From the NCBI RefSeq assembly GCF_007830295.1, contig NZ_VLKC01000002.1:468940-532939 (forward strand): a DNA stretch of 64,000 nucleotides. The letters run 5' to 3'. The notes under the pieces were generated by a model that did no database searches, was not told the DNA's origin, and was given only the letters and a program-made list of their open reading frames with translations. This document shows, in pieces, positions 1-64,000 of the stretch. The first letter of the stretch is position 1. Every line of letters begins with the position of its first letter. The position numbers were made by a program, and so were the translations under genes. The stretch comes from Sporomusa sp. KB1 (GTDB lineage: Bacteria > Bacillota > Negativicutes > Sporomusales > Sporomusaceae).

Positions 1-641
1 TCAAATTTAGTATTACCGGTAACAACCACCCGTGCCGGATCGGCGCCTAACCGGGTAATATATTGGGCATCAATGTTGGATTGCATGCAAAACTTGACAA
101 CAGTATTCAGCATGTCAGCTAGTACCCGTCGGAAGTAGATGTATCGATTTACACTCTTGTCGCTAATTCGGCCATTAACCATCATGGCCGGTATATTGAA
201 TTTCCGGACAACTTTGAGAAAGTTCGGCCACAATTCGGTTTCTACCATCAGAAATGCCTGTGGTCTGATTTTAGCAACAACCGAATAGCTAAGAAGCGGT
301 AAATCCAAAGGGAAAAAGATAATACCGTCTGCTTCCGGGATAATGCGTTTAGCCATAGCGTAACCACTAGCAGTAACTACCGATACCACAATGGGAATAC
401 CCGGCAATTCCTGCCGTATTTCTTTAACAATCGGACTCGCGGCCACAATCTCGCCGACTGATGCGGCATGCACCCAAATAGCCTCTTTGCCCGCAACTTT
501 TACCAGAGTTTCGGCCGGCAAGGCACCAAAGCTTTGCTTCACCCGCTCTGCAAACCCTTTTTCCCGGACAAGACGTACGACAAATACAGGCAATGCCAGG
601 ATGACTAGTATGACTGCCAGGATATTGTAAATAAAATACAT
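1..641 (-). CDS. waaA: 3-deoxy-D-manno-octulosonic acid (Kdo) transferase, 3' part cut by window edge
   Basis: N-terminal 213 residues of WaaA/KdtA, the inner-membrane enzyme that adds Kdo from CMP-Kdo to the lipid A precursor. The ATG at 641 follows a GAGGT ribosome site. The protein opens with a hydrophobic anchor (about residues 1-19), then the family motif HAASVGE near residue 50 and a further VETELWPN stretch typical of WaaA. It lies 16 bp after msbA and ends the lipid A gene run visible here. The C-terminal sugar-nucleotide-binding half is outside the window. Identity is secure; completeness cannot be judged. Confidence 0.93.
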   Translation of the reverse strand, partial: MYFIYNILAVILVILALPVFVVRLVREKGFAERVKQSFGALPAETLVKVAGKEAIWVHAASVGEIVAASPIVKEIRQELPGIPIVVSVVTASGYAMAKRIIPEADGIIFFPLDLPLLSYSVVAKIRPQAFLMVETELWPNFLKVVRKFNIPAMMVNGRISDKSVNRYIYFRRVLADMLNTVVKFCMQSNIDAQYITRLGADPARVVVTGNTKF

Positions 642-657
642 ATTGATACCTCGCCTC

Positions 658-2382
658 TTACTTATCGGCAAATTGCACTTGGTACAGCTTGCTGTACAGA
701 CTTCCTGCCGCCACTAATTCGGTATGGGAGCCGCTTTCGATAATTTGGCCTTTTTCTATAACTAAGATAACATCAGCGCGCTGTACGGTAGATAAACGAT
801 GAGCAATCACAAACGAGGTTCTGCCAACCATCAGCTTATCAAGTGCGCCCTGCACCAGTTTTTCACTTTCGGTATCAAGCGCCGAAGTGGCTTCATCCAG
901 TATCAGTACACGGGGATCTTTGAGAATAGCCCGGGCAATGGCAATACGCTGGCGCTGTCCGCCTGAAAGCTTGGAGCCGCGTTCACCAATCTGAGTATCA
1001 TATTTTTCAGGCATTGCCATTATAAATTCATGGGCATTGGCAGCTTTGGCCGCTGCAATCACCTGGTCTTTATTAGCTGCAAGATCGCCATACAAGATAT
1101 TTTCATATACCGAGCCGTTAAAAAGAACTGTCTCCTGTGGCACGATACCAATTTGCTCGCGCAAGGAATTCAAGGTAACAGTTTTAATATCATAACCATC
1201 AATGGTAATACGGCCTGCCGTTGGGTCATAAAAGCGGGGAATAAGGTTGGCAATCGTAGTTTTCCCGGCGCCACTGGGTCCAACAATAGCAATCATTTGT
1301 CCGGCCTCGGCCACTAAGGATACGCTGTTAAGTGCCGGTTCACCTGGTTTATAAGAGAAATCAACATTTTCAAAAGCTACTCGCCCGGTAATGCGCGGCA
1401 ACTCCTTGGCTCCTGGCAAATTTTGAATTTCAGGCACCGTATCAAGGACATCGAAAACGCGCTGCGCCGCGGCCAAGGCCCGCTGGATGTTGCCATACAC
1501 CCGGCTCAGGCGTTTGATGGGGTTGCTGATGTTAACCGCATAGATTAAAAAAGCAATCAGCGAGCCTGCTGTCAGGCTGCCGTTGATGACCTCAGTACCG
1601 CCATACCAGATGATAATGGTAATTCCAATAGCGACCAAAAATTCTACAACCGGGGTCAGCGTAGCCATGATTTGCGCCGTTTTCATTTGGGCGCGGAAGT
1701 TGGAATAGTTTTCGCGATTAAAGCGTCCGATCTCGTAGTCTTCCCGGACAAAGGATTTAATGACCCGTACTGCCGCAATGGTCTCCTGCAGAACAGAGGT
1801 AATATCTGCTGCCCGTTCCTGCATGATCCGGCTGGAAACGCGAAGACGTTTACCAAAAATACTAATGGCCTGGGCCACCAGCGGTAATGCAATAAAGGTC
1901 AACAGCGAGAGCTTCCAGTGCAGGTAGAACATGGCAGCCATGGAGCCAAGCAGTGTCATGCCTTCGGTAAACAGTTCAATCACACTTTCAACCAACGCAT
2001 TTTGCAATGCGGCCACATCATTGGTAATATGGCTCATGATAGCTCCTGTCTGGCGTTTTTCATAATAGGATAGGGATAATCGCTGCAAGTGGCGATATAC
2101 GGATTCCCGGATGTCTATAATGACCTTTTGTCCAATAAAGGACATCAAATAGGTCTGTCCGTAAAAGAAAACACCACGCAACAAATACACCATTACAATG
2201 CCGATGGCAATTTTGTTGAGCATGTCCATATCTTTGGAAGCAAGGACACCATCAATTACATCCTTAATTATCCAAGGCACGTACAGGTTGGCGCCGGAAG
2301 CAACTAAAATGCACACAATGGCCAGTGCAAAGCGCGGTAAATAAGGACGTATATAGCTGATTAACCGTAAGTAGAGCTTCAT
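658..2382 (-). CDS. msbA: lipid A export ABC transporter, fused permease/ATPase
   Basis: 574-residue half transporter: six-helix ABC exporter membrane domain (about residues 1-310) followed by an ATPase domain with Walker A GPSGAGKTT, signature LSGGQRQR, Walker B VLILDEATSALD and switch His in IAHRLS. MsbA flips lipid A-core across the inner membrane. The start at 2382 is chosen because GAGGTAACTAT precedes that ATG and it overlaps the lpxB stop as ATGA, which suggests translational coupling; a longer reading from 2406 lacks a ribosome site. The fold alone could fit other multidrug exporters, but the place between lpxB and waaA supports MsbA. Confidence 0.92.
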   Translation of the reverse strand: MKLYLRLISYIRPYLPRFALAIVCILVASGANLYVPWIIKDVIDGVLASKDMDMLNKIAIGIVMVYLLRGVFFYGQTYLMSFIGQKVIIDIRESVYRHLQRLSLSYYEKRQTGAIMSHITNDVAALQNALVESVIELFTEGMTLLGSMAAMFYLHWKLSLLTFIALPLVAQAISIFGKRLRVSSRIMQERAADITSVLQETIAAVRVIKSFVREDYEIGRFNRENYSNFRAQMKTAQIMATLTPVVEFLVAIGITIIIWYGGTEVINGSLTAGSLIAFLIYAVNISNPIKRLSRVYGNIQRALAAAQRVFDVLDTVPEIQNLPGAKELPRITGRVAFENVDFSYKPGEPALNSVSLVAEAGQMIAIVGPSGAGKTTIANLIPRFYDPTAGRITIDGYDIKTVTLNSLREQIGIVPQETVLFNGSVYENILYGDLAANKDQVIAAAKAANAHEFIMAMPEKYDTQIGERGSKLSGGQRQRIAIARAILKDPRVLILDEATSALDTESEKLVQGALDKLMVGRTSFVIAHRLSTVQRADVILVIEKGQIIESGSHTELVAAGSLYSKLYQVQFADK

Positions 2383-3527
2383 ATAGTTACCTCTTTTTTT
2401 CTGCACGCTACTTCTAGGATGACCTCTGCGACCCGTTTCACGGCACCGGTTTGACCAAGCTTCGCTTTTACTTCAGCCAAGTCTGCCTGCGTTTGGGTGT
2501 AAACTTGACTATCTGTGAGGATTTTCAGCGTTTCGGCCGCAATGTTCTCTGGATTAGCGTCATTTTGCAGTAATTCGGGGACAATGCGGCGCCCGGCAAT
2601 AATGTTAGGTAATCCGATATTAGGTATTTTAACCAAAAACTTGCCTAAAAAATAGGTAAGCGGAGCAAGTTTATAAATAATGACCGTAGGCGCCCCCATG
2701 ATAGAGGTCTCCAGGGTCGCTGTTCCAGAAGCGGCTATGGCAACATTTGCCAAACCCATTAGATCATAGGTATAATCGGTTGTTAAGGTAACAGGCACTT
2801 GGTAGCTGTCTATTATATCTTGCAGTATTTCCCGGGAAATTGTCGACGCTATGGGTAAAAAGAATTGACAGTCCGGCAATTTTTTCAGTATTAACTGACT
2901 TGCACCCAGCATTACCGGCAGTAGTTTGACAATTTCCTGCTGCCGGCTGCCTGGCATTAACAGTACAAGCGGCCGGTTTTGCTCGGCTTTAAAGTGTTGA
3001 TAGGCCTCTTCCTGAGTCATAGCCGGTCTTACAATATCTACCAGCGGGTGACCAACAAAAGTAACATCCGCACCGGCTGCTTTGTATATTTCAGCCTCAA
3101 AGGGAAAAATGGCCGCAACTTTATCTACTGTCTCGGCCACCCCTTTGGCCCGGCTGCGCCGCCACGCCCACGCTGAAGGGCAGATATACGACACAACCGG
3201 AATCCCTTTTGCTTTTGCAATTTTTGCCAGACGCATGTTAAAGTCCGCATAATCAATAACAACAAGCGCATCCGGACGTTCTTTATCCATAAGGGCCGCC
3301 AGGTTATCCCGCAATTCAAATAGCTTTCCTAAATTTTTTACGACTTCCACTAACCCCATAATTCCCTGACCGGCAATATCATAGTCTACTCGTACGCCTG
3401 CAGACCGCATGGCTTTGCTACCCATTCCAAAAAGTTCAATATCTGGCTGCAAAAGCTTGAGGGCGGCCGCCACACTGGCGCCATGCATATCACCTGAGGC
3501 CTCGCCGACTGAGAGCATGATTTTCAT
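2379..3527 (-). CDS. lpxB: lipid-A-disaccharide synthase
   Basis: 382 residues, the usual length of LpxB, a peripheral GT-B glycosyltransferase (family GT19) that joins UDP-2,3-diacylglucosamine to lipid X. The N-terminal GEASGDMHGA motif is diagnostic, and GHPLVD and LLMPGSRQQEI in the middle are typical of the family. The start at 3527 follows GGGAGGACACC. It lies 13 bp after lpxI, which makes its substrate lipid X, and overlaps msbA by 4 bp, so the three genes are probably one transcript. Confidence 0.96.
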   Translation of the reverse strand: MKIMLSVGEASGDMHGASVAAALKLLQPDIELFGMGSKAMRSAGVRVDYDIAGQGIMGLVEVVKNLGKLFELRDNLAALMDKERPDALVVIDYADFNMRLAKIAKAKGIPVVSYICPSAWAWRRSRAKGVAETVDKVAAIFPFEAEIYKAAGADVTFVGHPLVDIVRPAMTQEEAYQHFKAEQNRPLVLLMPGSRQQEIVKLLPVMLGASQLILKKLPDCQFFLPIASTISREILQDIIDSYQVPVTLTTDYTYDLMGLANVAIAASGTATLETSIMGAPTVIIYKLAPLTYFLGKFLVKIPNIGLPNIIAGRRIVPELLQNDANPENIAAETLKILTDSQVYTQTQADLAEVKAKLGQTGAVKRVAEVILEVACRKKEVTI

Positions 3528-3540
3528 GGTGTCCTCCCTA

Positions 3541-4344
3541 TTACATAGCAACGATGGTTATATTATTCATGTTAGCTAATTCAACAACTTGCTTTTTATC
3601 CACTAACAAGGTTTTGCCTGCTTCGACAACCAAAGCTACTGCCCCGGAGCCAATCATAGCCTTCAGGGTATCTGGCCCCACACTGGGAACATCAAAGCGG
3701 GCATCCTGCTGCGGTTTAGCAGCTTTTGCCACCACTGTACCGCCGCGGCCAAGGTCTCCCCCCCGCTTAATACAGGCATCGGTGCCTTCAATAGCTTCCA
3801 CAGCCATAACTGCCTTATTTTTTACAACAACGGTTTGGCCAATATCCAAACCGCCAAGTTGACGCGCCATAGCCAGGCCGTACTCCATATCCGCCTGTTC
3901 CTCCGGAGTGGGCTGGCGGGTTGTAAGTACACCTGGCGACGGCATAAGCTGACGAATAAACTGTGTCTGGTCAAACACACCCACACCGGCTTTAGCAAAT
4001 TCATGCACAAGTGCCAGCATGACAGTGTCATCATTCAAATCCGGAAGTTTGGCTAACAACTGCTGCATACGTGCATCCGGGCGCGCAGTGCCGCTGAAAA
4101 GGTGCTCCTTGGTAACCTTGCCCAGCATAGTAACTTGTTGTACGCCGTCTTGTTGCAGCAGACCAATCAGCTTATTCAATTCACCCAGGCCAACTGTGTG
4201 AAAACGGGTGACGGCTTGTTCCAGTTCTGCTTCCACCCCTGGCGCCACAGCTATGGCTATCACGTCAAAACCCATGCCGCGAGCGGCACGGGCAAATTCT
4301 ACTGGTAACCGGCCAATTCCGGCAATTAATCCGATTATATTCAT
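3541..4344 (-). CDS. lpxI: UDP-2,3-diacylglucosamine pyrophosphatase, LpxI type
   Basis: 267-residue DUF1009/LpxI family protein. LpxI hydrolyses UDP-2,3-diacylglucosamine to lipid X and UMP, and is unrelated in fold to LpxH. The start MNIIGLIAGIGRLPVEFA is typical; the conserved second-half stretch EGTDACIKRGGDLGRGG is the family signature. ATG 4344 follows GGCGGGAAACC; the longer reading to 4395 has no ribosome site. It sits between lpxA and lpxB exactly where the pathway needs this step, and no lpxH is seen in the window. Confidence 0.95.
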   Translation of the reverse strand: MNIIGLIAGIGRLPVEFARAARGMGFDVIAIAVAPGVEAELEQAVTRFHTVGLGELNKLIGLLQQDGVQQVTMLGKVTKEHLFSGTARPDARMQQLLAKLPDLNDDTVMLALVHEFAKAGVGVFDQTQFIRQLMPSPGVLTTRQPTPEEQADMEYGLAMARQLGGLDIGQTVVVKNKAVMAVEAIEGTDACIKRGGDLGRGGTVVAKAAKPQQDARFDVPSVGPDTLKAMIGSGAVALVVEAGKTLLVDKKQVVELANMNNITIVAM

Positions 4345-4528
4345 AATGGTTTCCCGCCTTATGTAGTTGATGCGGCACACTGCCGCATCAAGCACTGTTA
4401 TCCTACACTCTCTTTACTTTAATTGACCAATTGAGTATAAAAAAGCGCCGTATCAAACGCTGTTAGTATACAACTTTATGTCGCTCTTTACCTATAGGTT
4501 TTGCTGAGTAGCATTTACCTATTCACTC

Positions 4529-5350
4529 CTAATTATCTGATTCCCTGCGTCCACGGCAAATACCGCGTTCTGCGTTGCGCAGAAACCGCAGCATATGCTC
4601 GACTTCTTCACAGGCGTCCAGTTCCTGCTCCATTACGGCAATGGCCTGGGGCAGGCTAAGGCCGGAACGATAGAGCGTTTTATAGGCTTTTTTCAAATTG
4701 CTGCGAGCAACTGTGCCTACACCGGCGCGAGCGATACCAACACTGTTTAGGCCGCAAACTTTAGCCGGATGACCATCAACAATTACGAAAGGCGGAATAT
4801 CTTGTACAACCTTGGAAGCGCCGCCAATCATAGCATTCCGGCCAATTTTAACAAATTGATGCACACCAGCCAAACCACCGATAACGGCACGATCCTCTAC
4901 AATTACGTGACCAGCCAGGGTTGCAGCATTTGACATAATTACGTGGTTGCCAACAATACAGTTATGCGCAACATGGGTATAGGCCATCAGTAGGCAATTA
5001 GAACCAACCCGGGTTTCTTCCCCTTCGCCAGTAGCGCGATTAACTGTAGCAAATTCACGGATTTTGGTATTATCCCCGATAAACACGTAGCTTTTTTCGC
5101 CACGAAATTTCAAATCCTGTGGCTCAGCGCCGATAGAGGCACTGGGATAGATTACGCAGTTTTTGCCAATACTAGTCCAACCGTCAACCACTACGTGAGC
5201 GCCAATTTGCGTACCGTCTCCTATGAGCACATTCTCGCCAATAACGGCATAAGGCCCGATTTCTACATCTTTACCAATCCGGGCATTAGGATGGATTACT
5301 GCAGTTTCATGTATTTTATGCAATGGTATTACCACCGATTCCGGTTTCAT
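4529..5350 (-). CDS. lpxA: UDP-N-acetylglucosamine acyltransferase
   Basis: 273-residue left-handed beta-helix acyltransferase catalysing the first step of lipid A synthesis. Hexapeptide repeats (I-G-x-x-x-x-I spacing) run over about residues 20-190. The catalytic base is expected to be H129 in the VAHNC motif, and the acyl-ACP-dependent C-terminal helical domain follows. It is downstream of fabZ, whose reaction provides hydroxyacyl-ACP metabolism, with a 195-bp spacer that is unusually long for this gene run and holds a small palindrome. A GGGGAG ribosome site lies 11 bp before the ATG. Confidence 0.95.
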   Translation of the reverse strand: MKPESVVIPLHKIHETAVIHPNARIGKDVEIGPYAVIGENVLIGDGTQIGAHVVVDGWTSIGKNCVIYPSASIGAEPQDLKFRGEKSYVFIGDNTKIREFATVNRATGEGEETRVGSNCLLMAYTHVAHNCIVGNHVIMSNAATLAGHVIVEDRAVIGGLAGVHQFVKIGRNAMIGGASKVVQDIPPFVIVDGHPAKVCGLNSVGIARAGVGTVARSNLKKAYKTLYRSGLSLPQAIAVMEQELDACEEVEHMLRFLRNAERGICRGRRESDN

Positions 5351-5424
5351 ATCAAAATCAACTCCCCACTAGAATTAGAACTATATAAGCATATTTTATA
5401 TGTCGTTTATTGTTATATATATTC

Positions 5425-5438
5425 CGACTGGACAGTCG
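5425..5438. other. small palindrome upstream of lpxA
   Basis: A 6-bp perfect inverted repeat with a 2-bp centre (CGACTG/CAGTCG) lies in the AT-rich 195-bp gap between fabZ and lpxA, about 75 bp before the lpxA start. It could be an operator half-site pair or a small hairpin; there is no T-tract on the coding strand, so it is not a good terminator. Function unknown. Confidence 0.3.
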
Positions 5439-5545
5439 AAAAATGACATGCCGATTTTAGGCAAAATAAAGCTATACTCTCTAAAATACGTACATTACTA
5501 GCATTTATCAACCATCTTTAAGTGTTTATATCCGTTTTTCGATCA

Positions 5546-5977
5546 TTATACTGCTGTAAGTGCAAACAAAAATTCGGCTTCTGCCACAACCTGACCGTCA
5601 ACAGAGGCTTGTGCCCATAACTTGCCGATTGAACCGCGAAGTTTCAGAACCTCAGCTTCCATTCGGAGCTGATCACCAGGCGTAACCGGTTTTCTGAATT
5701 TAACCCGCTCCATTCCCCCAAAAACAGCCAGCTTGCCACGGTTTTCCTCAGGATATAGCATAGCTACACCGCCAACCTGAGCCATAGCTTCCAAAATAAG
5801 AACTCCCGGCATAACCGGTTTTTGCGGGAAATGTCCTGCGAAGAAATATTCATTGATGGTTACACTTTTTATGCCTACCGCCCGTTTCATTGGTTCAAGT
5901 TCAATAATACGGTCCACCAGTAGCATAGGATAACGGTGCGGAATAATGGCTTGAATCTCTGTTGCTGTCAAAATCAT
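5546..5977 (-). CDS. fabZ: 3-hydroxyacyl-[acyl-carrier-protein] dehydratase
   Basis: 143-residue hot-dog fold dehydratase of type II fatty acid synthesis. The active-site His (H49, in [12 protein letters not shown]) and Glu (E63, in LILEAMAQ) are both present. It acts on 3-hydroxyacyl-ACP, the pool from which LpxA and LpxD draw their acyl chains, so its place between lpxC and lpxA ties membrane-lipid and lipid A supply together. GAGGAGG lies upstream of ATG 5977, and lpxC ends 26 bp before. Confidence 0.96.
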
Positions 5978-6003
5978 CTAGGAAACGCCTCCTCAACTCT
6001 TCA

Positions 6004-6831
6004 TCACATACTTGCTTTTACAATCTCTTTGGCCAATGCCGTATTAAGCGCATGACTTGACTTTACGGCAATAACATGACCGGCAATACGGCCAGCTAGT
6101 GCCAAATCGCCAATTACATCTAAAATTTTATGCCGGACCAGTTCATCAGAGAACCGCAGCGGCGTTAAGCAATTTTCATCATCGTATACTACTACATTGT
6201 CCAGGCTGCCTCCCAAAGCCAAGCCCTGGGCTTTGAGAGTCTCTACCTCGTGCATAAAACCGATGGTACGAGCCGGAGCCAGTTCCCGGGCGAAAACTTC
6301 AGGAGTTATTTCATAGTCACCAAACTGAACACCTAACAGTGGGTGCGGGTTAATTGAGGTAAAGGTGATGCGAAATCCATCATAAGGTAAAATAGTAATA
6401 AATTTTTCAGGATACCGCACTGTTATGGCTTGTTTAATAATAATGGGCGGACGACGCAGTTCAGAGAGTACCTGGGTGCCTGCTGTTTCAAATAGTTTAA
6501 GAAAAAGCAATGAACTGCCGTCAGCTACCGGTGGTTCCACAGAGGAAATTTCCACCAGACAGTTGTCAATGCCCATAGCGGCAAATGCAGCCAATAGGTG
6601 TTCCACGGTAAAAACTTTGGCCTCGCCAGCTTCTAGCGTAGTTGCCCGCATGGTATTGGTTACGTTGATTGCCTTAGCCGCAACACGAGGTGTACCAGTA
6701 AGGTCAGTCCGGGCAAATACAATGCCACTACCGGCAGGTGCCGGGTTCAAAGCAATGGTTACATCCCGCCCTGAGTGCAAGCCGATACCGGTATAAGTTA
6801 CGCGCGAAGCTACTGTGGTTTGGCGATCCAT
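6004..6831 (-). CDS. lpxC: UDP-3-O-acyl-N-acetylglucosamine deacetylase
   Basis: 275-residue zinc amidase performing the committed step of lipid A synthesis. Zinc ligands are visible as H78 (VEHLLAA), H234 and D238 (VRHKILDVIGD), and the catalytic-site H260 lies in KSSHALN. This is the unfused form: no FabZ domain is attached, and fabZ follows as a separate gene. The ribosome site AGGAGG precedes ATG 6831. The 91-bp gap from the upstream ATPase gene contains no clear terminator, so co-transcription is possible. Confidence 0.96.
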   Translation of the reverse strand: MDRQTTVASRVTYTGIGLHSGRDVTIALNPAPAGSGIVFARTDLTGTPRVAAKAINVTNTMRATTLEAGEAKVFTVEHLLAAFAAMGIDNCLVEISSVEPPVADGSSLLFLKLFETAGTQVLSELRRPPIIIKQAITVRYPEKFITILPYDGFRITFTSINPHPLLGVQFGDYEITPEVFARELAPARTIGFMHEVETLKAQGLALGGSLDNVVVYDDENCLTPLRFSDELVRHKILDVIGDLALAGRIAGHVIAVKSSHALNTALAKEIVKASM

Positions 6832-6922
6832 AGGTTTCCTCCTGAGTTGTCTAAGTCCAATTAATTTTACAGGATATTGAGATTTTGTGCAAGTATGTTA
6901 GTGAACTTAAGGAAACGAATCG

Positions 6923-7696
6923 TTATGCAATACGTTTACCAGCCAGAGTACGGGCACTGGTATTTAGTTGGTACTCAATAAGTTCTTTATACTGACGGCC
7001 AACGTGAGAAGCCGGATTAACAAACACTTGGCTGGGAATGCCCGACTCTACGATGGTGCCTTTTTCCATCAGCACAATGCGGTCGGCTACATGTAGTGCA
7101 AAAGCAATTTCATGGGTCACCACCAGCATGGTGGCCGCCCGGTATTTGGCCAGTTCTTCCATAACGACAAGAACTTCTCTTACTAACATGGGGTCAAGGG
7201 ATGCAGTAGGCTCATCCCACAACATGAGTTCTGGTTCAAAGGCCAGCGCCCGGGCAATGCCTACCCGTTGTTGCTGCCCGCCGGACAGTTGCTCTGGTTT
7301 GTGGTCTTGCAACTGTTCCATACCTACTTTGGTCATGGCAGCAAGCGCCTTGTCATAGGCCTCTTCTTTGGTTTGTCCCCCCATGACTAATCCCAGCATG
7401 ACATTTTCAATCGCGCTAAGACGATTGATAAGATTAAAGTGCTGAAATACATAGCCAATACGTTTACGTACCTTTCTTAGCTCATCCTCCCTTACTTGGG
7501 TAATGTCCAGGCCATCAAAAACAATCGAGCCACTATCTGGTTCAATTAAACGATTAATTGTCCTGATGGTTGTTGACTTACCACAACCTGACGGCCCCAT
7601 GATGACAACAGTCTCACCAGGTGCCACTTCCAGGCTAAGGTTGTTGACAGCTACCAGACTGCCAAATTTTTTATACAGGTTCTGGATGGTAAGCAT
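6923..7696 (-). CDS. ABC transporter ATPase, polar-amino-acid (GlnQ) type, in lipid A cluster
   Basis: 257-residue ABC ATPase. Walker A is GPSGCGKST, the signature LSGGQQQRVGIARAL, Walker B LMLWDEPTASLDP and the switch His lies in VVTHEIAF. The sequence is of the GlnQ/ArtP kind. No amino-acid-binding protein or ordinary permease is nearby; the only partner is the 784-residue membrane protein ending 25 bp upstream, which carries an EAA-like C-terminal loop. GGAGGTG 7 bp before ATG 7696 fixes the start. I infer an envelope transporter rather than amino-acid uptake; the substrate is unknown. Confidence 0.85.
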   Translation of the reverse strand: MLTIQNLYKKFGSLVAVNNLSLEVAPGETVVIMGPSGCGKSTTIRTINRLIEPDSGSIVFDGLDITQVREDELRKVRKRIGYVFQHFNLINRLSAIENVMLGLVMGGQTKEEAYDKALAAMTKVGMEQLQDHKPEQLSGGQQQRVGIARALAFEPELMLWDEPTASLDPMLVREVLVVMEELAKYRAATMLVVTHEIAFALHVADRIVLMEKGTIVESGIPSQVFVNPASHVGRQYKELIEYQLNTSARTLAGKRIA

Positions 7697-7721
7697 ACTG
7701 CTCACCTCCATTCTAGTCATA

Positions 7722-10076
7722 TTACTTAAACTTTACCTTACGTTGGTTCAACTTTTGCATAAGACCTGGACGGCCGCTGGGGATAACAATCTCTCTCATG
7801 ACTTCGTCGAGAGACAGTCCCAGTGCCTCACCGGCCATAACCTCTTCGCCTGCAATCGGGCTAATCTTTTCAGTATAGGCAGCCACTATCAAGCCAAGCA
7901 GTGCACCAATAACAGGCACCCCAATCCAAGGCAGGTACGGAATACCACCGCCAGCGAGAATGAACATGGCTGTCAGCATCACGGCACCTACGCCCATACC
8001 ATAGCGGCGCTCCGGTGCAGTAAAAGCTCCTGTCATACGCTCTATTACTTTGCGCCAGCCTGTGGCAGGCAGCTTTTTTGCTAAGCGCTTACGGCGAATA
8101 ACAGTCATGATCGCTGTGTGGTCCAGTCCCAGGAACAAAATGGTGATAATGATGGCCGTCATGCCTGCCAATACTCCTCTTACTTCATTAAGCACCTGGT
8201 ATAGCTCGCCACGTGCGTTGGGTTCAATTACACCCAAAGCGGTCGAGTAGAGCGATACGTTGTTGTTACCGGCCTGTGCATGAACAATAGGGGCCACAGC
8301 CTCTGTGCTAATGCTGCTTGTTGTCAAAATCTGAATCCTGGCACCGGGAATAACTTGTCCGGCGATAAATTTATCCAGTAAGGTAACTGAATGACTGATT
8401 TCGTCATCTTTGAGATTAGGCACAGCACTTGCCAGATATTGAACCTGAGCTGTAATCATGGGCACATTAATTTCCTGCAACCCATTAAGGCGGGCATTGG
8501 CATCTGTCAGTCCCCGTTTGGCTCCCTGCGCATCAAAAGCGCGCAAGGTACCAAGTGTTGTTTCTCCATTTGCAACAATGTTGTCAATGGCTGACTTAGC
8601 CTGGCGGGCATTGGCTGCCACACTATCCAGGGAGGCCAAGCTGGAGCTTAAACTGCCCAGATTTTGCTGTGCCCCTGTCAGAGTGCTGATAGTCGAGTTG
8701 ACATCACCATTGAGCAACTTCAATACCTGCAGGCTAGTAACCAAACCGCCGATGTTACGTGAGGAGCTGTCAAGCTGATAACGGATACCGCGGGTGTCAA
8801 TACCAGCCAGAGCACTGGTAGCAGCCTGAATGGTACCACCTGCCACCTGCAAGCTTGATAAAGTGCCTGCTAATGCGTTCACACTGCCGCCATAGTTATC
8901 AAGTGCACCCAGGGCAATGCCGCTCAGGCTTTTGGCATCTTGGGCAAAACCGGGAATTTGTCCGACAAGCTTACCTGTCTCGCCTAATGCATTTCCCAGT
9001 TCCTGCCGTGGATTTTTATAGGTGGCGCTAGCGGTTTGCGCTCCAACTACCTCTTTTTCTAATTTATAACCTGGTGTGCTGCCTAACTTGGAAGCATCAC
9101 CCTGAGTAATACGGCCTTCTGCCATGCCATTGGCAAGAGCAGCTGTGATTTCCACAATTACATTACTTTTTTCCGGTGCTTGTCCAGCTTGTGGCAGCTG
9201 CGCCGCCTGACCTTGAAAGACAACAATATCCCCTTTTGCCAGTTTAGTACCGGCAGCCGGGGTTAGCGTGACTTGGGAAGCATAGGCTGACAGGAACCGT
9301 TTCAATTCAATCATGGTGCTGACCATATAGGTCATATCATCATTTTTGCCGTCAATTGATACATTCTGTGCATATTCCAGGTGCAGATCTTTTTGCATGG
9401 CTTCTGAAATACCTTCACCCAGACGTACTGGATTGGCTGGTTCACTACCTACCGGAAAGGTAATTTCAATAACTTGATAGTCTTTTAAAATATTCTTGAT
9501 ACTGTTACTTACAGCTGATGACTTATCCAGTGAAGTTAAAATAACGCCAACACTGCTGCCATCACGGAAAGCGAAACGAACCCCCTCCATTTTCATGATA
9601 CGCTCAATCAACATGTTTTTCGCACCGTCTGGCACGCCGCGAATATTAAGGCGTGGCTCAGTCATCATACCGACACTGCCACCGCCGGGGATGCTGCCAA
9701 AGGTTTTCGACAGATTTTCATAAATTTCTTTGGTTTTATATTGGTCAGGCAGAGTAACATAAAAAAACGATTTGCCGGTAACTGTCGGTCCTTGACTTAC
9801 CGTGCCGCCTGGGAACACCTCGGCAACAATCTTGTTCACCTGCATGGCGGTATCGTCTTTCATTTCTTCCCTGACTTGAATTACTAAGTCATATTCACCA
9901 TAGTCACCCACAAGGCTAGCGAGTGTTTTCGAAAAATAGGCATTAGCGGCCATGGAGACCGAACTGGACACCAATGAGCCGATAATTACACTTACGGTAA
10001 GCAATAGTACAATATCTCGTTGAATAGAATCCTTACATATGCTTCTAATTGTTCTCATTATTTTCATTTTCAACAT
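7722..10076 (-). CDS. large membrane protein with extracytoplasmic domain and EAA-like C-terminal loop, probable partner of the adjacent ATPase
   Basis: 784 residues, not a family I can name. One TM helix (about 21-45) is followed by some 590 extracytoplasmic residues, whose second half is a Leu/Ser/Ala/Gly-rich helical stretch resembling the coil of YhgE/Pip proteins. Then come TM helices at about 634-655, 695-712 and 718-734 and a cytoplasmic tail. Residues 747-766 read MAG-x3-G-x9-I-V-IP, close to the EAA-x3-G-x9-I-x-LP coupling loop of ABC importers. Four TM segments place that loop in the cytoplasm, next to the ATPase encoded 25 bp downstream. I infer a two-gene transporter or mechanotransmission system of the envelope. 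Confidence 0.7.
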   Translation of the reverse strand: MLKMKIMRTIRSICKDSIQRDIVLLLTVSVIIGSLVSSSVSMAANAYFSKTLASLVGDYGEYDLVIQVREEMKDDTAMQVNKIVAEVFPGGTVSQGPTVTGKSFFYVTLPDQYKTKEIYENLSKTFGSIPGGGSVGMMTEPRLNIRGVPDGAKNMLIERIMKMEGVRFAFRDGSSVGVILTSLDKSSAVSNSIKNILKDYQVIEITFPVGSEPANPVRLGEGISEAMQKDLHLEYAQNVSIDGKNDDMTYMVSTMIELKRFLSAYASQVTLTPAAGTKLAKGDIVVFQGQAAQLPQAGQAPEKSNVIVEITAALANGMAEGRITQGDASKLGSTPGYKLEKEVVGAQTASATYKNPRQELGNALGETGKLVGQIPGFAQDAKSLSGIALGALDNYGGSVNALAGTLSSLQVAGGTIQAATSALAGIDTRGIRYQLDSSSRNIGGLVTSLQVLKLLNGDVNSTISTLTGAQQNLGSLSSSLASLDSVAANARQAKSAIDNIVANGETTLGTLRAFDAQGAKRGLTDANARLNGLQEINVPMITAQVQYLASAVPNLKDDEISHSVTLLDKFIAGQVIPGARIQILTTSSISTEAVAPIVHAQAGNNNVSLYSTALGVIEPNARGELYQVLNEVRGVLAGMTAIIITILFLGLDHTAIMTVIRRKRLAKKLPATGWRKVIERMTGAFTAPERRYGMGVGAVMLTAMFILAGGGIPYLPWIGVPVIGALLGLIVAAYTEKISPIAGEEVMAGEALGLSLDEVMREIVIPSGRPGLMQKLNQRKVKFK

Positions 10077-10223
10077 ACGTTTTCGTCACCCCATTTCTGG
10101 AGTACATTATAACACATATATCAGTTTTATGTAAATAAGTATATCAAATTTAACGTATTACTTATATACATTTTTAGATTATTTTCTTTACTAATGAATG
10201 ATTTGCCTGTTTCTGCTGCCTAA

Positions 10224-10325
10224 AAAAGCGAGCTTGCCCCGCTGTGCTATCATCACAACGACCGGGATCGTAGTACCGTTTCCCATTACAGTCATTGTGA
10301 GCACCAACGTGGCAATCTCGCTTTT
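10224..10325. repeat. palindromic intergenic element, copy 1 (GCGAG...TTGC arms)
   Basis: About 102 bp bounded by 15-bp inverted arms (10224-10238 and 10311-10325) with one mismatch; partly paired inner arms include TCATTG-type sequence. It lies right after the lpxL stop. The arms share GCGAGATTGC with the element at 41118-41203, so both probably belong to one interspersed palindromic family. Confidence 0.65.
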
Positions 10326-10326
10326 C

Positions 10327-11211
10327 CTACATGCAATATTTATCTTTTAAATCAGGCGGAGCCGTCTTCCAACGGTTGTGCAGCCAGAACCATTCCTGGG
10401 GATGCTGTCTGATATGCTGTTCAATAATTCGGGTCAAGTGCTGGGTAGTATTGCGAATATCCTCAGTACGATCCTCTGTTTTAGTTACCAGGATAGGCGG
10501 GTGAAGGATGGCGATGTGGGTACCATCGGGGTTCTCGGTGATAAAGGCCGGAACTATGGGAGTGTTACCCAGTCTGGCCAGTGCGGCAGCCCCTTGCGGC
10601 GTGGAAGCCATACGCCCGAAAAACTCTACAAATACACCATCCCTGTGATTGTCTTGATCCATTAACAAACCGATAATTTTGCCTGATCCCATTAGCTTGA
10701 CCATTTCCCGCACTCCTTGCTTATAGGTGACATGCATACCGGCTTTAGTACGATATTCATTAATAAAGGTATCCATGGCGGCATTGGTCTGACGCTGGAC
10801 TACGGCCACTATAGGAAATCCATGCATGGCCAGTGCTGCCCCTAAGAGCTCCCAATTACCACTATGTGCGGTAGCCAGTACAGCTCCCCGTCCCATAGTA
10901 AGCGCAGCTTCAAGATGCTCACTGCCTCTAAGGGTGACATACTTATTAATGTTGTCTTTGTTCAGTCTGGGCATGTGGAGTACTTCCATAAACATCGGTC
11001 CAAAACGAATTCCACTGCTTTTTGCAATGGTTTCTGCCTGCTCCTCAGTAATTCCAAGACTGCGGCTGATGTTGTCAATGGCCATCTTCCGGCGCTTTTT
11101 TGATACTAGTGGCCAACAAAGCCTGCCAATAACCATACCCAGATTACGCCGTAAAGCTCGCGGCAAAATACATACAAAACGGCTTATTGTTTTCACCAGG
11201 TAGTACAGCAT
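10327..11211 (-). CDS. lpxL: lipid A acyltransferase of the LpxL/HtrB family
   Basis: 294-residue lysophospholipid acyltransferase superfamily member. An N-terminal hydrophobic segment anchors it to the inner membrane; the catalytic H-x4-E pair is H116 and E121 in AHSGNWE. The family adds a secondary acyl chain to Kdo2-lipid A from acyl-ACP. AAAGGAGG precedes ATG 11211, and the gene follows the YjbH-like gene by 15 bp. Which secondary position it acylates cannot be read from sequence, so the symbol is by family only. Confidence 0.85.
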   Translation of the reverse strand: MLYYLVKTISRFVCILPRALRRNLGMVIGRLCWPLVSKKRRKMAIDNISRSLGITEEQAETIAKSSGIRFGPMFMEVLHMPRLNKDNINKYVTLRGSEHLEAALTMGRGAVLATAHSGNWELLGAALAMHGFPIVAVVQRQTNAAMDTFINEYRTKAGMHVTYKQGVREMVKLMGSGKIIGLLMDQDNHRDGVFVEFFGRMASTPQGAAALARLGNTPIVPAFITENPDGTHIAILHPPILVTKTEDRTEDIRNTTQHLTRIIEQHIRQHPQEWFWLHNRWKTAPPDLKDKYCM

Positions 11212-11226
11212 TCGCTGTCCCTCCTT

Positions 11227-11859
11227 TTAGTAGGTAAAGCTGGCACCAAAGTACGTCTGATGCTCGCGACGGCCAACATCTAATTTGAGGCCAGGCACTA
11301 CTGCCATACGCGCGCCATAATTCATGTCATTGCCATCCCATTCAGCGATCAGCGTTGTTGCCGGAAAAACGTTGTTGCCAGTAAGTATGCCTAGCGGGTT
11401 AATGGTCTTTTCCACGGCAGCAAATACACCATCATAGCGGCCATTGCCAATACCGGCATGAATACGGAATCCGAAAGGCAATGCTTTGCTGGCAGATACA
11501 TAGGCTGTGCGCTTGTCTAAATTGGCAATATCTTCAACGCCAATAGCCACACCAGGGGTTAAAACGGTTTCCGGCACCAGACCATACTTGGCATTAACAT
11601 AGGTGTGATCTTTACGACCAGCGTCGTTATCATAACGAAAGCCTGCTGCACCAACTTCCAGTTTGCCAGTCAAATTCATAGTAACGGTACCAACACTACC
11701 ATCTTTTAAATGATGGTATCCCAAAGAGAATTGCCCCTCCTGCAGGACATCGGCCGAAGGAGTATTAATAAGGCCTGTTGAGCCATTGACAGAAGGTGCT
11801 GCGAACACAGGCGACGCCGTCAATAAAAAGGTTATAGCCGCAAAAATTGTTTTTTTCAT
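11227..11859 (-). CDS. YjbH-domain-like outer-membrane beta-barrel protein
   Basis: 210 residues with a clear Sec signal peptide (cleavage near the AFA-like site VFA/APS around residue 20). The mature start GSTGLINTPSADVLQEG resembles the opening of YjbH/WbfB-type outer-membrane proteins. Alternating hydrophobic strands and a terminal aromatic (ends FTY) suggest a small barrel. Function unknown; YjbH proteins elsewhere are linked to exopolysaccharide. It follows lpxD but is separated from it by a strong terminator and a 115-bp repeat, so it probably has its own promoter driving lpxL too. Confidence 0.7.
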   Translation of the reverse strand: MKKTIFAAITFLLTASPVFAAPSVNGSTGLINTPSADVLQEGQFSLGYHHLKDGSVGTVTMNLTGKLEVGAAGFRYDNDAGRKDHTYVNAKYGLVPETVLTPGVAIGVEDIANLDKRTAYVSASKALPFGFRIHAGIGNGRYDGVFAAVEKTINPLGILTGNNVFPATTLIAEWDGNDMNYGARMAVVPGLKLDVGRREHQTYFGASFTY

Positions 11860-11960
11860 GCTTATTCTCCTTAATAGAAGTGTGGTTTTATGGTACGAGT
11901 TTATATGTATTCCCCATCAGGCTCCCAAATCCTGCTTACCAGGGCAGCATAATTTATGGA

Positions 11961-12075
11961 AGTGAACTTGTTTCAGCATAGCTGAAACATCGGCGGGTTC
12001 AGGTGGGGAGTCAACCCCACCTGAACAAACGCCGCCTGCAGAGGCGGTAGTCTTAACTCGCCGCAAAAGATAAAA
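11961..12075 (+). repeat. 115-bp multi-hairpin interspersed repeat, copy 1
   Basis: Three successive inverted repeats: TTTCAGC/GCTGAAA, TTCAGGTGGGG/CCCCACCTGAA and CCGCCT/AGGCGG. The reverse complement of 53211-53325 matches it over the full 115 bp without gaps; I count five differences by eye. The element fills the gap between lpxD and the YjbH-like gene and abuts the lpxD terminator. An 84-residue open frame across it is a by-product of the repeat, not a gene. Confidence 0.9.
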
Positions 12076-12120
12076 AGAAACGGTTATGGTGTAATCATTT
12101 TGAATGATACACCATAACCG
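12071..12120 (-). terminator. rho-independent terminator after lpxD
   Basis: Read on the minus strand: a stem of about 18 bp beginning CGGTTATGGTGT with a 3-nt loop and one bulge, then a T-rich tract TTTCTTTTTATC. It starts 17 bp after the lpxD stop and closes the bamA-ompH-lpxD transcript. Confidence 0.9.
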
Positions 12121-12136
12121 TCCTCGATATTCCCGC

Positions 12137-13156
12137 TTACTTAGGTTCCAGTTGAGCAAGTCTTTGTTCAAGTTTGCGGATTTTTTTGACTAGTTCCGGC
12201 AGGTGACCGATGGCGGCTTCGGAACGCAGCCATTCCTGGTGTGGGCGGGCAGGAAAGCCGGCACAGAAGGAATTGGCTGGAATATCATTTATTGGTGCGG
12301 TACGGGCGGCAAATACACAGTTGTCGCCAATGGTTATATGCCCGTTGCAGCCTGATTGTCCGGCAAAGGTAACGTTATTGCCGATTTTGGTGCTGCCGGC
12401 AATGCCTGTCAGGGCCACAAAGAAGCAATTTTCACCAGTTACTACATTGTGAGCCAAATGTACCAGGTTATCAATTTTGGTACCTTTACCAACAATGGTA
12501 CTGCCGGTTGTGGCTCTGTCCAAACAAGAATTGGCACCAATTTCAACATCATCTTCAATGATAACATTTCCTACTTGAGGTACTTTTTGGTGGCGGCCAC
12601 CGACGGTGACAAAACCAAAGCCATCGCTGCCGATGACAGCACCGTTTTGAACAATAACCCGGTTACCGATGTGACAGGTTTCACGTACGGTGACATTGGA
12701 ATAAATGATTGTATCATCACCCACAGTCACATCCCTGCCAATATAAGTATTGGAGTAAATAATGGTATTATTGCCGATTTGAACATTATCTTCAATGACG
12801 GTATGGGCCATAATGGCCACCGCTGTTCCCAGTTTTACATTCGTCCCAAGGATAGCGGTCGGATGGATACCAACAGGTATCGCCGGTTTAGGAGTAAGCA
12901 AAGCGAGTAATGTGGTAAAGGCCATCCGGGGGTTAGTTACCCGGATAGCCGGCTTGGGAAAGTCTCCCATTGTATCAGGAATGATTACCGCTGCGGCAGC
13001 GCATTGAGCGGCTTTGTCAATATGAGGAGGTACAGCAAAGGTAATGTCACCAGGGCCGGCATCCTCAATGTTTGTTATACCGGTAACCTCCCTATCAGCG
13101 TCACCAATGACTGTTCCGTTAACCAATGCGGCAATCTCAGCTAATGTTTTTTTCAC
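12137..13156 (-). CDS. lpxD: UDP-3-O-(3-hydroxyacyl)glucosamine N-acyltransferase
   Basis: 339-residue LpxD: N-terminal uridine-binding domain (about 1-95), left-handed beta-helix of hexapeptide repeats (about 98-300) and C-terminal helix. Catalytic H236 lies in HLAHNV. The enzyme adds the second hydroxyacyl chain after LpxC. The start is GTG 13156, 7 bp after GGAGG; an upstream ATG at 13195 has no ribosome site and would overlap ompH. It keeps the bamA-skp-lpxD order known from proteobacteria, but is separated here from fabZ-lpxA by four genes. Confidence 0.95.
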   Translation of the reverse strand: MKKTLAEIAALVNGTVIGDADREVTGITNIEDAGPGDITFAVPPHIDKAAQCAAAAVIIPDTMGDFPKPAIRVTNPRMAFTTLLALLTPKPAIPVGIHPTAILGTNVKLGTAVAIMAHTVIEDNVQIGNNTIIYSNTYIGRDVTVGDDTIIYSNVTVRETCHIGNRVIVQNGAVIGSDGFGFVTVGGRHQKVPQVGNVIIEDDVEIGANSCLDRATTGSTIVGKGTKIDNLVHLAHNVVTGENCFFVALTGIAGSTKIGNNVTFAGQSGCNGHITIGDNCVFAARTAPINDIPANSFCAGFPARPHQEWLRSEAAIGHLPELVKKIRKLEQRLAQLEPK

Positions 13157-13169
13157 TGGACGCCTCCAT

Positions 13170-13592
13170 TTATTGCATTTTCTGAATAACGGCATCAGTT
13201 ATATCTGTACCGCCTGTGGCTATACTGTTTTTATAAAGTACAACGCCCATCTTTTTCTCTTGGCTTACTTGCTCAATGGCCTGTTTAATATTGGTGTCAA
13301 TCTGGGTTTCCAACTCTTGTTTGGTCTTTAGAAATTCACCATAGGCAGCTTCCTGGCGTTTTTGAAATTCTTCTGCACTGATACTGGCTTTGTCTTTTTC
13401 CAGTTGGTCACTCAATTCTTTGCCTTTAACATTAAGCTGGTCTTGAAACTGCTTAATTTTTGGGCTGTCAGACATAACTTTGTTTACATCAAGAACACCA
13501 ATGGCCGCCTGACCGCTATTACAGCCTGCAAGTGCCAAACCGGCAACAAAAACGAGTACTAACACCAGGACAATTCTAATTTGTCTATTCAT
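13170..13592 (-). CDS. OmpH/Skp-like periplasmic chaperone, predicted lipoprotein
   Basis: 140 residues. The N-terminus has a hydrophobic segment ending in the lipobox LAGC (C near residue 24), so it should be lipid-anchored, unlike soluble proteobacterial Skp. The mature part begins IGVLDVNKVM, a typical OmpH opening, followed by a charged coiled-coil (about 50-105) and a closing GGTDITDAVI segment shared with the two upstream paralogues. Skp-type proteins hold unfolded outer-membrane proteins for BamA. AGGAGG precedes ATG 13592; lpxD starts 13 bp downstream. Confidence 0.85.
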   Translation of the reverse strand: MNRQIRIVLVLVLVFVAGLALAGCNSGQAAIGVLDVNKVMSDSPKIKQFQDQLNVKGKELSDQLEKDKASISAEEFQKRQEAAYGEFLKTKQELETQIDTNIKQAIEQVSQEKKMGVVLYKNSIATGGTDITDAVIQKMQ

Positions 13593-13646
13593 GATAAACT
13601 CCTCCTTTGGAACCATCATCACTTAATTATAGTATATGCACGCAAA

Positions 13647-14603
13647 TTATTTCTTAAACGCGGCAATCACCGCGTTAGTAATATCAACAGCCGTACTATT
13701 GACTTGATATCCTGTCAATACAGTGTCCAGGCGACGTTCAATTGCCACTTTGGCCGTTTTATCACGGATATCATTTAAAATAGTTTCTTCAAGCACATTG
13801 ATTTCCTGTTGTTTCATGCCCAGTTGCTGCTCTAACTGCTTATTAGCTGCCGCTCCATCCGGGGGGGTAATTGCCTGGGCTATCGGGGCAGATATATTGG
13901 CAGTTTGAGCCAGTGTTTTGGCATTGAGCTCCGCATTTACTTGTTGGGCATAGGCAGCAAGTTCCTTCTCAATAGCAGCTTTTTCAGGAGCTAGCAAAGC
14001 ATCTAAGCTTTGGCCCAACTCTTTTTCTTTGGCGGCCAGTTTATTGGCTTGCTCTGCTTTCAATTCATCCAGGATCTTGCTTTCTTCAGCCGTTTGTTTT
14101 TCATCTAGCCGGACAGTTTGTAATTTTAGCTGTTGATTAAAAATCTGTGGCCGATATTCCTTATCCAGTTCTTGGGCATAGGCCTTAAGCTCAACCGCTA
14201 GTTCACCATGGACTTTATCAGCTTTTTTGACAAGCTTAGCCTGCAATTCTTGTTGTTTTGCTGCCATTTTGACATTAAATTCCTGTGCAGCTGCGGTTTG
14301 GAGTCCGTCAGCCACACTGCCTTGCAGATCCATGACTGGTGCTTCTGTGGCATTACGCGCTTGATTAACTTGCCCGCTTAGTTGTTGGCGAAGGGTGGCT
14401 GCCTGTTGCTTGAGTTTTTGCCACTCCTGATATTTAGGATGAGCATTTATGGCCTTATCCATGTCAATTACGCCAACTTGCGGTACTTCGGGGGGCTTGG
14501 TTTCAGGTGTCGCCGAACGGGAACAACCTGCAAAAAGAACAGTACTAAGGATCAGGATTACCAGAAACCGTATTGGTGTTGTTTGCTTTTTAGTTGTAAA
14601 CAC
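13647..14603 (-). CDS. long OmpH/Skp-like protein, predicted lipoprotein
   Basis: 318 residues, about twice a normal OmpH. Lipobox FAGC follows the signal segment; the mature protein starts VGVIDMDKAI and ends VDITNAVI, both conserved in its two neighbours, with a much extended Lys/Glu/Ala/Gln coiled coil in between. It is probably a longer-armed chaperone or an OmpH whose coil has grown by duplication. The start is GTG 14603 after GAGGGTGAT; the open frame continues to 14672 without a ribosome site. Middle of three tandem ompH-like genes. Confidence 0.8.
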   Translation of the reverse strand: MFTTKKQTTPIRFLVILILSTVLFAGCSRSATPETKPPEVPQVGVIDMDKAINAHPKYQEWQKLKQQAATLRQQLSGQVNQARNATEAPVMDLQGSVADGLQTAAAQEFNVKMAAKQQELQAKLVKKADKVHGELAVELKAYAQELDKEYRPQIFNQQLKLQTVRLDEKQTAEESKILDELKAEQANKLAAKEKELGQSLDALLAPEKAAIEKELAAYAQQVNAELNAKTLAQTANISAPIAQAITPPDGAAANKQLEQQLGMKQQEINVLEETILNDIRDKTAKVAIERRLDTVLTGYQVNSTAVDITNAVIAAFKK

Positions 14604-14713
14604 CAAATCACCCTCTCTAGTGTTAAGGTTCAGGATTACAGGCTTGTTTATGGTAAGGCTAAAGCCGAGCACAGACTAAACCGGCTCGGCTCAATTTATA
14701 CCGGAACCTTATA

Positions 14714-15184
14714 TTATTTACCGGTAATTTTTTTGCTAACATCCTCTGTCAGATCCTGGGCACCATAAACTACGTTGCCGACATCAAACACGACAGCGAT
14801 TCCTTTGGCATCAGCTACTGCTTTGATGGCCGCATCTACTTTGTCCTGAATTGGTGCAAATAACTCTTGCCGTTTCAATTCAAGGCGTTGCATAGTTTGA
14901 TTGTAGTATTCTTGTTTTTCTTTGTCTGCCATATTAGCAGACTTGGTTTCAAAGTCGGTTTTAGCCTGCTCTACTTCGGTTTTCATGGTTTCTTCTGCTT
15001 TAGCCAGATCAGGATGCTGTTGCAGCAGTAATGACCTGTTTACTTTGCCGATATTAGATGCAGTACCGGCACTAGCCGCATGGCCTGTACCAGCTTGAGA
15101 AAGCGCCAAACCAAAGACCCCCAGCAAGAATACTGCAGCTATAGTAACAGCAACAATTTTAGCATTTTTTTTGTTTTTAAACAT
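14714..15184 (-). CDS. OmpH/Skp-like periplasmic chaperone
   Basis: 156 residues with a cleavable signal or anchor (about residues 9-37, no lipobox Cys), then IGKVNRSLLLQQHP, a coiled coil with KQEYYNQTMQRLELKRQELF and a closing VVFDVGNVVYGAQDLTEDV. Length and arrangement fit OmpH/Skp. First of three paralogues in transcription order after the outer-membrane protein gene. Its mature N-terminus is less canonical than those of its neighbours, so exact client or role may differ. Confidence 0.8.
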   Translation of the reverse strand: MFKNKKNAKIVAVTIAAVFLLGVFGLALSQAGTGHAASAGTASNIGKVNRSLLLQQHPDLAKAEETMKTEVEQAKTDFETKSANMADKEKQEYYNQTMQRLELKRQELFAPIQDKVDAAIKAVADAKGIAVVFDVGNVVYGAQDLTEDVSKKITGK

Positions 15185-15268
15185 TTTTTACCCTTCTTTC
15201 CTGCCACTTGGCAATAAAATTTCTCCTCCACTTACCAATTATAACAGGCCCTACCCTATTCAGCAAGC

Positions 15269-16567
15269 CTACAAATTGGCGATCAGTCTAAGCCAGTTTT
15301 CCTTTTCAGTAATAACATATTCGGCACTTAGAAACTCATGCAGCTTATATCTGACCCCAAATTCGTAGTAATCAGCTTTGGGCGTGTCTTCCAGCCGAAT
15401 CATCCAGTTGGGGCCAAGGTTGTGATTAAGCCATAGGATACTATCATGTTCTGAGATATTGTACCTTAGACCGGCTAGCGTATTTTCTGTAAATTTATGG
15501 CCCCAACCTGGTTCAAACTCCCACTCCATGCTATCAGGGGCAAATTTAATTTCCATAAAAGCCTCATCCCGCTTGCCGGTAAATTTACCAAAATGAAGTT
15601 TCGCCATCGTATTATCTTTCTCTCGCCCCATATCCAAACTGCCTTCGAGAATTACCCGGTATTTGGTAGTTTCGGCCTGAAGTGTTATTGCAGTATCAAC
15701 GCCGGGATTTATAGCAGGAGTTAATAGCAAGCCATACTTTTTAACTACGGGATGCTTAGCCGCCGTTTTTTGTATCTCAGTAGTAAAATACTCTTTATGC
15801 CGCTCCACAAAAGCTACCGGCAAACCACGCAGCATGTCCGCCGCTTTGCGGACAGGGGGCCTGGCCTCAGCCAGCAAGATATTGGGAATGGTACTTGAGC
15901 GCAGGGAAAGTTCAACATTATTAATTGTTGGTCCTGTGGGAATTAGCGAAAGTTTGATACTCGTATGCTGCCCGGCAGTAATCTCAAGATTACTGCGAAA
16001 TTCCGGCAGTTCGGTTGCCAACAATTCGCGGATAACCGTCTTGGATATTCCGCCTGCCCATTCTACTGAGTCTACAGGCAGACCAATCAAAACATCGGCA
16101 GCTTGATCTTCTATCTTACCCATGTCGTTTTTGATTACTGTCATTACCTCAGGTGAGAGACCACCGATGTCAATTTCAAGAGAAATGTCGCGCACGACAT
16201 CACCCCAGGGTCTTACTGTCACTAAAATATTGGTGCTGGTACCTGGAGTTAATTTAACTTGCTCGACTGTATAACCAACGAGTACTCTGTTGAATATATC
16301 CCTGACAAGATCTTCATAGTTGGCTTGATTTGTCTCTACATCAATAAGGGTTCGCCCAACAAGAATCTGTTCTCCTACTGTCATAATACTTGCGGTCATT
16401 CGCTTGGCAATTCTGGCAGGAGGCGGCTCAGCAGCCGCAACAGTTACCACGATTTTATCCACTGTCTCAGTTGCAGCTAAGCCGGTTCCCGGCCAAAGGC
16501 TCAGCAAGGTAATAAAGCTGAGAACTAGGAGTATCTGGCGTGGACATTTTCTGCTAATAACTCGCAC
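15269..16567 (-). CDS. predicted outer-membrane/periplasmic protein between bamA and ompH, unknown family
   Basis: About 430 residues. A signal peptide (SRKCPRQILLVLSF... to GLAA) is followed by an alpha/beta periplasmic region with repeated POTRA-like VxLxPGxS strands, then an antiparallel-strand-rich C-terminal third ending LRLIANL, suggesting a small barrel. I cannot name the family. The start is uncertain: GGGAGG is followed by GTG 16567 inside the ribosome site or by an in-frame ATT at 16558 with good spacing and directly before the signal peptide; the ATG at 16618 would force translation through a 13-bp hairpin. Confidence 0.65.
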   Translation of the reverse strand: MRVISRKCPRQILLVLSFITLLSLWPGTGLAATETVDKIVVTVAAAEPPPARIAKRMTASIMTVGEQILVGRTLIDVETNQANYEDLVRDIFNRVLVGYTVEQVKLTPGTSTNILVTVRPWGDVVRDISLEIDIGGLSPEVMTVIKNDMGKIEDQAADVLIGLPVDSVEWAGGISKTVIRELLATELPEFRSNLEITAGQHTSIKLSLIPTGPTINNVELSLRSSTIPNILLAEARPPVRKAADMLRGLPVAFVERHKEYFTTEIQKTAAKHPVVKKYGLLLTPAINPGVDTAITLQAETTKYRVILEGSLDMGREKDNTMAKLHFGKFTGKRDEAFMEIKFAPDSMEWEFEPGWGHKFTENTLAGLRYNISEHDSILWLNHNLGPNWMIRLEDTPKADYYEFGVRYKLHEFLSAEYVITEKENWLRLIANL

Positions 16568-16580
16568 CTCCCTCTTAGTA

Positions 16581-16609
16581 AATGAGTCAGGCCAGCGGCC
16601 TGACTCATT
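16581..16609. other. perfect hairpin between bamA and the next gene
   Basis: 13-bp perfect stem (AATGAGTCAGGCC) with a 3-nt loop, 12 bp after the bamA stop and just before the downstream ribosome site. No T-tract follows, so it looks like an mRNA-stability or attenuation hairpin that lowers downstream expression relative to bamA rather than a full terminator. Confidence 0.7.
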
Positions 16610-16621
16610 AGCTAACATGTT

Positions 16622-18358
16622 TTAGAACTGACCACCAAAACTGAAGTGAGTACGTCCACCCTCATCGCCTTTAGCAAAGTCGATACGAACCGGCCCAATT
16701 GGCGTTGTCATGCGGATACCAACACCAACGCTGCTTTTTAGGTCATCAAGTTTGTAACCGCCACCAGTCCAGGCATTACCAATATCAGTAAATACTACAC
16801 CCTGAATTTTGCTAATAACCGGGAAGCGATATTCGACAGAACCGGCAAGCATCTTGTTGCCTTTGTATTGTTCATCCTCATAGCCACGGAGTGTATCGGC
16901 GCCGCCGACTTCAAACCGGTTTGCATCCGAAATATTACCGTCAGCATAACCGGCCGTGAGACGGGTAGCGATTACGTGGTTAGGCCCGACTTTGAAATAT
17001 TTACGTCCTTCAAGAGTATATTTGTTGAAATTAAAGTCGCCGCCCAAACCGGCAAATTCGGCTGACAGGGAGTACCGTGCTCCCTCAGACGGAGCAAAAA
17101 CGTTATCCCGCGAGTCAAACACTCGCATTAACGTAACGCTGCGGGTCAGGCCATAGTTATCTTTAAGATATTGGTTATGCTCCGCAGTCCCGTCTAAATA
17201 GTTTATAGGTCCACTTTCATATTCTTCATAGGTGTCTTTACGGTTTTTAAAGGTGATATAATTTTGAATATACTCACCTGACGGACGGCCCAGGGTAATG
17301 TCAAAACCTCGACGGTTTTTGTCATAGGTTGTCTTCTCAGTATCAGTACCGTCATAGTAATCCGTATACTCATTGGTCAAGTCGTATACGCTGAAACTCA
17401 GCGAGGTTTGTTTGCTGTCAAGCCAGGGGCGGGTAAAGCTAACTTCATAGTTTTTGTCGCTGGCACCGCCAAACTCCCAGTGAAATTTGACTTTGTCGCC
17501 ACTGCCCCTGAAGTTGTTGTCACCTACTTCAATAATACCAATCATACCATCAGATTTGCTGTAACCGCCGCCGATGGAAAAGGTACCTGTTTTCTGCTCA
17601 ACGACTCCTGCCTCAAGCACAACAGCATTCGGCTCTTTACCAGGATTAAGTTTCATGTTAACATCTTCAAAATAACCAAGGTTGTACACTTTTTGCATGC
17701 TGCGTTTGGCATCCTTTACATTGAAAGGTTCGCCTGGCTTGACTTTCATTTCACGGGTGATAACATTGGTTTTGGTTTTATCATTACCTTTAACAACAAC
17801 ACCTTCCAACACACCCTCACTAATGGTCAGTGTCAGTACACCAGCCGGGCTCATAGCCACATCAGTTACCTTTGCCAGAATATAACCCTGGTCATGGTAG
17901 TACTGTTCGATAGCCCGAACATTGGTGTTTAGGGTTCTGGTGTTCAAAATACTATCTTTGCTGGTAGTCACTAATTCTTTAATTTTGTCTACAGATACTT
18001 TGGTATTGCCTTTAACAACAATGTCGGCTAACTTTGGGTTTTCCATAACGGTATATACCACGTTGATGCCTTCAGGCACTTCATTGAAGTTGGCTACAAC
18101 ATCAAAAAAGTAGCCTAAATCGTAGATAGCCTGCATGTCCTGTTTAACTTTCTCGGCGGTTAAGGTATCCCCAGGCTGGATTTTTACCACACCCCTAACA
18201 GTGCTTTCGGCAACTTTATCAGTGCCGGTAACTGTTATGGAGGTAGCCGTTTTGCCTTCAATATTTGCTGCTGCATAAGCAGGCAGAACTAACGATGCGG
18301 TCATGCTTAAAACAAGCGCAGCAATAACAAAAATTCTGCAGCGTAGAACGTTCTTCAT
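16622..18358 (-). CDS. bamA: outer-membrane protein assembly factor BamA, three-POTRA form
   Basis: 578 residues. Signal peptide to about 30 (PAYAA), three POTRA domains (about 36-112, 113-188, 189-263) and a 16-strand Omp85 barrel (about 264-578). The conserved barrel loop motif appears as LRGYEDEQ, and the protein ends in Phe (FGGQF), the usual barrel signal. Proteobacterial BamA has five POTRAs, so this shorter form implies a simpler assembly machine; no bamB-E genes are seen nearby. AAGGAGG precedes the ATG. It is followed by ompH-like genes and lpxD, as in proteobacteria. Confidence 0.95.
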   Translation of the reverse strand: MKNVLRCRIFVIAALVLSMTASLVLPAYAAANIEGKTATSITVTGTDKVAESTVRGVVKIQPGDTLTAEKVKQDMQAIYDLGYFFDVVANFNEVPEGINVVYTVMENPKLADIVVKGNTKVSVDKIKELVTTSKDSILNTRTLNTNVRAIEQYYHDQGYILAKVTDVAMSPAGVLTLTISEGVLEGVVVKGNDKTKTNVITREMKVKPGEPFNVKDAKRSMQKVYNLGYFEDVNMKLNPGKEPNAVVLEAGVVEQKTGTFSIGGGYSKSDGMIGIIEVGDNNFRGSGDKVKFHWEFGGASDKNYEVSFTRPWLDSKQTSLSFSVYDLTNEYTDYYDGTDTEKTTYDKNRRGFDITLGRPSGEYIQNYITFKNRKDTYEEYESGPINYLDGTAEHNQYLKDNYGLTRSVTLMRVFDSRDNVFAPSEGARYSLSAEFAGLGGDFNFNKYTLEGRKYFKVGPNHVIATRLTAGYADGNISDANRFEVGGADTLRGYEDEQYKGNKMLAGSVEYRFPVISKIQGVVFTDIGNAWTGGGYKLDDLKSSVGVGIRMTTPIGPVRIDFAKGDEGGRTHFSFGGQF

Positions 18359-18380
18359 CTATTACCTCCTTATTTATTTG

Positions 18381-18947
18381 TTATTGACCTCGCAACGATT
18401 GTCCAGCTGTGCGGATTAGCTTGTTAATCTCATCCGTTGTCAGGGGAACTTCTTTGCTTTGGTCGGCATTAGAAGCGGATTTTTTTGGTTCTGATGGTTC
18501 CGAACCTTCATAAGCAGACTGTACAGTCTGCTTATGAGTTGCAGGCTGAACAGCTGCAACTGTTGTAGCTGCTGGCAGTGAGACAGACATTGCAGCCGGC
18601 GGAGCCTGGATGGAGTTTATTTCCACCGCCGGAACCAACTGTTGAGTCTCAGCTATTGGCTGTACTTCCTGTTGCTGGCGCCCTCCCCACCAATAACTGA
18701 CGCCTACTCCGCCAACAGCTACCACCACAGCCAACCCCAAAGCCAGACTATGCCGCAGCACCGGATATTTGTACCGCCACTGCTGGGAACGGTTAACTTC
18801 CCTGGCATGGGTGAGTTCAGCCTGAGCTAAAAACAAGTTAAGCTCGCCGCGAATGTCTTTGTCTTTGTCAAAAGCCTGTTCAGCCTCTGAAAGCCATTGC
18901 TGTGCTGAGTTTAGATGCCTGTTAACATTTTGTTTACAATCCGCCAC
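18381..18947 (-). CDS. single-pass membrane protein of unknown function between sigma factor and bamA
   Basis: 188 residues, GTG start after GGGGTGG. A helical, charged N-terminal segment (about 1-60, cytoplasmic by charge rules) containing AEQAFDKDKDIRGELNLFLAQAE is followed by one TM helix (about 69-89) and an Ala/Pro/Val-rich extracytoplasmic tail ending in a short helix. I do not recognise the family. Its size, topology and position after a sigma factor gene are those of many membrane regulators, but there is no zinc or anti-sigma motif that I can see. It lies 22 bp before bamA, so it is probably co-transcribed. Confidence 0.6.
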   Translation of the reverse strand: MADCKQNVNRHLNSAQQWLSEAEQAFDKDKDIRGELNLFLAQAELTHAREVNRSQQWRYKYPVLRHSLALGLAVVVAVGGVGVSYWWGGRQQQEVQPIAETQQLVPAVEINSIQAPPAAMSVSLPAATTVAAVQPATHKQTVQSAYEGSEPSEPKKSASNADQSKEVPLTTDEINKLIRTAGQSLRGQ

Positions 18948-19337
18948 ATTCACCACCCCTATTATAAACACTATTTATACTCCTGTGAAGAGGCCAGATT
19001 CTGGTCATTAGTAAACAGCCAAAAACGGATAAATGTCTAAATTAGCTTGTTGATAGTCGGTATTTCGAGTAGTTTCGACGTATTTGCTGAGTTTTTTGAG
19101 ATTGTCGTTTTCTTTTCCCCCGGCGTGTTTGATAAAACACGTTACCTTACTTTCCGGAAACTGGCGAGAAATGTCAGCTGCGAGGCGCACCGGAGAAACG
19201 TGCAGCGCCGCGTACAAGGCGTACGCAAACAAGCGTTTCGAGGAGCAACACCGTCGCCTACGAAAATACTTTACGGCAGTTTGTGGCAGTAGTCTTGTTA
19301 TAACAGCCCGTGCAGATGGGCGTTTATCGCCAGTTTC
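18948..19337 (-). other. 390-bp gap with structured, repeat-like sequence
   Basis: No convincing gene. The right two thirds are richer in G and C than neighbours and hold hairpins (CGTGTTT/AAACACG at about 19122-19140; GCGTAC/GTACGC near 19205-19225). A TTG-initiated open frame at 19008-19232 (74 codons) and its in-frame extension upstream have odd composition (runs of Arg, Cys, Ser), no ribosome site and look like sequence of a dispersed repeat inserted between the sigma gene and the membrane protein gene. Confidence 0.45.
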
Positions 19338-19976
19338 CTACCAGTTGCCCATTAGCTTGGACAACATCCCTCGCAAGCGCCTAATTCCTTGTTTTTGCAG
19401 ACGATAGATATGTGATAGGCTTACCTCCATTGTAGCCGCTAACTCTTTGGGCTGACAGTCATCAAGAAACACGCCCTGTAAGACCTGCTGCTCTTTGGCT
19501 GGCAGACGATCCATGGCCGTTTTGAGTTGCTCGACAAGGTAGTTCTGCTCTACTTGTGCAGCTACCTCAGCCTGAGCATCAACTAACAAGTCAGCAATTG
19601 TTGTCTGGCTAACCCCCTCGGTTAGCGGGCTATCGATATGCAACAAGCTGCCGTCTTCACATTTCAGGTGATTAATAATCCGGCCCTTGATGCGATGCAC
19701 AGCAAACAGGCTAAAAGCGACCCCCCTGGTATGGTCATATTTTTCAACAGCTTCAATGAGTCCTACTGTCCCTTCCTGAATACTATCCAGCATCGCCGGT
19801 TCAGGCAGACGCCAGCGCATGGCTGTTTTAAAAACCAGGGGCTGATAGCATTCGATAAGGCGGCGGCGACTTTCCAGGCTGCCGTCCACCTTATAGCTCT
19901 GCCACAAGCTCTGTTCTTCTTCCGGCAGCAAGGTTTGAATATTTTTCAGTTCTGCCAAATACTGACTGAGAATCAT
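19338..19976 (-). CDS. sigma-70 family RNA polymerase sigma factor in the outer-membrane cluster
   Basis: 212 residues. Region 2 covers about 40-106 with the core-binding QEGTVGLIEAVEKYD and a -10-recognition stretch ending IKGRIINHLK; region 4 covers about 155-204 with RLPAKEQQVL and the helix-turn-helix ELAATMEVSLSHIYRLQ. Region 1.1 is absent and the middle is short, as in alternative group 3 factors. ATG 19976 follows AAAGGGTGG, 14 bp after the tamB stop. Target promoters are unknown; the place between tamB and bamA suggests envelope control, an inference only. Confidence 0.85.
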   Translation of the reverse strand: MILSQYLAELKNIQTLLPEEEQSLWQSYKVDGSLESRRRLIECYQPLVFKTAMRWRLPEPAMLDSIQEGTVGLIEAVEKYDHTRGVAFSLFAVHRIKGRIINHLKCEDGSLLHIDSPLTEGVSQTTIADLLVDAQAEVAAQVEQNYLVEQLKTAMDRLPAKEQQVLQGVFLDDCQPKELAATMEVSLSHIYRLQKQGIRRLRGMLSKLMGNW

Positions 19977-19990
19977 GGTATCCACCCTTT

Positions 19991-22900
19991 TTAGAAATTA
20001 GCTCTTGTCTCAATTATGAATAGCCCATTATTCGTTCCCCCAAAGGTTCCTCCGACGGAAAAACGCTTGTTCAAGTCATAACGCAGACTTACACTATTTT
20101 TTTTCTGATCAAGATCCATGGTATAACTTAGTAGTAGCTTATCTGTTAGATACTTGCCTATTTCCAGGTTGTATCCCTGGAAACTGCTATCGTTATTATC
20201 TTGACTGTCCCGAGTGCTATAGGTATCAAATACTGAAGATTTTGCCAGACGAAACTCATCAACCCCCAAAGCATTTTGCATGGAATTCTCTATCTCGGCA
20301 ATAAAACGCATCTGCAAGCCAGCATTTAGCAGGCTGACTAACTGATCATGGCCTAACACACTATCATGTCTGGCCTGACTATTCGATTTAGAAAAATCGC
20401 CGCCGCTGAGCGTCAATATTGACATAATTTCCTGCTGGCTCATATCCGGGTCAGAGGTTAAGGTAAGGTCCATCGCCGTAGCAGGGCCATTGATCACCAG
20501 ATCGATACGTGTTCGTTGCAGTTTGGCGTTAGCCTTTAACTTAATTATCGGTATAATCGAATTGTATTGGGTAAATTCGGCACTGCCACTTTCAATGTTA
20601 AAACGGTTTGTCAGGTATTTTACCGTACCGCGCCTTGCTTCTATGCGGCCAGCGGCTCGCGGCTTTTGTAATGTACCGGAAAACTTCACTTTACCCGCGG
20701 CCCGGAAATCATAGAGATAGGGATTATACATCCGGACTTTATCGCCAATGACTAGCTCGACATCCAGCCCGGTATCCCAATCAAGCTCACCGCCTTCAGG
20801 CACCGCCGGTATATTAACGGTGGCATCTTCAATGGTCAGTTTCCCTGATAGTTGCGGTTTTCCTTTTTCACTAGTTAATGATACCACACCATCTAGCGGT
20901 CCGGCAAAGTATTTGTGTTTAATTCCCAAATGATCCAATCGCAGCATGAGGTTGTAATTATCAAGCGCTAAGCCATTTAGACGGGCAGAACCGTTTAAGG
21001 CATAGGAACCGCCCCCCATTTGTCCATCAAAGTCATTTATAGTAATTGTATCATCTTGAAACTGAATATCAACCCCTACATTTTGGATGGGTTCATTAAG
21101 GTCGGCCAATTTAATAGTGCCCTTAACTACTGTTAGCTTACCATTCAAAGTAGGCTGAGCCAATGTGCCGCCAACACTGATTTCACCGGTAGTTGGACCA
21201 GTAGCCCAGGCCACTTCTTTGGTCAGCATCGGCAGTATCCTTAGATCCGCGTTATCAAGGCGCAGCTTCAGATCCATTCTATCGGTTATATCAGCTTTGC
21301 TGCGGCCTTGGCTATTGAGGGCTTTTAACGGTATTACGCCATAGGCGCTTGCTTTATAAGGTCCGCGCGCCAAAAACAGCTGATTAACATGAATGCTGCC
21401 TTGCTTATAGATGAACAACCCGTAAAGATTATCAAATTCAGCGTTAGCAACACTCCCGTCTTTGATCTCTAACGATACGGCTACATTGGGATCGGCTGTT
21501 AGGCCGGTAGCCTGGGCATTAAAGCTAAATTTCCCTTTGGTCTCAACAGTTGTATCAAACAAGGCCGGTAAAATTCCGGTCTCAATATCGCGACCACCAA
21601 ATTCCATATCAATAGCCCCGTTCAGATCGGCCTGCCCTCTGGCAACCAGTATCCCATCAGCCCCTTGTTTACCCATAAATTTATTGATAGTAATAATCTG
21701 GTTGGTAAGCTCAGCATCAATGTCAATACTGTCAAGTGAATAGTTTTTGATCTGGCCGCTGGAGATGGCGCCGCGTAATAGCACGTCGGGATTGGTTATG
21801 CTGCCATTTAAGGCGATTTCCCCGTTAAGCCGGCCGCGAATACCTCGCTCCGGTATATTGGCTATCGCCAAAATACCGGCCAATTCACCATTTTCCACCT
21901 TGAGCAAGCCGTCAATTTCTTTTGTATTTAGATCAGCAGCCCCCGCAAAAACATAGTTGCCAGTACCTTGAGCAAAATGAAGTTCCTGGATAGTAGCGTG
22001 TCCGTCTTGATACGTTAAGCGCGAAAAAATGTTCTTAACCTCCTGGCCGTTCAGCAGGACTAGCGGCGCTTCCAGTTGTCCTTCCAGTTTGGGGCTAGCC
22101 ATAGTACCTGTTACTTGACCACTAATATTCACCTTGCCTAAAACTGGGTAAGGGTAATTTACCCGCAGTCTGCCAAGTTTTACATCTTGGGCGTTTACGG
22201 CAAAGTTTAAACTATTATCAGCTGCCACCGTACCTGATAGTTTTATGCTGGTACCCAGTGATACTATATCCAGATTATTGACAATAATAGCGCCATCTCT
22301 GCGTTCATAAGATCCCTCGGCTTTGGCAATAAGCTGACCGTACAGACTGCCTTGCGTCAATATAATTTTCCCTTGAAAGTTTGGATTGCTCAGCGGCCCT
22401 GTCAGGCTTAGCTCATGGTCCACATTGCCTGTTAATTTAAGTTCAGGCATAATCATTCTGGCAAATGTCTCAGCCCGGGCGGCGTGAGATATCACCCTCA
22501 GATTAAGCTCCGGCTCGAAGCCTGTCAACAAGATTTTGCCAGTAACTTCATGTCTGGCGGTGCCGTCGGTAAGGAGCACCTGATGCAAAGCTACCTGTTG
22601 GCAATCGGCTGTAAGCTTACCTGTAGCTGTTCCCAATAATTGTTCATTGGCCTTTAGGTTAGCAATATCGAAAGTAAGGGCGATGACTGGGGCAGCTGTT
22701 GTACCGGTAATTTCACCGTCAAATGCCGCTATTCCGGCAAAATTACTATTTTTCACAATAGCATCGTCAATATCCTGTAATGCTATCCCCTGGCCGCTGA
22801 CCTTCATTGTCAGCTGTTCTCCCTGCAGCATGCCATTGGCGGCAACATAGCCTGTTGGCAGCGCTGCATTAAAGTATTCTACTGTTGTCTTATTGCCACT

Positions 22901-24322
22901 GCGTTCTATGAGAGTTGACATCGTATTGTACGGTATCCCATTGATGTTCCCTGCTGCCAGGGTCACAGCAGCCATACCGGCCATTGATTGCCAGTCATTG
23001 CCTTGCCCGCTGACAGAAAGATGGACTTTTCCCCGCCCACTTAGTTCCAGCGGCAGCTCTTGAACAGCAGCTGCATCCAAATTTTCACCAGCAAGCTGCA
23101 ATTGATAGCGGCTGCTGACAACATCGAATTCTCCCTGCCCCTGTACCTGCCCCCCCAGCATACTAGCAGAAAAATTATCAATAGTAAGGATATTGCCGGC
23201 AAATCTGAGGTTTGCCTTGGCTGCTTGCAAGGAATAGTTGGCAACTGTCCCCTGGGCTGCGGTAACTTTAGCAGCCACAACCGGATCGCGCAGTGTCCCT
23301 GCAACCGTAGCGTCAAACTTAACAATCCCGGTAACTGGCAAATTTCCGTTAATGGCCCCTGGATCAAAACCGGGAGATCCTACCCTTAAATCGAACACCG
23401 GCTGATCACCAGCTATGCCGATTTTTCCAAACATAGTCACTGGCTGACTGGCAACAAGCGCATGACTGCCCAGTATGTAAACACTTTCATTAGAAAACAT
23501 AACATCACCCTGCGCCTGCTCAACAGGTATACCTGCCACCTGGGCTGCAAGGTTATCCAGGCCGAATTTCCCTGCATAACGCAAGCCTGCAGGACTGTTG
23601 GTAACTGTAACCTCTACCTGTTTGAGCAAACCGGCGGTGAATTTGAGTTCTGTACCGGCAGGCACCAATGCCTGATAATTGGCTGGATTCAGCTGTTCTG
23701 CTTTGACTGTCAGCCATAGGCTGTTTTTGGTATTGTTAAGCGAGCCTTGTATTTTCAGTGGCGAGGCGTTATGACTGGCGGTCAAAATTGCATCAACGGT
23801 TTGACTCCCGTCGATAGTAAACTGACCATCAATCTTATCAAAATCCCATTGGCCTTTACGTGAATGGACTTGAATACTTGCCTGCTCTAAGACTACATTA
23901 CCACTAAATTCCGGGCTGCCAGGCTTAGCGTCCTGCTTTAAACACGCCGCATTCCAGGTACCATCAGCTTCTTCTACCAATACAATTGTCGCTTGCGTAA
24001 GTGTGATTTTTTTGAGAGCATCTATGGCCGTCTGACCACGCAGCAAAGCAAGCAGGCTATAGGAAACAGTGACCTGCTTAATAGCCGCCATTTCCCGGCC
24101 TTGCTTATCAAATATCGTTACATCATCTACGGTAGCTGAAGTTAGTCCTGCCGTATGCAGTTGGCCGATTGTTACCTTGGTTCCCAACGAATCGGTCAAT
24201 TGGGCAGCTAAGGTTCCTTCCAGTTCGGCAAAAACAGTCTGACTGTGGGTTGACCACCAGCCAAAAACAGCCAGCCCAACCATAAGTACTATTATAAATA
24301 AAGCAATTGCTTTGATTCGCAT
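19991..24322 (-). CDS. tamB: translocation and assembly module TamB / AsmA-like lipid-bridge protein
   Basis: 1443 residues: N-terminal TM helix (about 6-24) and a very long run of beta-strands with repeating L-x-G-x-V patterns, the lipid-groove fold of the TamB/VPS13-like bridge proteins, ending in the DUF490 domain (last about 350 residues) and a C-terminal Phe (TRANF). TamB spans the periplasm and carries phospholipid to the outer membrane. No tamA is seen, so BamA encoded downstream may be its outer-membrane contact. GAGGAGG precedes the ATG; a terminator separates it from tolC. Confidence 0.93.
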   Translation of the reverse strand: MRIKAIALFIIVLMVGLAVFGWWSTHSQTVFAELEGTLAAQLTDSLGTKVTIGQLHTAGLTSATVDDVTIFDKQGREMAAIKQVTVSYSLLALLRGQTAIDALKKITLTQATIVLVEEADGTWNAACLKQDAKPGSPEFSGNVVLEQASIQVHSRKGQWDFDKIDGQFTIDGSQTVDAILTASHNASPLKIQGSLNNTKNSLWLTVKAEQLNPANYQALVPAGTELKFTAGLLKQVEVTVTNSPAGLRYAGKFGLDNLAAQVAGIPVEQAQGDVMFSNESVYILGSHALVASQPVTMFGKIGIAGDQPVFDLRVGSPGFDPGAINGNLPVTGIVKFDATVAGTLRDPVVAAKVTAAQGTVANYSLQAAKANLRFAGNILTIDNFSASMLGGQVQGQGEFDVVSSRYQLQLAGENLDAAAVQELPLELSGRGKVHLSVSGQGNDWQSMAGMAAVTLAAGNINGIPYNTMSTLIERSGNKTTVEYFNAALPTGYVAANGMLQGEQLTMKVSGQGIALQDIDDAIVKNSNFAGIAAFDGEITGTTAAPVIALTFDIANLKANEQLLGTATGKLTADCQQVALHQVLLTDGTARHEVTGKILLTGFEPELNLRVISHAARAETFARMIMPELKLTGNVDHELSLTGPLSNPNFQGKIILTQGSLYGQLIAKAEGSYERRDGAIIVNNLDIVSLGTSIKLSGTVAADNSLNFAVNAQDVKLGRLRVNYPYPVLGKVNISGQVTGTMASPKLEGQLEAPLVLLNGQEVKNIFSRLTYQDGHATIQELHFAQGTGNYVFAGAADLNTKEIDGLLKVENGELAGILAIANIPERGIRGRLNGEIALNGSITNPDVLLRGAISSGQIKNYSLDSIDIDAELTNQIITINKFMGKQGADGILVARGQADLNGAIDMEFGGRDIETGILPALFDTTVETKGKFSFNAQATGLTADPNVAVSLEIKDGSVANAEFDNLYGLFIYKQGSIHVNQLFLARGPYKASAYGVIPLKALNSQGRSKADITDRMDLKLRLDNADLRILPMLTKEVAWATGPTTGEISVGGTLAQPTLNGKLTVVKGTIKLADLNEPIQNVGVDIQFQDDTITINDFDGQMGGGSYALNGSARLNGLALDNYNLMLRLDHLGIKHKYFAGPLDGVVSLTSEKGKPQLSGKLTIEDATVNIPAVPEGGELDWDTGLDVELVIGDKVRMYNPYLYDFRAAGKVKFSGTLQKPRAAGRIEARRGTVKYLTNRFNIESGSAEFTQYNSIIPIIKLKANAKLQRTRIDLVINGPATAMDLTLTSDPDMSQQEIMSILTLSGGDFSKSNSQARHDSVLGHDQLVSLLNAGLQMRFIAEIENSMQNALGVDEFRLAKSSVFDTYSTRDSQDNNDSSFQGYNLEIGKYLTDKLLLSYTMDLDQKKNSVSLRYDLNKRFSVGGTFGGTNNGLFIIETRANF

Positions 24323-24415
24323 TGTGTGCCTCCTCGGCTTGTTCAGTACTGTTTATTTCGACGAAGCTGCTGCATCTTCCTTTAAAACCAGCTGGGAATT
24401 TTGCATTGGATAATG

Positions 24416-24466
24416 TAAAAAAAAGGTTGTTTTGACATAATTGTCAAAACAACCTTTTTTTACATT
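24416..24466 (-). terminator. rho-independent terminator after tolC
   Basis: Perfect stem of about 19 bp (AAGGTTGTTTTGACA arm, 4-nt loop) ending in a run of T on the minus strand. It closes the mlaEFD-tolC transcript ahead of tamB. The stem is flanked by A and T runs and is nearly symmetric, but no plus-strand gene ends here. Confidence 0.92.
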
Positions 24467-24478
24467 CCTAAATAAAAC

Positions 24479-25828
24479 CTATTTTACTGCCATACCCATA
24501 GCCTTATTAAGCTTCGCACGACTGGTATTGTAGTCGTACAGGGCTTGTACATAATCGGTTTTGGCTGAGGTTAAGGCAACCTGGGAATCAATAACGTCAA
24601 GGTTAGTACCAACCCCGGCACTATAACGCACTTGGGCAATTTTATAGTCTTCTTCGCCTTTGACTACCGCTACTTTACTGGTCTCAATCCGCTTTTCAGC
24701 TTCCAGCATATTGAGATATGCCTGGCGGACTTCAAGCTGCACACTGTCTTTGGTTTGACGCAGCTGTTCTGTCGCTTTCGTAAATTCAGCCTTGGAACCT
24801 TTAACTTGCGCTTTGACTAAGCCGCCGTCAAACAGATTGTAGCTGGCGTTTATGCCGATCGACCAGGTGTTGTTTTCTGTCCCTGGAAAATCACTGTCAT
24901 GCCACTTTTCGGATGCTGTGGCAGCTACTGTTAGCTTGTTGCCGCTTTCGGCTACTTTAATACTAGTTTTGGCAATATCGACATTGACCTGTGCCTGGGC
25001 TAAATCAGGCCGGCTGGTTAAAGCAACCTTAATGCAGTCTTCCAGCGATTTATCAAATTTTTGGTATTTCAGTTCATCTTTAACGATAAGTTCCGTATCA
25101 AGCGGCAAACTAATAATATTATTTAAGCTGGATACCGCAAGTTCGTAAGAATTTTTGGCTATAATCAGATTTTGCTCGGCATCGGCTTTTTCCACTTCTG
25201 AGCGCAATACATCAGTTTTCGCCACTGTGCCGGCATTATACTGGGCCTCTACATTCTTCAGATGCTCGGTGAGACGGTCTAAGGATTCTTCGCGAAGGGT
25301 AACCAAATTACGTGTCTGTAAAATACTGTAATACCCGTTTGTGGCATCCAGTTTAATCTGCTGCTGGGCGTTGGTTATACCTAAATCGGCGACCTTCACT
25401 GCCAACTTAGCCTTATCAATAGTACCTTCGAGCTTACCACCGGTGTATAAGGGCAGTGTCATGTCAATACTGTTGGTATAGAGAGTGGTTAAATAGTCCG
25501 GAACAGGATATTTGAAAATGTAATTTGAAGTTTCATTGTAAACATAAGTACTTGATGCCGCCGTCTTGTAACGACTAGCATTATGAGCTAAGCTTACCGA
25601 TGGTGCTTTCCCCGCTTTGGCAACACTTACATCCCAGTTGGCTTTTTCCAGCTCTGATTCAGAAATTTTTACAGAAGGATTACTCTTGAGTGCCATTGCG
25701 ACAGCTTCATCAAGCGTCAATTCTACTGGTGCAGCAAAGCCTGGAAGCGATGCCGCCATTAGCATCGTCCCTGTAAGTAAGGCTGATGCCTGTTTAACCC
25801 TACGACTGGATAAGATAAATTTTACCAT
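24479..25828 (-). CDS. tolC: TolC-like outer-membrane efflux protein
   Basis: 449 residues. Signal peptide to about 32 (GFAAP), then the internal duplication of the outer-membrane efflux family: first half from LTLDEAVAMALKSNPSV, second from CIKVALTSRPDLAQAQVNV. Long coiled helices and a short strand pair per half give a trimeric tunnel. Substrate pumps are not in the window. It sits right after mlaD, so it may serve the envelope rather than drug export alone. AAGGAGG lies 11 bp before the ATG. Confidence 0.93.
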   Translation of the reverse strand: MVKFILSSRRVKQASALLTGTMLMAASLPGFAAPVELTLDEAVAMALKSNPSVKISESELEKANWDVSVAKAGKAPSVSLAHNASRYKTAASSTYVYNETSNYIFKYPVPDYLTTLYTNSIDMTLPLYTGGKLEGTIDKAKLAVKVADLGITNAQQQIKLDATNGYYSILQTRNLVTLREESLDRLTEHLKNVEAQYNAGTVAKTDVLRSEVEKADAEQNLIIAKNSYELAVSSLNNIISLPLDTELIVKDELKYQKFDKSLEDCIKVALTSRPDLAQAQVNVDIAKTSIKVAESGNKLTVAATASEKWHDSDFPGTENNTWSIGINASYNLFDGGLVKAQVKGSKAEFTKATEQLRQTKDSVQLEVRQAYLNMLEAEKRIETSKVAVVKGEEDYKIAQVRYSAGVGTNLDVIDSQVALTSAKTDYVQALYDYNTSRAKLNKAMGMAVK

Positions 25829-25866
25829 AATCTTTATATGACCTCCTTGATGTGATCACGTGTTTC

Positions 25867-25893
25867 AAGTGCTGACTGTTTAGTCAAGCACTT
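25867..25893. other. hairpin between mlaD and tolC
   Basis: Inverted repeat AAGTGCTGACT/AGTCAAGCACTT with a 4-nt loop and one bulged base in the 109-bp gap. No T-tract follows on the coding strand, so it is a weak terminator or a processing hairpin at best. Confidence 0.4.
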
Positions 25894-25937
25894 ATAATTA
25901 TATGTCCACCCCCTGATGGTGTCAATGCGAACTAGCG

Positions 25938-27209
25938 CTAAAATGACTGTCTTATACCAAAATATGAAGTTCTTTCCTCATCCTTATTAAGACTGCTGGT
26001 CTGCCCTACAAGAAAGGTGTCCGGAGCTACCTGATACTGAGTGCGCAGTTTGACCCGGACATCATTGGGATCATAGGCATCTAGCGACATTCGCAGCTCA
26101 TTACCCAGTTTAGCATCCAAACCAACGCCGATCTTATTATCAATAATGCCTACCCGCCGGCTTACAGCCGGACCACTTTTACCTAGTTGCAGATTTACTC
26201 TATTGTCTTCACCGATATCGTTAACACCAATGACAGCAAAATCACTGGGCGAAGTGTTGATGGTAAAATTAGCGTTGCTTTGGTATTTGCGATTATCAGC
26301 ATCATATAGGGCTTCGATACTGGCTTCGGTTTTAATATTTGCTACCTTGTTCAGCATTTGATTCGCTTTGGCCGCGGCATCACGGGCATTTCTCAGCGTT
26401 TCCCTGAGATTCCTGGACGCTTCGGGGTCGGTTACGACTCCCTCTAAGGCAGCAGCCATCTTTTCAACCCGGCTGCTGGTTTGACGAAGTGCGGCAATAG
26501 TTTCCCGCAAGTCTTTGGCTGTTTCTCCGTTGTTATCCACATCGGCAAGCATAGTATCCACCCGGGCAGCCGTAGCCTTGAGACTGATAGACATATCCTT
26601 TAGGTTACTGACCATAGATGTTACATCACCATGGCTTTCATCAGCCATCATCGCCAAAGTAGCTGTCAGCCTATTAAGGTTGTCTGTTATATCTCTGGTA
26701 TTTAGCGCCGTTTCTTTAAGTGCTGCCCTAACCTTTTCGTCACCGACAACATCATTGAGCGCCTTAACCAACGTTTTGATTTCAGCCAGTACCTCATTGG
26801 CTGATACCAAGAGTTCATCCATTCCCTGGGGATTTTCGCCATAAACGGTGTCGTTAGGAACTAAAAAACCTTTCACGTCCCGCTGTGGCACTACATTAAT
26901 AAACTTTTCCCCCAATAGGCCATCTGATCCGATGGTAAATTTTGAGCCAGCAGGAACCTTTACCCCAGGATTCAGCATAATATCAGCAACCACACCATCA
27001 GGCAGCACCCTAACATCAGCCACCTTGCCAACATCGACACCCGCATAGCGCACAATGTTACCTGGCTTCAAACCGCTTACCTGCCCAAACATTGCATGCA
27101 CCGGATACCCTTTGTCACCAAAACTCATACCGCTCAAATAAAAAAGCATTCCGACCAGTAAGGCAAGGCCCGCCAGTGTTATGGCTCCAACTTTTGCTTC
27201 CGTATTCAT
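25938..27209 (-). CDS. mlaD: MlaD-type MCE protein with C-terminal barrel-like extension
   Basis: 423 residues, far longer than proteobacterial MlaD. N-terminal TM helix (about 8-28), MCE domain (about 36-117), a long helical segment (about 125-295) and a strand-rich C-terminal part (about 310-423) ending in Phe (GIRQSF). This matches the transenvelope MlaD described in the diderm Firmicute Veillonella, where an inner-membrane anchor, helices and an outer-membrane barrel form a bridge for phospholipids. The start overlaps the mlaF stop as ATGA, indicating coupled translation. Confidence 0.92.
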   Translation of the reverse strand: MNTEAKVGAITLAGLALLVGMLFYLSGMSFGDKGYPVHAMFGQVSGLKPGNIVRYAGVDVGKVADVRVLPDGVVADIMLNPGVKVPAGSKFTIGSDGLLGEKFINVVPQRDVKGFLVPNDTVYGENPQGMDELLVSANEVLAEIKTLVKALNDVVGDEKVRAALKETALNTRDITDNLNRLTATLAMMADESHGDVTSMVSNLKDMSISLKATAARVDTMLADVDNNGETAKDLRETIAALRQTSSRVEKMAAALEGVVTDPEASRNLRETLRNARDAAAKANQMLNKVANIKTEASIEALYDADNRKYQSNANFTINTSPSDFAVIGVNDIGEDNRVNLQLGKSGPAVSRRVGIIDNKIGVGLDAKLGNELRMSLDAYDPNDVRVKLRTQYQVAPDTFLVGQTSSLNKDEERTSYFGIRQSF

Positions 27210-27964
27210 GCTCTGGACCTCCCTTTACGTTCTGGGAAAGTAGATCCTCCCCGGATAAATTTGATCATTATCGGATTTTCGGACTGTCTTATTGTCTCTG
27301 GTGTGCCAGTTTCGACAATGCTGCCGCCATAAATCATCGTAATCCGGTCGGCAATGTTGAACACGCTCGACATGTCGTGAGTAACAACAACCGAAGTGGC
27401 GTCCATCATCCGTCTGGTACTAACAATCAGCCTGTTAATAGTATTTGACATAATAGGATCAAGGCCGGCTGTAGGCTCATCATACAACACAATATGCGGA
27501 TCAATCGCAATCGCCCGGGCCAAACTGACCCGTTTTTTCATCCCGCCGGACAATTCGTTGGGCATCGCAGTTTCCTGCCCCCGCAGACCAACCATTCGTA
27601 ACTTACGCCGCACGGTTCGTGCAATGTCTTCTTCCAGCATATCGGTATGCTGCCGTAAGCCAAATGCCACATTTTCCCCTACTGACATGGAGTCAAACAA
27701 GGCAGAATACTGAAAAACCATACCCATTTCCAGCCTAATCTTGTTAAGCTCATCTTCTGTCATAGTCGTAATTTCCCGGCCATTAACCCAAATCTCCCCG
27801 CTAGTGGGTTTCAATAAACCGATAATTAACCTGAGCAGGGTACTTTTCCCCGAGCCACTTGGCCCGATAATGACCATTATTTCCCCCTGTTCAATTGTCA
27901 GGTTAATGTCTTTGAGGACTTGTTTCCCACGGAAATTCATATTGACATTAACTAGCTTGATCAT
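27206..27964 (-). CDS. mlaF: Mla phospholipid transporter ATPase
   Basis: 252-residue ABC ATPase of the MCE-associated type: Walker A GPSGSGKST, the characteristic signature LSGGMKKRVSLARA, Walker B IVLYDEPTAGLDP and a switch His in VVTHDMSS. It powers MlaE to move phospholipid between the inner membrane and MlaD. ATG 27964 follows TGAGGTCAACC; a longer reading to 27976 lacks a ribosome site. It starts 21 bp after mlaE and overlaps mlaD, the usual operon. Confidence 0.95.
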   Translation of the reverse strand: MIKLVNVNMNFRGKQVLKDINLTIEQGEIMVIIGPSGSGKSTLLRLIIGLLKPTSGEIWVNGREITTMTEDELNKIRLEMGMVFQYSALFDSMSVGENVAFGLRQHTDMLEEDIARTVRRKLRMVGLRGQETAMPNELSGGMKKRVSLARAIAIDPHIVLYDEPTAGLDPIMSNTINRLIVSTRRMMDATSVVVTHDMSSVFNIADRITMIYGGSIVETGTPETIRQSENPIMIKFIRGGSTFPERKGRSRA

Positions 27965-27985
27965 GGTTGACCTCACATTTCTATG

Positions 27986-28756
27986 TTACCGATATAGCGC
28001 TACAGATAAAAAATAGTTACTGACAAAAATTAGAATGATAGACAAGACCACTGAACCTGTCGTTGCCTGTCCTACCCCTTCAGCGCCTTGCGCAGTGGTT
28101 AACCCTTTATGGCAGCCGATAATGGCAATAATAGATCCGAACACCATGGCTTTAATCATTCCGCCAATAATATCATGCGGCACAGCAAAAGCCTTAATCG
28201 AATTAAAGAAGGTAAACGGCGTAATGCTGGCATAGGATGTAGCAATCATATAACTGCCTATGATACCAATAACATCGGCAAAAATGACCAATATGGGCAA
28301 CATGGCCATACAGGCAAGTAAACGCGGAACTACCAGGTAGGCAACAGGACTTATCGCCATAACCCGTAGGGCATCTATTTGCTCGGTTACCTTCATTGAA
28401 CCAATTTCGGCAGTAATGGCCGCCCCTACCCGCCCGGCAAATACTACCCCTGCCAGCACTGGCGATAATTCACGTCCCATAGCCACCGCTACCAACCCGC
28501 CTACTGACGACTGTGCCCCATATTTTACAAATTCATGGGCAGTCTGCACCGTCATGACCATGCCGGTAAATAGCATAGTCAGAAGCACGATTGGCAACGA
28601 GTCAGCCCCTAAATGTGCCATTTGCCGCAGCAGCAGCCTACTATTTAGGTGGCGTAAATGATAGACAGTCTGACCAAACAAAATCAAGACTTCTCCTATA
28701 TTTTCTAAAATGCCAATAACCATCCTACCGGTACGGGCGAAAAATTCGATAAGCAT
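27986..28756 (-). CDS. mlaE: Mla phospholipid transporter permease
   Basis: 256 residues with about five hydrophobic segments and the MlaE family (DUF140) stretches GRVGAAITAEIGSMKVTEQIDAL and VVPRLLA, which form the coupling region. It is the membrane core of the MlaDEF phospholipid transporter. AAGGAGCCTGGTT precedes ATG 28756. It heads the mla operon; the upstream S55 protease gene is separated by a terminator, so a promoter probably lies in the 200-bp gap 28757-28957. Confidence 0.95.
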   Translation of the reverse strand: MLIEFFARTGRMVIGILENIGEVLILFGQTVYHLRHLNSRLLLRQMAHLGADSLPIVLLTMLFTGMVMTVQTAHEFVKYGAQSSVGGLVAVAMGRELSPVLAGVVFAGRVGAAITAEIGSMKVTEQIDALRVMAISPVAYLVVPRLLACMAMLPILVIFADVIGIIGSYMIATSYASITPFTFFNSIKAFAVPHDIIGGMIKAMVFGSIIAIIGCHKGLTTAQGAEGVGQATTGSVVLSIILIFVSNYFLSVALYR

Positions 28757-28917
28757 AACCAGGCTCCTTACCCTGTATTTGGTTCAGATTATGTTTATAA
28801 ATATTCAATATTTATTTGTAATTCCCTGCTGCTTTCCTGTTAATTTAAATTTTCAAATGCGCCAGCTAACCGGCCTCTTGCTGTCGCTTGCCGCGCCGCG
28901 CCCCTTTGTTGCATGTA

Positions 28918-28943
28918 AAAAGAAGCCGATATTCGGCTTCTTT
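28918..28943 (-). terminator. rho-independent terminator after the S55 protease gene
   Basis: Minus strand reads GAAGCCGA-ATA-TCGGCTTC followed by TTTTT, 15 bp after the stop codon. The 28757-28915 remainder of the gap shows no other clear signal. Confidence 0.9.
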
Positions 28944-28957
28944 CGCAAGTAATTATT

Positions 28958-30799
28958 TTACTTATTTACGGTGAGTACAAGCTGGGTATCGCCATCAATG
29001 ATATAGTCAGTACTGATGCATACTTTACGTTGACTGTCATCGCCTTTAGTGACTTTGGTGGTGGTTGTATTGCCATTACCAGTTAGTCCCGATTTGACAG
29101 TGCCAGCATGCAAAGCTGGGCTAGGGCTTGTTTCAAATTTTCCAGTTACCGGTTTTTGAGGATTTCCATCACTATTTTGCGTAACTCCAGGAATATTCAT
29201 ATCAAGGGTTTCTACCACAATGTCATTATTTCGGTCCCGCTTGATCAGTTCCTTGACGGCCTCATCCAATGACTTAGGACGGGCTTTAACAAATAGCTTG
29301 GCAATATCTTCTTCCCCACTTTGTTGCTTACCAAGTAGTTGTGCCACTGAAACCATCCCGCCGCCGCGTACTACCAGCGTCAGTGGTCCCGCTTGCTGAT
29401 CTTTGGGGACTGTATAGGTAATATGGCGCGTAATAAGCTCATTACGGAAGGGTTTGAGTTTAACTGCAATATCCACATTGTCACCTGGCTTAACAACAGC
29501 GTTAGCGGCTTTGGCCTCGATAATAGTGGCTGTCCGCCGTTCGGCATCTATGTCGATATTTACTTTGACATCCATGATGTCAACAGCAGCGAACTGGTTG
29601 CCTGCCAAAAGCGTCAAGGCTTCATGCACTTCAGCTATTGCCAGTTCACCAATGTTTCCCTGGGTATAAAACATATTTTCACGTTTTAATACTTGGCCGG
29701 GAATACCGGCTGCACTGATTTCAAAGCTGACTTTTGCTGTTCCAGAACCAATGCGATCAGTCGTTTTTTCAATGGCATTAACAACACTGACTGCCGCCAG
29801 GGTAGGCGCCAATTCTTCATCCCGGATTACTTGTGCCCACAGCTCATTGGTCTGCCCCAGGTTCTTATCAGTAACAGTGATTCGCAGCGGCACAATGCCA
29901 GGAAATTTCCCCAGCTTACCTGCAACTCCAGCTCCTCTGTCCTGGTTAATTACGCCAATAGCTTCAGTGGGTGTTCCCACTTTGAAGGAGTTTTCCAAAC
30001 CACTGATTGTTGTAAAAACATCAGCGTCAGTGAGAAAGTAGTTGGCTTTCCCCCGTTTTAGAAAAGGATGGCCAAACGCCAATATTTTGTCGCCTTCCAC
30101 ATAGGTAACTGTTCCTAATGCGCCTACGCTGACATCACCACGCACTAATTGTATGCCGATAGTGCTGCCAGGTTCCACTGTTTTATAAGCAATTCCATTG
30201 TTGTCGTCAGCCATACTGGCATTTACTGCATAGGGGATAAGATTATAGGGTTTGAGCTTATCTGCCAGCATTTTCAAAGAGTGTTCACCAAAGCCTGCTA
30301 CCATCAGCGGTGTGGCGACTGGGGTAGCTGCCAGCCCCTCATCCGGACCCTTCTGCTCAGCTTGGCTATCAGTAATATCCCATAGTTTGAGCATGTCGGC
30401 AATTGGTGTTACCATCCCAATTTTATGGTCGGTTAATGACCAGCCATAGGCAATAGCGCCTACCAGCTTGCCATTAATATATACCGGGCTGCCGCTCATT
30501 CCCTGAGCAATACCACCAGTACGGTCTATTACATCGCCGTAGGTACGGACTAAAATCAGATCCCCTGACGGACCCTTTTGTTTCATAACTTCCAGAACTT
30601 CAACACCAAATTCCTCAATGGTATTACCGGAAACAACCGTTTTGGCAATTCCATGCATACCTTTAGTAATTTGGTCTACAGGCAAAAATTCAGGCGCGGC
30701 CTGGACGTAAGCAATTGGTAGCAGGAAAAATACGGCTACCAGCGCTGTCAGACAGCGCCTCATAAATATTGACAAAATATTCATCCTTCCCAAAATCAC
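28958..30799 (-). CDS. SpoIVB-type S55 family serine peptidase, long form
   Basis: 613 residues. A signal/anchor segment (about 13-34) leads to a peptidase S55 domain with the nucleophile motif GIAQGMSGSPVY (Ser at 102) and a second conserved block ILAFGHPF-x-KRG. Residues 330-613 form an additional strand-rich region not found in SpoIVB of Bacillus, and the PDZ domain expected upstream of the S55 domain is not evident. SpoIVB triggers sigma-K activation; this form lies next to mla genes and may act on the envelope. The GTG start overlaps the upstream stop (GTGA); 30784 or 30775 are alternative starts. Confidence 0.8.
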   Translation of the reverse strand: MILGRMNILSIFMRRCLTALVAVFFLLPIAYVQAAPEFLPVDQITKGMHGIAKTVVSGNTIEEFGVEVLEVMKQKGPSGDLILVRTYGDVIDRTGGIAQGMSGSPVYINGKLVGAIAYGWSLTDHKIGMVTPIADMLKLWDITDSQAEQKGPDEGLAATPVATPLMVAGFGEHSLKMLADKLKPYNLIPYAVNASMADDNNGIAYKTVEPGSTIGIQLVRGDVSVGALGTVTYVEGDKILAFGHPFLKRGKANYFLTDADVFTTISGLENSFKVGTPTEAIGVINQDRGAGVAGKLGKFPGIVPLRITVTDKNLGQTNELWAQVIRDEELAPTLAAVSVVNAIEKTTDRIGSGTAKVSFEISAAGIPGQVLKRENMFYTQGNIGELAIAEVHEALTLLAGNQFAAVDIMDVKVNIDIDAERRTATIIEAKAANAVVKPGDNVDIAVKLKPFRNELITRHITYTVPKDQQAGPLTLVVRGGGMVSVAQLLGKQQSGEEDIAKLFVKARPKSLDEAVKELIKRDRNNDIVVETLDMNIPGVTQNSDGNPQKPVTGKFETSPSPALHAGTVKSGLTGNGNTTTTKVTKGDDSQRKVCISTDYIIDGDTQLVLTVNK

Positions 30800-31107
30800 C
30801 GTTTAGCTGGTTCAATTCTAACTAATATATCGCCTGCTCTGACTTTGTCGCCAGGTCTGACCAATACTTCTCGGACAACACCATCAACATTGGCACGTAC
30901 TGCAACAGCCGGGCCAGTGATGGTTTCAACATATACCAGAATATCACCCTCACGCGCCGCAGCGCCAGCAGCGACAAGACCGTTTGATAAAACATTGCCT
31001 GACAGCACACCGCGTTGATCAACGGTTTGACCGGCTGCCAGTGACCAAGCAACCGCACCGATTATTAGCAATACGGTAATGGCAATAATAGTTTTTTTGT
31101 GGGCCAT
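30796..31107 (-). CDS. small membrane-anchored lipoyl/HlyD-like domain protein
   Basis: 103 residues: TM helix (about 5-25), a short linker, then a biotinyl/lipoyl-like beta-sandwich (about 45-101) ending VRPGDKVRAGDILVRIEP. The hairpin Lys that would carry biotin or lipoate is absent (VDGVV in its place), so it is a structural domain as in HlyD-type adaptors. ATG 31107 follows AGGTAGGTG. Its stop overlaps the start of the S55 protease gene, so the two are translationally coupled; it is a candidate partner or substrate. Confidence 0.7.
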   Translation of the reverse strand: MAHKKTIIAITVLLIIGAVAWSLAAGQTVDQRGVLSGNVLSNGLVAAGAAAREGDILVYVETITGPAVAVRANVDGVVREVLVRPGDKVRAGDILVRIEPAKR

Positions 31108-31171
31108 ACATAACACCTACCTTTACTTTACTTAAAAAGGCTCTTCTTACTTTTATTATAACGTATTTTTT

Positions 31172-32599
31172 CTAATTGGCAACAGAGGAAGGCACAATTA
31201 CTAACGCATCACCTACCCGCCGCTCATGGCCATCAGACGGGTGGTTAACAATCTTACCTTTTACTACCATTTCACTTGAACCGCCACCATCCAGGTTCAT
31301 AGCGTCCTGAGCCCCTAATTCTTGCATAAATAAGGCTAGTTCCAAAAGTGTCATACCAATACTGTTTTCTTGCCGGCCATCAACAACCACTGCCAGAATC
31401 TGGCCGTCAGCTTTAAGACCAAGTGCCGTTCTCGGGGCACGGCCACCAGCTACATCTGAGCCAAATTCTTCAATTTTTGTAGTCAAAAATACACTGCTAT
31501 TCTTAACCAACATGGGGCCGGCCCCCAGCACATGTTGGGTCTTATCCCATATCGTCCCCAGTGTTTGCTGGACCTTAACGGTATCGCCTACTTTAAGAGA
31601 GGACATTAGTTTTGCAGCTTCACCATGAACTGACAGTACTACCCCATCAGACGGTATTGGGGAATTACTCGGATTAATGGCAGTTACTATGTCATTTACT
31701 ACGACATATTCCTGTCCATAATTGTTACTACCAGTGGCAGGAGCATACAAACCATTATATACTATAAGCTCATTTTCACCGCGTTCCCGGTTAACTGCAT
31801 TAATAGGCACAGTCTGCCCATCAGGCAGTGCCACTTTACCGTCATATTGTACCTGATCAATCAGAAGTTTGCCATCTGGCATAATGCCTAGGGCTGTCCG
31901 TGGCAGTTCCGGCGTGCTGGCAATTTGACCATCAATTTTAAGTAAGCCGATAATGGAGCCATCAAGGCCAAAATAGGAACCATTAACAGCAGCCAGCGCC
32001 TGCGTACGTTCAACCATAGATAGTAACGGCTCCAGGCCTTTCACAACGCCATTAGAGATGGCTGGTTTTATGATAAAGCCCGCTTTAGGATCAATATCAA
32101 GAATATGGGCAAATACCGGACCACTGGCTGATCGTTTCAGCCACGAGGTATAGGTAATACCAGGAGCTACTTGCTCGACAAGTTTGCGATCATATTTTTT
32201 GATAATATCGACAACTAGGCGGTTAGGATTTTTCAGGGTAAATACTTTATATGTATACTCTGTTTTAAGATCAATAACGGCTCTGACCTTACCTGCTTCA
32301 CCTGTTGATAGCCGCAACTTGTCTACTGTCGCATCATTAAAAACATATTGACTAGCCGCACTATTGCCAATATCTGGAATATCAATGACCAACCGCGACG
32401 GGTTTTCGAGGGTTGTTACTGAATACTCAGGCAAAGCTGTCACATCAAAAACAATTCGCACTGTATCAGCTGTCTGGCTTGTCCGGACTTTGCTCAAAAC
32501 ATTACCCGGAGCTGCCCAAACAACACTCTGCATTACAAAGATAGCGATGGCTGTGACTACAGTAGTAAAGGATAACCTTTGCCTAACATGATTAAACAT
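31172..32599 (-). CDS. AMIN domain plus phosphodiester glycosidase (NAGPA) domain exported protein
   Basis: 475 residues. Signal peptide to about 30 (VVWAA), an AMIN domain (about 34-130, VRIVFDVTALPEYSV and LVIDIP), known for binding peptidoglycan or septal targets, and a NAGPA/DUF2233 domain (about 190-470) with AAVNGSYF, PRTALGL and MNLDGGGSSEMV, the family's conserved core. NAGPA domains cleave phosphodiester-linked sugars. Likely periplasmic cell-wall or envelope glycan processing. AGGAG precedes the ATG; it is 64 bp upstream of the lipoyl-like gene. Confidence 0.85.
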   Translation of the reverse strand: MFNHVRQRLSFTTVVTAIAIFVMQSVVWAAPGNVLSKVRTSQTADTVRIVFDVTALPEYSVTTLENPSRLVIDIPDIGNSAASQYVFNDATVDKLRLSTGEAGKVRAVIDLKTEYTYKVFTLKNPNRLVVDIIKKYDRKLVEQVAPGITYTSWLKRSASGPVFAHILDIDPKAGFIIKPAISNGVVKGLEPLLSMVERTQALAAVNGSYFGLDGSIIGLLKIDGQIASTPELPRTALGIMPDGKLLIDQVQYDGKVALPDGQTVPINAVNRERGENELIVYNGLYAPATGSNNYGQEYVVVNDIVTAINPSNSPIPSDGVVLSVHGEAAKLMSSLKVGDTVKVQQTLGTIWDKTQHVLGAGPMLVKNSSVFLTTKIEEFGSDVAGGRAPRTALGLKADGQILAVVVDGRQENSIGMTLLELALFMQELGAQDAMNLDGGGSSEMVVKGKIVNHPSDGHERRVGDALVIVPSSVAN

Positions 32600-32626
32600 C
32601 TATTCCACACTCCTGATATATAGAGT

Positions 32627-32655
32627 AAAACCAGGCTACCGAGTAGCCTGGCTTT
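32627..32655 (-). terminator. rho-independent terminator at the end of flgJ
   Basis: Stem CCAGGCTA/TAGCCTGG with a 5-nt loop followed by TTTT on the minus strand. The flgJ stop codon lies inside the hairpin. It ends the flagellar rod/ring transcript. Confidence 0.88.
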
Positions 32656-33049
32656 TAACAGTAGTTTTACTCAACTGACGGTAAAGCATATCGGCCAAGC
32701 CCATGCCACCGGCTTGCGCCATATTTTTGGTTAATTCAGTGTCTAACATCGAGGTCAGCATTTGTTCCTCTTGGCTGTTGCCAAATAAACCATCTTTGGG
32801 AACAGTAGCCCGCATGCGTGTCATCATCATATTAAGAAAGACAGCCTCCATATCCCGACAAGCAGCTTTGAGCTTGGCATCTTCGCCAGTTGTCGCTGTT
32901 GCCGTCGCTGTAGTTTTGGCCTGTTCTGAAGCCTGAACAGCTTTTCCCAGCCGATTGGCAAAGTCCGCTTCTTGGTCAGACGTGGTCATCCCACCATTAC
33001 CGGCAGAAATTGTACTGGGCTGAATCAAATTGCTGGAGTTAATTCGCAT
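32636..33049 (-). CDS. flgJ: flagellar rod-binding protein, FlgJ N-terminal domain only
   Basis: 137 residues carrying the rod-binding domain: CRDMEAVFLNMMMTRMRATVPKDGLFG and the EEQMLTSMLDTELTKNMA block. The muramidase domain of enterobacterial FlgJ is missing, as in many non-enteric species, so wall digestion must come from another enzyme. GGTGGTG precedes ATG 33049. It is last in the flgF-G-A-H-I-J run and ends in a terminator. Confidence 0.9.
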   Translation of the reverse strand: MRINSSNLIQPSTISAGNGGMTTSDQEADFANRLGKAVQASEQAKTTATATATTGEDAKLKAACRDMEAVFLNMMMTRMRATVPKDGLFGNSQEEQMLTSMLDTELTKNMAQAGGMGLADMLYRQLSKTTVKSQATR

Positions 33050-33083
33050 TCGATCACCACCTATGGAAATTGAGATTATTCTT

Positions 33084-34205
33084 TTACATTATTTGTAGCT
33101 CGGCGTGCAAGGCTCCTGCTGCTTTTATGGCTTGCAGAATAGAGATAATATCACGTGGAGTTGCACCTACCGCATTAAGAGCAGAAACTATATCACCAAC
33201 ACTGGACGAAGCAGGTAGTTCAACAAGTCCGGCAGGCTTTTCTTTAACTTCAACGACGGTATCTGTTGTTACCACTGTGTTGCCGTCTGAAAAGGGTGCT
33301 GGCTGAGAAACATTCTTCGTCTGTCCAATCTTTACAGTAAGGCCGCCTTGGGCAACAGCTACCTGGTCAATTGTTACATTGCCGCCAATAACCACTGTAC
33401 CGGTACGTTCATTAATGGCAACTTTCGCGGCATTATCCGGCGTGATGGGTAATTCCTCGATAGCCGCGATAAAAGCTACTAAATTGTTGCTGTAATAGGA
33501 AGGTATCTCGACAGCCACTGTACCAGGATCTTGGGGCAACGCGATTTGACCAAAATTCCGGCCAATAGCTTCACTAATCCTGTTAGCGGTAGTAAAGTCT
33601 GGCTGACTGAGCGACAATGTAATTTTATCGTTGTCTTTGTCGGTAAAGGACATCGGTACTTCCCGTTCCACTAACGCTCCGTTCGGAACATTGCCAGCGG
33701 TAGGGAAATTTTTACGTTGGCTGGCACCACCATTGCCGGCAACATAACCACCTGTTGATACTGCTCCCTGGCCTACAGCATATACCTGTCCATTGGCTGC
33801 CCGCAGGGGTGTCTGCAGTAGTGTGCCCCCCTGCAAATTTTTGGCATCACCCATAGAAGAAACAGTAACATCAATAGTATCGCCAGCTTTGGCAAAAGGC
33901 GGTAAATTAGCTGTTACCATAACAGCAGCCACATTTTTGGTTTTAGACTGCGTTGCATCGATAAAAACGCCGAAGGATTTAAGCATATTGCCTATCGACT
34001 GAATAGTAAATTTACTTTTATTACTGTCGTCGCCTGTACCATTTAGACCGACCACCAAACCATAGCCTACCAATTGATTACTGCGTATGCCCTGCACCTT
34101 GGCTACGTCTTTAATCCGGGTGCTGACTTGGGCGTCAGCTATTGACGGAATCGTCATACTTACAACCAGCACGGCGGCTAGAAGGATTGCTGTGACTTTG
34201 CGCAT
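33084..34205 (-). CDS. flgI: flagellar P-ring protein
   Basis: 373-residue FlgI with a signal peptide (to about 25), then the typical VSTRIKDVAKVQGIRSNQLVGYGLVVGLNGTGD and the C-terminal GATPRDIISILQAIKAAGALHAEL ending. It builds the ring around the rod at the peptidoglycan. ATG 34205 follows GGAGGACAT; the frame to 34247 has none. Presence of a P ring is expected only for two-membrane cells and agrees with the rest of the window. Confidence 0.96.
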   Translation of the reverse strand: MRKVTAILLAAVLVVSMTIPSIADAQVSTRIKDVAKVQGIRSNQLVGYGLVVGLNGTGDDSNKSKFTIQSIGNMLKSFGVFIDATQSKTKNVAAVMVTANLPPFAKAGDTIDVTVSSMGDAKNLQGGTLLQTPLRAANGQVYAVGQGAVSTGGYVAGNGGASQRKNFPTAGNVPNGALVEREVPMSFTDKDNDKITLSLSQPDFTTANRISEAIGRNFGQIALPQDPGTVAVEIPSYYSNNLVAFIAAIEELPITPDNAAKVAINERTGTVVIGGNVTIDQVAVAQGGLTVKIGQTKNVSQPAPFSDGNTVVTTDTVVEVKEKPAGLVELPASSSVGDIVSALNAVGATPRDIISILQAIKAAGALHAELQIM

Positions 34206-34257
34206 ATGTCCTCCAATACTATTTCTAGAACAATTAGAACTGCTCATTGTTCATGTC

Positions 34258-34842
34258 CTAGAATAAAAAGTTGAATGCCTGTGTTAATATTCCCTGGCGC
34301 TGTTTGCCAGTCAGCGGACCCTTGCCTTCGATCTTAAGTTGAGCATCAGCTACATTGCTTGATAGCACCGTGTTGGCAGCAGTCACATCGTCTGACCTGA
34401 CGATACCAGTAATGGTAATTGTCTGTACATCGGTATTTTGTCTAATGGTTTGCGTGCCTTTTACAACCAATTGACCATTTGGTTGAATTTCCGTTACCTT
34501 GACGGTAATCCTTCCAGTTACTTTGTTGGTGTTAGACAAAGAACCGTTGGCAGTAAAGCTGTCAGAAGTTGAGCCACTGAGTGCATTAATAAAAGTAAAT
34601 AACCCTGTACCACTCTCCAGGCTAACACTGGCATCTTTGGTGTTAGAAGCACTACCAACACGTTTGGCACTCGAAGACTCGCTGATAATAATGGTAATAA
34701 CATCACCAACAGCATGAGCCCGATGGTCGTAAAATAAGTTAGCAGCCGGCGCGCTGTCTACCCAAAGAGAATTGGCTTCCGCATTAAGCGCAGACGCAAT
34801 AATCAATGTACATGCCAGTAAAAAACCTATTAGCTTGCGCAT
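34258..34842 (-). CDS. flgH: flagellar L-ring protein, apparently not lipidated
   Basis: 194-residue FlgH: SLWVDSAPAANLFYDHRAHAVGDVITIII is the conserved start of the mature protein. Proteobacterial FlgH is a lipoprotein; here the only Cys (residue 11) sits in the middle of the hydrophobic core, and the cleavage site looks like LNAEA/NS, i.e. signal peptidase I. The L ring may therefore be held in the outer membrane without a lipid anchor. AAGGTG precedes the ATG. Confidence 0.93.
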   Translation of the reverse strand: MRKLIGFLLACTLIIASALNAEANSLWVDSAPAANLFYDHRAHAVGDVITIIISESSSAKRVGSASNTKDASVSLESGTGLFTFINALSGSTSDSFTANGSLSNTNKVTGRITVKVTEIQPNGQLVVKGTQTIRQNTDVQTITITGIVRSDDVTAANTVLSSNVADAQLKIEGKGPLTGKQRQGILTQAFNFLF

Positions 34843-34857
34843 TATATCACCTTACTT

Positions 34858-35829
34858 TTATATATTTGCCCGAACAGTTGTGTCATCAATTACCTGACAG
34901 ATAATTACTTTTTGGGAATTGATGTTTTTCACGCGGATAAACTCACCTTTACTGCCGTCTTGTAAGGCAGTGCCTGACACTATTACCTCTATGCCGCCAT
35001 TTTTAGCAGTAATTGTGACTGGTTTTCCTCGTCTGATAAGTACAGTTTGCCCCAACATGTTTTCGGTTATGACTACCCCGGGAGCCAATTGACGTTTTAC
35101 CGGTAAGCCCAGTATTTTATCAACCTCGGTAAAATATCCCGGCACCAACCGGCCAATATCGCGTCGTTCAAAGATAATATTATCAGCTGTTATAGGCTCA
35201 TTGGCATTGAGTAACCGGTTGGCAATGGCAACTTGTTGGTATTTTTTAATATCAAACCGCAACATAGCTGTAGAAAACGATCGACCAGCCACTTGAACAT
35301 CAATACTTACGTTAGTAGGGGCGTTATAACGAATCCCATAGGGCAACGCCATGTTAAAAGCTATCTCCCCTGGCGGCACCTGAATATCCTGAGGTTGCCC
35401 AGCTGAGGTAATCATAACCTCTCCGGTTAAGCAAGCCCTTAGATACTGCTTAGCTTGCTCAACAAGCTGCTGCCCGCTGATTGACTGTGCCAATGCTGTT
35501 ACCTTAAGCTGCGGTGGCAGCTGCCAAGCGATACCTGATAAATCAACGTGTGCCGCTCTTATCCGAGCCATTAAAATATCTCCAGCAAGTACATAGCTTT
35601 GCCCTGGCCGAGGAGTATGCCCCAGCCGAATGTGCCGTAAGCTGTCAATGCGCTCCGTATCGTCACCATTGATACTAGCGATATCTCCCAAGGTAAAATA
35701 TTGTCCGGTAATGGCGGCTTCCTGGGGAATGCGAACTGTCAGCTCCTGGGCCCGAACACTCTGGCCGGTAAAGAATATACCGGCAACACATAGAATCACC
35801 ATGATAAGCCGGTATAGGTTAGTTTTCAT
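34858..35829 (-). CDS. flgA: flagellar P-ring assembly chaperone FlgA
   Basis: 323 residues with a signal peptide to about 27. The SAF domain (about 200-260, ANRLLNANEPITADNIIFERRDI) and the C-terminal VKNINSQKVIICQVIDDTTVRA ending are diagnostic. It assists FlgI polymerisation in the periplasm. Longer than enteric FlgA by an N-terminal strand-rich segment. GGAAATAATTT precedes ATG 35829; flgG lies 10 bp upstream. Confidence 0.92.
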   Translation of the reverse strand: MKTNLYRLIMVILCVAGIFFTGQSVRAQELTVRIPQEAAITGQYFTLGDIASINGDDTERIDSLRHIRLGHTPRPGQSYVLAGDILMARIRAAHVDLSGIAWQLPPQLKVTALAQSISGQQLVEQAKQYLRACLTGEVMITSAGQPQDIQVPPGEIAFNMALPYGIRYNAPTNVSIDVQVAGRSFSTAMLRFDIKKYQQVAIANRLLNANEPITADNIIFERRDIGRLVPGYFTEVDKILGLPVKRQLAPGVVITENMLGQTVLIRRGKPVTITAKNGGIEVIVSGTALQDGSKGEFIRVKNINSQKVIICQVIDDTTVRANI

Positions 35830-35839
35830 AAATTATTTC

Positions 35840-36622
35840 CTATCGTTTAAGACCAGCAGCTGTTTCTAACATAGAATCAGCCGTCGTAATCGCCTTGGAG
35901 TTAATCTCATAGGCTCGTTGAGCCACAATCATGTTAACCATCTCTTCCACTACCTGAACATTAGACATTTCAACATATTGTTGCACCAACGTCCCGGCGC
36001 CTTCTTCTCCAGGATTATTCACAATCGGCGCACCGGAAGCAACAGTTTCTTTAAGCAGGTTGCCACCCAAGCTCTCCAACCCAGCATCATTAATAAACCG
36101 GGCAAGAGTTATCTGCCCCAACTCTTGCGTCCCTGTAGGTATGGTAGCTGTAACAACTCCTTCCGATGAAATTGTAATAGCGGTGGCATTATCAGGAATA
36201 GTAATCGCCGGTTCCAGCGGATACCCTTCAGAAGTTACTACCCGCCCCTGGGAGTCTTTCTCAAAGGAGCCGTTTCGAGTATAGGCCAGCGTCCCATCAG
36301 GCAGAGTTATTTGGAAAAAACCATCATTTTGAATAGCAATATCCAATTCATTGCCAGTACTCTGCAAGCTGCCTTGTGTGTATATTTTCTGCGTAGACAC
36401 CAGACGTGTACCATGCCCCATTTGAATGCCGCTTGGCAATTGACTGTCAGCTCCGGTAGAAGCACCAGCCTGCCGCATGTTCTGATACATCAGATCGGCA
36501 AAATCAGCCCGGCTTTTTTTAAAGCCAGTAGTATTCACGTTTGATAAGTTGTTAGAAATAACATCAAGATTGGTTTGTTGAGCAGCCATGCCCGTTCCGG
36601 CAGTCCATAAAGCTCGAATCAT
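35840..36622 (-). CDS. flgG: flagellar basal-body distal rod protein
   Basis: 260 residues. N-terminal rod motif MIRALWTAGTGMAAQQTNLDVISNNLSNVNTTGFKK, the central FlgG-specific region and C-terminal VEMSNVQVVEEMVNMIVAQRAYEINSKAI are complete. It forms the distal rod. In Bacillus the matching position after mbl-flhO is flhP. A 133-bp gap upstream carries a sigma-D-like promoter candidate. Confidence 0.95.
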   Translation of the reverse strand: MIRALWTAGTGMAAQQTNLDVISNNLSNVNTTGFKKSRADFADLMYQNMRQAGASTGADSQLPSGIQMGHGTRLVSTQKIYTQGSLQSTGNELDIAIQNDGFFQITLPDGTLAYTRNGSFEKDSQGRVVTSEGYPLEPAITIPDNATAITISSEGVVTATIPTGTQELGQITLARFINDAGLESLGGNLLKETVASGAPIVNNPGEEGAGTLVQQYVEMSNVQVVEEMVNMIVAQRAYEINSKAITTADSMLETAAGLKR

Positions 36623-36711
36623 AGCATTACCCCCGTATTATTATTCACTCGCCGCCTCAGTCAGTCAGCAGGCTACAGGCCTCCCTACAGGTCCGGCCCT
36701 ATCTATAGTAA

Positions 36712-36738
36712 ATATCGGTTTTTTTTAAAAAAAGTTAA
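36712..36738 (-). promoter_or_regulatory. candidate sigma-D (FliA-type) promoter for flgG
   Basis: Minus strand TTAA, 15 bp, ACCGATAT, compared with consensus TAAA-N15-GCCGATAA. The spacing is exact, with one and two mismatches. It lies about 90 bp before the flgG start. The spacer is a T7-A7 tract. Confidence 0.45.
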
Positions 36739-36755
36739 GTATTACCTATCTGCAA

Positions 36756-37499
36756 CTACGATATCTTACCGACTTCGTTGACAGCTTTATCAAGCAGCTG
36801 GTCATGAGTTTGCACGGTTTTTGCATTCAGTTCATAGGCCCGATAACCACTTATCAGGTTGACCATCTCAGAAACAACATTAACATTTGATTGTTCCAAA
36901 AAGCCCTGAGATACTTTGCCGGTTGCCTGACGTCCATTATTAGGCGCCTGAAATAAATTAGCACCTTCTTTTATTAATTCACGCTCATTATCAAATTCAA
37001 CAACTCTAAGTTGTCCAACAGTAGCACCCTCTACTGTCACATTGCCTGTACTGTCGACGGTAACTATGCCGCGATCAGGTAAAGTAATCGGACCGTTTTG
37101 CCCTAAAACCTCTTGGCCATCAGCCGTTACCAGTTGACCTCGCGCATTGCGGGTAAATGCACCATTTCTGGTATAACGTATTCCCGCCGCTGTCTGAACA
37201 GCAAAGAATCCTTTACCGTCAATAGCAAAATCCAATGGATTGCCACTATAACGCATAGCACCGGTGGACTGAATGGTAGCTATTTCATCAATCACAGTGC
37301 CTACACCTAGCCCGCCAATAACCGGTGCCTCCGGGCCGTCATTGATACGCTGGATTAACACACTGGCAAAATCCTTGGATATAGCTACATCTTTCTTATA
37401 GCCAGCTGTATTGCCGTTGGCAAGATTGTTGGCTATAGTATCAGCTCTGGTGGTTTCAGCAAGCATACCCGAAGCCGCTGTATAAATACCCCGAATCAA
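36756..37499 (-). CDS. flgF: flagellar basal-body rod protein FlgF
   Basis: 247 residues with the rod-family N-terminus IRGIYTAASGMLAETTRADTIANNLAN and C-terminus NVNVVSEMVNLISGYRAYELNAKTV. I choose TTG 37499 as the start because AGAGGTGAT lies just before it and the family begins MxRGxYTAASGM; a GTG at 37508 lies inside the ribosome site. It follows mbl by 66 bp, equal to Bacillus flhO by position. Confidence 0.93.
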   Translation of the reverse strand: MIRGIYTAASGMLAETTRADTIANNLANGNTAGYKKDVAISKDFASVLIQRINDGPEAPVIGGLGVGTVIDEIATIQSTGAMRYSGNPLDFAIDGKGFFAVQTAAGIRYTRNGAFTRNARGQLVTADGQEVLGQNGPITLPDRGIVTVDSTGNVTVEGATVGQLRVVEFDNERELIKEGANLFQAPNNGRQATGKVSQGFLEQSNVNVVSEMVNLISGYRAYELNAKTVQTHDQLLDKAVNEVGKIS

Positions 37500-37519
37500 T
37501 GGTATCACCTCTTTTCATA

Positions 37520-37546
37520 TTATCGTAAATATTTTCGGTTTTCTTA
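37520..37546 (-). promoter_or_regulatory. candidate sigma-D (FliA-type) promoter for flgF
   Basis: Minus strand TAAG, exactly 15 bp, TACGATAA, compared with TAAA-N15-GCCGATAA: one and two mismatches. It lies about 20 bp before the flgF start codon in an AT-rich gap. Confidence 0.5.
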
Positions 37547-37565
37547 ACTTTTTACTATTAGATTT

Positions 37566-38594
37566 TTACCCGTTCAGATTGCCTTTTTTCAGCGTTGTCA
37601 ATGTATCCTGAAGGCTCTCCAGTGAATCCAGTGCCTTACCAGTCCCTAACGCCACGCAAGACAAGGGATCCTCAGCTAAATAGGTAGGAATACCGGTCTC
37701 CTGATTGATTAGCTTGTCCAGCCCATGAATAAGCGAACCGCCGCCAGTCATTACAATCCCGCGATCAACAATATCAGCAGCTAATTCAGGCGGTGTCTTT
37801 TCCAACACCGATTTAACACATTCGACAATGAGCGCTACTGGCTCAGCCAAGGCATCCCGCGTCTCAGCCGAGTTTACACGCAGGGTTTTGGGCAAACCAG
37901 ATACTAAATCACGACCGCGTATTTCCAAAGTTTCGTTACGGCCATTAGGATAAGCGGTGGCAATAGCAACTTTTATCTCCTCAGCCGTACGCTCACCAAT
38001 CAAAATATTATACTCTTTTTTCACATGGCGAATAAGCGCTTCATCAAATTTGTCGCCGCCAATACGCAGCGATTCACTAACAACAATACCGCCAAGGCTG
38101 AGTACAGCCACATCAGTGGTACCACCGCCGATATCAACAACCATAGCGCCACACGGTTCCGCAATTTCAAGTCCTGCGCCAAGAGCGGCAGCCAGTGGTT
38201 CTTCAATTAGATAGGTCTTACTGGCACCGGCCTGCATAGCAGCTTCCAGCACAGCCCGCTTTTCTACGGTAGTCACCCCGGATGGAATGCAAACCATAAT
38301 TCGGGGCTTAAAAAAGAAATTCTTGCCAGCTACTTTTTGGATAAAGTGTCTGAGCATACTTTCAGTAGTATCATAATCGGCAATAACACCCTCACGCATA
38401 GGACGAGTGGCAATAATATTGCCTGGTGTCCGCCCCAGCATCCGGCGCGCTTCCTCGCCAATCGCCAAAATGCGGTTACTGTCACGGTCAATAGCCACCA
38501 CTGAAGGTTCCCGTAATACAATACCTTTTCCCTTTATGTATACTAAAACGTTGGCTGTTCCCAAATCGACGCCAATATCCATAGATCCAAACAT
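37566..38594 (-). CDS. mbl: MreB-family actin-like protein Mbl
   Basis: 342 residues of actin-like ATPase: phosphate-1 motif MDIGVDLGTANVLVYIKGKGIVL, phosphate-2 VVDIGGGTTDVAVL and the adenosine motif VMTGGGSLIHGL. It guides lateral cell-wall synthesis under the inner membrane. The neighbours spoIIID upstream and flgF-flgG downstream are those of Bacillus mbl, which favours Mbl over MreB. The start at 38594 is preferred over 38606; the ribosome site (AGGGGAT, 11 bp away) is mediocre. Confidence 0.9.
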   Translation of the reverse strand: MFGSMDIGVDLGTANVLVYIKGKGIVLREPSVVAIDRDSNRILAIGEEARRMLGRTPGNIIATRPMREGVIADYDTTESMLRHFIQKVAGKNFFFKPRIMVCIPSGVTTVEKRAVLEAAMQAGASKTYLIEEPLAAALGAGLEIAEPCGAMVVDIGGGTTDVAVLSLGGIVVSESLRIGGDKFDEALIRHVKKEYNILIGERTAEEIKVAIATAYPNGRNETLEIRGRDLVSGLPKTLRVNSAETRDALAEPVALIVECVKSVLEKTPPELAADIVDRGIVMTGGGSLIHGLDKLINQETGIPTYLAEDPLSCVALGTGKALDSLESLQDTLTTLKKGNLNG

Positions 38595-38661
38595 GTAAAA
38601 TTCCAATCCCCTTTCAAGCTATCTTAATGCCTATCCCAAACTTGCCCTACTATTCTTAAAA

Positions 38662-38738
38662 GAAAAATAGAGGTGGCAGTAAGATAATCACAAGTGAATT
38701 ACTAATTCTACATATAATTTAAAAGTCCTCTATTTTTC
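38662..38738 (-). terminator. possible terminator after spoIIID with large loop
   Basis: A 12-bp perfect inverted repeat (GAAAAATAGAGG at 38662-38673, CCTCTATTTTTC at 38727-38738) encloses 53 bp and ends in a T-rich tract on the minus strand. The long loop makes it less certain than a compact hairpin. Confidence 0.5.
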
Positions 38739-38764
38739 GCTATCTTTCTAAACCTCAATCCTTT

Positions 38765-39034
38765 TTATTTACAACTGTTATCTTCTTTTTCTTCTTTGTA
38801 TTTTTTCCTGGTAGCTTCACCACCGCGAATATGGCGTTCAGCCTTATTCATCTCCAGAATATTTTTCACCTTGGCAGCCAATCGCTTATTTATTTCTGGT
38901 AGACGCTCAATCATATCTTTGTGAACCGTGCTCTTGCTTACCCCAAAAACCGTGGCTGTCTGGCGTACTGTATGTTTTGTTTCCATGATGTGATTGCATA
39001 TATCCAGCACCCGCTTGCGAATGTATTCTTTCAT
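38765..39034 (-). CDS. spoIIID: sporulation transcription factor SpoIIID
   Basis: 89 residues, the usual length. The helix-turn-helix TVRQTATVFGVSKSTVHKDMIERLP (about 22-46) and basic C-terminal helix HIRGGEATRKKYKEEKE are diagnostic. In the mother cell it modulates sigma-E genes. Its presence predicts true endospore formation. Place between the SpoIIQ-like gene and mbl is the classical Firmicutes arrangement. The 225-bp gap upstream should hold its promoter; I found no box with correct sigma-E spacing. Confidence 0.96.
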   Translation of the reverse strand: MKEYIRKRVLDICNHIMETKHTVRQTATVFGVSKSTVHKDMIERLPEINKRLAAKVKNILEMNKAERHIRGGEATRKKYKEEKEDNSCK

Positions 39035-39259
39035 CCATTCTCTTCCCCCTCGCGCCCGTCCTTTTAACTCTTTGCTACCATGTATATGCGGTATCAGAGG
39101 GAAGCAGAATATCTGATTTTTAAATTTTTCTACAATAACTCAGGTCAACTTTATGGTTTTCAACGTAACAAGAAACAGCCCCCCCGGTTTAGCCAAGCAC
39201 TCGTAAATCACTACGACTGGCTTTGCTGTATCGGGAAGAGCTGTGACGATGTTTCTATT

Positions 39260-39973
39260 TTACTCCGGGATATTGGGAAATATTTCGTGAGGAGCAAGAT
39301 ACTCTTGCTTATCCTGTGTCTGGACCGCCAAATGCAGGTGTGGCTCGGGCTCAGACTGGGTAATCCCCATTGAACCGATTGGCCGGCCTCTTTTTATTAT
39401 CGTATTTTCCTGCACAGCAACGCTGGCAAGTGAGCTATAGTAAATTAGGTAGTTGGCACTTTTAACAACTGCCGTAAGCCCATATTCTTTGTCAGTATAA
39501 ATCTCAATTACTTTACCATTTACCAGTGAGGGCACGATTTTCCCTTCACTCCCAGCGATATCAACACCGTTATGATACCGCCAATCCTGGTATAGGGGAT
39601 GAAGCCGCCAGCCAAATTTTTGCGTGATTACACCGTTCCATAGCTCGCTAATAGCTTGACTATCAGCGGCTGCATTGTTTTCTATATCAACTACTTCTAC
39701 TGGCGCAGAAACGCTGGATTTCGGCTGAGATGCCGGCGAAGCTGGAACAGCGTTAACAGGATCTGCTGACAGAGAATTCAGCGTTGGGGACTGGGCCTGT
39801 TGCAGAGGCTCTGATACTGGTGCCTTTTTAGCTACTGGCGGTTTTGCCGCCGGTTCCAAGGTACTAATAACGGCAAACATAAGCAGCGCCGCCACTGTTA
39901 GCAGCATTCCCGCCGTTACTACCTGCCCAACATAACCAGTGCGTATTATCTTAGTGAAAATTCTTCCGGGCAT
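39260..39973 (-). CDS. SpoIIQ-like M23 (LytM) family protein with incomplete active site
   Basis: 237 residues: N-terminal TM (about 15-38), a Pro/Ala/Ser-rich linker, then an M23 domain (about 112-232). Zinc ligands H134 and D138 (HNGVD) and H212/H214 (HLH) are present, but the catalytic His normally in Y-x-H-L is replaced (YYSSL, residues 178-182). Place before spoIIID and after spoIID is that of SpoIIQ, the forespore protein that pairs with SpoIIIAH across the septum. Structural rather than lytic function is likely. GAGGTG precedes the ATG. Confidence 0.85.
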   Translation of the reverse strand: MPGRIFTKIIRTGYVGQVVTAGMLLTVAALLMFAVISTLEPAAKPPVAKKAPVSEPLQQAQSPTLNSLSADPVNAVPASPASQPKSSVSAPVEVVDIENNAAADSQAISELWNGVITQKFGWRLHPLYQDWRYHNGVDIAGSEGKIVPSLVNGKVIEIYTDKEYGLTAVVKSANYLIYYSSLASVAVQENTIIKRGRPIGSMGITQSEPEPHLHLAVQTQDKQEYLAPHEIFPNIPE

Positions 39974-40025
39974 ATACTCACCTCATGGTTAGTATGCCCA
40001 TTCCTGGCGAAATATAGCACCCTTT

Positions 40026-41027
40026 TTAGGAGCCATAAATATTTTTTAGTGCTGTCCCGGTATAATAGTATGTCAAAATTTGCCGGAAGTCTCGATTTTG
40101 CTTTGCCTGCCCATTAGCCCCATACTGACACAAGCCGACCCCATGTCCATAGCCAATTGTTTTAAATATCAATTTATCACTAGCTGCCTTGACACTAAAA
40201 TTGGCTGAACGCAACTCCAATTGTTGGCGGACTTCAAGCCCGGTTAATGTTTTAGAACCAATTCTTACCCTATTGACCCTTCCTGAGTCGGTATAATCAA
40301 TAATGCTGACAACCCCAGCACTTCCCCCGCTTTGAGCAGTTACCATAATTCCGGCATCTGTGCCTAAGCGCGCTTCTAGCTCGGCAAGCGATATTTCTTT
40401 GGTATCCTGATATCGCGGCGACAGTTGATCCCAACTACAGGCTACACTTTGTAGATAGGGATAATCGAATCCCCATACCTCCTTGGCACTTGCGGTACGT
40501 TCCCCACTCGTGGAATGAAATACTGCATTAATGGGTTCTCCCTGGTAAGTAATTATCAATCCTTGTGTCTGATCTACTGCTGTGCAAACTTTGCTCCAAT
40601 ACTTACCATAATTTGTTCCCCAGTGCTCTTTTAGCTTAGTTTCATTATACCAGGCCTGGCTATCTTTATGGTCTGTGGTGACATCGGCACCAGGATGTTC
40701 GCCCGCACCTGTTCCACCGAATATCACCATATGCTTTACCGCATAGGTACGTGCTGCTACAGCTTGTGCCTTGAGGGCTTCAACTTCAAACTCAGCTGGC
40801 ATTTCGGCAGCAACTACTCCTTTTACATAATCTTCAAGATTCATAGAAACAATCTGATTAGTTTCATGCATATATACTCTTATAATAACATCCTCACCCC
40901 GCAAAACAGTTGATTGATTAACTGCCACCCGGTTTGTGTCATACGTGCTTAGCACCACCACGATCGACGGAACAGCAATAACTGAGACAATCACCAGCAA
41001 TATACTGCAGATGACTATATACCTCAC
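40026..41027 (-). CDS. spoIID: stage II sporulation protein D, lytic transglycosylase
   Basis: 333 residues: TM anchor (about 3-27) and SpoIID domain with LEDYVKGVVAAEMPAEFEVEALKAQAVAARTYA (the catalytic Glu lies in AAEMPAEF), HSTSGERTASAKEVWG and the closing GYGHGVGLCQYGANGQAK. In engulfment it removes septal peptidoglycan with SpoIIP and SpoIIM. GTG 41027 follows AAGGTGAG; a TTG one codon earlier is the alternative. The upstream gap holds a palindromic repeat. Confidence 0.95.
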   Translation of the reverse strand: MRYIVICSILLVIVSVIAVPSIVVVLSTYDTNRVAVNQSTVLRGEDVIIRVYMHETNQIVSMNLEDYVKGVVAAEMPAEFEVEALKAQAVAARTYAVKHMVIFGGTGAGEHPGADVTTDHKDSQAWYNETKLKEHWGTNYGKYWSKVCTAVDQTQGLIITYQGEPINAVFHSTSGERTASAKEVWGFDYPYLQSVACSWDQLSPRYQDTKEISLAELEARLGTDAGIMVTAQSGGSAGVVSIIDYTDSGRVNRVRIGSKTLTGLEVRQQLELRSANFSVKAASDKLIFKTIGYGHGVGLCQYGANGQAKQNRDFRQILTYYYTGTALKNIYGS

Positions 41028-41117
41028 CAACTCACCTTCTTTAGCAAACTAGCCTATATTCATACTATGCAAACAAGCTACCCGCTATGAGCAAAAAGGG
41101 ATCTGGCTGAAAACCTA

Positions 41118-41203
41118 AAGCGAGATTGCTTTGCTGATACTGGCAATGACTGGTGAGTCAAACTCCCAAAAGTCATTGCCAGCATCGTGAAGCAATCTCG
41201 CTT
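41118..41203. repeat. palindromic intergenic element, copy 2 (GCGAGATTGC arms)
   Basis: 86 bp with perfect 13-bp outer arms (41118-41130, 41191-41203) and perfect 11-bp inner arms (TGGCAATGACT at 41141-41151; AGTCATTGCCA at 41171-41181). It could fold into one long cruciform. It lies between murA and spoIID and shares arm sequence with 10224-10325. It may also act as the murA terminator, though there is no T-tract. Confidence 0.75.
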
Positions 41204-41308
41204 GCGTTTAACTATATACAACGCGTCAAAGTTGGGTCACACCCACTTGCCGGCTCACGTAAACTTCTTTACTATGGAATATATATTATAATTAGTTCAT
41301 CAATGTGA

Positions 41309-42565
41309 CTAGCAATCTACTCGTTCTATATTTGCGCCAATACTACGGAACTTTTCCACTAATTTGTCATAGCCGCGGTCAATATGATGGATATAGCCAA
41401 TCTCTGTTTGTCCTTCTGCAACCAAACCAGCCAGCACAAGCGCCGCCCCTGCTCTAAGATCAGTAGCTTTCACTGGGCAACCGGTAAGGGTTGATACACC
41501 TTCAACCACAGCGCTGCGCCCATCAATTTTGATCGACGCCCCCATCCGTTTCAGTTCATCAACATGCATGAACCGATTTTCAAAGACAGTTTCGGTTACA
41601 ATACTTGTACCTTTGGCCACCGTCATAAGCGCCATAAATTGAGCCTGCATGTCGGTTGGAAAACCAGGATACGGCAAGGTTTTAATGTCAACAGCACGAA
41701 TGCTGCCGTTACTGCAGACTCTTACACCATTTACGTCTTCTTCAATGGTAACCCCAGCTTCTTTTAGCTTGGCAATCACTGGTTTTAGATGTTCTATCAG
41801 GGCATTCTCTATATAAACATCGCCCCCTGTGATCGCAGCAGCTACCATATAGGTACCAGCTTCAATCCGATCAGGAATTACGCAGTGACAAGCGCCTTTT
41901 AATTCACGGACACCTTCGATTCTTATCATCTTGGTGCCAGCGCCACGGACATTAGCGCCCATGTGATTGAGCATATTGGCCAAGTCCACAATCTCAGGCT
42001 CTTCTGCCGGATTCTCAATAATGGTCTGTCCTTTGGCCATACTTGCTGCCATCATAATATTTTCGGTAGCACCAACACTGGGAAAATCCAGATATATTCG
42101 CGCTCCTTTTAAGCCTTGCGGCGCTTTGGCTTCGATAAAGCCATGACCCATCACTATTTCAGCACCTAATGCCTCAAAACCCTTTAAGTGCAAGTCAATT
42201 GGCCTTGTGCCAATTGCACAGCCACCAGGCAACGAAATTTTCGCACAGCCTTCTCGCGCCAGGAGTGGCCCCATAATCAGAAAAGAAGCTCGCATTTTCC
42301 GTACAAGCTCATATGGTGCTTCACAGGTTGTTATCGTAGTGCTATCAACATAAAACGCACCTGGTTCAATTTTAACCGCTGCACCCAAGTGCGTAAGCAC
42401 CTCGGCAATTGTGCGCACATCTTCTAAATTTGGTATTTCTTCTAAGGTGCTGGGACTTGTCCCGAGCAGTGTTGCCGCAATTACCGGTAGCACTGCGTTC
42501 TTAGCTCCGCTGACTTTTACTGTGCCAGAAAGCCGATTGCCCCCTCGAACAATTAATTTTTCCAC
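41309..42565 (-). CDS. murA: UDP-N-acetylglucosamine 1-carboxyvinyltransferase
   Basis: 418 residues of the EPSP-synthase-like fold. KNAVLP (substrate-binding Lys/Asn near 22-23) and catalytic Cys C116 in [11 protein letters not shown] are present, so it should be sensitive to fosfomycin by the known mechanism. First committed step of peptidoglycan synthesis in the cytoplasm. Start is GTG 42565 after GGGAGGAAATTTT. Place between the atp operon and spoIID matches Bacillus murAA. Confidence 0.96.
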
Positions 42566-42741
42566 AAAATTTCCTCCCACCACAGCGGTAAGTACAATTC
42601 AATTTTCCCTAACCTAGTTTATCATTACCGTGGTAGCTAAAGCAAGAGCTCCTAGTCCTATAATTATTTAAAATAAAGCCTTTACTTTCATTTTTGCCAG
42701 TATTTAGGCCAGTTATTCCATGTAAATTATGGTGAGTAAGA

Positions 42742-42775
42742 AAAGGATTGTGACGCTAGCATCACAATCCCATTT
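42742..42775 (-). terminator. rho-independent terminator of the atp operon
   Basis: Minus strand GGATTGTGA, 8-nt loop, TCACAATCC, then TTTTCTT; 18 bp after the atpC stop. Confidence 0.9.
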
Positions 42776-42787
42776 TTCTTACAACTA

Positions 42788-43201
42788 TTACATTTTTTTC
42801 TCTGCAACCCTAAGACGCACTAAAGCACGTTTTAATGCCACTTCAGCCCGCCTAACATCAATGTCAGTCGCGGCTTGTGCTTCCTTTAGACGTCTCTCGG
42901 CACGGTCTTTGGCAGATTCGGCACGGTCAATATCAATTTCTTCCGGCAACTCAGCGCAACCTGCCAACACAGTTATCTTTTGAGGGCGAACTTCAATAAA
43001 GCCGCCACACACGGAAAACAGGTTCTCGCCTTCGTCTGTCTGAATTCTCAGTGGCCAGATCTCAAGACCGGCAATTAAGGGTGCGTGACCAGGAAGAATA
43101 CCCAGATCACCGTCAGTGGCTCTGGCAATAACCATATTGACGTCTGCGGAATAGACCATCCGATCAGGAGTAACAATATCCAGCCGAATTTTATTGGCCA
43201 T
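42788..43201 (-). CDS. atpC: ATP synthase epsilon subunit
   Basis: 137 residues: N-terminal beta-sandwich with the family signature GDLGILPGHAPLIAGL and FSVCGGFIEV, then the two-helix C-terminal domain (about 88-135) that can inhibit rotation. Last gene of the operon, 3 bp after atpD, followed by a terminator. Confidence 0.95.
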   Translation of the reverse strand: MANKIRLDIVTPDRMVYSADVNMVIARATDGDLGILPGHAPLIAGLEIWPLRIQTDEGENLFSVCGGFIEVRPQKITVLAGCAELPEEIDIDRAESAKDRAERRLKEAQAATDIDVRRAEVALKRALVRLRVAEKKM

Positions 43202-43204
43202 GTA

Positions 43205-45498
<2,294 letters not shown>

Positions 45499-45504
45499 GT
45501 ATTA

Positions 45505-47088
<1,584 letters not shown>

Positions 47089-47110
47089 TTATCCATAAGC
47101 TACTAAAGGA

Positions 47111-47665
47111 TTACACTGCAACGGCTTGATTAGTGAGTAGCGCCGCTTTCAGCGCTTTAAGCTGGCGCTGTACACTGCCGTCAATCAGTTTATCACCGAT
47201 TTTAACAACAATTCCACCGATAAGTGCCTGGTCCAAGGTTGTCTTGAGCACAATATTTTTGCCGGTAACTTTGCTAAGCTTAGCCGCTAGCGCCTCAAGC
47301 TGCTTTGCGCTGAGTTCTTTGGCGGTAAAGACTTCGGCCTCGGCAATATTTCTGGCTTCATTGGCCAAGCGAGTATATTCGCTAATAATGGCCGGAAGCG
47401 CTGGTTCCCGTCGTTTATCAATTAAAAGCAACAAAAAATTTTGGACAAAGCCATCCAAATCTCCGGCAAAAACACGGGTTATTGTTTCCTTTTTGGCTGG
47501 AGCCGGTACCAGTGGATGATACATAAGAGTAGCTAAATCGGCATGTCCGGCAATAGTGGCTTCTACCAGCTTAAGCTGTTTTTCCACTACGTCCAGCATA
47601 GCCTTTTCGCTTGCAATTTCATACACGGCCTGTGCGTATTTGAGCGCTAACTTATTGGTTAGCAT
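47111..47665 (-). CDS. atpH: ATP synthase delta subunit
   Basis: 184 residues: helical N-terminal domain beginning NKLALKYAQAVYEIA and C-terminal LDQALIGGIVVKIGDKLIDGSVQRQL, the family signature. It joins F1 alpha to the b stalk. It overlaps the 3' end of atpF by 7 bp, so translation is likely coupled. Confidence 0.96.
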   Translation of the reverse strand: MLTNKLALKYAQAVYEIASEKAMLDVVEKQLKLVEATIAGHADLATLMYHPLVPAPAKKETITRVFAGDLDGFVQNFLLLLIDKRREPALPAIISEYTRLANEARNIAEAEVFTAKELSAKQLEALAAKLSKVTGKNIVLKTTLDQALIGGIVVKIGDKLIDGSVQRQLKALKAALLTNQAVAV

Positions 47666-48162
47666 GGCAGACCACCAATTTCCTTGCCGTCAAGTTTATT
47701 GATAAAATCATCAACAATCTTGGCATTGGCTTGTTCATCCATGTTCTGGGCGATAATTTTGGAAGCAGCTGCAACAGCCAGCGTTACAACCTCGCCTTTG
47801 AGCTCGGCGATGGCGTGTTCGCGTTCGCGGGCAATTTCTTCCTGGGTGGCCTTTACTAGTCGAATACTTTCTTCACGGGCTTCTTTGAGAATTTCTTCTT
47901 TGGTCTGTTCAGCCAGCTTGGCGGCCTTTTCAACAATAGCCTGGGCCTGAGTACGTGCTTCAGCCAGTTGGGCAAGATACTCCTGCTTAAGTTTTTCAGC
48001 AGCTTGCTTTTCCTGTTCAGCCGTTTCCAGACTGTCAGCAATTTTGGCCTGCCGGTCAGCCAGCGCCTGCATCAGCGGTTTATATGCCACTTTTGTTAGA
48101 ATAGCTACAAGTATAAGAAAATTTATAATTTGCGCTATAAGCGTCGCATTCAAATCAACCAA
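47659..48162 (-). CDS. atpF: ATP synthase b subunit
   Basis: 167 residues: one N-terminal TM helix (about 7-25, IAQIINFLILVAILTKV) followed by an unbroken charged coiled coil forming the peripheral stalk. The start is TTG 48162 after GAGGGGCCCTCAA; no ATG is available in frame nearby. A single b gene implies a homodimeric stalk. Confidence 0.94.
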   Translation of the reverse strand: MVDLNATLIAQIINFLILVAILTKVAYKPLMQALADRQAKIADSLETAEQEKQAAEKLKQEYLAQLAEARTQAQAIVEKAAKLAEQTKEEILKEAREESIRLVKATQEEIAREREHAIAELKGEVVTLAVAAASKIIAQNMDEQANAKIVDDFINKLDGKEIGGLPC

Positions 48163-48248
48163 TTGAGGGCCCCTCCTCTTTCCGGCGTATAAGGGGAGCG
48201 CTGACAGAAGACATAATGCATCCTGCCAGTCGCCCGATAACGCTTAGA

Positions 48249-48524
<276 letters not shown>

Positions 48525-48555
48525 TCAGTTATAGATTTTCAGAGTAAGCGAAAAA

Positions 48556-49245
48556 CTAATGCTCATTCTTTAATGAGTTGGACAGATACGACATGGACAA
48601 CATGGTAAAAATAAATGCCTGAACAACACCAACAAACACACTGAAAGCCAACCATGCTGTCGGAATAACATATGGCACCAGCATGCCCAAAATAATGAGC
48701 AAAATCTCGCCTGCCAGAATGTTGCCAAATAAACGGAAGGATAATGTAATCGGTTTAGCCAGTTCTTCGATAATATTGATAATAACAAAGGGGATATAGG
48801 GCTCAAAAAAATGCTTAACGTACCTAACGGCTCCCTTTTCCTTGACACCGATAATATGTACCAAAATAACAACCATCAAAGCCAGCCCTAGTGTTGTGTT
48901 GATATCATTGGTTGGTGAGGTGAATCCCGGCACCAAGCCTAATTCATTGCCAACAACAAGGAACAGAAACAATGTGATAATTAGTGGTGCCAATTTTCGG
49001 CCTTTGGGCCCCATCGTGTTATCAATCTGATCTAGCAAGGCGGTAACAGCCATTTCCAGGAAGTTTTGCCAGCCCCGGGGAACAATCGCTGCCCGCCTAG
49101 TGGCAACAATTGCCAAAATGATGACAATTGCCATAGTCAACCACGTCATAGTTAAGGTGTCCATATTAAAGGTAAGTCCGGCAAAATGCGCCAGCTTATG
49201 TCCACCAATCTCATGTCCTCCACCATGTCCCATATTCATTTTCAC
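48556..49245 (-). CDS. atpB: ATP synthase a subunit
   Basis: 229 residues with about five or six TM helices. The essential Arg lies in ITLSFRLFGNILAGE. The His/Gly-rich N-terminus (MGHGGGHEIGGHK) is unusual but is also a plain soluble tail. It forms the ion channel with the c ring. GAAAGGAGTG precedes ATG 49245. Confidence 0.96.
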   Translation of the reverse strand: MKMNMGHGGGHEIGGHKLAHFAGLTFNMDTLTMTWLTMAIVIILAIVATRRAAIVPRGWQNFLEMAVTALLDQIDNTMGPKGRKLAPLIITLFLFLVVGNELGLVPGFTSPTNDINTTLGLALMVVILVHIIGVKEKGAVRYVKHFFEPYIPFVIINIIEELAKPITLSFRLFGNILAGEILLIILGMLVPYVIPTAWLAFSVFVGVVQAFIFTMLSMSYLSNSLKNEH

Positions 49246-49254
49246 TCCTTTCTA

Positions 49255-49674
49255 TCAGTTTATTTTTGACTTTCCAAAATTTGTTATAAATCCGGAAACC
49301 ACGATACATACGGCATTCAAGAAAAGCACTATATGAAGTGAGAATAACCCCACTACTGCCGCCATAAAATCAATACCTGGCACATGAACTGATAAAACAA
49401 GCATCGAAACCATAAAACCATACCTGAGCAGCCAACCTGTTCGCATTGATGCAACTGCTTGTCCAGGCGGTAGTTCGGCACTTTTCTTTACCCGGCGGCA
49501 CATGAGCAGAAAATAAAACAAACTGCCTGCCCAGCCAGTCAATAAACCAGGTATAATGGATATTCTACCTGATACTAAAGCACCGATGGTTATAAATAAA
49601 CCCCAAGCCAAAAGGTGCAGTAACGTTCGCCGCACTTGACTGGTGTAGTTATCGGAAAACTCTATTTTGAGCAA
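49255..49674 (-). CDS. atpI: ATP synthase subunit I (AtpI) family
   Basis: About 139 residues, four TM helices (about 20-36, 40-58, 83-101, 108-128), matching the AtpI family that helps assemble the c ring. The TTG at 49674 has a proper spacing from AAAGGGTG; a GTG at 49683 lies within the ribosome site. Second gene of the atp operon. Confidence 0.8.
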   Translation of the reverse strand: MLKIEFSDNYTSQVRRTLLHLLAWGLFITIGALVSGRISIIPGLLTGWAGSLFYFLLMCRRVKKSAELPPGQAVASMRTGWLLRYGFMVSMLVLSVHVPGIDFMAAVVGLFSLHIVLFLNAVCIVVSGFITNFGKSKIN

Positions 49675-49686
49675 AAAGAACACCCT

Positions 49687-49896
49687 TTATGACTTGACAA
49701 TTTTTTTGTAGGTAGCCCATAACCCAGACAACATGCCTAGTACAATCCCTGATACAGTAAACCAAGGAAAACTGTCACAATAGTTATCAGCCCAACGACC
49801 TAAAAACAGTCCTACCGCTACCGTAGCCACCGTAGTAAGACCAATGTTCATTGCTACACTAAGCGCTGACCATGTCCCGTCAGGTTTTCCCGGCAT
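49687..49896 (-). CDS. atpZ: AtpZ/AtpI-like two-TM protein
   Basis: 69 residues with two TM helices (about 14-33, 43-61) linked by a WADNYCDSFPWFTV turn, the AtpZ layout. Family members form a small cation channel with AtpI and precede the atp operon. GAGGTG precedes the ATG. First gene of the atp run; the 192-bp gap to wecB is AT-rich and probably holds the operon promoter. Confidence 0.85.
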   Translation of the reverse strand: MPGKPDGTWSALSVAMNIGLTTVATVAVGLFLGRWADNYCDSFPWFTVSGIVLGMLSGLWATYKKIVKS

Positions 49897-50088
49897 AGCT
49901 TCACCTCTTACAAACTTATCAACTATTCTATTTATTGTGACCCAAATAGCAATAAGTTATCATTTTTGGGCAATAATCCACCAAAAGCTGTATCCTGTCA
50001 ATATATTCTATGCTGCATGTGAAAATTCCTGCTATTATGTTACAGAAAACAATAAAAATTTAACCAATTTGCATAATTTAGAACACTA

Positions 50089-51255
50089 TTATTCTTTACT
50101 GCTGACCTTAAATTCATTTGGCAGCGACAAAATCAGGTTATACCTATACAAAATAGTATTCACGATCCGGTTGGAAGCTTTGCCATCCCCATAGGGATTT
50201 ACCGCACTTGCCATACTCTGATATTCTTTGTCATTTACAAGTAGTTCCCGAGTCTCATTATATACCCGCTGCTTATCGGTGCCGATAAGTTTAACCGTGC
50301 CAGAGGTTACTGCCTCCGGACGTTCAGTCGTATCACGTAAAACCAGCACTGGTTTGCCAAGGGCTGGCGCTTCCTCCTGGATACCACCCGAATCAGTAAG
50401 GATCAAATAGGATCTGGCCATGAGGTTGGCAAAGGGCTGGTAGTCAAGCGGGTCAATCAAATGTACGCGGCTGAGCCCGCCAAGTTCTTCCTGAACGACT
50501 TGGCGCACAAGAGGATTTTTATGGACTGGAAAAACAATTTCAACATCATCAAAATCATCAACAATCGCTTTTAATGCCTGATAGACATGTCGCATAGGTT
50601 CACCCAGGTTTTCGCGGCGATGGGTGGTAACCAGGATGACTTTCCTGCTGTCATAGTTAATGTTTTGCAACAGCGGGTCAATAAATCTATAGGTAGAGTC
50701 GATGGTAGCTTTCAGCGCGTCAATAACGGTATTACCTGTTACAAATACGGTTTTAGGATCTACATTTTCCTGCAGTAGGTTTTGTCTGGCTGTGGATGTC
50801 GGTGCAAAGTGGATATCGGTTAATGTACCTGTCAGCTTACGGTTCATTTCCTCTGGATATGGCGAATACTTATCGCCAGTACGTAATCCTGCTTCGACAT
50901 GACCAATTACAATCTGGTGATAAAAGGCTGCCAGCGCACCGGCAAAGGTCGTCGTTGTATCACCATGAACCAGGACAATATCCGGTTTTTCCTCGGCCAA
51001 CACCTGATTGAGGCCTTGCATGACCCGACAGGTAATGTCAAATAGGGTTTGGCCTTGGCTCATAATGTCCAGATCATAATTAGGAGTAATCTTAAATAAA
51101 CCAAGTACTTGATCAAGCATCTCCCGGTGTTGGGCCGTAACTGCCACTATAGGGGTTATGTATTCGGGATGCTTTGCTAACTCAAGTACAATAGGTGCCA
51201 TTTTGATGGCTTCAGGCCTAGTGCCAAAGACAGTCATAACTTTAATGCGTGACAT
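50089..51255 (-). CDS. wecB: UDP-N-acetylglucosamine 2-epimerase (non-hydrolysing)
   Basis: 388 residues of GT-B fold: FGTRPEAIKMAPIVLEL start, HGDTTTTFAGALAAFY, HVEAGLRTG and TDSGGIQEEAP are diagnostic. It converts UDP-GlcNAc to UDP-ManNAc for surface polysaccharide or linkage units. It follows the WecA/TagO-type gene, so both probably serve an undecaprenyl-linked envelope glycan. GGAAGGAG precedes the ATG. Confidence 0.95.
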   Translation of the reverse strand: MSRIKVMTVFGTRPEAIKMAPIVLELAKHPEYITPIVAVTAQHREMLDQVLGLFKITPNYDLDIMSQGQTLFDITCRVMQGLNQVLAEEKPDIVLVHGDTTTTFAGALAAFYHQIVIGHVEAGLRTGDKYSPYPEEMNRKLTGTLTDIHFAPTSTARQNLLQENVDPKTVFVTGNTVIDALKATIDSTYRFIDPLLQNINYDSRKVILVTTHRRENLGEPMRHVYQALKAIVDDFDDVEIVFPVHKNPLVRQVVQEELGGLSRVHLIDPLDYQPFANLMARSYLILTDSGGIQEEAPALGKPVLVLRDTTERPEAVTSGTVKLIGTDKQRVYNETRELLVNDKEYQSMASAVNPYGDGKASNRIVNTILYRYNLILSLPNEFKVSSKE

Positions 51256-51315
51256 AAAAAGCTCCTTCCGCTGGAAACAAAGTGGTGTTTTTCACTTTTT
51301 CCTCTGCTAAATACA

Positions 51316-51349
51316 AGGCGGGCAAAATTGCCCGCCTTGTATTGCATAT
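51316..51349. terminator. strong hairpin between wecA and wecB
   Basis: Perfect 16-bp arms (AATACAAGGCGGGCAA) with a 2-nt centre. Few T residues follow on the minus strand (TTTAGC), so it may attenuate rather than fully stop transcription into wecB. Confidence 0.6.
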
Positions 51350-51367
51350 TCGATTTCAAAATCACTA

Positions 51368-52417
51368 TTAATGGCTTTTCACTGAATCAGTGTGTTTAAG
51401 CACGCCATCATTATTACTCAGCACACCAATTTTCTTGGCACCAAGACAGGCCACAATAATAATGGCCAGAACAATTAACCCGGCATATACTTGGCTGACT
51501 TCGGTAAGCACAATCGCACTCACGCCTAAAAAACCGCTAATTACATACATCAACAATACGGCCTGTTTCTGGCTTAAACCCATAGCCAACAGTCGATGGT
51601 GCAAATGCCCCTTATCTGGCTTAAAAATCGGCCGGCCATTCATATACCGGCGAATTATAGCAAAAGCAGTATCCATAATTGGCAGCCCTAATGCCACAAT
51701 AGGAACTATCAGCGCAATGGTTGCCGCGCTTTTAACAGCCCCTAATATGGAAACAGCGGCCAGCATATATCCTAAAAACATGCTACCGGTATCACCCATA
51801 AAAATCTTGGCTGGGTTAAAATTATGCTGCAAAAAACCAAGTGCACTGCCAGCTAATGCGGCAGTCAACAGAGCTACTGTCCAGAAATTTTGTTCCAGCG
51901 CCACTAATAAAATAGTCAGTGATGCAATTGTCGATACCCCGGCAGCTAAACCATCCAAGCCATCAATTAAGTTAACCGTATTGGTCAATCCGACTACCCA
52001 CATAATTGTAAGCGGGATGGCCAAATAGTTAACATAAATCATATCACCGAAAGGATTAGTCAACCATTCAATCCGAACATCGAACATGACTAGCACAGCT
52101 GCTGCCAGAATCTGACCTAACAACTTTACCTTAGCTGACAACTGGATCATATCATCAATAATGCCTACAGCCAAAATGACAGTACCACCTAATAACAATC
52201 CTAAAATTTCATGGCTAATATGCATGCTGGACAATACAGCAAGTACAAAGCCAAAATATATTGCCAATCCACCCATCCGTGGAATTGGAGTAGTATGCAC
52301 TTTACGGGCATCCGGGGCATCCAAAGCTCCTGCCTTAATGGCTAGTTCCTTGACGTGTGGCGTAATAAAGTAAGTTGCTGCCAAAGCAACAGTAAAAGCC
52401 ACTACATATGTTTGCAT
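51368..52417 (-). CDS. undecaprenyl-phosphate GlcNAc-1-phosphate transferase, WecA/TagO type
   Basis: 349 residues, about eleven TM helices. Catalytic motifs of the MraY/WecA superfamily are present: DAPDARKVHTTPIPRMGG, NLIDGLDGLAAG and FNPAKIFMGDTGSMFLG, plus the GHLHHRL cytoplasmic His motif of the WecA/TagO branch. It begins lipid-linked glycan synthesis at the inner membrane. GAGGTG precedes ATG 52417. O-antigen, enterobacterial-common-antigen-like or wall polymer use cannot be told apart. Confidence 0.92.
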   Translation of the reverse strand: MQTYVVAFTVALAATYFITPHVKELAIKAGALDAPDARKVHTTPIPRMGGLAIYFGFVLAVLSSMHISHEILGLLLGGTVILAVGIIDDMIQLSAKVKLLGQILAAAVLVMFDVRIEWLTNPFGDMIYVNYLAIPLTIMWVVGLTNTVNLIDGLDGLAAGVSTIASLTILLVALEQNFWTVALLTAALAGSALGFLQHNFNPAKIFMGDTGSMFLGYMLAAVSILGAVKSAATIALIVPIVALGLPIMDTAFAIIRRYMNGRPIFKPDKGHLHHRLLAMGLSQKQAVLLMYVISGFLGVSAIVLTEVSQVYAGLIVLAIIIVACLGAKKIGVLSNNDGVLKHTDSVKSH

Positions 52418-52525
52418 ATGTTAACACCTCATTTCTACACAACTCCAATTGTAACTCCCCGTGTGAAAGTTGTCAATCCGCAGCAAATGGAGAAATATGC
52501 TGGCAATTATAGTAATTCTCTAATA

Positions 52526-53200
52526 TTACTGACAATATCCTTTACGACGCAGCTTATTCACATGCCCCTCAACAAGCTCTGGTATATTTACAGCATACCG
52601 CTCAGCTAAAATATATATCATCGTAAAACAGCATTGAGCAACATCTAATAACTCCAAAGCCGCCCCCTTGTTAACCTCGTCGGCAGCAAGACAATTTTGT
52701 TCACCTGATGCGCCAGCATGTTTGCCAAGGAATTGGGTAAGTTCGCCAAGTTCTTCCTGAATTTTGCACACAGTAGTAAGTAGTGTGACGTCCGCAATCT
52801 GAAGGTGTGGCAGACTAATATACTTGTAGTTGCCGCCATGGCGGTTTTGTATCGTAGTGATGCGATAACTTTGATTATTATCATAGGCATAGCCTTTGTC
52901 CAATAATTTTGCAAGATGCTCGCCAATCAGGCTGTCAGCATCAATCACAAAGTAGTCCTCCATGACAAAAATCATCGTCACACAGGTTTGCGCTACATCC
53001 AAAAGTTCTTCTTTAACATCCGCAAGTAACCCTGAAGCCAGTGGTTGGTTTGCGAGTTCCTCCGGGCTTAATTTCTCCCAGGGCATAAATTTAAGTACAG
53101 CTCGGGCTAATTCTCCGGCTTCTTCCATAGCCTTCAGCAGCGTTGAATCCAGTGTCGGGGTAAGGTTATTAAGTTTTGGTAAATAAATAGCTTCTACCAT
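52526..53200 (-). CDS. tandem MazG-like nucleotide pyrophosphohydrolase-like protein
   Basis: 224 residues built from two homologous all-alpha halves. Each has the metal-binding E-E-x-x-E and E-x-x-D-V-A-Q pairs: EEAGEL with EELLDVAQT in the first, EELGEL with LELLDVAQC in the second, each followed by a TMI helix. MazG-type enzymes cleave NTPs or modified nucleotides, but no substrate can be assigned. AGGGGAG precedes the ATG, immediately after repeat copy 2. A neighbouring dCMP deaminase suggests nucleotide metabolism. Confidence 0.8.
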   Translation of the reverse strand: MVEAIYLPKLNNLTPTLDSTLLKAMEEAGELARAVLKFMPWEKLSPEELANQPLASGLLADVKEELLDVAQTCVTMIFVMEDYFVIDADSLIGEHLAKLLDKGYAYDNNQSYRITTIQNRHGGNYKYISLPHLQIADVTLLTTVCKIQEELGELTQFLGKHAGASGEQNCLAADEVNKGAALELLDVAQCCFTMIYILAERYAVNIPELVEGHVNKLRRKGYCQ

Positions 53201-53210
53201 TGAACTCCCC

Positions 53211-53325
53211 TTTTATCTTTTGCGGCGAGTTAAGACTCCCGCCTCTGCAGGCGGCATTTGTTCAGGTGGGGTAGACTCCCCGCCTGAACCCGCCGATGTT
53301 TCAGCTATGCTGAAACAGGTTCACT
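53211..53325 (-). repeat. 115-bp multi-hairpin interspersed repeat, copy 2
   Basis: Same element as 11961-12075 in opposite orientation, full length, no gaps, about five substitutions. It fills nearly all of the gap between the dCMP deaminase and MazG-like genes; one end abuts the MazG-like ribosome site and the other lies 6 bp from the deaminase stop. Confidence 0.9.
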
Positions 53326-53331
53326 CACTGA

Positions 53332-53793
53332 CTAGCCGAAGCAGTCGTAAGTGATGCCGGCTTCAGCAATTAGCTGCTCCGCCAGTTTATCCGGATAGCT
53401 ATACTGATAGACAATTCGTCTAATGCCAGCATTTATAAGAATTTTGGTACAGGCTGAACAAGGTTGATGGGTCGAGTAAATCGTGGCATCACGAATAGGA
53501 ACCCCGTACATAGCTGCCTGAACTACTGCACTTTGCTCGGCATGAAGGCCCCGGCAAAGCTCCTGACGTTCGCCTGATGGTACCTGATTAACAGCACGTA
53601 CACAGCCAATTTCGCCACAATGGGCCAAACCACAGGGCGCGCCATTATAGCCGCTGCTTAAGAGACGCTGATCTTTAACAATCACAGCCCCAATGTGACG
53701 ACGCAAACAGGTTGAGCGGGTAGCAACAACCTTGGTTATTTCCATAAAATACTCATCCCAGGACGGCCGGGTAAGTTCTAGGTTATCACTCAT
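53332..53793 (-). CDS. deoxycytidylate deaminase (ComEB/dCMP deaminase family)
   Basis: 153 residues: zinc-binding HAEQSA and PCSAC motifs of the cytidine/deoxycytidylate deaminase fold, plus an N-terminal [31 protein letters not shown]. It supplies dUMP for thymidylate synthesis. AAGGGGG precedes ATG 53793. In many Firmicutes it lies near upp and glyA, as here. Confidence 0.93.
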
Positions 53794-53861
53794 GCGTTTC
53801 TACCCCCTTGGCCAAACAATGTACTAACAGTGTATTCCTGGCCCAAGTAAAAAATGACCGT

Positions 53862-54488
53862 TTACTTGGTGCCAAAAATCCGGTCACCGGCATCCCCTAA
53901 ACCAGGCACAATGTAGCCGTATTCATTGAGATGGCTGTCAACAGCAGCTACATACACCTCAACATCAGGATGGTGAGCATTAACCAGATTAATACCTTCC
54001 GGTGCAGCCACCAGACACATTAGTTTAATATTCCTGGCACCTTTGGCTTTTAAGAGGTCAATGGCCGCGACTGAGGAACCGCCGGTAGCCAGCATAGGAT
54101 CGATAACAATAAGTTCACGTTCATCAACATCTTTCGGCAGTTTGCAGTAGTACTCCACCGGTTTTAGCGTTTCATGGTCACGGTATAAGCCGACATGGCC
54201 GACCTTGGCAGCAGGAATAAGTTTTATAATGCCATTTACCATGCCTAAGCCGGCACGTAAAATCGGTACAACACCAATTTTTTTACCTGACAGTACTTTA
54301 CAAGTACAAGTTGTAAGTGGCGTTTCGACTTGGGTTTCTTCCAGAGGCATATTCCGGGTCAGTTCAAAAGCCATGAGCATCGCAATTTCTTCTAAGAGTT
54401 CACGAAACTCCTTGGTTCCTGTCCTAACATCACGAATGAGCGAAAGCTTATGCTGAATGAGCGGGTGATCAATTATTTTTACTTGCAT
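53862..54488 (-). CDS. upp: uracil phosphoribosyltransferase
   Basis: 208 residues, normal length. PRPP-binding [19 protein letters not shown] and uracil-binding [12 protein letters not shown] are complete. It salvages uracil to UMP. AAGGAGAAG precedes the ATG; 19 bp after glyA, as in Bacillus. Confidence 0.97.
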
Positions 54489-54507
54489 GATATCATCTTC
54501 TCCTTAC

Positions 54508-55743
54508 TTATGCGTACAATGGGTATTTGCGGCATAACTCGGCCACCAGCGAGCGCGCCTTGTCTTGCACTGCGCTGTCATCCGGGTTGGTCAGTGTCAT
54601 AGCGATAATATCACCAATTGCCACCATATCGACCTCTGCCATTCCGCGGGATGTAACTGCGGGTACGCCAATACGGATACCACTTGTCACAAAAGGACTG
54701 GCAGGATCATTGGGGATAGCATTTTTATTGACTGTAACGCCGATCTCATCCAAAAGGTGTTCGGCTTGCTTACCAGTAATGTTTTGCGTCCGCAAATCAA
54801 CCAGCATCAGATGATTATCGGTGCCGCCAGATACCAGCGTAAACCCTTTTTGTTTGAGCCTTTCGGCTAAAGCCTGGGCATTTTTTATAATTTGGCCCTG
54901 ATAAAGGCGGAATTCCTGGCTAAGTGCTTCTTTAAAAGCCACTGCTTTGGCGGCAATTACATGCATTAACGGTCCACCTTGAATGCCAGGGAATACGGCT
55001 TTATCAATAGCTTTGGCATATTGGGCCCGGCACAGGATCATACCGCCACGCGGGCCGCGTAGTGTCTTGTGAGTCGTTGTGGTAACAATATCGGCATGTG
55101 GCACCGGGCTGGGATGAAAACCAGCTGCCACTAAACCGGCGATATGCGCCATATCTACCATAAACATCGCCCCAGCATCGCGGGCAATTTGTCCCAGTCG
55201 GGCAAAATCAATAATTCGTGAATAAGCGCTGGCACCAGCCACCAGCATCTTGGGCTTATGCTTATAAGCAAGCTCAGCTACCTGGTCATAATCGATAAGA
55301 TGAGTATCATCATTAACACCATAGGCAACTACATTAAAGTATTGTCCGGAAATATTCACCGGGCTGCCATGAGTCAGATGACCGCCATGGGCAAGATTCA
55401 TACCTAAAATAGTATCGCCGGGCTTCAAGAACGCAAAGTACACGGCCGTATTAGCCTGCGCACCTGAATGAGGCTGCACATTAACATGCTCGACACCAAA
55501 GATTTCTTTTGCTCTGTCAATGGCCAGTTGCTCAACAATATCAACACATTCGCAGCCGCCATAATAACGATGTCCAGGATACCCCTCGGCATATTTATTA
55601 GTAAGTACTGATCCCTGGGCCTCCATTACGGCTTTGCTGACAAAGTTTTCTGACGCAATAAGTTCCAGCTTATGTTGCTGACGAGCGCGTTCAAGGTCAA
55701 TAGCTTTTTTTACTTCAGGATCTATTCCAGCAAGTATTGTCAT
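54508..55743 (-). CDS. glyA: serine hydroxymethyltransferase
   Basis: 411 residues of fold-type I PLP enzyme. The PLP-lysine motif [16 protein letters not shown] is intact, along with [17 protein letters not shown] near the N-terminus. It makes glycine and methylene-tetrahydrofolate from serine. ATG 55743 follows GGGGAGGAA; the frame extends to 55770 without a ribosome site. Confidence 0.97.
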
Positions 55744-55776
55744 GTGTATTCCTCCCCAAAAATAAAGCAATCTTCT

Positions 55777-56331
55777 TTAGGATAATTCATAAACAGCGCG
55801 TACGCCGCCGATTAGTTTTGGCCTGGTATGGGCCGCAGTTAGATAAGCTTGTCCAATATGCTTTAACGTTAAACGCACAGGAATGGCCACTCGTTTGATA
55901 TGCATACCTATAAGCGTGCTGCCAATATCAAGGCCGGCATGGGCAGTGATGGTTTCCACCACCGTCGGCTGGGTAAATTCGCGCATAGCCTGTGCCGCCA
56001 GCGAACCACCGGCTTTGGCTACCGGAATGACTGTGACTTCTTCGAGATGATACTCAGCAGCTACAGCCTGTTCGACAACAAGTGCTCTGTTAAGATGTTC
56101 GCAGCACTGTATCGCCAAGGAAACCTGATACCAGGAACAAACCTTTAAGAGACTTGACAAAATCCGAGCAGCCACTACCTCAGAGCCATAGGAGCCAATG
56201 TGCATCCCCTGTACTTCACTAGTACTACACCCCACTACCAGAATTTGACCTGGCTTTAGGTGGGCTGTTTTTATCAATTCTTCAGCCGCCTGTATTGTTT
56301 GGCGACCAATCGTTGCCAAGTCTGTGTCCAT
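55777..56331 (-). CDS. ywlG: DUF436 / TIGR01440 family protein (YwlG-like)
   Basis: 184 residues of a conserved Firmicutes family. GQILVVGCSTSEVQG and FTQPTVVETITAHAGLDIGSTLIGMHIKRVAIPV are family landmarks. Function is unknown; it is nearly always between rpiB and glyA, as here. ATG 56331 follows GGAGTGG. Confidence 0.9.
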   Translation of the reverse strand: MDTDLATIGRQTIQAAEELIKTAHLKPGQILVVGCSTSEVQGMHIGSYGSEVVAARILSSLLKVCSWYQVSLAIQCCEHLNRALVVEQAVAAEYHLEEVTVIPVAKAGGSLAAQAMREFTQPTVVETITAHAGLDIGSTLIGMHIKRVAIPVRLTLKHIGQAYLTAAHTRPKLIGGVRAVYELS

Positions 56332-56350
56332 GATCATCCACTCCAATTTA

Positions 56351-56794
56351 CTAGCAGTCTTTTTCTAGCTCCATAAGTTTGGTTACCCGGCAAGCGTGAC
56401 GTCCTCCGGCAAATTCAGTTTTAAGCCATACCTCAACAATCATTCTGGCCAAACCAGAGCCAATCACGCGTTCTCCCATTGTCAGGATATTCGCGTCATT
56501 ATGCTCGCGTGACATCTGTGCCGAAAAGGCATCATTACAAAGAGCGGCTCTAATTCCCTTTATTTTGTTAGCCGCAATACTAACCCCAATGCCTGTGCCG
56601 CAAACAATAATGCCCCGTTCATACTCACCTTTTGCCACTGCTTCGGCTACTTGACGGGAAATGTCGGGGTAGTCAACTGATTCACAGGTATATGTACCAA
56701 AATCATGGTTATCTACCTTAAGCTCAGTTAATAGGGTTTTAATTTCTTCTTTTAGGCGAAAACCGCCATGGTCGCTGCCAATTGCTACTTTCAT
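56351..56794 (-). CDS. rpiB: ribose-5-phosphate isomerase B
   Basis: 147 residues. MKVAIGSDHGGFRLKEEI start, catalytic Cys in VCGTGIGVSIAANK and the SREHNDANILTMGERVIG block are complete. Pentose-phosphate isomerase. The start at 56794 is chosen on the family N-terminus and AGGAAG upstream; the open frame extends to 56923 into the phosphatase gene. Confidence 0.96.
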   Translation of the reverse strand: MKVAIGSDHGGFRLKEEIKTLLTELKVDNHDFGTYTCESVDYPDISRQVAEAVAKGEYERGIIVCGTGIGVSIAANKIKGIRAALCNDAFSAQMSREHNDANILTMGERVIGSGLARMIVEVWLKTEFAGGRHACRVTKLMELEKDC

Positions 56795-56850
56795 TGCAGT
56801 AACACTTCCTATGTATATATTTACACGCCATTCTTCATTTTCAACGCTAA

Positions 56851-57315
56851 TTACTTTTTTCCTGCTAAACTTACAATTTTTTCCCACGCCGACATCAGCA
56901 GTTGCCGCAGTTGCTGTGCACAAGCATGGTACTTAATCTCGCTGCCGCCAAATGGATCGGCAACATCGCCTGTTTTACCGGCAAACTCAGATAACGTGTA
57001 CGTTTTTTCCACCATACCTGGTGCCACCTTCATAATCGCCTGTTTATGCGCTATTGTCATGGCAAGTACCAGATCTGCTGCCATCAATTGTGCCAAATCA
57101 ACCTGCACTGAGCAATGCCTGTCCAAACTAAGGCCAGCCTGATGCATAACAGCCTGAGCCTGAGGCGAAGCGGACTGCTGCCAGGCGGAGAGTCCAGCCG
57201 AGGTGACAACAATTTTATCAGCCAGCCCCGCTTGTACTGCCATATCAGCAAGTATAGCGGCGGCCATGGGACTACGACAGGTATTGCCGGTACATACAAA
57301 TAGTACCTTAAACAT
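56851..57315 (-). CDS. ywlE: low-molecular-weight protein phosphatase, YwlE-like (probable protein-arginine phosphatase)
   Basis: 154 residues. P-loop VCTGNTCRSPMA with nucleophile C8 and R14, and the general acid in DPFGGSE. The Thr at position 12 of the loop (CTGNTCR) matches the residue that favours phosphoarginine in Bacillus YwlE. Location beside rpiB agrees. The clpC/mcsB partners are not in this window. AGGAGGGG precedes the ATG. Confidence 0.88.
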   Translation of the reverse strand: MFKVLFVCTGNTCRSPMAAAILADMAVQAGLADKIVVTSAGLSAWQQSASPQAQAVMHQAGLSLDRHCSVQVDLAQLMAADLVLAMTIAHKQAIMKVAPGMVEKTYTLSEFAGKTGDVADPFGGSEIKYHACAQQLRQLLMSAWEKIVSLAGKK

Positions 57316-57376
57316 CTTTGTTCAACCCCTCCTATTTTGTACCAGGAAAAAATTTCTCATACCTACATATATAATT

Positions 57377-57973
57377 CTAGCAGATTGTTGTCCATAAGAT
57401 ATGTATTCCTAAAACTACTAAAACACTGCCCCCCATCAGTTCAGCCCGTTTGCCAATATACCGCCCCAACTTACGGCCTAATGCCAGACCAAGCAGCGCA
57501 ATGGCAAAGATAACTGTCCCCAAAACCAAACTTAGTTCGAATAAATTTACATCAATCATGCCTAGGCTGAAACCAGCTGCCAGAGCATCAATACTCACGC
57601 TGGCAGCCAACAAGAGGAGGGCTGCGCCATGCAAGGGATTACTTGGCATAGCATCCTTTGAGCCACGTATATTGTCCTTAATCATTGAGGCACCTAAGCC
57701 AGCAAGCACCAAGGCGCCAATAATTGTCGCCATATTCTGCACGCTAGCCACTGGCCAGTTGATATGGTAGGCCCCCACGTGCTCAACAATGCTCCCCAAC
57801 CAGTGTCCAATATGATATCCAATTAGAATCATTATAATATGGGATACCGCAAACACAAAGGCTGACTGGAAAATCACCAGCCGGCGCACCTTGTTCATAC
57901 CAATAGGCACCGCCACTGAAAACAAATCGGTTCCCAAAGCGGCACTCAGAACAACCAGTTCAAGCAGGCTCAT
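57377..57973 (-). CDS. mntP: manganese efflux pump MntP
   Basis: 198 residues with six TM helices arranged as two repeats; Asp-containing helices include LGTDLFSVAVPIGM and ASVSIDALAAGFSLG, the family's metal-binding pairs. Exports Mn2+ across the inner membrane. ATG 57973 follows GGAGGTG. No Mn riboswitch (yybP-ykoY) was seen in the 61 bp upstream. Confidence 0.92.
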   Translation of the reverse strand: MSLLELVVLSAALGTDLFSVAVPIGMNKVRRLVIFQSAFVFAVSHIIMILIGYHIGHWLGSIVEHVGAYHINWPVASVQNMATIIGALVLAGLGASMIKDNIRGSKDAMPSNPLHGAALLLLAASVSIDALAAGFSLGMIDVNLFELSLVLGTVIFAIALLGLALGRKLGRYIGKRAELMGGSVLVVLGIHILWTTIC

Positions 57974-58034
57974 ATTTTCACCTCCGCGGTAATGTATATG
58001 TACCACCAAGAGGCAATATGAAGCATTCCTCAAT

Positions 58035-59081
58035 CTAGCGGCGAATGATGCGATATCCTGCGGCTTTGCGTAACCGGTTCATGACAGCAAGCCCCAACCC
58101 CTGATCGCTAATACCTTCCGCATAAATGACATCCACTGGCTTATTATCAAAACTCCTAAGAGCCGTATAGAGGTTGGCTGCAATAGCAGCCGTGTCGTCG
58201 CGTGGTCCATAAACATAGGCTATAGCCTCAGCCGGCAAACTGTCTGCTAATTCAGCAGATACAATAACCCCCACTGTTTTCCCTGTCGCCAGCGCTTGAT
58301 CAAGCTCCCGCTTTAGAAGCGCAGTCGCAGCAATCGGTTCGGCCTCCACTAAAAACAGCGGCGCCAAAGGTGCATAATGGATATATTTCATGCCCGGCGA
58401 TTTTGGTATCGCCTGTGCGCCTGAGAGCGTCGAATCAATTTCAACTTCCCCCAACACTTCGACCAGCATTTCATAAGTAATCCCCCCTGGTCGCAGCAAT
58501 GTCGGCACCGGGGTGGTACAATCCACCACCGTTGATTCTACACCAATCTCACAGGGACCGGCATCAATCACAGCGGCAATTTTACTATCAAGATCTGCCA
58601 ATACAGCTTGCGCTGTCGTCGGGCTTGGTCTTCCCGAAGTATTTGCACTAGGTGCCGCCACTGGCACACCTGCCAGACGGATTAGCTCCCTGGCCACCAG
58701 CGACGAAGGTAAACGAATGGCCACCGTATCCAAACCACCAGTCACAGCATCAGGCACCAGTGGTCGACGTTTAACCACCACCGTGAGTGGTCCAGGCCAG
58801 TAGCGCTCAGCCAAGGCCAACACATTGGCCGGCACAGATGCAGCCAGCGTGTATAGCTTGTCAACAGCATCAATATGTAGAATAAGCGGGTTATCTGAAG
58901 GCCGGCCTTTGGCCTGAAAGATAGATTTTACCGCTTGCACGTTAAGCCCGTTAGCGCCAAGACCATACACGGTTTCGGTAGGAAACGCCACCAACTGCCC
59001 CTGGCGCAGCATAGCAGCTGCCTCTGTCAAAACAGCTATATCCGGGTTGAACGGGTCTATTTTATAATAATTAGTATGCAC
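58035..59081 (-). CDS. ywlC: threonylcarbamoyl-AMP synthase (Sua5/YwlC/TsaC family)
   Basis: About 348 residues: YrdC-like catalytic domain (GQLVAFPTETVYGLGANGLN, KGRPSDNPLILHI, PSANTSGRPSPTTA) and a C-terminal Sua5 domain (about 215-348). It makes the intermediate for t6A37 tRNA modification. A GTG at 59081, 9 bp after GGAG, is my preferred start; TTG 59102 or ATGs at 59096 and 59090 are alternatives. The start overlaps prmC. Confidence 0.93.
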   Translation of the reverse strand: MHTNYYKIDPFNPDIAVLTEAAAMLRQGQLVAFPTETVYGLGANGLNVQAVKSIFQAKGRPSDNPLILHIDAVDKLYTLAASVPANVLALAERYWPGPLTVVVKRRPLVPDAVTGGLDTVAIRLPSSLVARELIRLAGVPVAAPSANTSGRPSPTTAQAVLADLDSKIAAVIDAGPCEIGVESTVVDCTTPVPTLLRPGGITYEMLVEVLGEVEIDSTLSGAQAIPKSPGMKYIHYAPLAPLFLVEAEPIAATALLKRELDQALATGKTVGVIVSAELADSLPAEAIAYVYGPRDDTAAIAANLYTALRSFDNKPVDVIYAEGISDQGLGLAVMNRLRKAAGYRIIRR

Positions 59082-59952
59082 TCTGATCATCTCCATTAGC
59101 AAAACGAAAAATTACAACACGTTCAATACCAGCATAATCTTTAATAATCGTTTCCGGTATCAGCCTACTGCCGGTATCAGCCAGCGTTGCTACCTGTCCG
59201 GCCTGGTTAATTCCTACCTCTACGGCAATGAAGCCAGCCGGTTTAAGGTAGTCTGCTCCCTGCGCCACAATCCGGCGGTAAAAATTGAGACCATCAGGCC
59301 CGCCAGCCAACGCCAGTCGTGGTTCCTGACGTACCTCAGGACTTAATCCGGGGATCTCACTATCCGGAATATACGGTGGGTTAGATACTATTGCATCGAA
59401 TTTTTTACCTGCCAGCGGTTGCAGCATATCACCCCTAAAGAGCGCCAGACGTTCGGAAACCCCTTGTCGACCGGCATTTTCTCCGGCAACTGCCAGCGCC
59501 GCAGCAGAAATATCAACCGCCGCGCCTACCGCAGTAACAAGTTTAGATAATAAGCTAATGATTATGGCACCACTGCCTGTACCCAGATCAGCAATAACCG
59601 GCGCCGCTGTACCAGCCAGGCGGTCAAGTGCGGCCTCCACCAATATCTCGGTATCAGGCCGGGGAATAAGTACAGCCGGATTAACCATGAAATCCAGCCC
59701 CATAAACTCTTTATAACCGTTAATATAAGCTACCGGCGCATACATGGCCCGGCGTTTGACAGCTTGTCTGTAAGAAGCCAGTTCCTCTGAAGTTAGCGGC
59801 TGATCAAAATTAGTATATAAATACAGCCTATCTTTGCCTAATATATGGGAAAGCAGTACCTCAGCATCCAGGCGAGAATTATCAATCCCCTTGGAGTCGA
59901 AGTACTGCCTGGTCCATTGTACAATTGAAGTGATGGTCCATTGTTCAGTCAT
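59071..59952 (-). CDS. prmC: peptide chain release factor N5-glutamine methyltransferase
   Basis: 293 residues: helical N-terminal domain, SAM-binding DLGTGSGAIIISLL and the substrate motif SNPPYIPDSEIPGL. It methylates the GGQ Gln of release factors, and prfA lies just upstream. ATG 59952 follows GGGTGGGTG. Overlaps the start of ywlC. Confidence 0.96.
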   Translation of the reverse strand: MTEQWTITSIVQWTRQYFDSKGIDNSRLDAEVLLSHILGKDRLYLYTNFDQPLTSEELASYRQAVKRRAMYAPVAYINGYKEFMGLDFMVNPAVLIPRPDTEILVEAALDRLAGTAAPVIADLGTGSGAIIISLLSKLVTAVGAAVDISAAALAVAGENAGRQGVSERLALFRGDMLQPLAGKKFDAIVSNPPYIPDSEIPGLSPEVRQEPRLALAGGPDGLNFYRRIVAQGADYLKPAGFIAVEVGINQAGQVATLADTGSRLIPETIIKDYAGIERVVIFRFANGDDQSAY

Positions 59953-59971
59953 TGCACCCACCCGGACAGTA

Positions 59972-59994
59972 AGAAATGCCCATTCGGCATTTCT
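59972..59994. other. hairpin between prfA and prmC
   Basis: 9-bp stem AGAAATGCC/GGCATTTCT with a 5-nt loop lies between the prfA stop and the prmC start, without a T-tract. It may tune prmC expression. Confidence 0.5.
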
Positions 59995-60015
59995 CACCAT
60001 CCTTAACTTTATTAT

Positions 60016-61083
60016 TTATTGTACTTCTTGTAATTTTTCACTTTGACCAGCAGTTACCAGCGCCGAGATTAGCTCATCTAAATCGCCGTTGAGGACAAAA
60101 TCCAGTTTATGCAGTGTTAGACCAATGCGATGATCAGTAACGCGGCCCTGCGGAAAGTTATAGGTCCGAATTCGTTCACTGCGATCACCGGTGCCTACCT
60201 GACTTTTGCGATTCTCCGCCATCTCAGCAGCTTGCTCAGACTGCGCCAGCTCTAATATTTTGGAGCGCAGCACACGCATGGCCTTATCCTTATTTTTAAG
60301 CTGCGATTTTTCATCCTGGCATGTTACCATAACTCCTGTCGGCAAGTGGATAATGCGCACCGCCGATTCCGTCTTATTGACATGCTGACCGCCGGCGCCA
60401 CTGGCGCAATAGGTATCAATGCGCAGGTCATTGGGGTTGATTTCAATATCCACATCTTCGGCTTCAGGCAATACCGCTACTGTCACGGTGGAAGTATGAA
60501 TCCGGCCGCTGGACTCAGTTGTCGGCACCCGCTGCACGCGATGCACCCCACTCTCATACTTGAGCTTAGAATAGGCCCCCTCGCCTTGAATAGAAAATAT
60601 CACTTCCTTGAAACCGCCAAGATCGGGTGCATTGGCATCAAGTATTTCAGTCCGCCAGCCCTGATTTTCAGCATAGCGGGTATACATACGGAATAAATCA
60701 CCAGCAAACAGTGCGGCCTCATCGCCACCGGCACCACCCCGGATTTCAACAATAACGTTCTTGTCATCTTTAGGGTCTTTGGGCAAAAGCAAAATTCGCA
60801 GTTCCTTCTCTAAGCCCTCTATTTTAGAGTACGCCTCATTATACTCAGCTTCCACCAGCTCGCGAAATTCATCATCAAGTTTATCTTTGAGCATTTCACG
60901 GGCATCCTCAACAGCCTGCAGTGTTTTCTTATATTCCCGGAACTTTTCCACAATCAAAATCATTTTACTGTGAGCCTTGGTCAGTTTCTGCCATTCGGCC
61001 ATGTTAGCCATGACCGCCGGGTCGCTGATCCGCCCTTCCAGTTCGAGAAATTTATCTTCCATTGCCTGCATTTTATCCAGCAT
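60016..61083 (-). CDS. prfA: peptide chain release factor 1
   Basis: 355 residues. The GGQ motif lies in [15 protein letters not shown] and the stop-codon recognition loop reads [15 protein letters not shown], containing the RF1-type PxT (PTT) anticodon motif. Recognises UAA and UAG. Its start overlaps the yqhQ stop by 11 bp. Confidence 0.97.
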
Positions 61084-61963
61084 TTGTTTTCACCTCTATT
61101 TCTTGGTCAGGCCGCACAGCATGTAAGGCTGCAATCGCTACTTCAATCTGATCGTCACTAGGCTCACGGGTAGTCAACTTTTGCAACCACAGGCCTGGTG
61201 TAATGGCACAAGCAACCCACCGAGCTTTACTCCGTCCGGCAAAGCGGATAATTTCATAAGCAATGCCAGCCACTACCGGCAGCAAAACCACCCTGGACAA
61301 AATCCGCAGCCACAGGTCCGGCCAGCCCAAAAAAGCAAACATAATTATACTTACTACCATGACAATAAGCAAAAAATTGGTGCCACAGCGGGGATGCAGC
61401 CGGCTATATTTTCTGATATTCTCCACCGTCAGTTCCTCGCCAGCCTCATAGGCATGGATAGTTTTGTGCTCAGCACCATGATACTGGAATACTCGCTGAA
61501 TATCTTTCATGAGTGATATTCCTCCAATATAGAGGAAAAAAATGGCCAGCCGCAAAACACCCTCAAAAGTATTAAGTAACCGGGAATCAGTGACTGCACT
61601 ATGAATATATTTTGCAGCAAAGGTTGGGATAATCACAAATAATAAAATAGCCAATCCCAGCGAGAATACCATGGTCACGGCAATTTCTTTTGTCGATAAA
61701 CTCTCTTCCTCCTCACCGGCCGCTTGTGCGGAAAACGATAAGGCCTTCAAGCCATAAACCAGCGATTCTACTAAAGCGACAACCCCGCGAATCATCGGTT
61801 TCTTCAAAATAGGATACCGATCAGTAATCGAAGTCAACCGTTCCTTTTGAATCGTAATGTTGCCGGACGGTTCACGAACGGCAGTGGCGATAAATTCCGG
61901 ACCGCGCATCATAACACCTTCAATAACAGCCTGCCCGCCAACAAAAGGCTTTTTTTGACTCAT
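61073..61963 (-). CDS. yqhQ: DUF1385 family membrane protein (YqhQ-like)
   Basis: 296 residues. [14 protein letters not shown] near the N-terminus and [19 protein letters not shown] with [13 protein letters not shown] in the middle define DUF1385. About five TM helices. Function unknown; commonly found between rpmE and prfA in Clostridia-type genomes. ATG 61963 follows GGAGGG; the frame runs on to 62065 through a hairpin. Confidence 0.92.
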
Positions 61964-62024
61964 GCTGCCAGCCCTCCTTCTAGCAAAACTTTCTACGCAA
62001 TACCAGCTGTGTTCACATATAAGT

Positions 62025-62050
62025 ACAGCAGAGCATTCCTGCTCTGCTGC
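62025..62050. terminator. hairpin after rpmE
   Basis: Stem CAGCAGAGCA/TGCTCTGCTG, 4-nt loop, 31 bp after the rpmE stop. Weak T content downstream, so efficiency is uncertain. Confidence 0.55.
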
Positions 62051-62080
62051 CCAGATGTTCTTCAATTAGCCAAGCGGCAA

Positions 62081-62290
62081 TTATTCTTTGGTATTGCTGC
62101 CAAAACGCTTGTTGAATCTTTCTACACGGCCGCCTGCTGCTATTTGACGCTGTTGACCGGTATAGAACGGGTGGCATTTGGAGCATACATCTACACGCAG
62201 TTCTTTTTTAACCGAACCAGTAACAAATGTATTGCCACAGCCGCAGACAACTTTGGCTTCGTTGAATTGGGGATGAATCTTTTCTTGCAT
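62081..62290 (-). CDS. rpmE: 50S ribosomal protein L31, zinc-binding form
   Basis: 69 residues. Cys residues in VVCGCGNTF and [11 protein letters not shown] form the zinc ribbon of the C+ type L31. ATG 62290 follows GTGAGGTG. The 214-bp gap upstream holds the terminator of the next gene. Confidence 0.96.
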
Positions 62291-62449
62291 ATCTTGCACC
62301 TCACTTTATCGAGCCATTTAAATTAAATTTATGCGTAGTAATTATAGCATATCAGACTACGCTACGCAAGCTATCTCATGGCAACTTTGCTAATATCCTG
62401 TCCCTTGTAAGCCCGGGATAGCCACCGCCATTTCATACCTTGCTGTTAA

Positions 62450-62487
62450 AACGAAAAAATAGTGGCTGGCATTAAGCCTGAGCCACC
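62450..62487 (-). terminator. rho-independent terminator after the nitrilase-family gene
   Basis: Minus strand GTGGCTcaGGC, 5-nt loop, GCCAGCCAC, then TATTTTTTCGTTTT; 18 bp after the stop. Confidence 0.85.
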
Positions 62488-62504
62488 AAGCTCTCATTTC
62501 TTCC

Positions 62505-63326
62505 TCAGATCCTGTAAACTTCTGGCTTGCGGTGGCGCAGCAACGGCAATTCTTCCCGCACTCTGTTCAACGTTCTAAAATCAATCTTGCTGGTAATCAC
62601 GGTTTCGGCTTCATTGGTAAGTGCCAGTACTCTGGCCCAGGGGTCAACAATAATGGAATGCCCATATGACTTATACTCGGTGGCAGCATTTAATGCTGGA
62701 GCCGCTCCAATTACATATACCTGATTATCAACGGCTCTGGCGCGCATCAATAGCTCCCAATGGGCCGGACCTGTCACCGGGCCAAAGGCACCTGGATACA
62801 CTAAGATTTTGGCTCCTTGCAGCACCATTGACCTGGCCAGTTCGGGAAAACGCACATCATAACAAATTGCCACTCCAATCTTTCCCAGTGATGTATCTAC
62901 CAGCGTCATACTGCTGCCGGCTACTAACGTCTTAGATTCCTGGAATACAGTCCCCCCTTTAATGTCCACATCAAACAGATGTACTTTGCGATGGCGGCCA
63001 ATCAGGCTGCCCTGCTCATTAAAGATAAAGCAGGTATTATAAATATTACCTACTTCATCCCGTTCCGGAATTGAACCACCAACAAGAATTATTTTGTGCT
63101 TTTCAGCGCACTCGGCCAACATGGCAATTGTCGGCCCTTCCGGATAGATTTCAGCATATTGAGAAAACAGTTCTGACTGATAGGGACAATTAAACATCTC
63201 CGGCAATACCACCAAATGACTACCCCGATCAGCTGCCTCGGCAATCATGCTCCTTGCTTTACAAATATTCCCCTGTTTATCTGCCACAACACCTAATTGG
63301 CAAATTCCAACACTAAAAGCTAACAC
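62505..63326 (-). CDS. carbon-nitrogen hydrolase, omega-amidase (Nit2) type
   Basis: 273 residues. The nitrilase-superfamily triad is visible: Glu in VVLPEMFNCPY, Lys in GRHRKVHLFD and Cys in GVAICYDVRFPE. The DVRFPELAR and HLFDVDI stretches match omega-amidases, which hydrolyse 2-oxoglutaramate or 2-oxosuccinamate. Start is GTG 63326 after GGAGGGG. Monocistronic by its terminator and the divergent gene. Confidence 0.88.
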   Translation of the reverse strand: MLAFSVGICQLGVVADKQGNICKARSMIAEAADRGSHLVVLPEMFNCPYQSELFSQYAEIYPEGPTIAMLAECAEKHKIILVGGSIPERDEVGNIYNTCFIFNEQGSLIGRHRKVHLFDVDIKGGTVFQESKTLVAGSSMTLVDTSLGKIGVAICYDVRFPELARSMVLQGAKILVYPGAFGPVTGPAHWELLMRARAVDNQVYVIGAAPALNAATEYKSYGHSIIVDPWARVLALTNEAETVITSKIDFRTLNRVREELPLLRHRKPEVYRI

Positions 63327-63447
63327 CTTTCGACCCCTCCAATGATATTCATGCCACTTATGGATTATCAATAAAAAACCTAAAGGATTTTCCATTACCT
63401 CCTGTCGAATAAATTCAGTAGACTAGCAGAAGGGGACATCTTAAATC

Positions 63448-64000
63448 ATGCAAAAAATTGCTATATCAGAGCTTCAACCTAACATGGTAGTTGCCCGTAA
63501 TATCTTCAGCACCGAAGGCGTCTTGCTCTTACGCACCGATACAGTGCTCAATGCTACGCAAATTGAACGCTTACAGCAGTTTGGCCTACCTAGTATCTAT
63601 ATAAAAAATCCCTTTACTGACACTATCCCCTATGGCGACCTTTTAGATACCATTCCTGAAGTTGTCCGCGAAGAAACACGGGTTCAGGCCGTCCAACTCG
63701 TGAATACCGCTTTTCAAAACCTTACTGTCATGCGGAATCTCGACACACAGCAGTTTAAGGCAATTTCTGATTTTATTCTTGATGACGTTATCAAAAATCG
63801 TGGGGCCATGATTCATCTCACAGATATCCGGGCCCGTGACGGCTATACCTTTGGGCATTCGGTCAATGTCTGCGTATTAGCTACCCTCACCGGCGTTCAG
63901 TTAGGCTATGACATGATTAATCTCAAAGAACTGGCATTAGGAGCCTTACTCCACGATGCAGGCAAAATGCTCATTCCACAAGAAATCCTCCTCAAACCTG
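63448..64000 (+). CDS. HD-GYP domain protein, cut by right window edge
   Basis: First 184 residues, the only plus-strand gene. A DUF3391-like N-terminal segment (AISELQPNMVVARNIF, VLLLRTDTVL) leads into an HD domain with FGHSVNVCVLATLTG and LGALLHDAGKMLIP. HD-GYP proteins hydrolyse cyclic di-GMP; the GYP motif lies beyond the edge. The ribosome site GGGGA is 10 bp before ATG 63448. Divergent from the omega-amidase gene with a 121-bp shared promoter gap. Confidence 0.88.
   Translation, partial: MQKIAISELQPNMVVARNIFSTEGVLLLRTDTVLNATQIERLQQFGLPSIYIKNPFTDTIPYGDLLDTIPEVVREETRVQAVQLVNTAFQNLTVMRNLDTQQFKAISDFILDDVIKNRGAMIHLTDIRARDGYTFGHSVNVCVLATLTGVQLGYDMINLKELALGALLHDAGKMLIPQEILLKP

Follow-up and report, generated by a model that had tools for sequence, protein, structure and literature searches.

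A putative two-gene ABC system of diderm Bacillota whose distribution follows both the outer membrane and the endospore

The gene pair formed by P784, which codes for a 784-residue membrane protein and founds an unnamed family, and by an adjacent ABC ATPase gene obeys an AND rule: it goes with an outer membrane and with an endospore together, and its link to endospore formation is the strongest pattern that the pair displays. From this phyletic pattern, we give about an even chance to the view that the two proteins constitute an inner-membrane ABC machine which diderm endospore-forming Bacillota use in outer-membrane rebuilding.

Distribution of the pair

Co-occurrence was tabulated in 398 Bacillota genomes for LptF/G, LpxC and, as the marker of sporulation, SpoIVA. 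The module is conserved and, in the genomes examined, was found only in Bacillota. LptF/G is present in 76 of the 78 genomes that carry P784 (Fisher 1e-58), and P784 occurs in only 2 of the 300 genomes without LptF/G, 259 of which possess SpoIVA. A preliminary description of this DNA had placed the pair among the outer-membrane functions of diderm Firmicutes, and its membership of the outer-membrane gene set bears this out. The picture named there as contrary, homologues common in monoderms beside amino-acid-binding proteins, was not observed: P784 is rare in the absence of LptF/G, and no amino-acid-binding protein was recognised beside the pair in the neighbourhoods examined, the neighbours being lpx, lpt and bam genes. 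The strict co-occurrence with lpxC/lpxL that had been anticipated failed, since LpxC is missing in 14 of the 78 P784-positive genomes (12 of which keep LptF/G) and P784 is missing in 21 genomes with LpxC. A strict dependence of the pair on lipid A synthesis is ruled out by those 14 genomes; of the suggested role in lipid A or outer-membrane maintenance, the tie to the outer membrane stands and the strict tie to lipid A does not. Three genomes (G181, G247 and G321) carry LpxC and SpoIVA and are devoid of P784, and all three lack LptF/G; in the two that were examined, G181 and G247, LpxC is a distant copy located outside any outer-membrane cluster.

When only genomes with LptF/G are considered, P784 is found in 75 of the 77 that have SpoIVA and in 1 of the 21 that do not (75/1/2/20, Fisher 1e-17). 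Both P784-negative exceptions among the former are fragmented assemblies, one of them broken exactly at the site. SpoIVA is present in 77 of the 78 P784-positive genomes. The association was seen in both batches: in the first (80 genomes), SpoIVA accompanied P784 in 47 of 47 genomes and was present in 0 of 30 P784-negative Lpt/Negativicutes genomes; in the second, the P784/SpoIVA tally was 62/65 and 0/12, the other three, which are P784-negative, being fragmented MAGs. No P784 match was obtained in the genomes of asporogenous Negativicutes families examined, so that Veillonella, previously put forward for a depletion experiment, is probably the wrong host.

The locus and its expression signals

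In the window, that is, the whole stretch of 64,000 nucleotides analysed here from Sporomusa sp. KB1, both open reading frames of the pair were recovered within the coordinates first reported, on the minus strand, P784 at 7722..10076 and the 257-amino acid ATPase at 6923..7696. Also on the minus strand, the upstream neighbour, as in Negativicutes generally, is a gene for an lpxL-like lipid A acyltransferase (10327..11211, Pfam) and the downstream neighbour is lpxC (6004..6831, NCBIfam). The nearby lpxB, lpxA, lpxC and lpxD score above NCBIfam cut-offs, a MsbA neighbour falls just under its cut-off and an LpxI-like neighbour below. The gene order lpxL-P784-ATPase-lpxC characterises Negativicutes, and other lineages show lptF/G, an OstA-like gene, lptC, lptA, P784, ATPase and lpxC. 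The pair immediately precedes lpxC in most outer-membrane lineages and often follows lptC-lptA outside Negativicutes; at three loci where lpxC is absent (L168, L169, L172), it still lies beside lptC/lptA.

A sigma-A-like promoter (TTTACA-18-TATAAT, 11/12, extended -10) at 10106..10135 and a terminator-like hairpin between lpxL and P784 at 10227..10243, both on the minus strand and both consensus matches only, were detected; with this promoter, the pair may be transcribed separately. Upstream of P784 loci, sigma-E/F/K patterns are without clear enrichment, and a sigma-G-like pattern is in weak excess (11 loci versus a shuffled maximum of 9). Given the sigma-A-like promoter and the lack of an upstream sporulation-sigma signal, spore-specific expression is not obvious.

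These signals, like the position of the genes in a vegetative lpt/lpx/bam cluster and a second P784 copy that Sporomusaceae relatives can carry elsewhere in the genome, fit another reading, which we hold to be possible if somewhat doubtful: the pair would serve the vegetative growth of free-living diderm Bacillota as a general outer-membrane or Lpt accessory transporter, and its co-loss with sporulation would reflect simplification of host-associated lineages. The manner of loss argues against it. At least three separate losses of P784 on the LpxC tree agree in that the pair alone is excised, while the lpx genes stay in place and the other outer-membrane genes remain; in most asporogenous genomes, lpxL or lpxD abuts lpxC with gaps of -4 to 105 nt. 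Within family f93, P784 and SpoIVA change state in step, G366 having both and G178, G320 and G450 neither. Genome size does not explain the loss, as the size ranges overlap: P784-negative genomes reach 3.9 Mb, those with P784 and SpoIVA can be as small as 1.7 Mb, and the P784-negative range takes in 35 of 47 P784-positive genomes.

On the other side, a lineage that stops sporulating also changes its way of life and sheds further genes at the same time, which weighs against the spore-based reading.

The membrane protein P784

Hydropathy analysis of P784 indicates hydrophobic helices at residues ~22-40, ~634-660, 694-712 and 715-733, the first and second being separated by about 560-590 residues without a membrane helix. 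An AlphaFold2 model (104-row alignment, mean pLDDT 86) agrees with this layout and, with hydropathy, delimits a long TM1 helix (residues 18-56, 9909..10025), a long TM2 helix (621-667, 8076..8216), TM3 (688-708, 7953..8015) and TM4 (719-738, 7863..7922), all on the minus strand; the predicted periplasmic part covers residues 57-620 (8217..9908, minus strand). The arrangement initially proposed, with one N-terminal helix, a large extracytoplasmic part, three C-terminal helices and a cytoplasmic tail, is therefore supported by two methods. Since the N-terminus, the 668-692 loop and the tail are rich in Lys/Arg, the protein is predicted to be N-in/C-in. The periplasmic part is divided into ferredoxin/ACT-like subdomains (61-260), a beta domain (268-354) and a coiled coil (356-573), the latter being its stretch with the greatest length variation. 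Sequence searches of Pfam, NCBIfam and PDB with P784 yielded no significant match.

The sequence TM1, large periplasmic domain, TM2-4 is also that of Type VII ABC systems (MacB, LolCDE, FtsEX), with which P784 shares long stalk-like TM1 and TM2 helices, N-in/C-in topology and an outer-membrane context. It differs from them by an EAA-like tail in place of the usual coupling, by an ATPase from a different clade and by a much larger coiled-coil periplasmic part. P784 is not among the nine matches of its genome to the FtsX-like permease domain (PF02687), and HHalign against FtsX-type permeases gave a probability of 2.3, with no profile similarity. The suggested likeness to MacB consequently holds for the helix layout but not for family membership by profile. 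This layout, together with the reported absence of LolA and LolB from Negativicutes (PMC5007114), raises the idea of a LolCDE/MacB-like exporter, sorting lipoproteins or extruding lipids in place of the Lol system that Negativicutes are said to lack. We regard such a substitute as unlikely: besides the lack of FtsX-type profile similarity and the other type of ATPase, asporogenous Negativicutes are without P784, and Halanaerobiales carry it (L147, L151) although LolA and a likely Lol cluster are reported in that order (PMC5007114).

MmpL/RND and YhgE/Pip proteins resemble P784 in being membrane proteins with a large extracytoplasmic coiled-coil part, and MmpL5, also with porter-like and coiled-coil parts, was the best Foldseek match to the model (E 1.1e-4). 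It is nevertheless very improbable that P784 is a single-polypeptide relative of either type beside which the ATPase gene lies by accident. TM-scores are low, at 0.12-0.14, with coiled coil making up most of the match; P784 has half the helix number of RND proteins, shows no sequence match to either group and, unlike them, has a partner ATPase, whose gene lies next to it in nearly all loci and is fused to it in one. The likeness to YhgE in the preliminary description was abandoned, as no P784 gene was among the matches of the YhgE/Pip N-terminal model TIGR03061 in 41 genomes. Fold searches, covering mainly the coiled coil and residues 61-139, returned only generic coiled coils and an ACT/ferredoxin-like subdomain. 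Homology to MmpL5 was dropped because of the low TM-score.

The EAA-like tail and the partner ATPase

Model and profile comparison place two features, an EAA-like motif and P-x2-RPG, in the predicted cytoplasmic tail helices (residues 743-777, 7746..7850, minus strand). The motif itself spans residues 747-766 (7838-7779, minus strand, by motif comparison); the pattern MAG-x3-G-x9-I-V-IP reads there as originally noted and matches the EAA loop of polar-amino-acid transporters, E-x2-AG-x3-G-x9-I-x-IP. A loose form, A-x4-G-x9-[IVL]-x-[IVLA]-P within the last 60 residues, is present in 159 of 171 P784 open reading frames and in 1 of 1730 other open reading frames of at least 200 aa from the same loci, far above chance. 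HHalign of the tail against polar-amino-acid permeases gave 96.2% with a score of 63, whereas none of 200 shuffles scored above 22, so that its nearness to the importer consensus is a true similarity. Removal of the EAA block brought the score to 18, within the shuffled range, and homology to permeases is therefore claimed for this block alone. P784 has no BPD_transp_1 (PF00528) match above the Pfam gathering cut-off; distant members have sub-threshold matches (E 0.0046 and 0.017). Short open reading frames of 221-241 aa matched the P784 profile but encode ordinary amino-acid permeases; the counts omit them.

The ATPase reading frame is open from 7720 and probably starts at 7696, given that GGAGGTGA at 7709-7702 directly precedes the ATG at 7696-7694. 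Walker A, Q-loop, LSGGQ, Walker B and H-loop are intact, and the protein matches Pfam ABC_tran (E 6e-40). Among the ATPases of 113 distinct pairs, Walker A is conserved in 113, the H-loop in 112, Walker B in 110 and a canonical LSGG in 83. The nearest relatives of the window ATPase are GlnQ/ArtP types, of the amino-acid-importer kind, and P784-associated ATPases form one clade (99/96), separate from the ATPases that the same genome encodes next to MacB/FtsX. The two genes are adjacent on the same strand in 152 pairs, and one in-frame fusion was seen (L164, 967 aa), an arrangement that speaks for joint action; the 1333-aa 'P784' of L163 was ruled out as a fusion, being a frame read-through in GC-rich DNA. 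The tail may dock on the ATPase as the coupling element, by analogy with importers. Modelling of fused P784-ATPase (loci with both genes in frame, with a residue in place of the single stop) returned global scores only (pLDDT 82, pTM 0.45), and mutual-information covariation between the proteins did not enrich the tail, the sequence set lacking the size and the variation that such an analysis needs.

Solute import through an unusual permease, of polar amino acids or something similar, would suit both the ATPase type (shared with GlnQ/ArtP plus HisM/ArtQ-type, BPD_transp_1 systems) and the tail, but is disfavoured to the point of being hardly credible: P784 has four membrane helices where such permeases have five or more, its EAA loop is a C-terminal tail that ends about 18 residues past the motif, without the core helices that follow in importers, a ~560-residue periplasmic part is added, neither a BPD_transp_1 domain nor, in the neighbourhoods examined, a binding protein was recognised, and the pair sits in the lpt/lpx cluster and is itself almost confined to LptF/G genomes.

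A candidate machine for outer-membrane rebuilding

Two other ABC systems of the same envelope invite comparison. LptB2FGC, the LPS extractor, resembles the P784 pair in gene cluster, near-identical distribution and ABC drive, and differs in both permease and ATPase; since LptF/G and LptB are also present, P784 is no replacement for LptB2FG. The Mla/MCE system (MlaEFD, 25938-28756 in the window) is an ABC system for outer-membrane lipids, but its permease is unrelated and P784 has no MCE domain. Veillonella, which is asporogenous, possesses Mla (PMC10665443), whereas none of the asporogenous Negativicutes genomes examined gave a P784 match.

In a machine for outer-membrane rebuilding, two P784 and two ATPase subunits would assemble, and ATP binding and hydrolysis would shift the tail helices that bear the EAA motif, as happens in type I importers. 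TM1 and TM2 could relay the motion to the large, coiled-coil part on the periplasmic side, in the manner of MacB or LolCDE; no small solute would be carried inward, and the machine would work on envelope lipids or on Lpt/outer-membrane components. Its time of action would be when the outer membrane is made anew or reset around the spore, at engulfment or at outgrowth, the stage at which the inner-membrane-like outer spore membrane would turn into an outer membrane. Asporogenous diderms would never need this step, hence the loss of the pair.

According to a review (PMC7985256, citing Tocheva 2011), it 'is not known' by what mechanism an outer membrane is formed from the outer spore membrane, and this remodelling features in models of the origin or loss of the outer membrane in Firmicutes (PMC5007114); in the literature we found, no gene is tied to it. 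Tentatively, we propose that P784-ATPase could be the missing machine of this conversion in diderm endospore-formers, in which the outer spore membrane, of inner-membrane origin, becomes a true outer membrane. During engulfment or outgrowth, it would either transport envelope lipids or activate Lpt/Bam assembly at that membrane, and an EAA loop displaced to the C-terminal tail would link its importer-type ATPase to a large periplasmic arm. As an ABC architecture, the pair combines an importer-type ATPase and an EAA loop with a MacB-like helix layout. Moreover, the pair displays the phyletic signature expected of a remodelling gene, present with outer membrane and endospore together and repeatedly lost with either, so that the question becomes testable by one deletion; it thus offers a testable candidate for how diderm spores regain their outer membrane.

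Results

Both reading frames of the pair lie on the minus strand, at the positions given in the preliminary description. They encode a membrane protein of 784 aa, hereafter P784 (7722-10076), and an intact ATPase of 257 aa (6923-7696), whose start is most likely at 7696, judging from the Shine-Dalgarno sequence GGAGGTGA at 7709-7702. On the 5' side are lpxL, a YjbH-like gene and lpxD; on the 3' side are lpxC, fabZ (named by resemblance only), lpxA, lpxI, lpxB and an MsbA-type ABC gene. Because a terminator-like hairpin (10243-10227) after lpxL and a good sigma-A-like promoter (10135-10106) were recognised, both by consensus match only, the pair may have a transcript of its own. No evidence of a sporulation-sigma promoter was found for it. 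The YjbH-like gene (PF06082; 11227-11859, minus strand), between lpxD and lpxL, codes for a short predicted outer-membrane (OM) protein and recurs in the majority of Negativicutes clusters, as well as in many other clusters. A 449-aa protein without a Pfam match (15269-16618, minus strand) adjoins bamA and is kept in all Negativicutes clusters seen.

Sequence searches with P784 against Pfam, NCBIfam and PDB returned no match. The protein belongs to a strongly conserved family, found in 54 of 100 related genomes, some with two copies. An alignment of 32 rows has 57 invariant columns, many of them in the cytoplasmic C-terminal tail (residues 743-777); at 104 rows, reaching about 18% identity, G57, G131, D652, G724, G753, P766 and P770 remain, G753 and P766 being the glycine and proline of the EAA-like motif (747-766). 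The ATPase gene directly follows P784 in 152 loci, and in L164 the two are fused into one protein of 967 aa. Several related genomes share with this one a second pair, 51% and 69% identical (L031 7701-10067; G000:C2:480920-484036), which lies outside the OM cluster and has neighbours that vary across genera.

An AlphaFold2 model of P784 (pLDDT 86, pTM 0.58) predicts TM1 (residues 18-56), ferredoxin/ACT-like subdomains (61-260), a beta domain (268-354), a coiled coil (356-573), TM2 (621-667), an amphipathic helix (674-686) followed by TM3 and TM4, and tail helices at 743-751, 756-767 and 772-777. In short members of the family, of 583-616 aa, most of the coiled coil is missing and the N-terminal third and C-terminal part are retained. 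The helix layout is that of type VII systems (MacB, LolCDE), here joined with an importer-type ATPase. By sequence this ATPase is nearest to GlnQ/ArtP, and P784 ATPases form one clade in the tree (99/96), separate from four same-genome ATPases that branch off first, two of which, judged by position, adjoin FtsX-type permeases.

When 398 genomes were searched with the P784 profile in an unbiased way, four ordinary amino-acid permeases (221-241 aa) came up as well, which align to the profile exactly at their own EAA loops. The C-terminal region was then compared, profile against profile, with 35 permeases of this kind: the probability was 96.2% and the score 63, while 200 column shuffles scored no higher than 22 and the reversed alignment scored 16. 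FtsX-type permeases reached a probability of 2%. Since the score falls to 18 once the EAA block is taken out, the likeness is claimed for that block alone. A loose EAA motif occurs in 159/171 P784 frames versus 1/1730 others.

The order in Negativicutes is lpxL - P784 - ATPase - lpxC, and commonly in other diderm Bacillota lptF/G - OstA-like - lptC - lptA - P784 - ATPase - lpxC, the Lpt proteins of the non-Negativicutes loci being confirmed by Pfam. In several genomes without lpxC (L168, L169, L172) the pair stays beside lptC and lptA. These three loci, with L141 and L135 (all Bacillota), carry bamA, skp-like, lptF/OstA, lptC and lptA genes with the pair, and lpxC, lpxA and lpxD are absent nearby; some of the genomes (G270, G294, G175) have no LpxC anywhere. 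Pair, lpt and bam loci in genomes without LpxC thus suggest outer membranes without classical lipid A in such Bacillota. A single protein of about 1,100 aa in L168 (9555-12842), L169 and L172 joins LptF/G to an OstA/LptD-like part (Pfam LptF_LptG and LptD_N), and similar long frames occur in several families. Many non-Negativicutes clusters have a second LpxB-like protein after lpxB (L117 15679-16857, L173 1563-2789).

P784, LpxC, the OM marker LptF/G and SpoIVA, a genomic proxy for sporulation, were each looked for in the same fixed draw of 398 Bacillota genomes. LpxC was found in 85 genomes, LptF/G above the cut-off in 98, SpoIVA in 336 and, with three ordinary permeases taken out, P784 in 78. 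LptF/G, tested within this draw only, is present in 76 of the 78 (Fisher 1e-58), the remaining two being fragmented MAGs; this is a better fit than LpxC (64/78). Among the 98 LptF/G genomes, 75 have both SpoIVA and P784 and 20 have neither (Fisher 1e-17). The sole genome with P784 and no SpoIVA is G422 (470 contigs); the two with SpoIVA and no P784 are G253 (450 contigs) and G346, where a contig ends at lpxC, exactly where P784 would start. Among the 300 genomes without LptF/G, SpoIVA occurs in 259 and P784 in two, both fragmented MAGs. The pair is thus found almost only where both markers occur together.

The SpoIVA pattern came to light in one batch of 80 genomes (SpoIVA in 47/47 with P784, and in 0/30 LptF/G or Negativicutes genomes without it) and was re-examined in a second one, also of 80 (62/65 with P784; of 15 without, 12 Negativicutes were SpoIVA-negative and three fragmented MAGs positive), counts not independent of those of the draw because both batches overlap it. 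In a parallel scan, 75/75 P784 loci were titled Bacillota or a Bacillota lineage, including Sporomusa, Pelosinus, Anaerospora, Propionispora, Lucifera, Halothermothrix, Frackibacter and Limnochordia. Two distant LpxC homologues (L297, L298; 28-32% identical) belong to spore-formers without LptF/G and lie outside any OM cluster.

Presence of P784 mapped on an LpxC tree requires at least four changes, three forced by well-supported branches. Losses are seen in Negativicutes, where they affect the separate groups f10 and f18, and in one or two groups resembling Halanaerobiales (f93, f140). Genomes with and without P784 occur together in family f93, in step with SpoIVA. Of 16 asporogenous loci, 11 have lpxL, lpxD or the YjbH-like gene at most about 105 nt from lpxC; here the pair is lost and the cluster has closed up. 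Differences in genome size do not account for the distribution.

Discussion

No description of the pair was found in the open-access journal literature searched, and the pair is absent from the unexplained conserved proteins of the OM-cluster paper (PMC5007114). A SpoIVB-type S55 peptidase (PF05580; 28958-30799, minus strand), in the OM cluster directly upstream of mlaE/mlaF/MCE, is possibly another link between sporulation and the OM. In Acetonema longum, cryo-tomography showed the outer spore membrane to originate from the inner membrane of the mother cell; on outgrowth it has to turn into an LPS-bearing OM, by a mechanism that is not known according to a review (PMC7985256). We propose that P784 and its ATPase would form a dimeric complex in which the tail couples to the ATPase and movement is passed on to the periplasmic arm of P784. 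The task of the pair may be making or resetting the outer membrane around spores.

Follow-up and report, generated by a model that had tools for sequence, protein, structure and literature searches.

In Escherichia coli, bamA and skp are among the targets of sigma-E. Transmembrane anti-sigma factors usually have one transmembrane (TM) helix and a conserved periplasmic end, and zinc-binding anti-sigma (ZAS) factors have a conserved H-x3-C-x2-C signature. In SigI/RsgI systems, the gene after the sigma factor gene encodes a regulator that crosses the membrane once and varies in its extracytoplasmic part, FlgM and RsiG are helical, soluble anti-sigma factors, and two-part sigma factors exist, such as SigO/RsoA of Bacillus subtilis. 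The sigma-E factor of E. coli is held by the single-pass protein RseA and freed by unfolded outer-membrane proteins, and lpxD is one of its targets, as described in PMC2215328. For diderm Firmicutes, PMC5007114 describes a conserved LPS–outer-membrane locus with tamB, bamA, skp, and lpx genes; the word "sigma" is absent from its main text. A literature search found nothing on the gene pair described here, nor any paper on how diderm Firmicutes respond to outer-membrane stress.

The window, the whole 64,000-nucleotide stretch of Sporomusa sp. KB1 that we analyzed (genome size of 6.06 Mb), carries the same LPS–outer-membrane locus, as far as the description in PMC5007114 goes. Between its tamB and bamA genes lie a sigma factor gene and a gene for a single-pass membrane protein, here called mem. 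As in sigma-E/RseA, a sigma factor is combined with a single-pass inner-membrane protein, and outer-membrane assembly and LPS genes are the proposed targets. Unlike sigma-E, the KB1 sigma factor does not look like a plain ECF sigma factor (the best NCBIfam model is TIGR02937, followed by SigF, WhiG, and FliA models below their cut-offs); unlike RseA, mem has a different periplasmic part, and RseA_N neither matches the window protein nor is listed for any of 51 mem family members; and unlike either, the KB1 genes sit inside their proposed target cluster. The pair is sigma-E/RseA-like in layout but is not a member of that system, because the family-defining domains tested are missing. The SigI/RsgI systems of Bacillota share the gene order and a single-pass regulator whose extracytoplasmic part varies. 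However, RsgI_N is likewise without a match in window mem and among the families listed for the 51 members, no SigI model is among the 25 NCBIfam families listed for the sigma factor, and the KB1 pair has an outer-membrane gene context. The pair also resembles FliA/FlgM and WhiG/RsiG in that the sigma factor is nearest to WhiG-type and FliA proteins by profile and its partner is helical, but mem is membrane-bound, has no sequence match to the soluble FlgM and RsiG, and, unlike FliA/FlgM, pairs of the KB1 type occur in genomes without flagellin (38 of 121).

Gene order and predicted proteins

Along the minus strand, the genes are tamB, sigma, mem, bamA, a gene for a 449-aa protein, three OmpH/Skp-like genes, lpxD, a YjbH-like gene, and a lipid A acyltransferase gene. 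The sigma gene (19338–19976, minus strand; 212 aa; Pfam regions 2 and 4) has tamB as its upstream neighbor (19991–24322, minus strand; PF04357, E = 6e-47) and is followed by mem (18381–18947, minus strand; 188 aa, GTG start), which encodes a candidate transmembrane anti-sigma factor or sensor. After 22 bp comes bamA (16622–18358, minus strand; Omp85, E = 1.5e-46), the first outer-membrane gene behind a promoter-like element described below. Gene coordinates and Pfam matches thus confirm the arrangement given in the first-pass annotation, with a 212-aa sigma factor and a 188-aa single-pass protein between tamB and bamA. The three OmpH/Skp-like genes and lpxD (12137–15184, minus strand; Pfam OmpH, two above cut-off, and LpxD) are on the same strand and likely share the mem–bamA transcript. 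Within the OmpH/Skp-like trio (13170–15184, minus strand), the middle gene stands out by its length (316 aa or more), and its OmpH match is weak (E = 5.9e-4, under the cut-off). The 449-aa protein encoded between bamA and the Skp-like genes (15269–16618, minus strand) has no convincing family (best Pfam E = 0.11) and is likely an envelope protein.

The sigma factor belongs to the sigma-70 family, with matches to Sigma70_r2 (E = 1.6e-14) and Sigma70_r4 (E = 1.1e-9) that both exceed Pfam cut-offs. Regions 2 and 4 are set apart by about 46 residues, region 3 is not clear, and residues 1–35 resemble region 1.2 by eye; PF00140 was matched in the orthologue at locus L344 (E = 1.5e-5). Among NCBIfam models, the sigma70-ECF superfamily model TIGR02937 scores 92.2 against a cut-off of 42.9, and those of group 3 (FliA/WhiG/SigF) fall short of theirs (SigF-like 88.2 of 261; FliA 82.5 of 201). 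The AF2 model has a pLDDT of 85, and the PDB matches listed for it are sigma factors or sigma-bearing complexes; among solved chains, the profile is closest to WhiG-type sigma factors and FliA. The closest proteins among the best 80 of 292 matches are from Sporomusa silvacetica (98% identity) and S. ovata (96%).

The mem protein is predicted to have one TM helix, and its AF2 model (mean pLDDT 69.8, pTM 0.25) has helices at residues 2–28, 30–93, and 171–185, arranged as a helical hairpin running into the TM helix, a disordered arm, and a C-terminal helix. The predicted cytoplasmic N-domain (residues 1–57; 18777–18947, minus strand) comprises the hairpin and the motif ARxWLxxAExSFxxxxxIRGELxLxLAxAEL; conservation reaches at least 70% at 20 of its 57 residues (alignment A2). 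Because K and R are more common before than after the TM helix (residues about 67–93; 18669–18749, minus strand) in all 117 class mem proteins, the N-terminus is predicted to be inside. The predicted periplasmic helix at the C-terminus (residues 169–188; 18384–18443, minus strand) covers the AF2 helix at 171–185 and has the class consensus EMQKLxRxAGKSLRGQ, in which L185 is invariant and A181 and R186 are conserved at 92% and 94%, respectively (alignment A2). Mean majority identity across the 117 class proteins is 0.57 in the N-domain and 0.62 in the last 20 residues versus 0.25 in the linker. The linker varies in length from 47 to 120 residues; Ala, Pro, Val, Glu, Ser, and Gln are abundant in it, and Cys is almost absent. 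Given its length, the modeled arm could in principle cross the periplasm. A helical head, one TM helix, and an extracytoplasmic tail had been proposed from the translation, and the AF2 helices and the predicted N-in topology agree with that outline.

For window mem, no Pfam or NCBIfam family scored above its cut-off, and across the 51-member mem family any match is weak and confined to a few proteins. A fold search returned no match among solved folds (best E = 3.8), and Cys is absent from the positions that are at least 70% conserved, which differs from the ZAS signature. The protein has the general layout of transmembrane anti-sigma factors, being encoded beside its sigma gene, with a conserved cytoplasmic domain and a predicted N-in single TM helix. 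With mem, a new family of proteins is defined that are likely transmembrane anti-sigma factors.

Joint inheritance and joint loss

Across 150 genomes of Negativicutes, matches to window sigma with E < 1e-43 were taken as orthologues; the next-best matches are other sigma factors at E of about 1e-15. A sigma orthologue is present in 121 genomes and mem is present in every one of them. The order tamB–sigma–mem–bamA is found in 118 of the 121, window included. Besides the window, 120 class loci were fetched and 117 keep this order on one strand, which excludes a chance arrangement. A tblastn search with window mem missed five of the 117, but an ORF with the mem motif is nevertheless present there. 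In three genomes, all of one genus, tamB–sigma and mem–bamA are at separate places, so sigma and mem stay together in a genome even when they are no longer neighbors. In a contig scan, the best 80 of 292 sigma matches were from Negativicutes or MAGs, and a stricter mem motif pattern finds mem in 61 of these 80 loci.

Conversely, only one of the 29 sigma-less class genomes has mem (G026), and there it lies beside a sigma fragment cut by the contig end. In 22 of the 29, tamB is joined directly to bamA; six others were not judged at the junction, three with an unrecognized tamB (L192, L208, L215) and three with no usable bamA (G021, G126, G143). On a BamA tree from which three short rows were left out, the pair was lost jointly about eight times, seven of which are forced by well-supported branches. 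Veillonella is likely a lineage without the pair; its Vpar_0526 and Vpar_0527 are given as tamB and bamA, with consecutive locus numbers, in PMC5491611. Distances between sigma proteins and between mem N-domains are correlated after removal of the BamA component (0.41 vs. at most 0.36 in within-family permutations), a relation that is only suggestive.

Gene content of the sigma-bearing genomes bears on what the sigma factor may control. In addition to the 38 without flagellin, 67 of 121 lack Spo0A and 34 lack both, which rules out a regulon for motility or sporulation only, the outcome that would have spoken against an outer-membrane role.

The pair also occurs outside the class. Searching 299 genomes of the phylum with a mem profile yielded strong matches (E < 1e-9) in 11 genomes outside Negativicutes, all with the order tamB–sigma–mem–bamA, although in one locus 3.2 kb separates sigma and mem. 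All 11 proteins clearly show the N-domain motif, and a similar amphipathic C-terminal stretch can be seen by eye in nine. The two genes were predicted to be conserved together, and mem accompanies sigma in 121 of 121 class genomes and in 11 of 11 outside it. Of the 299 genomes, 61 have TamB, and 51 of these lie outside the class; we fetched 39 of the 40 such outside-class genomes without a strong mem match, leaving out G434, whose TamB is below the cut-off. In 38 of these 39 loci tamB and bamA are adjacent with neither sigma nor mem, and one locus runs off its contig. Diderm Bacillota outside the class therefore have the insertion in 11 of 49 judged loci and neither gene in 38, and none of the judged loci has sigma without mem or mem without sigma. 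Weaker mem matches in 11 outside-class genomes (E from 9e-6 to 8e-4) were dropped, as their coordinates correspond to the TM and linker part; two of these genomes were checked (L346, L347) and have no sigma, tamB, or bamA there.

The promoter-like element before mem

Across the class, a GGATTATAT-type element lies in front of mem. In the window, the conserved promoter-like element (18973–19008, minus strand; 41.5 bits with the R1 model) contains ACCAGAATCTGGCCTCTTCACAGGAGTATA, and a proposed alternative -10 element, GGAGTATAA (18975–18983, minus strand), corresponds to a class-wide gGAtTATAT motif and is 36 nt before the start codon. It overlaps a sigma-A-type promoter, TTCACA-17-TATAAT (18961–18989, minus strand), which matches the consensus at 11 of 12 positions. 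The -10 of the latter is so near the start codon that the predicted transcript would be almost leaderless, with the Shine-Dalgarno sequence at or before its 5' end.

The gGAtTATAT motif emerged from an unbiased search of regions cut at the mem start codon (five promoter regions under 60 nt left out). The 90 sites with scores of at least 6 come from 29 of 31 families, and their median distance to the start codon is 37 nt. Scores of at least 8 occur in 84 of 111 regions, with a model trained on those very regions and six of 117 (under 75 nt) left out, versus 1.4% of shuffles and none of 21 tamB–bamA spacers of pair-less genomes (21 of 22 scored; under 40 nt left out). When the motif model is trained on 13 core families, 37 of 66 regions from 18 other families score at least 7, compared to 3.65% of shuffles and none of 46 windows located farther upstream; all four f30 regions and five of six f10 regions in this out-of-family test have no good motif. 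In divergent families, the motif is preceded by an A-rich block at a distance of 14 to 19 nt, positions 21 and 22 are rich in G/T, and A/T-rich steps occur at 28–31 and 38–41, a pattern that would be expected of a promoter.

Core families share a conserved 30-nt block before mem. Its profile has one strong match per genome; in 25 of 31 genomes this match has E < 1e-4 and falls on the mem promoter. A search of the whole KB1 genome allowing up to three mismatches found no second copy of the element. Exact TATAAT is present in 39 of 45 core-family regions versus 2 of 67 divergent-family regions; GANT[AG]TA is present in 43 of the latter. Because TATAAT lies behind the element in core families, basal transcription of mem–bamA by sigma-A is likely there. 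Outside the class, 5 of 11 loci have a sigma–mem gap of 30 nt or less and hence no separate mem promoter.

These patterns fit the suggestion that the pair resides in its own target cluster, since a class-wide element precedes mem–bamA and vanishes with the pair. They do not extend to a promoter shared with tamB, tolC, mlaE, and lpxC, which the first-pass annotation had anticipated: the promoter model reaches 41.5 bits in front of mem, and no other site in the window exceeds 9.3 bits. The sigma factor could serve other promoters with a looser consensus, which here are inseparable from noise.

The sigma–mem gap of the window is 390 bp long and includes the promoter-like element and a ~215-bp insert (19060–19300). 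The insert is missing in close relatives, in which the gap is about 170 bp, and has four partial copies (80–92% identity) elsewhere in the KB1 genome; it is probably a small mobile or repeat element that left the mem promoter intact. An Rfam search of 18300–20100 gave no match at E up to 1.

A proposed membrane-tethered switch and competing explanations

We consider it fairly probable that sigma and mem form a dedicated membrane-tethered sigma/anti-sigma switch that drives mem, bamA, the skp-like genes, and lpxD. The sigma gene is carried behind tamB, so that the sigma factor would be made along with TamB and would be bound, inhibited, and tethered to the inner membrane by the cytoplasmic helical hairpin of mem. 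The flexible Pro/Ala-rich periplasmic arm would end in the conserved amphipathic helix, and this helix may touch a periplasmic or outer-membrane assembly component, for which BamA is the most economical candidate. An altered contact, or cutting of mem, would free the sigma factor to read the GGATTATAT-type promoter between the sigma and mem genes, with mem, bamA, the skp-like genes, and lpxD as output. Newly made mem would then shut the sigma factor off again as negative feedback. With such a circuit, the cell could probably adjust outer-membrane assembly to need. In core families mem–bamA may also be transcribed without the sigma factor, because a sigma-A-type promoter overlaps the element.

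Several observations weigh against the switch and in part favor other explanations. Window mem matches no solved fold and no known anti-sigma family above cut-off, and the missing family match would suit a positive partner or tether, that is, a co-activator or membrane localizer that together with the sigma factor makes up a two-part sigma. Joint presence and joint loss are equally expected of an obligate co-activator, and SigO/RsoA provides a precedent. Yet the sigma factor already has regions 2 and 4 and needs no second half, and the combination of one TM helix and a conserved periplasmic end is the usual layout of a transmembrane anti-sigma factor, making a co-activator unlikely in our judgment. 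That mem directly precedes bamA even in the three genomes from which sigma has moved away, and that its periplasmic end is conserved, would also be expected if mem served BamA or TamB as a structural partner in the inner membrane, with the sigma gene hitchhiking in the operon. We regard this as very unlikely: no examined genome keeps mem without sigma (in G026 the sigma fragment is at a contig end), the two genes vanish jointly about eight times while tamB and bamA stay, and conservation of the cytoplasmic domain is roughly on a par with that of the periplasmic end.

The occurrence of the full element once per genome implies either a sigma factor with one promoter, which would be unusual, or a real regulon whose consensus is looser than the one tested. 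It is also compatible with a regulated sigma-A promoter before mem–bamA, in which case the sigma factor would run other genes and its place at bamA would be incidental; the 11 of 12 consensus matches and the exact TATAAT of most core-family regions point the same way. This explanation appears improbable given that exact TATAAT is rare and GANT[AG]TA frequent in divergent families, that none of the 21 spacers of pair-less genomes reaches a motif score of 8, and that the position between tamB and bamA is also kept outside the class. Further points against the switch are the class regions with no good motif, the five outside-class loci with no separate mem promoter, and the several lineages that live without the pair.

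The idea of an outer-membrane switch of diderm Firmicutes can be retained in part: the pair is found beyond Negativicutes, but because it is absent from many diderms, it is not a universal switch of this group. Pair-bearing lineages are scattered on the phylum BamA tree (12 changes). On the sigma tree, the class forms one clade (96/97) and family f127 groups with f136, near the grouping on the BamA tree. The pair is probably older than Negativicutes. Spread by transfer, with gene replacement at the same tamB–bamA junction, would be an alternative; the constant insertion point is best explained by a shared diderm ancestor followed by repeated losses. Tentatively, and short of calling it probable, we suggest an ancestral switch for Firmicutes outer-membrane biogenesis that already occupied the tamB–bamA junction in the last diderm ancestor that Negativicutes share with several other lineages of diderm Bacillota, was inherited mostly vertically and repeatedly lost as a unit, and whose arm would read the state of BamA through the C-terminal helix. 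A regulator inside the outer-membrane cluster and older than the class would offer a handle on control of the second membrane and would also bear on what was lost en route to monoderms. The loci of the genus in which the order is split (L186–L188, L201, L203, L209) provide a natural test of the pair acting in trans.
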